A DNA stretch of 64,000 nt from Baylisascaris procyonis. Lineage: Eukaryota; Nematoda; Chromadorea; Rhabditida; Ascarididae. Positions 1-64,000 of the stretch are shown here, piece by piece. The first letter of the stretch is position 1. Each line of letters starts with the position of its first letter. The stretch lies in the NCBI GenBank assembly GCA_037389465.1, contig JAZARR010000031.1:107001-171000 (forward strand), written 5' to 3'. The position numbers and the translations under genes were made by a program. The notes beneath the pieces were generated by a model, which had not been told where the DNA came from, did not search any database, and worked only from the letters and a program-made list of their open reading frames with translations.

Positions 1-130
1 TTTCAATGTCGTCGATGGTGTGTTGTGTGTGGATATATGGCTGTCGAGAATTGAATTTTCGCCTTTTAAATTTTTTAAGCGTTTCGAAACGATTGTTGAT
101 TGCTGTCTATGACTAATGGTGAGGGTAACA

Positions 131-1097
131 TTAGCCACAAGCGCAGGCGCAAGAGAGAGAGACGGAGAGAGACCGCGCGCGTCTTCAGCGAGACGGAGAG
201 AGACCGCGCGCGTCTTCAGCGAGCGACGCGGCACTGGTCACTCTGAAATAAATCGTCGCAATAAATGTGAAAATATACAGTAAGGAAATGAGATTCGAAC
301 AACGAATTTCGACACATTCGAAAGAGCATTAAAAGCTCTATCAGAATCAAAAATAATCTCGGACAAAAACAAGAACTTTTCTATTAGATCGATCATTTAT
401 ATGACGTGCAAATGAGAAAAATTGCATGGTCATCGATAAATGAGGGCCTATAACTGTATAAAGGAACAAGATTTGGGAAGAGTGACTAGGTACATTCGAA
501 AGAGCATTAAAAGCTCTATCAGAATCAAAAATAATCTCGGACAAAAACAAGAACTTTTCTATTAGATCGATCATTTATATGACGTGCAAATGAGAAAAAT
601 TGCATGGTCATCGATAAATGAGGGCCTATAACTGTATAAAGGAACAAGATTTGGGAAGACTGACTAGGTACATTCGAAAGAACATTAAAAGCTCCATCAG
701 AATCAAAAATAATCTCGGACAAAAACAAGAACTTTTCTATTAGATCGAATTTTTATATGCAGTGCAATTGAGAAAAAATAGACGTGCTGACACGTAGAGG
801 CGATGGAAGAAAGAAATCGCTCGTTGAACTATGGAAATCCTATTACTGGTTCGAAGTGGCAGCCGCTGTCGTTTCTCAGCAGAATCGTCGGTCTCTGTCG
901 TTGAGGTGAAGGCAACATCTGGAATGTTAAATATAATGATGATCACGACGAAAGCATACTACATAAGTAATGCAAGTTTTGTATAGCTTGAAATAATAAC
1001 ATTAAAGATATAATTTTTTCTCTTTCTTAAATTTCGGTGTTTGGTGCTACTTCAACTGATAACTTATCGTGGAAAAAATCAGAGATGCGCAGTCTAT
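131..1097 (+). repeat. Left terminal inverted repeat of the foldback element
   Basis: This arm pairs with 3169-4254 in reverse orientation. From the outside inward it holds a purine/CG-rich end (GACGGAGAGAGACCGCGCGC at 161, repeated once about 30 bp further on), a unique stretch, then two full 178-bp units plus a partial third, a block shared with the right arm that includes a GATGATCACGACG motif near 938, and finally the 3' end of the OTU reading frame. Compared with the right arm it carries about 20 extra bases near 141-160 and an extra stretch of about 45 bp near 990-1035, which just precedes (in plus coordinates) the OTU stop codon. Confidence 0.88.
312..736 (+). repeat. 178-bp subterminal tandem repeat, left arm
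   Basis: Units starting CATTCGAAAGAGCATTAAAA recur at about 314, 492 and 670, a period of 178 bp. Two units are complete; the third breaks off after TCTATTAGATCGA. The units are almost identical, with single differences such as GAGCATT against GAACATT. Open frames of 67-75 codons inside them only mirror the repeat and are not genes. Confidence 0.9.
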
Positions 1098-2027
1098 GTT
1101 TGACGATAATGTAGGAAATATAGCCTGCCGAGCCGGATGTAGCTATTTCTTCGAAGTATCCTTGCCAGATTCCATTCATCTCATGGTACACGTAGATGTT
1201 CAAGTCGAAGCAAAGCGCTGCAGCCATTAAGTCGACGTCGTCTCCCCAACGCAGAGTATCCGCAGCGTTGAGAGCTATGTCCCGCTTCCATTGCAACATT
1301 TTGTCTACACTGTTATATGTGGCCGTGTTCGTGAACATCCCTGAAATCTACTCACACTCTGCCGATGTTAACTGCTGAATGTTACATGTTGCTACAAGGT
1401 TATAACGGTACTGGCACACTTTTAGCGCATCGTTTGGGAATTCCTCTGAAGTAATGAATTATTTTGTAACATTCAAAGGAATACCTATCCAAGGCTCAGT
1501 GTTTTTCGATACGGCAAAGGCGATGAGAACCGACCGCATTTCCTGGTGATAGTTTTCCGTTCCCGTGATGCAATAAGCGAGTGCTCTGAAAGACCAAAAT
1601 GAATTGCACGCCATCTAATGCCAGTGCCACATTTCTTTGTTAGAAGCCTTTCTTGCAGAAGTAGGGCTGCTTGGAAAGTCCTTAGCGTCCTAATGGCGCT
1701 GTGCAAAAATAGGCTGCCTATTTCTGAACACCTAGTACTGCACATGCCTTATGCAGTTAGCAAGCTTCCTTGTCAGTGGACTAAACTAATAGGTTGCAAT
1801 GTGCAATGTGCAAATTTTGTTGCGACAGTTTTCGCTTTTGGAGGGCTTCTAATGCGAGAATTTGTTTGCTGTGATACTGACCTGTAAAGACAGTTGCCAT
1901 CGCCTCTGACTGAAACCGTCGCCCATTTGTCCGGCTTCTGATTGACTAGGAACGAGCACGAGTCGGTGTATGCAGGACGGCTACCTTGTACGTGAGGCAT
2001 TGCTTCTTCCATACGTTGTTCAACCAT
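1027..2027 (-). CDS. OTU-like cysteine protease domain in the foldback element (three exons, 5' end unresolved)
   Basis: Three minus-strand exons join in phase: about 2027-1882, 1585-1485 and 1340-1027 (stop TAA at 1029-1027). The donors are GTCAGT and GTATTC; the acceptors are CTTTCAG and ATTTCAG. The first exon ends in GDGNCLYR, the D-G-N-C catalytic motif of OTU cysteine proteases. The second continues ALAYCITGTENYHQEMR, and the third has LRWGDDVDLMAAA and DLNIYVYHEMNG, typical of the OTU core. A His in YIIVKHRL is the candidate catalytic histidine. OTU proteases usually remove ubiquitin. What one does in a transposon is unknown; protecting the transposase or acting on host silencing factors is speculation. 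The upstream junction to the transposase exons is unclear because the OTU frame meets a stop just above 2027. It could be a separate gene or the 3' half of a transposase-OTU fusion. The last codons lie inside the left inverted repeat. Confidence 0.6.
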
Positions 2028-2028
2028 T

Positions 2029-3006
2029 CTAGACTAGGCGGCTCGAAACGAATGGTCTTGGTAGCCCCCATTTTTTTCCAATCTCCTCCACATCTTCATG
2101 TGATCTGGCTTCTTTGGTTGCAATTGCGCACTTCAAATGGCTGCTTGCATTGAAGGTTTCCTGCTTTGCAAGCACTTGCGGTTGCCTTCCAAGCGAAATG
2201 CAACATTTCTGCTGAGGAACATGCCGCCTTCGAGTTGCATTTTTGCTCTTCAGCCCTGACGGGTCCGTGTCGGAAAGCAAGTATTGCATGCGATCAAGGT
2301 ATGGCAATGCAATCAACCATGCATTCAGTGCGTCGGTTGGTTTCTTTACCATCAAGCGAATCTGCAAGGCCCATTATCGGTAGGTATGGGTAATCTCATT
2401 CAGCTCTCTATCAAGAACAATGTCATAAATGCACAAAAATAATGCATAAGACAAAACTAACTTGGTATTTTTGCATGTATTTCAGAAGGCGATAGTTGAG
2501 CCGGACATATTTCGGATTTCTTGGTTTCGTCTTCGCGCCCTCTGTCAATTGCTGTATGCGCGTTAAATACTCTGAATGACGGGAGTGAAGGAAGGCCAAA
2601 TATGCGCTGATCGTAGGATTGCGAGGAGCACGCCACTGCCTTAAAAATTTCTACATTATTGCTTCGTTGGCAAAATTGCAGCTTAACAGGCAATACTCAG
2701 AGAGGACTGTGGTAGATGAATTTCGAAAAACGCGCCTTGCTAGCACTGAGTGATATGCTTCCGCCGCATTTGTTGTGCGCAGATCTGAGCGTAGTGGTCC
2801 CACTTGTGAAACGGCAGTGAAAGCCAGTAGCTTTCGAAGTACCGCTTGAACGCGTTCAGTTCTTTACGAGGCCAACAGGTGAGCTTCGGTGGAGGAATCC
2901 AAGATTTGGGAGGTTGAGGTGGAATTTTTAGCGCCATCTCCCACTCGCAGAAGACGTGTTCTGCAAAGGACTTGCTGATGAGCCGCCACTGCTCAGATTT
3001 TGACAT
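2029..3006 (-). pseudogene. MULE-type transposase, C-terminal fragment, frameshifted
   Basis: Reading down from an ATG at 3006, one frame gives a hydrophilic stretch ending YFESYWLSLPFHKWDHY. A different frame then continues with LRTTNAAEAYHSVLARR (motif on 2747-2782). This is the RTTN...E..H signature of the C-terminal part of MULE/Phantom transposases, where a W..Y motif precedes RTTN. The change of frame near 2785-2800 therefore looks like a frameshift. A possible intron (GTTTTTCG donor at about 2732, acceptor AATGTAG) rejoins in phase to APRNPTISAYLAFLHSRH and TKPRNPKYVRLNYRLLKY, ending at a GTTAGT donor (exon low end 2462). A further exon from 2361 gives KPTDALNAWLIALPYLDR. The N-terminal FLYWCH and DDE regions are absent. 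The family match rests on remembered motifs. The exon structure is inferred, and the last exon (2029-2361) is the least certain. Confidence 0.6.
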
Positions 3007-3168
3007 AGTTCACCTAATAACATCAGCAACAGCACTGCAGCCTTCAGATACTTAGCACGTTGGCTCATTACACATTGCACACGAATCAAATTTTATTTCC
3101 CTCACATCAGCCTGTTATGCGCAACAAAAACAGTTAGACCACGAACTGCTGAGTGCAGGCGTCCACAA

Positions 3169-4254
3169 ATAGACTGCACATCTCTGATTTTTTCCAAGAT
3201 AAGCTATCAGTTGAAGTAGCACCAAACCTAATTCAAGCTATACAAAACTTGCATTACTTATGTAGTATGCTTTCGTCGTGATCATCATTATATTTAACAT
3301 TCCAGATGTTGCCTTCACCTCAACGACAGAGACCGACGATTCTGCTGAGAAACGACACCGGCTGCCACTTCGAACCAGTAATAGGATTTCCATAGTTCAA
3401 AGAGCGATTTCTTTCTTCCATCGCCTCTACGTGTCAGCACGTCTATTTTTTCTCAATTGCACTGCATATAAAAATTCGAACTAATAGAAAAGTTCTTGTT
3501 TTTGTCCGAGATTATTTTTGATTCTGATGGAGCTTTTAATGTTCTTTCGAATGTACCTAGTCAGTCTTCCCAAATCTTGTTCCTTTATACAGTTATAGGC
3601 CCTCATTTATCGATGACCATGCAATTTTTCTCATTTGCACGTCATATAAATGATCGATCTAATAGAAAAGTTCTTGTTTTTGTCCGAGATTATTTTTGAT
3701 TCTGATAGAGCTTTTAATGTTCTTTCGAATGTACCTAGTCACTCTCCCCAAATCTTGTTCCTTTATACAGTTATAGGCCCTCATTTATCGATGACCATGC
3801 AATTTTTCTCATTTGCACGTCATATAAATGATCGATCTAATAGAAAAGTTCTTGTTTTTGTCCGAGATTATTTTTGATTCTGATAGAGCTTTTAATGTTC
3901 TTTCGAATGTACCTAGTCACTCTCCCCAAATCTTGTTCCTTTATACAGTTATAGGCCCTCATTTATCGATGACCATGCAATTTTTCTCAATTGCACTGCA
4001 TATAAAAATTCGATCTAATAGAAAAGTTCTTGTTTTTGTCCGAGATTATTTTTGATTCTGATAGAGCTTTTAATGCTCTTTCGAATGTGCCGAAATTCGT
4101 TGTTCGAATCTCATTTCCTTACTGTATATTTTCACATTTATTGCGACGATTTATTTCAGAGTGACCAGTGCCGCGTCGCTCGCTGAAGACGCGCGCGGTC
4201 TCTCTCCGTCTCGCTGAAAACGCGCGCGGTCTCTCTCCGTCTCTTTTTGGCTAA
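3169..4254 (-). repeat. Right terminal inverted repeat of the foldback element
   Basis: This is the reverse-complement partner of 131-1097. It has one more 178-bp unit than the left arm (three full plus a partial). Its inner end (3169-3228) is an inverted, diverged copy of the last codons of the OTU reading frame, so the inverted repeat extends into coding sequence. The outer end again has the duplicated CGCGCGCGGTCTCTCTCCGT block (about 4188-4210 and 4221-4240). Confidence 0.88.
3479..4090 (-). repeat. 178-bp subterminal tandem repeat, right arm
   Basis: The 178-bp unit of the left arm in reverse orientation. The segment TAATAGAAAAGTTCTTG recurs at about 3482, 3660, 3838 and 4016, giving three full units and a partial one. 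The difference in copy number between arms (two against three) points to unequal exchange or slippage after the arms formed. Confidence 0.9.
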
Positions 4255-5924
4255 GTGCGCCGACCCCATGAGTAATATATGCCCGTTGTTTTTTGTTCTT
4301 CTCTATGATCATTGGTAGAAATTTCGAATTTTTTATAAGTAAGGGGGGGGAAGGTTTCAGGTAGTGTTTGACTTTGCCAGATGGAATGGAATATACTGGG
4401 GATCTCGTCCCACCTTCCACTGAAAATTATAAGAACCGATTCGAGAACGTCAGTTTGCGTAGTTCGTTGATTATCCTTCATGCATCAATCGTAAAATATG
4501 GCAATACAATTTCCACGTTTAATGTCGGAAAATAAGTGCATAGGGACATTTCAAGTAAATGGTGCAGCTGAAGGATTTAGGTGGAAGGTAGATAGAACGA
4601 AATAAAGCTTGTGCATTCGAGAGACGATCTCTTTATTTGCGAGGGACGAACAACAAAATGGTAGTTCCCTTTTTTCTGTTTTATTATAATGGGATCAGTT
4701 ATCAGGAGTTTTAAGCTGCTTTCGTACTGTTTAATATGCTTTTTGTTTTAGTGATTAATTCTTGTGAAGTGCTTTTCCTTCTAAAAAAGGCACTGTATTT
4801 TTGAAATTTATAGAAAAATTCAACTTTGTTCCAGGACGTTGTGGTACTTAAAAGACAGGAAGGGGGGGGGGGAGGGTGAATAAGCGACGGCAGAAATTGG
4901 AGAAATTCAAGAATGCTGTGTGAACTTTAGAACAGAAAACATTTGCGATATCAGTTTTTATTTTTTAAGAACGTCATATCGGCTTCATCTCTCAAATTCT
5001 ATAAGCATTTAATATCGCTTGTAAATCATCTCTCTGATGGTTTTGTATCTCTGCAACAATGAATTTTCTGTTGCAGTAGCGACGATTTCATTGTTTACTT
5101 TTGGTTTTCTAATTCTCAATGCTGATTTTTTGCCAACTCAAGCGTCAAGCTCTCTTTATTTACATGCTTCGTTATCCTCTTCTCTCTCTCTCTCTCTCTC
5201 TTTCTTCGTGATCTTCTCTCTTTCAGATTATTCCTGCATCTCTATTTGATAAACAGTTTAAATTGTTGCATTCTATGAGTGATATTGTAATGGAATGTTC
5301 TGTGAGTTATGCGACATTATCGTGGTGGCATTATTTGTAACGTAACCGGTTTTGAATTTCTAGCAGCTTCTCTTAGGACACTGCGAATGGGTGCTTTCAA
5401 CTGGTGTAAATATGCAATTAGATTGTTAACGAGGAGAGTTCTTAGAGTCGGACCTCACCATCCATTCTCCTTTCTTTTTTCTCCATCCATTCCCCCTCCC
5501 CTTCTAATTCCTAACATCCTAGCCTTCTCCTGCAAGAATGTTTTAGCGTTAACGAATAATAAGAGCTTTCATGCATTATGGTTTTCTTTGTTACTTCTTT
5601 CAGAATTTCTTAAATATTTCTTAAAATCACATATCATTTACGAGCTCAAGTATCGGAATCTGTTTACATGTTTCATTTCCTTTCTTTCTTTCTTTCTTTC
5701 TTTGTGGCCCTGCCGATTGGGTCCATCGCTGCTTCTTCTCCTTCTTAAATCAGAGATGTTGGGTACGTTGATGTGTTTATAGTATGTGCGTGCATGCAAG
5801 TTTTAGAATATTTTCATGCTCGTTGAATAGTTTGCCATTATTCAGTTTATTTTCACCAAAATTATGCATCTATGAGCATTGGATTGTGGTTGTTGATTTC
5901 GAGTCGTAACATCGTGATGTGGTA
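4255..5924. other. Intergenic stretch between transposon and aconitase gene
   Basis: I see no gene here. The stretch holds G-runs (about 4344-4352 and 4862-4873), a CT microsatellite (5179-5204) and a TTTC run (5683-5702). It must include the aconitase promoter and 5' UTR, but I cannot place a transcription start. An in-frame TAA at 5907-5909 bounds the aconitase reading frame. Confidence 0.6.
5179..5204. repeat. CT microsatellite
   Basis: An uninterrupted run of TC dinucleotides (TCTCTCTCTC...) about 740 bp upstream of the aconitase start codon. A TTTC run follows at about 5683-5702. Confidence 0.85.
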
Positions 5925-21479
<15,555 letters not shown>

Positions 21480-24400
21480 ACTTTCATTGTGACACCAAAA
21501 GCAAATCTTTTTTGCTGCATAGACCGAACTGCTGACCTCTCGAGATTCTAATCGAGCTATATGGTGTTTGTGCTTTTCCACTAATTCCTTGACGCATCTG
21601 TGTGGTATGAGCAATGCAAGGTTTGTTTATAAATGACGCTTGACATATTTTTTGTGGCGCCAGTGAGAAGTTTTCTGGGATCTGTGCTAGGGACTGCGAT
21701 TTTATCTTGGCGGTAGCTGACATAGGTTTCAGAGTTCTCCTATAATACGGAAGTAGATCTTTTGTTTATCTTGCTTTTGACGTTTAAAATACCACCAAAG
21801 ATATATGTGACATCGAGAATTATTGGAAGGGTAGGGAAGCCTAAGCGAGCATCAGGTGAAAGAGAGAGAGACGCTCTGAGTGGTGATGAAGAACTTCAGG
21901 CCCGACTGAGGGACATAGTGTCATATGTCGTGCATAATTTGAAGCGTCAATTTTTTATAGCTGAAAGTATTGGAGGAACGAGAAGAGGAATTGCTCTTCC
22001 TTCTCTCTATTGCAAATTTTAATGCGTTCCCTCGCCTTCTCTGTTTTCTTTTGTGTTTTCGATCTATCTTCCAGAGGTGTATGGATTGTTCGTCTCAAGG
22101 AAATTTTCTTCACTGGTTAGGTGGAAGAGTTTTGTAGATTGATCTTATTTCCTCGTGTGCACTGCAGTAGTTCTTGCTGTTGAGCAGGCACGATAGAACG
22201 GCAGCGTTGATAAAAAGCAGTGATAATTTGATTAGGTCTGTGGACGAGGAAGAGTACGGTTATGAAAGAGCATTGGGTGAGGGTTGATTCGTTATACGGT
22301 GGTATTCTTCAGATCGGTCTATTTTTTGTGTGACCAAGGTTTGTTGAGGGATGATAGCGTATTACATCTGTCTTGTAATGATAGTGTATCTACCGTCACG
22401 CAACTTCACCAAAAGTGGATAGGCGTAACAGTCCTTAACAAGCCGGGCCTTACGTGTCGTCTTTGCTTCGTAGTTTTTTGAAACAAAAATCTGAACTTGA
22501 TGCATCTGTGGTATTGATTCATTTTTGGCACTCAGTAGGTCTCGTGCAGTTGAATTTGAATGGTACAGTTAGTAAATTGAATCTTTATTTCGAAAGGTTT
22601 ATGGCGAGCAAATTTTCGTAGAATTTTTGGGTTGTTTTATCTGAGTTCGTTACAATATGAATATTTTACTTACAAAAAGCCATTTTGCTTTCGCAAAACA
22701 AGATTCCATATTCATTTTGTTGTCAAGCTTTGTGTGGAATGGAAGTTGGCGTGGAGGTTGAGAATGCTGTTGGAAAGTTTCGTAGCGTGTCTTCCATCTT
22801 TTTACCTCTTCTCTCACTTTTCATTATATATTTGGGTGCATGGGCGTAATCGATTGTTGTTACTGCTAAATGTTAGCGATGTTTTACCGGTGTTTTCCTT
22901 TCCTTTTTGCTATATGTTGCGCAGTTTCTTTGCCATATAATGCGCAATGCACAGGTTGTTTGAATAACTAATCAGATCTTTGTGTTAGTAAAATTCATAG
23001 CAGGGCTTATTATTAAAAATATTATTTCTTGTAGTGTGGTTTAGCATCGTTACGATCGTGGAGGAGCTGGTTATTGAGAGTTCCCGCTTCGAAGACTGCT
23101 GCAGATCACTGTGATTCCCTTCAGACACCAAATTTTGGTGTTTTCCTGATTTTAATGATCGGTGTAGGGTGCATAGTACCAAGATCGCCGTTCAGGGACT
23201 ATTATGCAGGCAATGATGCTGGTGCTTACTGGTTCGCGTTAGGCGATGTCTTCAGCATCGGACAGGTGTCAATGACCGCGAAGTGAATAGTGAATGTGTG
23301 CTGTAAGTTGCCGATTATCTGACTAAGCTTATAAACGTATAGCTGAGTGCAGCGACTCGAACACTATGAAAATGGCGGTGCGTTGATTGATGTTACTGCA
23401 GTTCAAAGCGATAAAGTCGGTGCGGGGTCTTAGACGACGAAACTTTAATTACCAGTATGCACATGAAGTCGCATCCCCCCCTCCGCTTAGCAGGGAAAAG
23501 GCATTACAAGGTGGCATTATTTATTCGTTTGCCCACCCTACTGCATGAGGACAGATATAAGCAGATGCACGTGCAACAGCGGCTCCAATCCTATACTTTT
23601 CAACCTAGGCGAAAAAGTTGTCTATTAGGCTATGGTCGTATGGTCCACATCTGTCCTGAAGCAAACCGCAGAGAATCATATCACCAGGCTTGACTCGTAC
23701 TAGTTACCATCAGTGGAATGTACCAGCTCCCTCGTCCTGTATTTAATTTACAGTGTGGTAAAGCGTACATTCATGATCAACCACTTTATTCATGAATAGC
23801 ATGATCAACCACTTTATTTATTCATGGTTAGAAAAACAGCATAAAATTCAAAAGCAGATGTAAATAAAGTCTAAATAAATATGATTTTGGGTTAATGAAA
23901 GAATAGTTTGTGGAGTTCAGCATCCGTGTGACTGAGGACTATGCTGTTTTTTCTGCTTGAACCAAATTTCCAACTTTCGTTCTCCTTCTATCAAGGAGGT
24001 AATACCTGTCTCACATTGTGCTGGTCAATGCTCACTATTGCGTTAAACATTTATTAAAAAATTTCCGACCTCGATTACATATCCCTCAAAAAAATTTGAG
24101 AAGCATATGAGACAAGCAGGAGGAAGCATTTCTCACCTGTACATGGTGTACTTCAACTGAGGGCTATGTAAAATAAAGGAGGAGGAAAATTTAATGGTAG
24201 ATGAAGAAAGAGAAAATGGAATAAAGGGGAATAAATCACAATAGATAACAAACACCTTGACCAGCTGGAAGTAGTTCAGCGACGAAATTAGCAATTATGG
24301 CAGAAATCGATGGATGAAAGGCACTTGGTCATCATGCAGCTACAACAACTCATAGCAACGCCTTGAGAGCGATACAAGCACAATTTGTGGTACTGCAGCC

Positions 24401-24639
24401 GTTCTTTGTACCATGCAATTCTATGCCACAATTGAAAAATCACTTAGGGTTCTTCGATGTGTGACGTGAACTCCTTTTAAGCCGTAAAAGACTAAAAAAC
24501 AAGCATGAGACAGCGCGATGCACCTCGAAATGCAGTGGTGGTACTTGTTGCTGGAACTCAGCAAGACATATTCCACATGGACCACAAGCTGTAAAGCAGT
24601 TATATTACTTGCTTACAAAACTAAACCACTGGGTGGAAT
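21480..24639. other. Intergenic: aconitase 3' flank and downstream
   Basis: The stretch starts at the aconitase stop and must include its 3' UTR; no obvious AATAAA follows within the first few hundred bases. Several open frames of 60-100 codons occur, none with a recognisable motif or convincing splice context. A direct repeat of CATGATCAACCACTTTATT lies at about 23772-23820. The plus strand is T-rich up to about 23.7 kb and more A-rich after it. Confidence 0.5.
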
Positions 24640-25650
24640 ACGTAATATGTGGACGATTTAGGAAAGAAGTCGCTAATCAAATTACCAAAACACCAATACT
24701 GGCTCAAAGTGGCAACCAATGTAGTTTGGCAACGAGATCGTCGATCCGTGTCGGAGAGGTGAGGCTAATTTGTGAAACTTGAGGTAATGGTGTAAAGGTA
24801 CTGTATTGGAAAGATATTATTTGAGTAGTGGAAGCTATAAAAATATGACTGAAATTGTACTTTTGAAAATTTGTAGTGATGCCTGAATTAAGAACAACAG
24901 AGAAGTAATTCTCCGTCGTGTTTCCATCCTTGTGAGTTTTATGATATTAAAATTGATGGCTTATCGTAGAGGAATGGAATATGTCTCATGAATGTTTGAG
25001 GAGATAGCGTTGAAACAACTGTAAGGAGTACAGCCTACCCCAGCGAGGTCTTCTTCAACAGAATGAAGGTGATGGTGATGGTGTTCCGTTCCTGCGATGG
25101 AATGTGCAAGTGCTCTGAAAGATCGAAATGAATTGCATGCTATCTGATGCTGCTGTTACGTTTCATTATTAAAAAACCTTTCCTATGGGAAATGAGGTTA
25201 CCTGCAGCAGTCTTTAACGTTACGACGGCGATCGACTGCTTAAAAACGTCTGCGGGAAATACATTTTCAATCGACTTCCTAAGCGACCAGCACTGGGCAC
25301 GGCTTATGCCGTTAACAAGCTTCCGACAGTCATTACTCGACTAAGTCGACAGGCTGCATTGTCGAATGCATAAATTTTGTTTCAACGACCTTTCGCTCTG
25401 TGAATCCCTCAGAAGAGAGAAATCGCTCGCATATAATACATGCCTGCAAAAGCATTGGCCATTATCTCTGACTGCAGCCTCCCCTTTGCGTTGGTTCTGA
25501 TCCGTTTGGAATGAAGAGGAGTCGATGGAGCTTTTTTTTCGTACGTGCTTGTAATAGATCGAAGTTTCTATTTTTATTTCACATTATGACTTATTCTTAT
25601 ACAGCTTTTAATGCACTCTAAGCGTATCTAGTCTCCGGTCTGCCTCCTTT
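24640..25650. mobile_element. Decayed relative of the foldback/OTU element
   Basis: Several blocks, in the same order and orientation as in the 131-4254 element, are clearly alike. 24695-24775 resembles 845-915 (CTGGCTCAAAGTGGCA against CTGGTTCGAAGTGGCA). 25085-25145 resembles 1560-1620 (shared AGTGCTCTGAAAGA and AATGAATTGCA). 25317-25430 resembles 1760-1860, and 25440-25530 resembles 1880-1970, the OTU active-site exon. The stretch at about 25600-25640 resembles the 178-bp arm repeat. On the minus strand the catalytic GDGNC segment has become RDNGQC, so the protease is dead. No transposase part is present. This is an old, shorter copy or a sister family. Confidence 0.7.
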
Positions 25651-28632
25651 GCATACGCTTGTATCTAAATCAACCCTCACCGTTGATAGCCCTTATAAAA
25701 AGAAAGCATGTGGTTGTGCTATGATGATCGTCGCCTTCACAGGTAACCCATTAACCCATTACACAGTAGCGGAACCTACCTCTTTATCCATTGCTCCATG
25801 TCGCAGCGTTAAGATGCACTAAATACGATATGTCACTGGCTTTTGCTTCCCCTTCGCAATCTCACATCTGTGAAAGTACGACTCACCTTTTGTTGCACAG
25901 TAGCTCAGAGTGTCGAATACTGTTACACTGCACAAGGCACTTCCTTTCGCTTATTACTTGGCTACCATAGCACAACATGCTAGCCATTGCTGCACAGGCT
26001 TAGCCTCTCCTTGGTTCAATTTTAGGCAAAACATGCCCAAAAAGTTTTAAGAATTCATTGAAAAAAGCAGTAGAGAAATGTATCTGCCACTTAGATTAGA
26101 TTAATATCACTCTCTAGCTGCGCGCATCACTCAGGTGCAATTGCTTTTCAAAGCCACAACCCCCTTCACCCGCCTTCCAGAGATACCTTTACTTCGGGAA
26201 AGGTGAGATGGTCTCGCTCCCACTGATTCCTGACATAGAAGGATTCACTAGCTATTCCTACTTGTTTTCACACTGTTCTGCATCCGGCAGAAATTTAAGT
26301 TTCCAATGTACGTTAGCAGCGAAAGTGGGAAATATTTTAAACTAATATTTTATATGAAATTAACACCGAGGGACATAAAATATACAAACAATCAAAACAG
26401 AAATTGATCAAAGACAGAGAAATTGATTACTGAAGTGCAATAAGTCAACAGATAAACGAGATTTAAGCAATACATTCTGCGTAGCACTCATGCACGACCC
26501 ACCCTTCAAGCTTCATACACCTCTGTCAAACAAACCCACCGATTTGGGCCACAATCTTCATACATCCCCACAAAAGACCTACCTGGCTTGATGTACACCC
26601 TCACCAATCTTTAACTGGGAAGCGGAATTCAGTCCACATCAAATGCAATCGCCTGAAAGAATCAAAAGGCAGGATATATTCTAGCGTTTCCGACGAAAAT
26701 TCAATATTTCAGTCAGTAGAAGGCATAAGAATCGTTGACTATTGTAATATGACCGCTTAGATATTCACAACTGCTCTTCTTCCCCACACTTTGTTTTCAC
26801 CTGTCTTAGTTTTTAAGATTCGGTTATCTCTATCTCGTAAGTGCCCTTGTTCGTACCTCGCAGTCATGCTATACTGACACCTAGAAACCCTATTCAAAGC
26901 TTTATGTCATATCCTGTTTTAGCGAGAACTGTTGGCAATATCTCTAGCGTCCTCATAACTTGTCACGATAGCAGTCGGACAGCTCAGGCAGAAAGTGTTT
27001 TCATGCTAGCCATGGTCATTACTCAGCCCACCTAGTTTTACTACGAAGCATAATGACGTCGGCGGAGTTTAGCACAAACAACACTGAAACGAATCGGAAA
27101 CATTAGCCCTTTTAGTTCGCTATTTTCCTTGGACTAAAGTCGGCAAGCGATTTGATCATAAAAACGATCAAAAATAAACCTCATCGAATCAAAGTCGGAT
27201 ATAACAGTAATAAATCGGGTCAATAAATGTGATCAAAAATAAGTTCTAGCCAGCTCGTCCAGGCATATCTTATCATACTTTGTAATTTGAATGTGGGTCT
27301 CATTGCAATTGCTCACGGTTCTGCAATCATAAGCTGCCATTATTAAGAGCAAAAAGAATGCGCAATGCATGGGACATATGCTGACAAACAAAAAAGGTCA
27401 AAAAACCACAAAGAAATACGAGATTGCAAATTGCAAACCAATTTTCACATCACAAACAAGCTCTTTGTAGAAGAAAGTTTCCAACACAAATCAAAACAAG
27501 TGAAACAATTAATAATAGTGGGACGGGTATTATTGTAGCAAAACGACGACTACCATAAACGCAAATCCGTACCACCTGATGACGTATCTTCTTCAAAACC
27601 AGAGCCGGGTGCCTTGACCTCTTCGACACTTTATCCTAAACTACTGCTTCATACTTGGACTTATTAACCGAAAAACTTATATTGGTGATTTGGAATCGAC
27701 CTTAAATGTGGACAAATTTGGATATGAAATAACCTGATCAAAACAAATGGCAAGACAGGGAACCTAATGCCAAAACGTGCTGAGAATCGGAAGCCGAGAC
27801 GAACAATTGGGACGATAGAGGTGGCCAGAACGGGACTGGACCGCTGAAGAAAACCGTAAAACGGATTGTTCCGACTTGCTAATAATTCGGACCATCCAAC
27901 ACTTGTTACCAGGAGTCAATATCAACAGCAAATAAGCTGTGAAGTCATTTAACGCTCATCGATACTACGATGCATTTGTTTCGATTAGATGGTGCAGCTT
28001 TGCGACGCATTTGCAGCGCAATAGGAAGCAAGTAGGCAAACATATCAACAAGCAAATTTGGTGTGTCTATTTACATCAGTATTACGCTGACCTTACTTTT
28101 ATTTTTAATACAGGAAAACAATGTAAATCATTTAGTACACTACAATTGCAGATGCTATCGAAAAAATGGTATGAGCGGAAATGGCTGAAAGCAACCAGTA
28201 CAGATATTGAAGAGAGAGAGGGAAGAAGTGGCGAATATTGGTATACTGGTAACGACTCTTTGTTCAGAATAGATGAAAGATATTTCACGACTGCCTTACT
28301 TTTTTTCTTTAAAAAAGCTCCGGCATTATCTAAACTACGCAGAATATAAATGAAATCCTGAAATTTATTGTGATAAAAAATAACTGAATTTCCCTTGAAA
28401 AACTTCGAAAATCTCTGAGAAATTTTCAGCTATCCCTGTGAAGGGCAAAGACCTCACTGCTCTAAACTTAAATCATTTTGCATCGACTAATCGACAATTC
28501 ACCTCACAATATTACCCAACAGTAAATAAATCACTTTAATTCAAAATCTTTCATTGATGGTAAATGAATGCCACAAACTTCAATTAATGGGATCAAGCTA
28601 AATAACTGTAAGGCAAGCGTGTTGGTTTATTA
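25651..28632. other. Intergenic stretch between the decayed transposon and the coiled-coil gene
   Basis: No recognisable gene. The sequence is A/C-rich on the plus strand. A higher-GC patch at about 26460-26700 has, on the minus strand, a good acceptor (TTCTTTCAG) followed by seven codons and a stop, which might be a short terminal exon but cannot be tied to any gene. The stretch next to 28632 should hold the 3' UTR of the minus-strand coiled-coil gene. Confidence 0.45.
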
Positions 28633-31600
28633 TCAGAAGGGATGATTGTATTCAGCGATCGTCTCGAAGAATTTACGACGCTCACTGACCGGTACGGCCA
28701 ACGAACGACGCACCTCGTCGACAATATAGTCGGGCACCGCCTCCATTACCGGAATTGCCGGATTGCTGTGGAAACGCACGTCTGAAAATCAAATATCTGG
28801 CACAGAGTTAACTAACCATTAAATTTTTCGACTCTTGCTCTAAAGATTAACGAAAGAAACTACTAGAGAAATGACAGACAAATATAGATACACAAGCATG
28901 TTTACGCCTATCCACTGCAGAAAATTTGTAAGAGTGCATAACAATGCTAAAAAACCACCACTTAAAGGATGAACAATAATGGTAAGACGTTCGTTCATTT
29001 GCAGCTTTTTTTATAGCGAAAGGTGATAAATTCAGAGCCGTCTACATGCGGAATTCATTCAACCCAGATCGGCCTACATCAAAAACGTTCGACCAATATT
29101 GTTTAGACTTCTGCAAGAGTAATAACAATGTGAACTTAAAGGAGAATATTAAGAAAACACGAAAACTCATAGAACGCAATTATAATTACTCCATTTAAAG
29201 TATTTTTCTATATTCCCCTAAATTCTTATTTTTGACCATCTCCACCCCGCCCCCCTTCCCCCTCCAAATTGTTAGAAATCAGTCATTTGAAAATGTATGG
29301 TAAACACATTTTACATACAACAGACAATGAAGGTTTCTTTATAATTAACAGTATAAATTTTATGATAATTTATAGGTTACAAACTAAATTTAAGTAAACA
29401 TAAACTAAATCTATCAAACCATAAGTACCGTCAACGTAGACAATGCTTATATGAATGGATGAATTGTGTATAAGCGAACAACTAAAAGAAAATGAACTGA
29501 AATTGTGTTGGAATAATTGAATGAAGTACCATTGCGTCGTGAGGCCATTTTGTGTGTCGGTAGATGCACCTGCTTCCTGAATCGTACGCTCTGAGTCGGC
29601 ACCACCTGAGTGGCTGTATTCGCTTGTGGGAGAGGTGATGATGTTAATAGTACGGGTACCAGTGGCGTAACCAAATCCTCTGACAACCCGCCTTCGTGGT
29701 TCACTTTAAATATCACATCATCAGCACTACTATTGCACGGCAAATAGCGGCTACTAGTATCCATTCGGCTAAAACATTACTGTCTTCCCAAAAACCCCTC
29801 CCTTTCCTCCTCGTGAATGAAATTCCCCTTTAATAAACACAGAAAAAATCATAAAAATTTTGTAATCCGAAGCGTTCATCCAGAGCAATAAAATAGGTGG
29901 ATTAATAGGTAAATTCTCATTATGTGGTCCGTTTAAACTCATATTAAAGGGCCTAGAAAGGAACTTCAACTATAAGGAAAATAAGTTGGTCCCATAAAAT
30001 AAATCGCTCACGCATGACTGTAAAACGCATAAGCAAATGAGGAAATAATGTAAGGTGGAGAAAAGAAAAGTGTATATCTGTTTAAAGGAAAACACGGTAC
30101 GAGTTCTTCATCTAAATCACAAAATTTCACGCAGTTTCTCTTTGACTGAACCCGTTTTTTAGCACCATTCGATCAGATAATATTGCCTTAAACTATCGAC
30201 ATCTCAGCTGAGCCCTTCATTTACTGAAACACTTTTCCGTATGGTGCCAGTGGGCTAATTAGCATAGGTGGTTCTTCGCATAATCGGAGAGAACATAGCC
30301 AGGTTCAAATCTTAGACTAGTATTTCAAAAACTTATTCATGTCCAAGGAATTTCGGAGCAGGGATGGGGGGATGGTTATGGAGGGGATACGACGATAATG
30401 GAAGTTTGGCATTGCTGAATAAACTTTGGAAGGAACATCGCTTAGTGAGTCAAAATCTCAAGATGGATTCGTTTCACTCGTTACCCTTCCCCTTCGCCAA
30501 TGATCGTGATGATCTCCCTTGTCACTATTTAAAAGAAGGATATGATAACGTTTTCAGCTAAGGTGTGTTACAAGAACATTTTAGAGGAACGTCCTCTTTC
30601 AACCTCCCCACTCCATCGGAATAACTTCCTTCCACGCCCTCTAAGAAAAGATGTACAGAAGACGAGATTCATGCAGGAAATGGAGTGGATAATTTCAACC
30701 CAATCAGCGCCGAAAAAGGCGATCCAAGCCTCCACCTCCGGGGAGTTTGCGAAATCCTTAAATGCACCAATATCTTCACCATCTTTTCAATCAACTGCCA
30801 CATACTAATGCCTCACATCACAAAAATAACACAACATGCACATTAAAGGGATTTTTATTTATTAAGTAACCTCTTGTTAGTTCCATATTGTAAATTAAAA
30901 ACACACAACATTCCACCTCAGCACTTAGGGAGAAGGAATGAAAAGAGAGAAATGAGAGAGAAGAAGGGGGATGGGAAAAGGGGGAGGGGGGGAGAGGGAG
31001 GAAAACATCATAGCTGAGTGAAACACATGAGATATTAACAAGATAAATGTATCGACCACTCACAGTGCAAATATTCGGACATTTCTGTAAAAGGAAACAT
31101 TTCAAATGTGGAAAGGGAGTGAATGGAAAGAGGTGAGGAAAAGGCGAATGGAGAATAAAACTGCGCACTGTTCATGGACCAAGTCCTAAAAGTTCATTTT
31201 TCCTTAACGGTTTAATTAAAAAAAAAAAGAAAGAAAAGTAGTAACGGTGATGGATGGAAGAAGAAACAGATGAATGCAATTATCAGCATGCATTCATGAA
31301 ATTGTGCATAATTCATTACGTCTCAAGATTGGACTTTTCTTTCAGAACATCAGATGGAGATATAATCGAAAACTTTGCTGAATTTAGATCGTTGGGGATG
31401 GGAAATAAAATGTTTGTAGCAAATTAAAAAAAATTGGTAACAAACTTTAAAGCTCTACCACTGATTTTTTTCTCTACTAGAGAATTTTTTGGGAAACTTT
31501 GACGATCTCGAAAACATCCTGCAAAACTTCACATCTTTCGTATTCAGTGCAGAAAATTATATAAAGCTCTTCACATGTGCAGAAATATGAAATTCTATAA

Positions 31601-34600
31601 TGAAATTTTTGATGCAATGTGCACAACTTAGGTAGAGACCTTTTTTCAAGTAAGGACTTATAATTATTTAGAAACTAACTGGGCGATATGGAAAAAGAGG
31701 AAGAAAATGAAAATTTCAATTAACTTTGACTGAAAATATTTATGAAAAAGACAATGCATCCGAATACCTTGAAATGATCCGAATGAAAACATAGGAAGTA
31801 TTTTTCTGGGGAAGTCTAGATGATATAAAAAATATGTGAATAAAAAATTTATCCGTCTTTGTGGATTCAATTTTTCGCATCAAAAATCTTTTTCAAGTTA
31901 TCAACATTATTCACCAATCTTTCTTATATCTTGGAAATTCCCAATATATGTTAAATTTTATGCGTCAGCAAAAACGATACCTGATTGTTTGTGATGAGAA
32001 GAAACAATCAACGGATGACTTATCAATTCAAATAATAAACCATTCAGAAAAAATATGACTTTTAATAGCCAGCATCGGAATTATTATTTAAAAAAATCGA
32101 GTTATAGCACTTTTAGATGCTACTCCCTGAATCATACAGATCCTATATAACAACACTAAATGTATCATGAATCATGAAATTTTTGAGAAGTGGACTATCA
32201 TTAAATGCGAAATATCCTGAATTGGGATACCTTGAATTTATTTAACACTCATTTAATAGTACCTAATTAAAAGTTAACAAGTACCAATTACTTCTGCAAT
32301 TCTAAAGAATGGATTCATACTTTTGTATAGTTTAATTTTTAAGTTAGAATAAGCTGTTAATGAAAATTTTAAAAAAAGTTAAGCATATGCGAAAGATGAA
32401 TTCTTATACGTTTGATCAGCGATAAGCAAGCATTTTTATTGCGATAACCGAAGATAATTACTTAGCAATAATATTCGCAAATGATACGCAATAATTAGAC
32501 TACAACGTAAATATCACCTAAGAGGAAGCTTTCGGGGAAATTCAATATAAAAATTTGAATTTCTTACCCATTGAAGAGTGAAAAACTGAATTATTCAAAA
32601 AAGAATGCCAGACACTGCTCTATAAACCTATATGAAAATGTATGCAAACCACACAAACAAACACAAAAATAATTGAATTAAAAGAATTTGCATAAGCAAA
32701 AGCCGAACACTAAACGGATGCAATGTGAATCGTTTTGCATTCAAACAGCAAGCAAAAAAATATGAACGATTAGAAGCTGTGAATTGCTGAGCACCACTAT
32801 CATACGAATAAACCATTAGCTCTTTTTTCAGAGAGTATCATTAATGTAATTATTTAAAAGTTTAGAAATCGGTGTTGAAAATATTTTCAAAAACTATACG
32901 CTGAGAAATCATACAATGAACGAATTTTTTTTTTGTTGTTTAGCTAATTGCATTATTACACTGAAAGCGAAACTTTCTTTCGAAAATAATAAAAAATATT
33001 GAATAAGCGAAACGAATTTATTTATTGGCAATTAGAGCTTTTCTTCGATTGAAATACCAAAAATTTTTTTATGAATAATGAGCACTGCACTGAGGTGAAA
33101 TAAAGGATGAAAATTATCCGTGAAATTCAGCTTTTTTCCCGTTAATACCTACATATCAATGTTGTCTAAGGTGTATTAGCATGCGCTAAATTTGCACAAT
33201 TAGAAAAGATGGAGGAAACGTACACAACTGTGTAAAGGGAAAGGACTGATGGGACCCGACTGCGAAGATAGATGTCACTGACGTTCATATGGAAACCAGT
33301 GATAGAAAGCCAGAGTGAAATTTCTCAACAAGTTCAGCAGTACAATTAATTCTTACGAACTCGATCTTGAGATACGTTTCAACGGGTATCACAAAGAGGG
33401 CAGTCAACTCCTTTAATTTAATTTATATGCTGATTAATATTTTCTGAGCTTATTCGGAAGTCATTCATCATTGACAGAAATTAAAACATCCTTCACTTAC
33501 GGTAGGGGAGTGGGGGAAACGAGTTGGGTACCACAGTGATTATTTACATAAAAACACTGTAAAACCAAAATCCATTAAAAATGGAGGTATAAAAACATCT
33601 TGAAGGTGTATGAGAGTAGTGCTCAGCGGATTCGATCGTGATTGAACCACTCGGAAAATTAAATAAGAAAATGCACGACTAGATTATATTTATGCTTACC
33701 GATTCCTTCGCGTCGATATCTCTGCAAAATTAAATTGTCGATAAGATTTGCACTTCATTCAGGGGAAAAAAACGAAAATCTGGAAAACGCATACTATGCG
33801 CCTGTGCATTACAAAAAAAATCCAACCTGTCATTATATGACGTTTAAACAGCGAAACAAAAGCGCTACAGTGCTACGGCTCTACACATTAGTTTTATCTT
33901 GCAGAAGCAAACAGGTTACACTCTGTACAGATTACGTAATAAAAACGTTGAAAAATAAAAGCTTGTAAAGGTAAATAGTTGAAAACTGTTGAAAATACAT
34001 ATGTGTACTTCCGTTTAGTCAGACTTCGTGATGCAACACCCACACGTTTTCAGGAACTTAATACCTGAGATAACAAAACATTCCAATCCTTGGCAGGCTC
34101 AACTTGTTCCATCTTTCTGGCAGATGTATTATAGCTTTTAAAATCAAGTGAAGGCACTGGTGTTTTCAAGAACACTTTTCACATTCAGTATAATTACCAA
34201 AAACGACTGGTACTCACGCATGAACCTTCTAGCACTTTTCATATGCGAACGATTTTGATGAAAAGAAAAAGGAAATGAGAGAATAATGATTGCAGAATAA
34301 GGGAGGGGAGAAGGGGGTTACAAGTGCGCAAATAGATGGTGGGAGGATAATATGTAGGAATGAAGGGAGAGTGTAACGCTTAAGAGCCAAGCAAGCACAG
34401 GGAGATGGTGAAAAGTGGATGAATGCGAAGCGGTGATCTCACTTACAGCAAAGCTTAAAGAGTGCATAGAAGTCTCCGACGTGAGAAGAACTCTTTCAAA
34501 AAACGATACTATTATAGCCCAATACGCATGCTGTCCACAAGCAAGCGAAAAATAAAATAGAGGACAGCATTATCCAAGAATGACATGTTTACCTACACTT

Positions 34601-37600
34601 ACACACAGACTGCAACACAATGACCAATGACCAATGAGCAATAAAATGATGACCATGTTATGTAGCAGCTAAATCTTTCGTTTGTGAGGGTTTGGGACGT
34701 GAATATGCAGAAGAGAGGAGGTGGACGACGATATTTCGGTAGCGTCAATGGCACGAAATCCAGAAACCCTGCGCACATCTACGTAGTGCAACGCTAAGCT
34801 GTCTAGCACCGGATATTGGTTGCGCAACGGAGACTTTCATGGGTTTTCCTTTCAATTTTGTTAACAACGTATCAATTTTTGCAAGGTTCGTTTCCTTTTT
34901 CAAGTAAGATTATTTGCTGTTTAGCAGCAAAGTTCACCTTGAGTGCATTTGAAAGAGTAAAAGAATTTTGCACAAATTGAGGACCCTCTCACCTCTCCTC
35001 CTCTTGCCACCCCTCCTTTTCCACGCAAAAATCTGATGAAGTATTTCTTGTTGCTTTGCAAATGCTACATATGCAGTGCCCATTCGAATGCAAAGAGCCC
35101 GCTTTACATACTCACTCGTGACGTCAATCAAGCAGTTAAATAAAATAAATCAAATAGATGTGCACGTACCATTTTTGTGTGGTATATTCCCACCACTCAA
35201 GTCGGCAACTTGTCGCTCAAGCGCGGCAATCCTCTGACGCAACTCATCGATGACAGCATCTTTGTGCCGAAGTTCACGCTGCAATCGACGATTCTGCATC
35301 TCGATATCACTGCAATAAATTTAGCTTCAACTCTATTGCACCGAAATATATGCATATAAGTCTAAGAGTATAAAGCCAACGGAAAACATAAGATGGATGT
35401 CATATGTAAATGATTAAAGCAAGTGAAACATGGCGGAATGTATCGCGACCTGAGGTAGCTCTACGGCGATGTCGAGAAGAAGAATTTTCAACACCCAAGG
35501 TGCGCATATAAACCAATGTGTTCCATCCTATCGTACACACCATGGGCGCAATATATGCACAAGGAGGTGCCTAGTTATAAGACATATGTTATGACTACCT
35601 CACATTATCCTTTTCCCTTTTTTTCCTGAAAGGTGTTTCAGACATTTTCTACTGTAATTGTGGTCGAACTGAGGAATCGGAAAGAGCAACTACATTTCAA
35701 GTATATTCCAAAAAAGTAATTCTATTTCAGCAAAAAAGTATCAGTCATTAAGGAGAGAAATGAATAAAATGACGAAAACCAGCGATGCAAAAATGTTCCA
35801 TAATGAATGTGATAAACTAAACGATACGAATCGACAACTTTGTTTTGCTTTTTTTTGCATAGAAAATTGCAAACATTGCTTCAGACAAAACTGATCATTT
35901 CAGACAGAAACCTACAAATATCCCAAAAAAGTTTCTGAAATAATTACGTTGAAGATGAGCGATTTTCCTTGTCAGCAAGCAGTAACGACATCTTCTCGTC
36001 AAGTTGAGAATTCTCGAGGCATTTTGCAGAATACAGCGCCGATAATTGTGCCAATTCGGCACTCATCTCTTCCAACAATTTACTGAAATATATTTAGCAC
36101 TTTATTTACAATTCAAATATAACCTCTTGAGATTAATAAAAGCAAAATAATATTTATTAATTCAATATGTTACAAGGTGGTTATGCTCATATATTCGAAC
36201 ACCCCTAACAAAATATTCATCGAATATCTTCACTACTCAAATGTTTGTAAAATTCGTATAGGTTATATTGACTAACTTTAAACACAATCTACCTAATAAA
36301 TAAAATACTAAATATATTATAGAACGTTGTGAACGAATGGAGATGATAGATGATTCACAGAGATACTAGTAAGATGCTTATTATGGCACTAGATACTAAT
36401 TAACTATGCACGCATCACTGCAATTTTCGAAAGCAAGACTTTGTCTATACATAAATGATTAACCTTTTGTTGTGGTGAACAACCGCGCTACGACTTAATT
36501 TGCATAAATCACCCTCAGTGACATCTGTTCTTCTCTGTTCTATTATATTGTGCCTTTTCTCTGGTTGTCTGCGTGTTCCAACCCGTTCGCTGTTATATGC
36601 GTTGACTCTGATATATTGGTGGTTTTTCGTATTCCTCAGTTCAGTCAACTGGTTCAGTTACCCGGTGCGGTTTGGTGCACCGTTTCAGTCATTCGACAAT
36701 AAATCTTCAACTGCTCGCCTCGTCCGCACGGCAGCAACACAACAGTGGCGATCAGGATCCGAACAGCAGGGACCGACAGCAGGATTTGAACAGCAGGATT
36801 CGAGCAGCAAGAATCGACAGCAGTATTCGAGCAGCAAGGATCAACAGCAATGAACAGGGACCAGCGATCGTCAGCAACGATCGACAGCGAAGCTCTTCGA
36901 GCAATACTCGACGCTCAAGAGGAACGGCAGCAACGAACGCTCGCAGCCATCCTGGAGTTGGCGGATCGGCAGCAGCAGGCGCTATTGGAGCGAGTGGAAT
37001 GGATGCTGACCGCTATCGGACCCACTGCTCCCCCTGCATCGACTGCTGAGTTTGTCACAAACTCGCTGTCGACACGACTGCCGGAGTTCGCTTACGATCC
37101 AGACAATGGCGGCACGTTCGACTTGTGGTTCAACAGATACGAAGACGTCATTTCGAAAGACGGAGCGGCACTTGATGACGCCGCGCGGGCCCGTCTCATT
37201 GTTTCGAAGCTCGACGCCAGTACGTATGCCCGCTTCACCAACCACATTCTGCCAGGGAGAGCCTCCGAAGTCTCCTTCGAAGACACCGTCAAGACACTGA
37301 AAGAACTGTTCGGGCACAACACCTCAGTTTTTTCCGGTCGCTACATCTACCTCAGAACTCCGCGCAACGGCGAATTTCTCAACGACTATACGGGAATTGT
37401 TAATCGACGTCACGAGATGGCCGAATTCAACGCCATCACGCCGGAACAGATGAAGTGTCTAGTGTGGATCTGCGGCCTCCACACTCCAGGAGACGCTGAC
37501 ATTCGTGCTCGCGCTCTACGCAAAATGGAGGACAACCCACAAGCGACACTCAAAGAACTCACTACCGAGATCCAGCAGTTTTTAAGCATCAGACAGGATG

Positions 37601-40600
37601 CCAGGCCCCTGGACAGTCCTTCACCATCGCTCCAACCAGAAATCAATGCCGTCAGCACCAAGAAGAAGCGCACACAGAACCCGCCTTCACCATGTTTCCG
37701 TTGTGGCAGTCTACACTGGGCCAAAGACTGCAACTTCCTCAACAAAGCGTGCCATGATTGCAAACTCATCAGTCATAAGAAAGGCTTCTGCAAGAACTTC
37801 ACCAAGAAGAAGAGGCAGAATTCGAAGAAGAAGCGAAGAAAGGCGAACAACGTCGCAGTTATTGCCTCCACTATGGCAGACACCGCGCCAATCAACCGCA
37901 TTTACCGGCAAGTCCAGATCAACGGCGTTACAGTTAAAATGCGCCTCGACACTGGAGCCGACGTCACTTTACTCAGCGTCAAGGATTGGATCGCGCTCAA
38001 TCGTCCGAAATTGCGTCCACCATTTTTCAAACTGAAGTCCGCCAACAACAAAAATATCAAGGTTCGAGGATATTTTGAGTGCGATTTCGAAATCGATGGA
38101 TACAAGGGAAGAGGAAACGGCCACGTCGTGGATATCCAGTCACTTCTTGGCGTCGACTGGATAGCCCAAAATGAATCCCTCTTCCGAAGCCTCAAAGAAG
38201 GTGTCATCTGCGATGTGTCGGCCACGACACTAAACCATCTCCGCTCTACGCTCATTGCAAGTCCACAGAAGCAGTTCTCTACAGTATTCAAGCCAGGACT
38301 GGGACGCTGCACCAAGTCTAAGGCGCACCTTACATTGAAGCCGGACGCAAAGTCTATTTTCCGAAAAAGCCGCCCTGTTCCGTATGCTGCTCAATCTCGC
38401 ATCTCACAGGAGATCGACCATCTGCTGGCTGCAGATGTGCTGTCCCCCACCAATCACGGAATTACGCATCTACGCTCCCCTCCGTTCCACCCGCAAAGCA
38501 ATGGTCAGGCAGGACGCTTTGTGGATACGTTCAAGCGTGCACTCCTCAACTTGAAGGGGGAGGAACCGACGGTCGATGCACTACAGACCTCTCTGATGGC
38601 ATACCGGTCGACGCCTTGTCCGTCTGGACCGGATCACTTATCGCCCGCAGAAAACTTCTTGGGACGCCAAACGCGTACCATTCTCGATCTGATGATGCCG
38701 CAGACCGATATTGTCAAATGACCACGCGATATTAAAATGGAAGAGCAGTTCAATCGTCACCACGGTGCTCGTCGCCGCCACTTCAAGGTCGGGATGCCGT
38801 TTACGCCAAAGATTATCGAGGACCGAAAAGTACCTGGATACCTGGCACCGTCGCACGCAACTTTGGCAACGCGACCTATTCTGTGCGTTGCGGAAACTTT
38901 CTTTGGACACATCACATCAACCAGCTACGACCGCGCACAAAGACGCCGACTCTCGGTCAATTACTGGACGTATTCGACCTGCCGCTGTTCAACTCTGACA
39001 CCAGCGTCGCAAATCCAGTACCAGGGTCTCCTACGCCGTTGGTATGCCTCCGTCGCTCAACGCGTGTTCGCCGCGCTCCCACTCGTCTTCATATGGATCC
39101 CACAAAGACGACGTACCGTTCGTAACTCGAAAGAGGAGGTGTTGTGGTGAACAACCGCGCTACGACTTAATTTGCATAAATCACCCTCAGTGATATCTGT
39201 TCTTCTCTGTTCTATTATATTGTGCCTTTTCTCTGGTTGTCTGCGTGTTCCAACCCGTTCGCTGTTATATGCGTTGACTCTGATATATTGGTGGTTTTTC
39301 GTATTCCTCGGTTCAGTCAACTGGTTCAGTTACCCGGTACGGTTTGTGTTAACGAGCGATCTGGTAACGAGTGATACTGTGATCTGCATTTGTGTAATGC
39401 GCCGTGTGCTCACGCTTGTTTGATCTTAACGTAATATCTCCCCATGTGTGTTGCGATTTCGCCATACGTTCAGGGCCGCAGCCGATGCTATAAATAGGCT
39501 GTGGTCTTGCTCACGGCAGTTGTTGTGTTGCGCTACTCGAGTTGTGTTGACGTCATAAAGGCGTTGTGTTGAACTCCCCTGGTGCCACGTTCTGAATGCC
39601 CCAACACGGTCGCAGTTTGGTGCACCGTTTCAGTCATTCGACAATAAATCTTCAACTGCTCGCCTCGTCCGCACGGCAGCAACACAACACCTTTTGTTAG
39701 ATAAACTTTAAAAGGTTCGGTGAAAATTAAAATTAAATCGACACTTATTTACGAAGGGGCTCGATGATATTAAAGAGGAAGAGGCATTTTACTAACACGA
39801 TCATTCAACTTATACAAAATCTAGTAAAAAAGAAACATCATTGCTCAAGCATCGATTCTATTTCAAATAGCAATAAAAGATTTTAGTGACGAAGATGAAG
39901 AGTCAAAAAGGAGACCAATCAGGAGGGAAACACATCCAAACAAGAACCTATAATAACTATGGGACTATTCATATCAATTCTAAAAATATGATAATTTTGC
40001 TGACTGGATAAACTCAAAGAATTTTTATTTTTTTTTATTATATTCCTCAACATCGCCTATTATGCATCAAAAATAAGTAAATAGGTTAAACTGATTTTTT
40101 TTCTTTCGTAGTGGATGACCTGTATTATTATTGCCATAAAAGTATGACAAAATGCCATCTAAAGATCGAAAGCAAAAATTCTACGAGAAATAATATTTAC
40201 AATGCAATGCTTGTTCTATGGAAAAAAATTGAAAAGATATGCATGAGTGAAGGAATGTTGTTACAACGAAGTCGTAATAATTTACTCCTAAATACCCTCA
40301 TTGTGTCTACGCTATTCAATCCAATCAATCATCATATAAAAACAGCCGGCTGGCAGCATTCTATCAGAAGTGGCAAAAAATAATAATAGCACAGGGTACG
40401 GAAGAATTGTGAGCCCATTAACATAGACCTGTCCATCACATATGTATCACCGACGAATTTTTAAAGATAAAGGCCATCACACAACTTCTCACGTTCGGGA
40501 AATTTTAAGCTATAGTGGCGTTCATATTCTAAAGCATCGTGTTATTACCGACAACAAATAATTGAATAATGATGCAAGTAAAGACAATAAGGATGTAAGG

Positions 40601-43600
40601 AAAGAAGAACCTCCTGCAAAGTACACTCAACAAAGTACATTCAAAGCTCTAACGCATTTCTTCTATGGGAAAGAAGCAGGCAGTTGGAGAGGATGAGAAT
40701 TATTTCCAATTGTTTAAGACGTGACTTCATAATGGACAATCTCTTTCTACCTAATCAAGCCCTTCGACAGATTTTTTAAAACAATGAAGCGGAAACAGTT
40801 AAATGCGAGCTGATTATTAGAGCATTTAGAAAAGTTTAAAACAAAATGGCGGGTCCGAATTCCCACCTTTGTCTGGTCGGTTGGCCCTCATAGCGCAAAT
40901 CGGAAGAAGTACTTGGCTGAGAGGAAGCTAAACTCGCGCCCAAACTTCGTAGTTTTTCACCCATACTTTTTATCTCAGCTTCATGAGATCGTTGTACTGC
41001 ATCCAGCGCCAACCTGAATTTTACATAGTGTGAGAAATTATAGGACAGTACCCTGAAAAGCGCTAAAACATTCACATTTATTTCATTATGTATACGTGTA
41101 TTCAAACAAACGATACCTTCAGGGTAACAAAAAAGAAGACAACGATAATGTTGCGTCGACATCACTTTCTCGAATTTCATAATGGACCAGAGAAAGGAGG
41201 GCGGGGGGAGGGGGAGGGAGTGAATTTACTGGTACTGGAGTTACTTCGTCCTTTTTTTGAGTTTAGAAGAGAGAATTTATAGAAGACTACTTTCGGGTTT
41301 TGAGGTATATTTGGCTGCGACAGTTTATCAATGACATCTTCCATCATATTTACTGGAAAATAAGACGATAATCACATTTTAATTCTTTTACACTCGAACA
41401 AAACGAAGAACGTCAATTTATGATCACTGAGATTTGCAGATGTAGAAGACAATTATACGCGTAAAAGCATAATTACTGAAGTAACGTACTTCTATTTGAA
41501 CAATGTTTTCAAAGAAGAAAACCACATGCAATGCAAGATAAGAAAAAATCATAGCAACATTGAGGATAATGAACAAAAAATAAAATATTCGAAAAAAGAA
41601 CAATGGACAGTTATTTAATTACCAAAAAATTTTTCCTACTAAAATCAATTTAGCTCAAAGAAGTTTTGAACTATTCAGAAAAACAAAGAATTTTGACTTT
41701 TGATGCTTTCTTAAAAATGAGGAAAATATGAATATAAAAGGAAGAGTACCTAGTCGCCTCCTTCTCCTCATGCAATTCGGCGTCATGCTCCTCCTTCAGC
41801 AAATGAATTTCCTCCTCGAAATGTCTTTTCTGTTCTTCCATTAATTCCTCGTGTGTTTCCTTCATTGCGGCAATCGAATGATCATTCATCGTCTAAATTA
41901 ATTTCTTTGATGTCATTTCAAATTTGATTCAAATTTCCTCTGCCATAAACTATCCTGCTGTTAGGCATAGAAATATGCTCAATACAGAAATAAGAACAAA
42001 CAAACCCACAGCGAAGAAAATATAATAAGAAATTACAAAAAATTTTCTCGCAAATTGACCCCACTAAAGTTGAAGAGAGTTATAAGAAATTGACGAGTTC
42101 AGTGCTTTCGTGCTTTTATCTATTCCTCCTAAAACCTTACAGTTCATTTCATTCTCATGCATAAGATCAAATTGGTACATTTTGACGAGTTTATTTTCTT
42201 TTCTCCTTCTACTTGTTCATTTCCCTAATCCACCAAAAAGAAGTCAACAAAAATTATGCTAACAAATGATCAGGGTGACGACAGGATCTCATAGGGTAAG
42301 AACTCGCGACAATTTATTTACATTATATTTTATGGTGATAAAGTGCACTAGAGTCCGAGACTATTGAAAGGACAATTTAAAGTATACTATAGTCATTAGA
42401 ATTCAAGGGTAACTTTCAATATTTAGTCTGTGGACTCAAATACATGACCATATGGCATCACTACAAATTGTACTTACACTCTATCAAACTTTCCGACCTC
42501 GTTCCCCTTTTTATTCTCGAGAAACTCGTTCGACTTTCGGTAAAAATGTCCATTGAAATCGGTTTCCTCTATTTCTAATTCATCTATGCAATCAAGAAAG
42601 TATAACTTGTGAAAGAAATAGGATCTATATTATATGTGGACATAACCTCTGAAAGTTCTCTTCAATAAGCATGAACGGTAGGAACAATTTTGGTAGAGAT
42701 CCTACAGACGGAAGGTGAAAAAAAGAGGAATTAAGAAGGGTCAACGAATATTTTGTGCTGGATGAATGCAACAAAAATGCAACCAGCGAAATTCAAACAG
42801 CATACGTTTAAAGTATTTAACTCTTCTTGAGCTTTTTTCCTTCGTTGTTCTTCGAATTCCACTCGTTCACGCAATGATTTTAGCTGATGGTCGTATTGCA
42901 ACCTCAACGATTCCAATTCATCCGCATGTTCTGCCTGTAGATCGATAACATTTTATCATTTGCTTTATCATAGAGGACAATGAAAAAAGCACGTCGATTG
43001 CAGCATGAAACATGCCAGCTAAGCGTGATCCAACACCAAGCATTAGGTTAGAAAAAACATCAATCCAGCCTCTTTGGCTTATAATATTTCATCTTATCAC
43101 AAACAATGAATAAGCCGGAAAGAAAAAAACTGCTGAATATGTACAAGAAAAGGCATGCGAGAAGTATCCCCTAAGAAAGCGAATAAAATTCGACGGCGAG
43201 AGACTGAACTTAAAGAAAAGTAGCTTCAAAAAGAGGACTGTGTGTGAGAAATGAATTCCGATGGGAAGGAAAGGAGAGGGAAGAGAGAGCTGTATTAAAG
43301 GATAAAAGAGCTAGACTTCAAATCTAAGACATTTCGATACTTGCCTCAATTCTCCGAAAAATTTGTGGACACAATATAAAAGAAATCTCCCTTTATAAAA
43401 AACCGCCGTAATTTTGAAGTTTCTTAGGATTTATTAATTAATAAAATCGAGTCAAACTGAGAAAACGAATAGAGAAGTGAATAAAAATTAATTAAATAAA
43501 CTAAAGAATATTTTTAGTTATGCATAAATAAATAAAGGAGGAAACAAATGAATAGTTCACCTGTAACTCTTCGAGTTCATTCTCCAAATCCTGTACTTCA

Positions 43601-46600
43601 TTGTTTAAATTTTGAGTCCATGGTTGATATTCTTCCTCCTAAAACAACTGTTAAGTCATTATTCAGTTACACATATAAATAATGAAGATTTATCAAAGAC
43701 GATGGGTCTGATACAGGCTGGCGCTGAATGTTTCAGAAGCGTTTTTAACCTTCAATATTAAATAACTGGAAAAGTATAATGGGTGGAGAAAAGAAAAAAT
43801 TCCACCAAGGCGCACAATTGAATTAGTAAAAAAGCTTTTGCTTTCAATGAAATTTCAGTTGGCGTAGCAATGAAGTGAATGATTGGATCTGCTGATTGCT
43901 AATTCAGCAGACAAGTAATCAGCCAACAGACACAGACAAGCAAATCTATCGACGTAATTTGTCGTACAGAGATGTTATTTATAAAAGAGAAGAAAAAACT
44001 TAAGATTCAAACTTAACAAAGCTATGGCATGAACTCGAAAAATTCTATAGTCCTAAAGCATTTCCGTCAAAATATACGGTGACAGGTACACGTTGCACGA
44101 GGGTCATCGAAGAAGGAGACCACGCTGTGAAGACAGAAGTTTTCATTTTTCACTTAGGAGAACTGCCAACTGAAAATGCAACTTTCCTCTCCTTCCATTT
44201 TATTGTTCATTTTGAAGCCGGGAAAAAGCATTGAGGGTGAATTTTATCGGCGATCATGGCACCATTATGACAATATGCGATTATTTCGGGGCTGGAAATA
44301 TATAAGCAATTATATCTTTGCATCTACATCACATTGTTAGATGTGCTCAAACAATTCGAAGCTATGTGTGTTTTGAAATGCAGACGAAAAAATGGGCATC
44401 ACATCTAGATGGGAACGTGCTAAGGCTGTGAAATATTTCAAAGCCCCCTCTGCATCTATATCGCTAAGGAACCACACAGAATTTCACACTACAATCAACT
44501 GAGATTATGGGCTACTCATTCAAGTGCCCTCAGAAAGAAATAGTTGCGACAACGCAGACGGTCTGCGCAACAGGAAGGACAAAATTCGGCTCCAAAATAA
44601 AACGGTGATTAATGTCGAGAGAAGACACCTTTTCATCTAGCAAGTAGCGTCGTCGCAGTCTGTGTTCACAAAATTTCCAATTTTACTAGTTAACAAAACA
44701 AACCATTGAAAACAAAACCAAATGAAAAAAAAACGTTCAGTGAGTTCGGTTACATGTTGAGAACAAATTAGCATGCGAATTTAAAAAAAAAAAAAAACGA
44801 AACAACAACAACAATACGAATCATGCGATTATAAAGTGCAGGTATACATTAGTAGTGTACCGAAGCAAGCGCTGTCTTTTGGTCTACCTACTCCATTCAA
44901 CGATTCATATCGGCACCCTCCTCAACCAACCTAGATTAAGTATGATATACAAGGAAGATGAGAGGATATTCATTACAAAATGGGAACAGCACATTTCGAC
45001 TTTTTCCATCTGGCTCGTAAATAACCTATAGTGCAAATCACACATCCTTCCACTTTTCCGTCCCCTTCAAAGATCGGATGGAAATTTCAGTCCAAGATGG
45101 TAAGTGCATATTCTTGGCCCCATATGGTTCATAAATTAAGCTGCATTGGCGATCAAACGCTCCCTGACCCAACGGCCGAGAGGCAAGAAGGAAAGTGAAG
45201 TGGATAACGCTCACTGCATAGCGATGGGTACATATTCCGATTTTAGATTCAAATAGTTCTCAACAATGCAACAACTGTGACTCCGCTCCCCAATCAGCGG
45301 CAATTATTACCACCTCCCGCCGCCCCATTTCGCTTCCCTTTCAATCCTCGAGGGGTTTCGGCTACCGTCTAGGAACCTCACCTGAGAAGAAAATAAAAAG
45401 CCAAAGCGCTCTTATTTGCTGTGCTGGCCCAGTAAGCGAAGTCACTGTAGCCCGATCGAACAAACAATTAGAAGAAAGAAAGAAAAGACACATCATTCAA
45501 TATAAATTTAACGACCCACCTAAAGGCATGCAAAATGCGCAATGACAAAATGTTCGGTCTGCAGTTGGGAACTTTATTCTACGGTTGGAGAAATGTGCTA
45601 GACTGGCTTCAAAAGAGGCCCCAGCGTTTCTTTCTTCCACGCTTCTATATGTGAAAAGTGGCAAGGGTGACACTGTCAGATTATTTTCTGACATCTTATG
45701 ACATTTGAGACGATAAAAGAGACCCCTATCACATATGGGCAAAATTTTGGTATTTTTAAAAGGGCATTCGAGTAAGCCCTTAGCCATAAGCTCTTTCAAG
45801 AGAACGCTTGAATCAAACTCAAAAAAAGGTGATTCAGTTTAAGAGATGCTAATATTTTTGTGACTTCCCAACAGAAATTCCTATTCAGAGAGGGTTTCAA
45901 TTCAAGAGTAAAAATTAAAGTCAATAAATATCGCCGTTCGCCTATAGATTGAAGTTTCAAAGAATTCCACTGCAATATTAAAAAAATAAAAGAGCGATTC
46001 CCTTCTTAATGCTTTAAGTACTGATTAATGGCTCAAAAAACGAAAAGAAAACGAATAGAATGCCTTTAAAAGATAACAGTTGCAGATATATGACGAACCT
46101 CATTTTCCCACTCAACTGATGCATAGTGTTTGGCTGCTGAGTAGAAATCTGCCATTTTACGTATCGCTAACACTCTTGCGGCACACGTTTCCGGTAGTAA
46201 AATACTTGTAATATCCAAACATTGATCTTGTTCCGCTACTGCTACCAGTTTCAGATGCCGAAATCTTTCAATAACCAATTTTTGTATTGCTATTACAACA
46301 GCAATTAACATCTGAGCAGTTAATGAATGTCGGTTCCATTTGCGTTCATCGTGGAGCATTTCACTCTTCATGTATTCCATCTCACGTTCTATATATTTTA
46401 GAAGTTCATTCATTAGTTCTCCGTGTTCCGTTGCTGTTTTGCGCAACGTCTGCCAAGTGTCGGAAAACCGCAACGCAGCAGCTTCCGGTTGGAGCATATT
46501 TTTACGACAACGTGTAAATTCATCACGTTTTTGGAGAAGAACAATGGAAAGGTGGCGTAGCTTACCGATGAGTGCACTTCTGAATTTGCTTAACATAAAT

Positions 46601-49199
46601 CGTTGACCTTTATCGTCTAATTTTGTGGCAGCTTCTTTCTGATGCAGTTTCATATCGAACAAGTGAGCACCTTCGAAGTGCCATCTCAGGTAGCTCATTC
46701 TGAGTGCATTTTAACATATCATCTACATAACTAAGGTTAAGCTCTAAGGCTTCTGAATCGACATCTGAAACTCTGGTTGCAAGTTCAAGCTCTTCGTGTG
46801 CATCTTCCTTGAGTGCATCTAAGAAATTCAACCTTAAACAACGAAGAAACATCGATACTTTGTTGTTGTTGAGGAATGTGTGAAAATGACGTGCTATTAA
46901 ACGTTGTAACGACTCCAAACATCGCAATTCATGGGAATCGATCGAAAAACGAAGATGTGATAAACCTCGTAGACGACTCGAAAAACTATTCGCTAATTCC
47001 TGACGTAATACAAATTCACTACAAATAAAATCGCACAGTGAATCAAGAAGGAGTCCAACACTTTCGTCCTGTTCGATGGCATTTTCAAATGGATGGAGAT
47101 CAGCTGCCTTCGATGACGACTCATCGAGATCGGCGACCGTCCGAATAAGAGCGTCGGTGGTTTGTCTAAGCTGACCGAATCCAGCCACATTTGCCGTTGA
47201 ACGAACGAATTTAGAGAGCGCACCTACTTGTACCTTCAGCAGTGAGATCAGTTGATCTACGATCACCGGCGAACTGAAAGAATATTCACGTGATAAACAA
47301 ACCTCTTAAGCGCATTTGGTCAATTAATCTTTTAGCATTATGAGTTAGATGGGAAAGAGAGGTGAGGGTATGAATACTTCCATTATAAGATATGGACTGA
47401 TTGCATCGATACGACACCTTAGCACGTTAAAACGTTCAAAAATATTCATACGGTCAGCAATGCAATGTACGGCTGTAAAGTTACTGGGGGTGGATATCTT
47501 CTTTGATAAAATTTCAAAAAGAGTTCCAATCTTCCCGGACTTCTTGTGCAATACACAACTATTACCGAGAAACATGCCACTTTTCTTTTTTACACAGAAT
47601 TCATCTCTTTTAACTCATCTTACAATTCGACTAAAGACTGCAACAAAAAGAGAATATTTTTGCTAGTTCGAATTATAAAGGAAGTTCACTTTTAGACATT
47701 TTAGAAATTATTTATTCGCGAAAAAAAGTATTACAGTTTAAAGAATTTCATTAGTAGAATTTAAGCTCAATAAATAGGTCCAAATATATGTAATATGTAA
47801 TATATCAATAAATTTCTAATCTAAACAACATTTTCAAACTAACATATATATTAATGCTTCCCCGCAAAAACATCCATAAGGAGAATTTCTAAATTTTTTC
47901 AATACTCCACAGTTGACTTAATTTTGAAAATCTTTGCAAATTCTTTATGAACAGTTTCTTTTCACTAATGCAATTCCTCTCCCCCTTCTGGTGAACAATT
48001 GAAAGCAACAGGAAATGTTCAGCAGTGGATTATACGACTAAAGTAAGGTGCTATTGAAAATAAAGTGAAAGAAAAATAAAGAGATAAACTTGTTAAAAAG
48101 TTTAAGATCAGAAGTGAAGTTACAGCGATACTGTCGGCTAAGTATAAAGCATTTGAAGCGAATAAATGAGCATCGTGGAAAAATTCTCGCTTCGCCATAT
48201 TTTTTTGTAAAAATTCTCTAATCAAAAATATTTAAAGTTACCACTGAGTGATATTTTCGATTTCGGAAGTTGGCGTAATCAACTGCTTCCTTAAGGTCTC
48301 CATCTCTTGTTGTTTCTTGATCACATCTTGCTCGGCCGCTGTTAAACTCTTACGAAGTTGACTTAAACCTCGTGCCTTAAATATATGTTGAAGATTATGC
48401 GCATACTTTCAGAAAAATGACAGTCGATTTTTATAAAATATTAGCATAAAGCGCAAATGTTTTTTATATAAAACATTTTAAAAAACATTAAACATTTTTA
48501 TAAACATAAACATCGAAACATTAATCGCTGACAAAAAACAAAGGATTTCAAATCAAGTGATTATTGTAAGAGAAATTGAACCTTCCTAACGAAACCGATG
48601 CGGCGACGCTCTATCAGCTAAGCTATGAAAAAATTCCGAAAACCAACTGATGGTATACTGGAAAATAGAATATGAAACAAACAGACAAAAAAAGAGAATA
48701 AACAGACAGAAAAAGAGAACATCATGCAACACCTATGACCACCTCCATCACCATAACTAGCATGATGCAAAGGACCAAACTATAATGAAAATGGTTCTGA
48801 ATATTTGTTTCAACTCGGCAAACTGCCAAATACCAGAACTGTAAGTGGGATTCGATGGAAAAAATTGATAAAAATTTTTTCATCACCAACCTCAAGGTAT
48901 ACGATATGAATCATTACGTTGCCTTCATTAATTTGCAAAATAAACTTGTAGGGTTAATCTAACAACCCATTAAAGCATAGCAAAATCCCATAATATATTG
49001 AGGTGAATGCACATATTTAGAGAAGAGATAAGAGCGAAAGTGGGTGGAGGAACGAGGAAGGAGCAAGAGGAGGAATGGAGGAGGAGGAACGAAAACTTAC
49101 GTCACTGCTCATGAATAAATAGCGTAGGCGTTCATTTTCGGTGCGTGTTTCACCCAACCTGCACGTCGTATCGTGTAATCGCTCACGAAGCGATTGAAC
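28633..49199 (-). CDS. Coiled-coil protein resembling MPRIP/Outspread C-terminal half; 5' end not seen (13 exons)
   Basis: Exons, 5' to 3' on the minus strand: 49199-49101, 48375-48242, 47273-46727, 46638-46099, 43638-43561, 42934-42806, 41892-41750, 41013-40867, 36082-35948, 35309-35170, 33721-33700, 29768-29530, 28781-28633. All junctions keep phase and give 833 codons to the stop. Residues about 1-80 are coiled coil. About 80-440 is a non-repetitive, helix-rich block encoded by two large exons. Residues 440-700 are long coiled coil, and the tail is polar. HEEKEATRLALDAV and ALYSAKCLENSQL match the conserved C-terminal coiled-coil region of myosin phosphatase Rho-interacting protein / Outspread / TRIOBP, actin-linked scaffold proteins. 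That match is from memory and moderate. PH domains typical of that family are not visible in the window, so the N-terminus lies upstream or is missing. The stop is TGA followed by TAA TAA, with AATAAA overlapping it. A retrotransposon sits in the intron between 40867 and 36082. Confidence 0.75.
36468..36744 (+). repeat. 5' LTR, 277 bp, internally deleted
   Basis: It matches the 3' LTR at both ends with very few differences (for example GTGACATC against GTGATATC) but lacks 273 bp from the middle. The break falls in a short shared GTTTG sequence, consistent with a microhomology deletion. The lost block contains the TATA-like sequence of the 3' LTR. AATAAA (in GACAATAAATC) is retained. Confidence 0.95.
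36746..36757 (+). promoter_or_regulatory. Probable tRNA primer binding site
   Basis: One base after the 5' LTR, the sequence TGGCGATCAGGA begins with TGG, complementary to the CCA end of a tRNA. The position and TGGCGA start fit a gypsy-type primer binding site; the tRNA species cannot be named with certainty. Confidence 0.65.
36760..36849 (+). repeat. CAG-rich leader repeats before the gag start
   Basis: About six imperfect 15-16 bp units of the type GATTCGAGCAGCAAG fill the space between the primer binding site and the gag ATG at 36850. They could be a short satellite in the untranslated leader; a packaging role is possible but not shown. Confidence 0.7.
36850..38721 (+). CDS. Gag-protease with in-frame fusion of RT start to integrase end (623 codons)
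   Basis: One ORF from an ATG at 36850 to TGA at 38719-38721. Residues 1-255 are capsid-like gag (FDLWFNRYEDVI, EDTVKTLKELFG). Residues 282-294 (CFRCGSLHWAKDC) and 301-314 (CHDCKLISHKKGFC) are zinc knuckles, the first one residue shorter between Cys and His than the usual CX2CX4HX4C. The aspartic protease motif RLDTGADVTLLS has Asp367. The start of reverse transcriptase (FRKSRPVPYAAQSR, about 498-533) runs at residues 533-537 straight into integrase (THLRSPPFHPQSNGQ). RT catalytic motifs, RNase H and the first two integrase acidic residues are gone. The frame stayed open across the deletion. Gly555 stands where the third catalytic Glu of integrase is expected. Gag and protease could still be functional. 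Confidence 0.9.
   Translation: MNRDQRSSATIDSEALRAILDAQEERQQRTLAAILELADRQQQALLERVEWMLTAIGPTAPPASTAEFVTNSLSTRLPEFAYDPDNGGTFDLWFNRYEDVISKDGAALDDAARARLIVSKLDASTYARFTNHILPGRASEVSFEDTVKTLKELFGHNTSVFSGRYIYLRTPRNGEFLNDYTGIVNRRHEMAEFNAITPEQMKCLVWICGLHTPGDADIRARALRKMEDNPQATLKELTTEIQQFLSIRQDARPLDSPSPSLQPEINAVSTKKKRTQNPPSPCFRCGSLHWAKDCNFLNKACHDCKLISHKKGFCKNFTKKKRQNSKKKRRKANNVAVIASTMADTAPINRIYRQVQINGVTVKMRLDTGADVTLLSVKDWIALNRPKLRPPFFKLKSANNKNIKVRGYFECDFEIDGYKGRGNGHVVDIQSLLGVDWIAQNESLFRSLKEGVICDVSATTLNHLRSTLIASPQKQFSTVFKPGLGRCTKSKAHLTLKPDAKSIFRKSRPVPYAAQSRISQEIDHLLAADVLSPTNHGITHLRSPPFHPQSNGQAGRFVDTFKRALLNLKGEEPTVDALQTSLMAYRSTPCPSGPDHLSPAENFLGRQTRTILDLMMPQTDIVK
38722..39126 (+). pseudogene. Integrase C-terminal tail remnant (stop plus frameshift)
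   Basis: After the TGA at 38719, the same frame continues with MEEQFNRHHGARRRHFKVG, typical of the gypsy integrase tail. The next part, VYAKDYRG through ARNFGNATYSVRCG to HHINQLRPRTK and a basic C-terminus, is in another frame. So there is one in-frame stop and one frameshift near 38795. The remnant ends just before the polypurine tract. Confidence 0.85.
39129..39139 (+). promoter_or_regulatory. Polypurine tract
   Basis: GAAAGAGGAGG lies immediately before the 3' LTR, the expected primer site for plus-strand DNA synthesis. Confidence 0.85.
39140..39689 (+). repeat. 3' LTR, 550 bp, full length
   Basis: The longer of the two LTRs. It carries a TATA-like TATAAATA at 39489-39496 and AATAAA close to its 3' end, which would serve as promoter and polyadenylation signal. 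It starts directly after the polypurine tract and ends at the CCTTT target duplication. A promoter here would read out into the host intron, antisense to the coiled-coil gene. Confidence 0.95.
48564..48633 (-). ncRNA. tRNA-like relic with A and B boxes
   Basis: On the minus strand TAGCTTAGCTGATAGAGCG (48625-48607) matches a tRNA D-arm / pol III A box, and GGTTCAATT (48582-48574) a T-arm B box, at tRNA-like spacing. Acceptor and anticodon stems do not pair well, so this is a decayed tRNA or the head of a tRNA-derived SINE, not a working tRNA. It lies in an intron of the coiled-coil gene, on the same strand. Confidence 0.4.
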
Positions 49200-52100
49200 C
49201 TAGAATCAACTCAGTCAACATTATAAATAAATAATAATGCTTAATTTATTTTATTTTTCCAAATTGCTCAAAGAAGAAAATATTCAGTTACTCGAAAGTT
49301 TATGAACTTATTTATATTTATAAACAAATTTTTCAAATTTCAATCATTCGAAAATATTAAGGACAATAAACGATGCCACTCAACGAATAATAAAATGAAA
49401 AGAACAAATCGATAAGACGGATAATCTAAACATTTCAAATCAAACATTTTGCTAAAGTTGTAACCATGCAAAGACCAATAAATTTTAAAAAAATATATAT
49501 AGTCGTAGAAAAAAGTGAAATATATCGTGCACTCAAACTTGTTGACACTTTTACCGAACATAGAAGAGATTATTAAGTAGCCATACATATGTGCTAAATG
49601 CAGATCATAGCTTGAAGGCGCCATCCTATATGTGCAAGCATTATATAGATTTTCCCTATTTAAAAAAAGAAGTTATATGATAACTCATATAACGGCGCTT
49701 TAGAAGCCCATTAAGGCAGCCAAATTGACATATTAAATTCACTGACACTATAGCAGCAGAAAGATTCTAATTTACAAAAATATAATGGGAAAGAGGAGCG
49801 ACATTGCAAATTTATCAATGAGAGATTCACTCGAACCACTCTTGAATTACCTCTCCATGACTCGTTTTCCTCTTATTCAAATCATATGCATATAAAATGT
49901 AATTTACTAATTTCCTTATTCAATGTGGCTGTTACCGAAATTTTCAACCAAAGAAGCATAACAATTAGGTGTAAATTTCTGGAGATACCTCTTCAATACA
50001 GCACAAGCCACTGAATAATCTATGCAGCTAATGTAAATAGACCATTGCGGGTTTTCTAAAATAATAAAGATAAAAACAGTGCACCTCATCAGCAAACCCG
50101 TTGCAAACCCTCGGAAAGACATGGTGCAGAGCACAGTGGCAATGCATATTGTCGTATGTGTATTGAAGACGATTGTGCATTGTGAACGGTGCTCTCGAGT
50201 GGATGGATGCTTCGTCGCAAACATAGACACCAATGCAAAAAAAACTGCGCTAACTGGATCGTAGTTCGGACCGACACATAAGCCACAACGAATCGATTTT
50301 TGAATAATGATCTGTTTATGATCGTACTTCTAATCGATTCGAGAGAAATATGGAGCAGTTCACTAAGCAATAGAACGCCTATTCAAATCGTAGTGCGGTG
50401 ATTTGACGTTCCAATTCGCGATTTCGTTGATGTTAATGCATATAATAGTTGTATGATGACAGCTCTAGGTCATCGATATTCAATGCTCATCTTCATGCTT
50501 TCGGTCTAATATTACTAATGTTTTACGATAACTTTTTGATCCATTGGGATGGTTGTTAGGAAAAATGAAATATTTGAGGGAAAATAGTGCAAATTTTTTC
50601 ACGTATTGAAAAATAGTATTGTTTTCAATTTTCGTCGGGCAATAAAATCTAAAAAATTCATTTAAACCGAGGAAAATTTTCACGTGAAAATAATGCGAAT
50701 AAATGTGAGATAGTGATTATAACATTAATCGCTTACAGTTTTCCAACAGTTTATTTTCGTATGAAATTACGTTCAATAAGTTTCTTTCAAAAGGAGTGAC
50801 GGGAAGGTACGGCCAGCGTTGTGATGTTGCAATTCATTGAGAACGCTGCAATAGTTGATTGGGGAAATGGAACGACAGATTGCATACTGTACAGAGATTG
50901 AAGTGCTGAGCCATTGTCGGTGTTTGATTGGTTCGTTATTATATCTTCTAGTAGCGTTCCGGATAGAGCAACAAGTGTACGGAGATGTTTCCATCAGTAT
51001 TGTATTTATATGTTTCATTGGTTTTTATGCAAAATGTTGCATAATTTCGTACGGTTTATTAATATAGACATCGCACAGCCCTAAAATTGGCAAATTTTTA
51101 GTGGATTCTAGGCAGATGATTTTTTCTTGAATTTTTCTTACTGCGCCCTGAGGGATCTGTAGATCACATCTATTTTCGCTCCCGGTCATAAACTAGGTAG
51201 GATTTGATCAGATCTTCGTACACGTTTTTGAATCATAAGAATTTTATATAAAATTTGTTGTAAATTAAGATATCTTTATGAAAATGTGCATCATATAGGT
51301 AGGCTAAGATTTATTCTATGGTCTATGATCATGGTTCTCTATGACCTACTCTCCGAAGTTCTCAGATGCTTGCCTAACTTTCCTAGTGTCATTTATTGAG
51401 AAATACAAAAAATGCTTTTTAGGAGGTCAAAACTCATGACAGTGAGTACTGTAATTTAAGGATGAGACAGCGCTGTGTTTGAGATACTCAAAAAATGAGC
51501 ACGGTCAATATGCAAAAATGGGGGACGTGCGAAGATTACAATAAAGTTTGAATATTGGTTATTTGAAGTATGAAAATGCTGAAAATTATGTTTTATGTGA
51601 AATGGAAAATTCGAATCAGAGTCCACATCGTGCTTGAAAATGTGTATTGTTGAAATATGACTCAGTATACTCTGATTTCATCGGTATTATTCATCTCGAT
51701 GATTAGGACACCTTAAGCGTAACGGTACTAAAAAGAGGAGAGCAGAACGCGGTCTTTTGATTATTTTTCAAGAAGGGGTGGGAAATTTGCAAGAATTCGA
51801 AATGTTTGTGCATGTAAGGGTCAGCTTTCCTTGCCTCGTCTAGTCACCCAGGTCTCCTTGAGAATCTGCAACTTCTATCGAAATGTAGTCGAGTAAACTG
51901 CAAAATGACACTGGTATAAGGGCGAACAGATTATCTCACTTGTAGAGTAAGGTGACAAACAAGAGGAGGCAGTAATGTAGCTCTAGTCGTCGGTACGGTC
52001 GAACTCCTAGCTACCACCGATTACTCGCACATTTCGACGGCCACATGTGGGCGCACTCGGCTTTAAGACCAATCTAGAAGCTGGTATGAATATATAACCA

Positions 52101-55100
52101 CTTCAACCCCCCTCTCCCCTTATACCCTCCCGATTCTGCCTCAGGCTAGCCTTACAACACATGCTGAGCAGTCGTTTATTCTCTTCGTATGCTCTTTACT
52201 TTCTTTGACTTACCTTGCGTGACGCATTATTTCGTCTTGATCTGTAGCCGACTGCTCTACCTTACATACGGGAGATTAAAGAGGATATGAGTTGCAAAAC
52301 CAATTTTCAGAGGATCCTAATTTAAATTTTATTCATGCTTAATGCCTCGAGAACCGGCAGAAATGCACTGATCCAGCTAGATGGGAAGCGACTACTTTCC
52401 CTTTCTTTTGCTTAAAAGTTATTGGAGGAGAGCGTTCGAAAAAGTACCACTCAGAGTTTGTTAGAGCACGATCCTTTCAGTAGGGACAGAGGAAAGGGTG
52501 GAAGACAGGAGGGGAAAAGGGCATATAATTATATTTAATCTCAAAGCCGTCTAAATTCGGTTTTATTTATATCAATCGGTCTTAACCGCATAGATGGCGT
52601 AGTTCAAGTGCAGTCAGCTTACTCGATATTGATAGCTTAAAGGCTGAAAGCCTCTAGAAATTTCAAATTTTTGGCTAATTCTTTTGGATACTTCTAGGTA
52701 TATTTGTCTTTTTCTTTTTGCGTCAGAATCAATTAGGATGATCTTCACGTGTCGTTTCATTTATCCCTTCCCCCATTGCATGTCTTACTGCAAATATGGA
52801 TGAAAATTTGCATTGAAGAAACTCTTTACATAATTCATTTTTTTTATTTTTATGTCTGAAAAAAAAAGAAATTGAATGATGCGAAGAAGTGCTGAAAAAT
52901 TATGTTTCGTTTTTTTTTCATGCAATGCTTTTTTTCTGATATACTGAAGAAGGTGAGAATTGTGTGATAGTTCTTATCACCGACAATAAATTAGATGAGT
53001 AATTAATGCGATGTCATTCATCCACTCAAATTTTTTCTTTCGAAAAAGCTGGAAAAAATATTCACTTTTTTTCTCACTTGTAGCCTCAATTTTCTAACTT
53101 TTATCTCTGCAGTCGTTTTCATGCAATTTCTCTCCAATTTTTGAAATTCATGTTTTGAGAGGGATTTTTTAAAAACGAATAGTTATTATATGTTTTGCTG
53201 AGTGTTGATTCTTTTTTTTTCTGTGAAGTCGTTATCAGAGGCTAGAACTATTTCATCGGTCGTCGAACAACGCTTAATGTTACAAAAATACGTTACTAAA
53301 AAAACCGCTAAATTGAATAGTATTTGCAATTGCAAGATGTGTGCCATTGCAAAACATCCATAATGTTTTATTTCAACGTATACCGACGTGTGTATATATC
53401 AACATGTAAATAATTTAGTTTTATTCAGTTCGGTTCAATTCAATATAACATTCTAAGCTCTTCGATCCCAAATATATATGATCGATTGCGTGATCATTTC
53501 TACAACTTCTTTATTCTGCAAAGAGATTTTGATGCATTCGTCAAATGATCGCAATTATAACAGTTAATTATTTCTCATAGAAAAATGCCATTTACTTCAT
53601 ATCAACTTTCGACATGAATTTTTTGTCGGGCTAAGGACTCTGATTTTGATATCACCATGGAAATTCGTTGATAGTGTCATCACCTTGATGTCATTATCGA
53701 CTTAAAACTTCACAAAGGTTGCAGTATTCAGTTGATGCTGATAAGTCATCGAAATCGCTAATTGTGTTCTCTACGTTTTGCAGCACAAATATATCGAAAC
53801 CTATCAGCACACTTATTGCTGACTTCATTTGAAATATTCCCCTCCTGCATGCTGTTCTTATATGCTTCCTGATATATGGCTGTTAAAGAATGCACGTACC
53901 GATTTTTGCAAAATTTATATCACTTCATACCGGTCAAATTGCAGTATCAGGCTAAAAATTTTTGAGCCTGGAATCATTGGAATACCGCAGACTCAATTCG
54001 GACTTGATCCAATTTTACAATTTGACTTTGACTCGATCGGACTCAATGTTTAGCTTTTCCGATATTGTCCCATCGTCGGAAGTAGCTATAATTAGTTATA
54101 GTCGGTAAATAGTGAATATATTTGTAATTAAACAAATATGTAAGGAGAGATGCCAACATCGTATTTCTCTTCCTGTCTGCATTGATGAGGGGAACGACGG
54201 TGTTGGGATGAGTTCGTTTGCTGTCGATTGCGCGCTAGCGATGTAATATGACTGCAAAAGCGAGTATAGAATTCAGCGAATATTCAAACAAACAGCTAAC
54301 AAACAAAATTCCAAACGTTGAATCGTCGCCAGAAACACAAAAACTGAAGTGTCAATCATCCATTTACACCGTTTCTCCCGCATTTGTAGGTTGTTTAGGA
54401 TTTTTCATTTTGGGTTTTTAGGTTATAATACATAATTTTTCATTTTGGGTTTTTAGGTTATAATACATAATTTTTCATTTTGGGTTTTTAGGTTATCATA
54501 TATAATGTGGTGGTTATGCATCAGGGAATGGAACCTTGTTGTGCGGTTGTCGAGTATGGTTATGCTTCCTTCGATGTGGGTATTTAAATCCATAAATAAA
54601 TACTCTTTGAGTGGTACTATATATTTGACAATAACGGAAATGATTAAAGAAAGTGGGTTTTTTTCGTTTTTGCGGAGCTTTCACATTCAGGTGATGTTTT
54701 CTAGACGTTAGAAGTTTCCATGAGGTGCACCTAATTCAACCACCGAATTGTTTTGGCTGGAGTTGGCACATCATGTAGATGCGTCCTACCTCTGGAAAGC
54801 GTTCGCTGCGATTCTATGCTATCTAGGAAAAGTTAGGTTTTTTATTCCTTTAACCATCTGCTTATAATCTCACTGAAAGTATTCGTATTTGTTTAAACTC
54901 ATATCGAATATTGGATTGCGCTTTAGGCATAATCCAGCCTCATTCGCGGACTAATCTGAGTGCATTTTATGTCGCTGTGAAAGGTTATCGCTAAGAAAAG
55001 ATAAATTGAATCGAAATATGAGTTTTTATCGTTCGAGAAAGGTATCGCTTAATAAAGGTTTAAATGAATCAGTTATGAGAATATGGTCTAATTCATTTGC

Positions 55101-58100
55101 ATTAGTGTCCAGAAGAGGTGGAGGATAGAAGGGGGGGGAGGATTAGCTCAGAGGGAGAGGAAGCCAGAGAATCCTTTGCCAACCTCGGCATTACGATTCT
55201 TGCTCAATCCTAGCTTTAGTTGCGAACTTTTTCTCGTCTGTCAATAAGACATTCTGAGGAATTCGAGCGACATTATTTGAAACTTGAATATTCATAGCTC
55301 TTCATCCTTTCCTTTTGCTTTTTTTTCTTTCCGAATCCTCTAATTTCTTTCTCTCTTTTGACGTCCTTCCATTTCCTTCTGCAAACTCACAAATTTCCTC
55401 CTATGATTACTCGTGTCGGTGGGTGAAATTTTGTTGTTCTTCTCTCATTCTTCATCTGATTTCTTTCGCAAGATGTCCATAGCTATTGCCTGAATGAGTA
55501 CTTGAGGATACTGTATTGCTGGATTACACAACTCCTATCATAAACTCTCTTCACTTTCTTTAGAGTGCGTTATCTGATTAATAATGAGGTCAGTCTTAAA
55601 GAGAAGTTTGCAAGCTTTTTTATTAAGTTGGATTATCTGTTTAATTCACTGTCACATATCGATAATACTTGCAGAAATGATTCTATGATTTCTTTCAAAC
55701 CATTAAGCTTTTCAACATCCAACAATGCTATTCATTAGTAGTTGAAAGTACCTCGTGAAAAATTTGCGGAAGTATTGACATTTAAGGTGACGTCATTAAA
55801 TTACTCTTTATGAAGCCATTATTGTCCTTTCCATTCATTTGACGTCATATTCTATTAACTTTTGATCTTCAGTGGAAGTACTGTTTGCTTATGCATATTT
55901 TTGAGGATCGTTGCTCCACAGTTTCCCTTGTTGAAAATTTTTGCTTTATTTTGTTTCTTTTAAATGTTTTTTCTACTTCATTTGCACAGCATTCGAGTAC
56001 GCTTTAATATAAAATCATTCTTTTCAAAATTGAAGAGTCGAATTAAAAATGGTCAAAAATACTCGACATTTTGCTTATTTGTTTTGAGAAAAGCCCACAT
56101 TGATAAATTCTCGAAGTTTATAGATTTTAATTTATAAAGCAACTTTTTTATTTCATAAATGCGAAGCAATTTTCAATTGTGTATGAATGAAAATGAGGGG
56201 TAATGTGCAAAAACGTTTAAAAAATGCAAGAAGTAGTGCGGAAAATATCTTTAATGGTGAGGGAATTGGGTCGGTCGGTCGATTCATGAGCGGATAGGGT
56301 CGGACACATTTCGGCATATGCGATCACTCGCTATTGTGAGCCGCTTAACCGTTAGTGCCGAACACGCCTCCCAACACTTGCTGTCGCTATGTCGATGCCC
56401 GCTGAATTCGTCATACAGTTCCTTCGTAGAGAAGCGAACGAATCGAATCCCACCAAAGCTTCAAATATTCATTCATCTGATGATTGTAGTTGAGCAATGA
56501 CAAATTTTATGCTACCTTCCCGTGGATTAGTATGACGAGGAAACGTTTAAATTCGCCGAAGACGTCTTCAGAGGTTGTGCACATCGATTCTGCTTGATGG
56601 GTTGATCGTGAGTTACATTCTTGTTTACTTGAAGGTGGGAAGGGTTGAAGGGTTCACTTCATCTCCCACTTCCAATTATGGCCAGGAAAGTGGAGATTTT
56701 TCTTAATTTTAATGCTGTTTCAAAGCTTACTGGATGATGAAACGCTCACTAAAGTATTGCTTATTTGCTGGTAAGGAAGCACTTTCTTTTCCCATTCCCT
56801 CCTTTCATTGTGGAACCGTAAATATATTGGTGATCGCGGCTACTCTTGTAGTGAAAGATGTTATGGATTATTATGCATCATAGTACGTGAACTGCATATA
56901 TGAATTCATGAATCAAACTAACAGTGAAGTTAAATATTTCTGCTCTTTCCAAAATGATTGACAACGTTATCCGTAATTAATGCTGCAAATGTGATCATTT
57001 GAAGTTGGAAGTTTTGGAAGAAAGTTTTTTCGAGAACTAACAGATTGTTCTATATTTCAGCGTTGAATGATTTTTTCTTTTTTTCCTCAACGGAATTCAT
57101 TTGATGCAATTTTTATAACAACAAGGAATTGTGTTAAAAGTTTTATTCGGTTTTATAGGCGTTGAGCTTTTCGCAAATTGCTTTATTCCATTTATTGACT
57201 CTGTCAACTTCTATTTTGACTTTGCAAATGGAATTTGAGTTCATTTGAAAAATTCCTAACAACTTTTATAGAATTTTTTTTTGGGAACTTTTTTTGATAT
57301 TTTTGCTCATAATTATCTCTGAAATTTTTTAAAATTAAAATAAGAACTAATCTTCCAAAAATATCGATAATTAATTATATTTTATATTTTTAAGTGAAAA
57401 AAACTTTGCAAAAAATAATTTTGCACTGATCGGAAGACTTCCTTTTTTTGTAGTAAAACATTAATTGCAAGTCCTTTTTATCCGATTTTTTTTTGAATCC
57501 AATTCCGCATTGCTATAAGTCACGCGCTTAACCTTTTGTTAGAGCTGCTTGAATAGTGTGCTATTTTGTTGTGGCAATCATTTGACGCAATTATTGCGAC
57601 GGCATTGAACGTTTGCCTATTGGGGTTTGTTTAATCTCTCGGCTGCTCTCTATATATTGTCAGAGTTTGATTACTCTCGCTTGCTACTTGTCTAGGGATT
57701 CTATGATGTCGACTATTCCCGCTTATGAGACCCGAACATATAGTAGTGATATTAAATTATGTTTACGTAATAAAGAGAAATATGTTGCAAAATAAGCATC
57801 ACTCGTAGTGGCAAGTTGTCGTTTTAGCCGTTAACGATAAAATTTGACAATGACAAAAATTGAAGTATTGCGACATTGGCTAAATGAATCGAAATGCTCT
57901 AAATCCGAAAGCAAATCTACAAAGACCGAAAGCGTAGCCAGATCAGGGTTTTGGAGAGGAACGAGGGGTCGTCAGGTGCAGGGGATGGGATTATTGGTTA
58001 CACCTGTCTCTGCGCTCTTCTTAGGATTTCGATAAATAATTTTTACTTCCATTGATTTCTTTATCATAACCGGTGGTTATCGTGGAAGCGCTGGTGTTCT

Positions 58101-61100
58101 TACACTTTCTGAGGTAGTTTTTTCTCTTATCGGAAGAAAACTTCGTAGCATTTTTGACATTTCACCTCTTCCCTCACCCATTTCTTTCCTTAAGGAGGCT
58201 CCCTCACTTCTCTTAAGGGAGCACTAAACATTTTTTGTGCAGAACTTTCTTTTGCAACGTCCCTGAAATAGGTAATCTTATGCATGTATTCATATTCAAG
58301 CAAAAGTTATAAATGTGAATGTCGTCGGTGCTATTACAATTGTAGTATCAAGTGTGATTAAGTAAGTGCTAAATAGTCCTTAAAATTACGAACAGTATTA
58401 TTTGAATTTCTTTTACAGTGATTTGAACGGATCTACCGAAATGAAAAGTTTTGGTCGTTATATGTATATCTTTAGCGGGGTATTTTTCTCTAAATTTTTT
58501 CGTTTCTCAAATATCAGACAACAGTGAGTGGGTGGTGCTGTAAAAGAAAAACAGCTAGACGTTTATACTGTGCAGTAACGAGTGAGCGGTGCGCAGTGCA
58601 CGTGAGGGTCTTTTTAATTTATAGCCACCTCTACATAAAGCCACAATGGTCTATTATCGAAGCGGTTTGCTTTGTCCTCGTGATTGATGATGTGCAGTTG
58701 TTTGTGTGTATTTATGTATTGACCCCCCGACTAGGCAATGAATAAAACTTTCTTAAAAATATACATTTTTTTTGTAATACACGAATGCAAAAATACTTCC
58801 GGATGCTCATCCATAAAAGCGAAATGACAGAGAACACTTCAAGATTTGTTGTTGGGGAGGCATGTGTAAGGCAGCGTTGAGAAGTGTAGTTGAGGTGAGT
58901 AGCTTAAAAATCATCACTGTGTGCTTTTAAGTGGTGTAAGTAAAAAAAAAGTATTGCTGTGCACTGAACCATCTGCGTCGGTAGTCGTTCTAGGCCACTT
59001 CCGGCATGTATTTTGGGCTTCTGCATATGTCTTGCTTTCCGGTGAAAACTGCATTCATATTTGTTCGCGATAGTATCGTTCCATTTCTCCATTCAATAGC
59101 TAAAAAGCCATATTATCCTGCTTTCTGAATAACAAAAATTTTCCAGTACAAGAAGGAAAGCACAAATCAGGAAGGCGTTGAAGTTTGCTTCGATGCTTAA
59201 TTATGTTTTTTTGCAGAGCGAGGCTACATGGCAAAGAGGGTACATATTTTAACCGTATTTATCAAAGAAGGAAGGGAAGCGTGTTATGGATGTATAATCC
59301 ATGATACTTCTGTTATTGCAGCCGAGAATATTCAGTGACAATATAATTAATTAGTCAATAATTAGGTTCAAGTTCTTTTTGCATATCGTAGAGATGGTAC
59401 AAATGGATGATTGTGCATTGTTCACATATCAGTCTTTGCTTATTTTCGTTTTTCTTATCTTTGATGTGATGCTCTGTGTCTACCTTGCAGATAGACACGG
59501 TAGGGCGTTTAATTTCTTTTTTTTTACATGAACCCTTGTGTAATGTTCACTTCCCTGTGTAATTGCTGCATCATTTCTGGAGACTTAATTCAGATTTTTT
59601 CTGCGAAGCATATGTGATTTTTTGGTGATGAAGAGGGTGTGAAAATCGGAGAGTAGAGAGTTTATTTTTTGGAATTGCGTCAAATTTTTTAGTTTTGTTT
59701 TATTTAAAGCACGAATATTTTAACAAGTAAAGTGCGTTTAAATTTTATAATAAATACTAAAAAACTAGTGAAATAAAATATTAATGACATTTAAATAGTC
59801 TTCAGATATTATTTTATTTGTGAGCATTTAGTTGAAAATTGGAAACTCGTACCAATGAATTTTTTGCTAACGTTACTCATTAAACCAACTGGTTGCACAT
59901 GTCTTTAAAAAATAACTAAAGCAATAATACCTAATGTGATGGCTTACTTCCCGTAAATTTTCAACTAAAAAATCCGTTTTTGTTTATAGGATTGATTGAT
60001 TTGCAAATCCTGTTCCATTCACCGATAACTCTTAAGGATATGATGAGGTGATCAGTTGGGTTGGTTTCGTTATCTCTGAATTATGAAAATCACTTTCAAC
60101 TGCATCCGAGTGCTTTTCATTGCATTATTTGACTGTAGTCTTTCATTGTGCTTACCAAATTCCTTTGCGTAGTTTTTATGCTGCACAAGTTGAGCACATA
60201 GACGTATGCACAGATGCAAGGTCGTTACAATTTACGGAATGCGTTTAATGATCCAATTGCCTAAGAATGGAAGTGAAAATTGCATTGAATAGAATTGAAA
60301 GATGGATTTCGAGGTGATGAATGCAATGCACAATGAGGGGTTAGCATTGCAATCGAGTTGTGCGCATTTTCATCATTGATCCTTAACAACATGTCATATG
60401 TGATGATGGTTCATACTGCCCAATTTTAATGCAGTTTTTCTGCATTCTCTCATGTCACTTTCATACATCCTTTATCTTCAAACCATTTTTTTATGCTTAC
60501 GAAAGAGAATTGTCTTAGGAGAGGAGTGGTTGCGAGAGAGAAGGGATTTCAATCCGAAACGTCCGAATGGATTTTCCAAAATTTTTTCCACCTAATTTTA
60601 AATTTTGGATGAAACTTGTTTTTGTTGTTTTTTAGCCTTTGATTATGTCATATTGTCCGTAAGTTTTTTTTCTTCGTAGTAATCTTAATATGCTAATACA
60701 TATGAATATATCAATGACATCTGTAGAGAGTATTTTTTGAGAGGGAAGTTCAAAGATTAATTTTCTTATAAATGAAATGTAAAGGTCGCTTAAATGTGTT
60801 GGGCGGATATGTTAATTTCGACTCGAGTTCAATTTTTATTATTACAATTTGTTTCAAACTTAAAGACGTAGATTTCTAAGTTGAATAGCAACGCAAGTTG
60901 ATATTACGTTATAATGGATTTTTTATCTTATCAAATTTTGTGATTTTCTAAGATTTCGCACAATTGCAAAAATTTTTTATATTTGAGTCATTCGAAGCAA
61001 AAATTTCCACAAAACTTACTGATGAGAAGAGAAAGCCTTCCTCCCCTCGCCCGCCTTTCTCCATATGCTTGTGGTGCATATTACCTATACTGGATATACC

Positions 61101-64000
61101 CAGAAGGGTTCAGTCACATGAGTCGTGTTTTTATTAACGTCGTTATGAGTGCTATTTTGCTAAGATGCCAAGGCAAAACAGGCTTACGGATGTGTGCGAG
61201 AAGAGAGTTAAAATGAGCGGAAAATAGTGAGAGTTTTCGAGAAATGAAGACGATTAACAAATTTTGTATTCTTCCTAATTCTTAAGTCGTCTCTCGTTGA
61301 ACTGTACTATTTGCTACTCCATTTTTATCTCATCACATATGAGACGGCAAATCGTTATGACATATGGTTGCTGGTATATCACATTTCTTATATATGATTT
61401 TTGGTGGATAGATGAGTACAATTCTCGTGATTCATCAGAGTGAATGGCGTTTTATTGAGAAGCAAGCACCACTCCATTCGAGTATCTTGAATTGGTTCTT
61501 CTGTCTATTTCTCTGCTAGTGCATCCGTCTATTCATATGGCATTCCCGTCGAACACTTCTCATTTACTTTATTGTCTTTCTTCATTAACTTCTCTTATTA
61601 TTACAGCTTTCTCTTTTTTTTGTTTTTTTTCTTTTTCGCATCTGATATTTCCCTTTCTCTCTCTTTCTTTCTTCTACATTTTATCTATACTGACGTTTAT
61701 TGGCTTTTCGTTTATTTGCTGCAAACAAAGGATGTGGCATAGATACAGACAGAGATGTATGCGAGCTTTTTTTGAAAGGTGGGGAGGGATTAAGCGATAG
61801 TTCCGTATCTAGACAGACAGGCGAATAAATAGCCGCCGAGTTTTGTGCGTTTTAGAACAGGTGCACTCAGATGGGATTACCGGAAGCATTGATGTCACAC
61901 GTGGAATTTTTTCATTGAAAGAGGCTATAGTGAACAATTTGAACTTTTTTAAATAATCCTGGAGAGTTGGGCGGTGATACACTATTCCGCCACATCCTTC
62001 CCCTTCACTTCTCCTCACCTACTAGCGATGGAAATCAGTGGCGTACTATGTGTTTCATGTTTGTCCTCCTGGTTTCCATTGCACGTAGCAATTAGTTGCG
62101 TCAGTTGGGTAGAATTTAATAGATGGGAAATTGGCTAAAGAAGATGGGATATAGCTTTGGCAAATTTTTAAAATATCGGTAAGAAATGGGACCCGAGATG
62201 GGGGATAACTCGAAAGAACATTGGGTTTAACTTCGATTGTTTCGATTGAACAGATCGTAGAGGTGGTTAATAAAGGTGTAACACCTGTAAAAAGCAATGT
62301 GAAAAGGGGTGAGGTCATCTTTTTGTCGCAGCTACGTAACATCGCTGGAGAGCCTGAGATGCTGTGTGCTGTTGCAGTCCCTTTCGACAAGCCAACCGGT
62401 ATCATAATGAAACATGCACGCTGAAGCATTGTTATTATAATTGTTCCCTCCGATTGTACGGCTATTCGACAAAATTGATTTTCTGAGAGCATACAAAAAT
62501 GCGTGCAGATTTAGGTACTTTAAATTACCTCCAACTTATGTAGTCATACGCCCTTTCCCAGATTTCGTTAACTGTTGCTTTTGTGGTTTCCCAAGTCGAA
62601 ACTGGCAGATAAACAGGCATAGACCGACATACGCTCAGACATGATCTTATCACAACAATTTTTTAAAATGCAAATATGTAAACGCGAATAGAAGTGATAA
62701 GCGGCAATCGACGGTTTAAGATAGGTTCTCAGGTGTTTGTGATTGTCGAATTTTGAGCTATGATGATAATAAGTGAATTGATATGATCGTAATCGACTGT
62801 TTTTAAAAATATTTTCAATTTCATCTCAAACTGTGAAATCAATTTTTAAAAATGATCAATGTTAAGGGGATAAGTGATTATTGATGGCATCAGTCGAGAT
62901 GCGGGATTATCAGGGAAACGATTGGTCTGTTGCACATCACTGAAGTAATCTAATGTTGACTTTTCTTAATGGAACGATTGACATCATCGCCGATGATTCT
63001 TTGTTTATTTTATTTCTGTTATGTATACATGAAAGTCTAATACTTCCAATAGAGCGTAGTGCAAGTTCACCAGCAGAAATCTTTCGATTGGCATCGAATT
63101 ATTCATCCCATTGCTGATTCATTTCATTGTTTTCATTCAAACAACATAAAGCTTCATAAAAAATCTATTAAATACGGAAATGATTCATTAGGGCTGATAT
63201 AATTGTTTTGATAGCACTAATGAGGACATATTTTATGTTCATTTCTTTCGTAAACGATGGGCACTGAAAGAACCAAACTGAAATCTGCTCTGCAAATAAC
63301 CACTGAGGCGGTGTTGGTTTCTGTACATATTTATGTGTTTCCACCCATCTGTCGCATCTTCTGGTAATTTCAACTCTAGAGCTATCAAAGAGTTATGACA
63401 GTACTCTTATATCATAAGTGGACTTCTTATACCATAATTCGCAGGTTAATCCATCGTTAACTGTGAAAAGAGTTATAGACAGCTAACGATGGAAATAAAT
63501 AAATTTTGGTGCATTTTGCATCGATCAGGCTACAAAATTTGTTTTCTTTTTAAAGGATTTATGCAATCATTATCTTGCATATGTATTAATTTTTGGCAAC
63601 TTGTGGAACTGGTTGGTCGGGTGAGAAGCGGATATGCTGCTTTCTTTTAGGTATTAACGCAAATAACGTGCGTTTTGAATGCCAACTAAATACACAAATG
63701 AATTTGCATTGAAATTTGTGTTCATTGATTCAACCTCGAGCAACACCAATGCATTCACTGTGTTTGATCGGAAGCTGAGTAAAGTGAAGAACGGCACACT
63801 TAAAATCTTTTCATGCAAAGAAATTTGATTAGTGAGGCATTTTTCAGCATAATAAAACACATTAAAAATTAGTATGATTTTTGTTTAGCACTGAATGTGG
63901 AATGTTCGTTTATCCGCTTTTATTGAAGGGGAGGGGGGACATTTCTGAAATCATCCGCTATGCTATTGCTGAAATGGTTATGTAATGATTTGTGATATAT
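49200..64000. other. 14.8 kb without a gene I can support
   Basis: Some of this must hold the 5' exons or promoter of the coiled-coil gene, since the exon at 49199 begins with a splice acceptor. No PH-domain exon or other recognisable coding block is visible. Up to about 50.6 kb the plus strand is A-rich as in the introns of that gene; after it the plus strand becomes T-rich. Higher-GC patches occur at 50080-50265, 51960-52090, 56270-56500, 57850-57975 and 62220-62425. Two of these carry plus-strand open frames with exon-like edges (see findings) but no known family. Confidence 0.5.
54401..54505. repeat. 35-bp tandem repeat, three copies
   Basis: Three consecutive units that start TTTTTCATTTTGGGTTTTTA; the first two (54401-54435 and 54436-54470) are identical and the third has small changes near its end. 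Recent local duplication. Confidence 0.92.

Follow-up and report, generated by a model that had tools for sequence, protein, structure and literature searches.

Comparison of copies placed the termini of a foldback-type transposable element at positions 118 and 4267 of the window, the 64,000-nucleotide stretch of Baylisascaris procyonis DNA that was analysed. An initial annotation had set the limits of a foldback element at 131-4254; its foldback nature was retained and its edges were corrected to 118-4267. End A begins at 118 (GGTGAGGG) and end B finishes at 4267 (..CCGACCCC). The left arm (118..1026) consists of terminus A (GGTGAGGGTAACATTAGCCA), 31-bp units (159-223), 178-bp tandem units (314-777), and a unique inner part, and the right arm (3229..4267) contains terminus B (GGGGTCGGCGCACTTAGCCA, read inward) and further 178-bp units (3447-4088). 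The 178-bp units are present in 2.6 and 3.6 copies in the arms. Identities of 97% for the inverted pair 158-777/3625-4244 and 99% for the pair 314-995/3229-3910 confirmed the inverted arms of approximately 1 kb with tandem units that had been described earlier; long inverted arms of this build characterize foldback-type elements. An additional inner pairing was found between 1039-1102 and 3164-3227. The element is flanked by a 9-bp target site duplication (ATGACTAAT, 109..117; ATGAGTAAT, 4268..4276) in which 8 of 9 bases agree. Target duplications of 8-9 bp were detected in 9 of the 16 copies that have both ends, as compared to 1 in 240 control pairings of flanks from different copies. An Rfam search of the window yielded no match.

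Within these limits, the minus strand encodes an OTU protease domain in three exons. Exon 1 (1882..2027) carries the GDGNCLYR active-site motif, exon 2 (1485..1585) encodes ALAYCITGTENYHQEMRSVLIAFA, and exon 3 (1027..1340) contains the WGDDVDLMAAALCFDLNIYVY core and a candidate catalytic His in FFHDKLSVEV, with its 3' end extending into the inner arm copy at 1039-1102. Joined as originally proposed, the three exons matched Pfam family PF02338 (profile positions 1-100 of 128, E = 3.3e-8) with 34.5 bits, above the cut-off of 23.3. The splice dinucleotides of the two introns were conserved in 18, 19, 18, and 18 of the 19 aligned copies, respectively. The catalytic Asp and Cys (DGNC) are clear in the window copy. 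Solved structures agreed most closely with the OTU in the region of the GDGNCLYR motif, with a best E of 5.6e-4. A protein homologue search with the OTU alone gave no match at E ≤ 0.001 among 156 candidates with lengths of 0.55-1.75 times that of the query, and a PF02338 profile search of the whole genome gave no match, nor did the controls, so that its negative outcome is uninformative.

Upstream of the OTU exons and on the same strand, a fragment at 2654..3006 contains the transposase signature RTTNAAEAYHS, with the third acidic residue, in agreement with the earlier description. In the window copy, this fragment is interrupted by a frameshift near 2790, immediately upstream of the TTNAAE motif. 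The C-terminal part of the transposase (ISAYLAFLHSRH..KYMQKYQ; 2462..2650, minus strand) lies downstream of a TAG codon that follows NEAIM in all 19 aligned copies, and a linker (2000..2361, minus strand) connects transposase and OTU. The N-terminal region and the first two catalytic regions are missing from the window copy, which thus lacks the complete, unbroken transposase gene that an autonomous element would have. The frameshift and the TAG common to 19/19 copies ruled out a working transposase, leaving the window copy defunct and non-autonomous. Its transposase pieces alone showed no Pfam match above cut-off. A protein search with the joined C-terminal half gave one match, P0001 of Ascaris lumbricoides (54% identity over 19% of the query). 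Of the 19 aligned copies, 14 keep an open frame across the spliced OTU; the window copy is among the other five, its spliced OTU being free of stops and 2 bases off in length.

Comparison of match lists showed that the OTU sequence lay downstream on the same strand at 21 of 21 places in the genome at which the transposase fragment was found, and arm sequence was present on both sides at 19 of 20 fetched loci. In the 272.8-Mb genome, the MULE profile PF10551 scored above cut-off at four places, all of which adjoin same-strand OTU sequence of the window element's family. Shorter derivatives that miss most of the OTU are common, and no copy with an intact parent gene was seen.

A longer version of the unit was present in a 6,081-bp copy (C270:666407-672487) with termini A and B and a perfect 9-bp target duplication (CAATGATGA). 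Inside this copy, the order is RYYR-CCHC, MULE DDE, TTNAAEAYHS, linker, and OTU. The initial annotation had named two outcomes that would overturn it, failure of the OTU profile to match and full-length copies with the OTU frame outside the element; the profile did match, and the position of the OTU in this copy ruled out that it lies outside the element. The C270 copy also has the stop after NEAIM, as well as a frameshift. Its MULE DDE region matched PF10551 (E = 1.3e-9), and in the long copies the catalytic residues lie in ADATFSTA (first Asp), RTDYEEA (second Asp), and TTNAAEAYHS (Glu). The link between transposase fragment and OTU that was proposed initially was thereby upheld but understated, since in longer copies the OTU is preceded by a MULE DDE region. 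The expected N-terminal FLYWCH domain was not recovered: no FLYWCH was among the profiles listed at E up to 10 for the N-terminal piece of a long copy, which instead matched the RYYR-CCHC profile PF23674 (E = 6.7e-19 for the piece from C134, to which C270 is 97.5% identical in this region). The RYYR-CCHC domain is probably DNA-binding.

Panagrellus redivivus is a free-living nematode. Two of its proteins (A0A7E4ZWQ5, P0004; A0A7E4VQZ5, P0005) combine MULE and a C-terminal OTU in one polypeptide and share 28-33% identity with the composite query. The same combination was found outside this pair in P0003, for which RYYR-CCHC was not among the profiles listed; RYYR-CCHC scored above cut-off in P0005 only and was weak in P0004. 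OTU scores in the three proteins (14.4-20.4) were all below the Pfam cut-off of 23.3, as was the MULE score in P0003. As aligned, the MULE D, D, E and the OTU D, C, H are invariant in P0003, P0004, and P0005, with the Panagrellus proteins 24-25% identical to P0003; identity between the P0003 OTU and those of P0004/P0005 (18-26%) is lower than the 36% of the MULE region. In single comparisons, the window OTU matched P0005 with E = 4e-14 and P0003 with E = 1e-9, and it has the D, C, and H columns in common with all three relatives. By eye, the linker of the relatives resembles that of the window element's family. An AlphaFold model of P0003 (three-row alignment, mean pLDDT 38) was set aside. Linkage at 21/21 places, the order of domains in C270, and the MULE-OTU relatives together indicated that the OTU is part of the element. 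Chance or assembly artefact as the source of the association was ruled out by the 21 places, the target duplications, and the relatives in other organisms.

The PF10551 match of the long copies, of which the window copy retains the last part only, and target duplications of 8-9 bp, within the approximately 8-11 bp of the superfamily, place the element among Mutator/MULE transposons. The missing FLYWCH makes membership of the Phantom group less likely, but not decisively so, as Phantoms may be without FLYWCH (PMC6446971). The foldback-ended Phantom/Mutator element Tm1 from Meloidogyne is likewise a MULE found in nematodes; its composite arms are also built from tandem units, its two terminal motifs also differ from each other (A1/A2 in Tm1, A/B in the window element), and it has many non-autonomous copies and comparable target duplications of 8-10 bp (PMC3169594). 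However, its arm units measure 13-15 bp rather than 178 bp, its 496-aa transposase is of the FLYWCH-MULE type, whereas the N-terminal domain of the window family is RYYR-CCHC, and the main text describing Tm1 mentions neither an OTU nor a protease (PMC3169594). A DDE transposase fused to a C-terminal OTU is also known from Ginger1, with OTU-bearing members tabled from Hydra, Aplysia, and aphid, and with Ulp1 instead of OTU in some members (PMC2836005). The Ginger1 transposase is Gypsy-integrase-like (PMC2836005), while the catalytic piece of the window family matches MULE and no integrase profile (Gypsy-integrase-like, GPY/F) was listed for it. MULEs of hydra, lancelet, and plants also pair a Mutator transposase with a protease against a ubiquitin-like tag, which in those elements is Ulp1 rather than OTU (cited in PMC2836005). 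Helentrons likewise carry an OTU-like cysteine protease but are rolling-circle Rep/helicase elements with the OTU as an additional ORF, unlike the window family (PMC4067079). A pairing of OTU and MULE was not found described for MULE transposons in the literature.

These observations are well accounted for by a reading that we consider probable, in which the window element is an internally deleted copy of a foldback MULE whose parent protein, ordered RYYR-CCHC, MULE DDE, linker, and OTU from N- to C-terminus, mobilizes its own element and uses the OTU to strip tags. The parent protein would excise the element at its inverted ends and insert it elsewhere, making the 8-9 bp target duplication. 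The tethered OTU may free the transposase of ubiquitin (or of a ubiquitin-like tag) or, alternatively, do so for host proteins present where transposition occurs, for example repair or chromatin factors. The functions suggested initially for the OTU, protection of the transposase or interference with silencing, are hypothetical. Movement of the window copy, which makes no working transposase, would, if it occurs, be in trans.

Retention of the OTU as a binding or structural module, for example a ubiquitin-binding pseudo-enzyme, instead of a working protease is unlikely. In the window element's family, the candidate His is followed by Asp instead of an aromatic residue, and the PF02338 match ends before this His, as such a module would allow; yet the window copy and its three relatives each have the D, the C, and the H, the candidate His aligning with a His that is invariant in the relatives. 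Chance capture of a piece of a host gene in the manner of Pack-MULEs, yielding an OTU without a role in transposition, is very improbable. MULEs do tend to pick up host gene fragments (PMC6446971), the pN/pS of the OTU across 19 copies (0.95) gave no sign of selection, and two Ascaris lumbricoides MULE predictions showed no OTU match. Against capture by chance stand the same MULE-OTU order in Panagrellus and P0003 with invariant catalytic residues at 24-25% identity, the resemblance of the linkers by eye, the single open frame that in sister copy L033 runs from the linker into OTU exon 1, and OTU sequence beside 4/4 MULE-profile matches. That deletion derivatives are kept as stand-alone deubiquitinase carriers, whose free OTU acts in trans, for instance by stabilizing transposase, is hardly credible: the OTU is open in 14/19 copies and the transposase stopped in 19/19, but an OTU pN/pS of 0.95 versus 0.67 for the dead transposase speaks against purifying selection, many frames are open by chance at 2% divergence, and derivatives without most of the OTU abound.

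Beyond the self-mobilizing parent with a tag-stripping OTU, a wider proposal is made tentatively, with somewhat less than an even chance of being correct: nematodes may harbour an old MULE lineage with a single-polypeptide transposase and a working C-terminal OTU deubiquitinase, independent of the OTU of Ginger1 and Helentrons and of the Ulp1 of other MULEs. If so, tag removal at the transposition site would represent a repeatedly invented need of eukaryotic DNA transposons. Proteases directed at ubiquitin or at a ubiquitin-like tag have been reported for mobile DNA of unrelated transposase types (Ginger1, MULE, Helentron). The nematode MULE-OTU fusion, whose two active sites are conserved in distant relatives, is one more such pairing. 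The old guess that tag removal aids transposition becomes testable with defined Cys mutants, and long relatives are available in Panagrellus redivivus. Both Panagrellus proteins are entitled 'OTU domain-containing protein' in UniRef.

The first 4.3 kb of the window was occupied by one complete transposon copy of 4,150 bp, extending from 118 (start of end A) to 4267 (end of end B). Inverted arms of approximately 1 kb each surrounded an interior of 2.2 kb, and in each arm 31-bp short units by the tip were followed by 178-bp tandem units. When the ends of 17 copies were lined up, the two termini proved unlike (A, GGTGAGGG..; B, GGGGTCGG..). The window copy was flanked by ATGACTAAT and ATGAGTAAT, a 9-bp duplication with one mismatch. 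Target duplications were scored by one uniform criterion, a match over 8 or 9 bases with no more than one mismatch and a permitted shift of one per flank, in the 16 copies, from 20 loci, that had both ends within the fetched stretch; L036, L043, L044, and L048, in which an end was missing or unclear, were excluded. Duplications were found in 9 of these 16 copies, versus 1 of 240 flank pairings across different copies.

The minus strand of the interior encoded, in this order, a transposase fragment with the motif TTNAAEAYHS, a linker, and an OTU cysteine protease domain in three exons. The OTU domain proposed in the initial annotation was corroborated by a match of the joined exons to PF02338 (34.5 bits, Pfam cut-off 23.3; E=3.3e-8). 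GT/AG dinucleotides of the two OTU introns were retained in 18, 19, 18, and 18 of 19 aligned copies. In sister copy L033, a single open frame of 200 codons covered the linker and OTU exon 1, so that the two appear to belong to a single gene.

The 272.8-Mb assembly containing the window was searched for further copies; the resulting counts are lower bounds, because scoring covered the best candidates only. The OTU protein gave at least 21 matches of at least 186 bits, and the transposase fragment occurred in at least 21 places (20 whole, one, on contig C93, split in two). Comparison of the two match lists placed an OTU match downstream, on the same strand and within approximately 1.5 kb, in 21 of 21 transposase-fragment places. 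Both the anatomy of the element and the linkage of transposase and OTU have been shown. Of 20 loci retrieved by position, 19 had arm sequence on both sides (L048 had none on the left), and the arm alone gave at least 105 genome matches, many as inverted pairs close together. Much shorter, palindromic derivatives were common; on each side, the final portion of the OTU exon was all that remained of the OTU (for example L038:1-3554; paired OTU matches, for example at C156:50277-51098). A more distant transposase match (44%) at C219:1560993-1561384, with no OTU match of the window element's family listed nearby, could represent an OTU-less relative.

A MULE profile gave four matches in the whole genome, all above cut-off (C270:670817-671793, C270:704747-704938, C134:271787-273922, and C167:201437-201610), each upstream of and on the same strand as a family OTU match. 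The copy at C270:666407-672487 (6,081 bp) was bounded by both ends, A and B, and flanked by the perfect duplication CAATGATGA; its interior encoded, in one direction, RYYR-CCHC, MULE with ADATFSTA and RTDYEEA, TTNAAEAYHS, linker, and OTU. The OTU domain therefore lies inside the transposed unit, as the initial annotation had proposed. Its expectation of an upstream DDE region in long copies was likewise borne out by the MULE matches, whereas the N-terminal piece matched RYYR-CCHC, with no FLYWCH among the hits listed. The N-terminal piece of the C134 copy, to which the corresponding C270 piece is 97.5% identical, matched PF23674 (E=6.7e-19), and the MULE piece of C270 matched PF10551 (E=1.3e-9). 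The C134 copy encoded RYYR-CCHC, MULE, and OTU, with the C-terminal part of the transposase and much of the linker replaced by other sequence. In the C167 copy (L056), RYYR-CCHC and MULE were retained, but the linker was gone and little of the OTU remained. None of the C270:666407-672487, C134, and C167 copies was an intact parent; this count leaves out the copy at C270:705415.

The window copy is dead and non-autonomous. It had neither the N-terminal region nor the first two catalytic regions, and a frameshift preceded TTNAAE; judged by frames, a break at the same spot occurred in three other copies, including the long C270 copy. A TAG stop after NEAIM in the transposase was common to all 19 aligned copies, the window copy included. 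Core divergence between copies averaged 2.0% (maximum 3.1%). Uncorrected for transition bias, pN/pS among the 19 copies was 0.95 for the OTU (individual exons 1.55, 3.79, and 0.64, with few changes each), 0.67 for the transposase part, and 0.65 for the linker, and all three parts appear to evolve near neutrality. The spliced OTU frame was open in 14 of 19 copies, which at such divergence may be due to chance.

Orientation of the interior was compared in 17 of loci L033-L052 (L036, L044, and L048 excluded). The coding part lay behind end A in nine copies and behind end B in eight. At least six orientation changes were needed on the core tree, four of them forced by well-supported branches, and the orientation label was unclustered (363 and 326 of 500 shuffles were as low). 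L037 and L041 had nearly identical cores in opposite orientation. In the simplest reading, the interior was probably flipped repeatedly by recombination between the inverted arms; alternatively, the orientation difference may stem from conversion of the short tips.

In homology searches, the joined C-terminal half found P0001 (Ascaris lumbricoides) as sole protein, which gave no OTU hit. Residues 20-420 of a composite query found five proteins. P0002 of A. lumbricoides (62% across 36% of the query) matched MULE weakly and gave no OTU hit. P0001 and P0002 make an ascarid the likely host of the element. MULE and C-terminal OTU matches were combined in P0003 and in P0004 (A0A7E4ZWQ5) and P0005 (A0A7E4VQZ5) of Panagrellus redivivus. 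MULE was above cut-off in P0004 and P0005 and below it in P0003; the three OTU scores were weak (14.4, 18.9, and 20.4 bits, all under the cut-off of 23.3). RYYR-CCHC passed its cut-off in P0005 alone, gave a weak match in P0004, and was unlisted for P0003. Transposase residues D321, D392, and E510 and OTU residues D719, C722, and H841 were invariant in the P0003-P0005 alignment, at 24-25% identity to P0003. P0004 and P0005 were 54% identical in the OTU, 51% in the MULE region, and 30% in the spacer; in comparison with P0003, identity was 36% in the MULE region and fell to 18 and 26% in the OTU. The window OTU aligned with P0005 (E=4e-14) and P0003 (E=1e-9), with D, C, and H columns in common, and by eye the linkers were alike (LLSDTDPSG here versus LLSDVDVTG in P0003). 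Retention of both active sites in the same order argues for one old fusion under selection. P0006 (537 aa) had N-terminal FLYWCH, MULE, and C-terminal RING matches, all under Pfam cut-off, as in a transposase that is possibly joined to a ubiquitin-ligase type domain.

MULEs undergo DDE cutting at their ends and staggered insertion of 8-9 bp; Phantom is reportedly the subject of a 2010 paper by Marquez and Pritham. In the proposed mechanism, DDE would cut this element at its ends, with insertion staggered by 8-9 bp, RYYR-CCHC would help in binding the ends, and the OTU could strip the transposase, or proteins present at the break, of ubiquitin or a similar tag. The Ginger paper (PMC2836005) likewise suggested repair factors as possible targets of OTU and Ulp1 domains. 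Tm1 of Meloidogyne, for which the main text mentions no OTU (PMC3169594), is closest in structure and Ginger1 closest in idea (PMC2836005), followed by Ulp1-bearing MULEs (cited in PMC2836005) and Helentrons (PMC4067079). The main text of a 2019 MULE survey, which covers a Trichinella element, contains none of the terms OTU, protease, and peptidase (PMC6446971). Among open-licence PMC papers, no description of a MULE-OTU element was found.

Elsewhere in the window, a plus-strand open frame of 643 aa (36790-38721) gave DUF7083, aspartyl protease, and weak integrase matches, with reverse transcriptase absent among the matches listed; it is recorded here, as an observation only, as an apparent remnant of an LTR-type retroelement. 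Two adjacent tandem arrays with 44-bp and 70-bp units (8850-9253) had the word GTGATATGCAGTATTCGTTCA in common.
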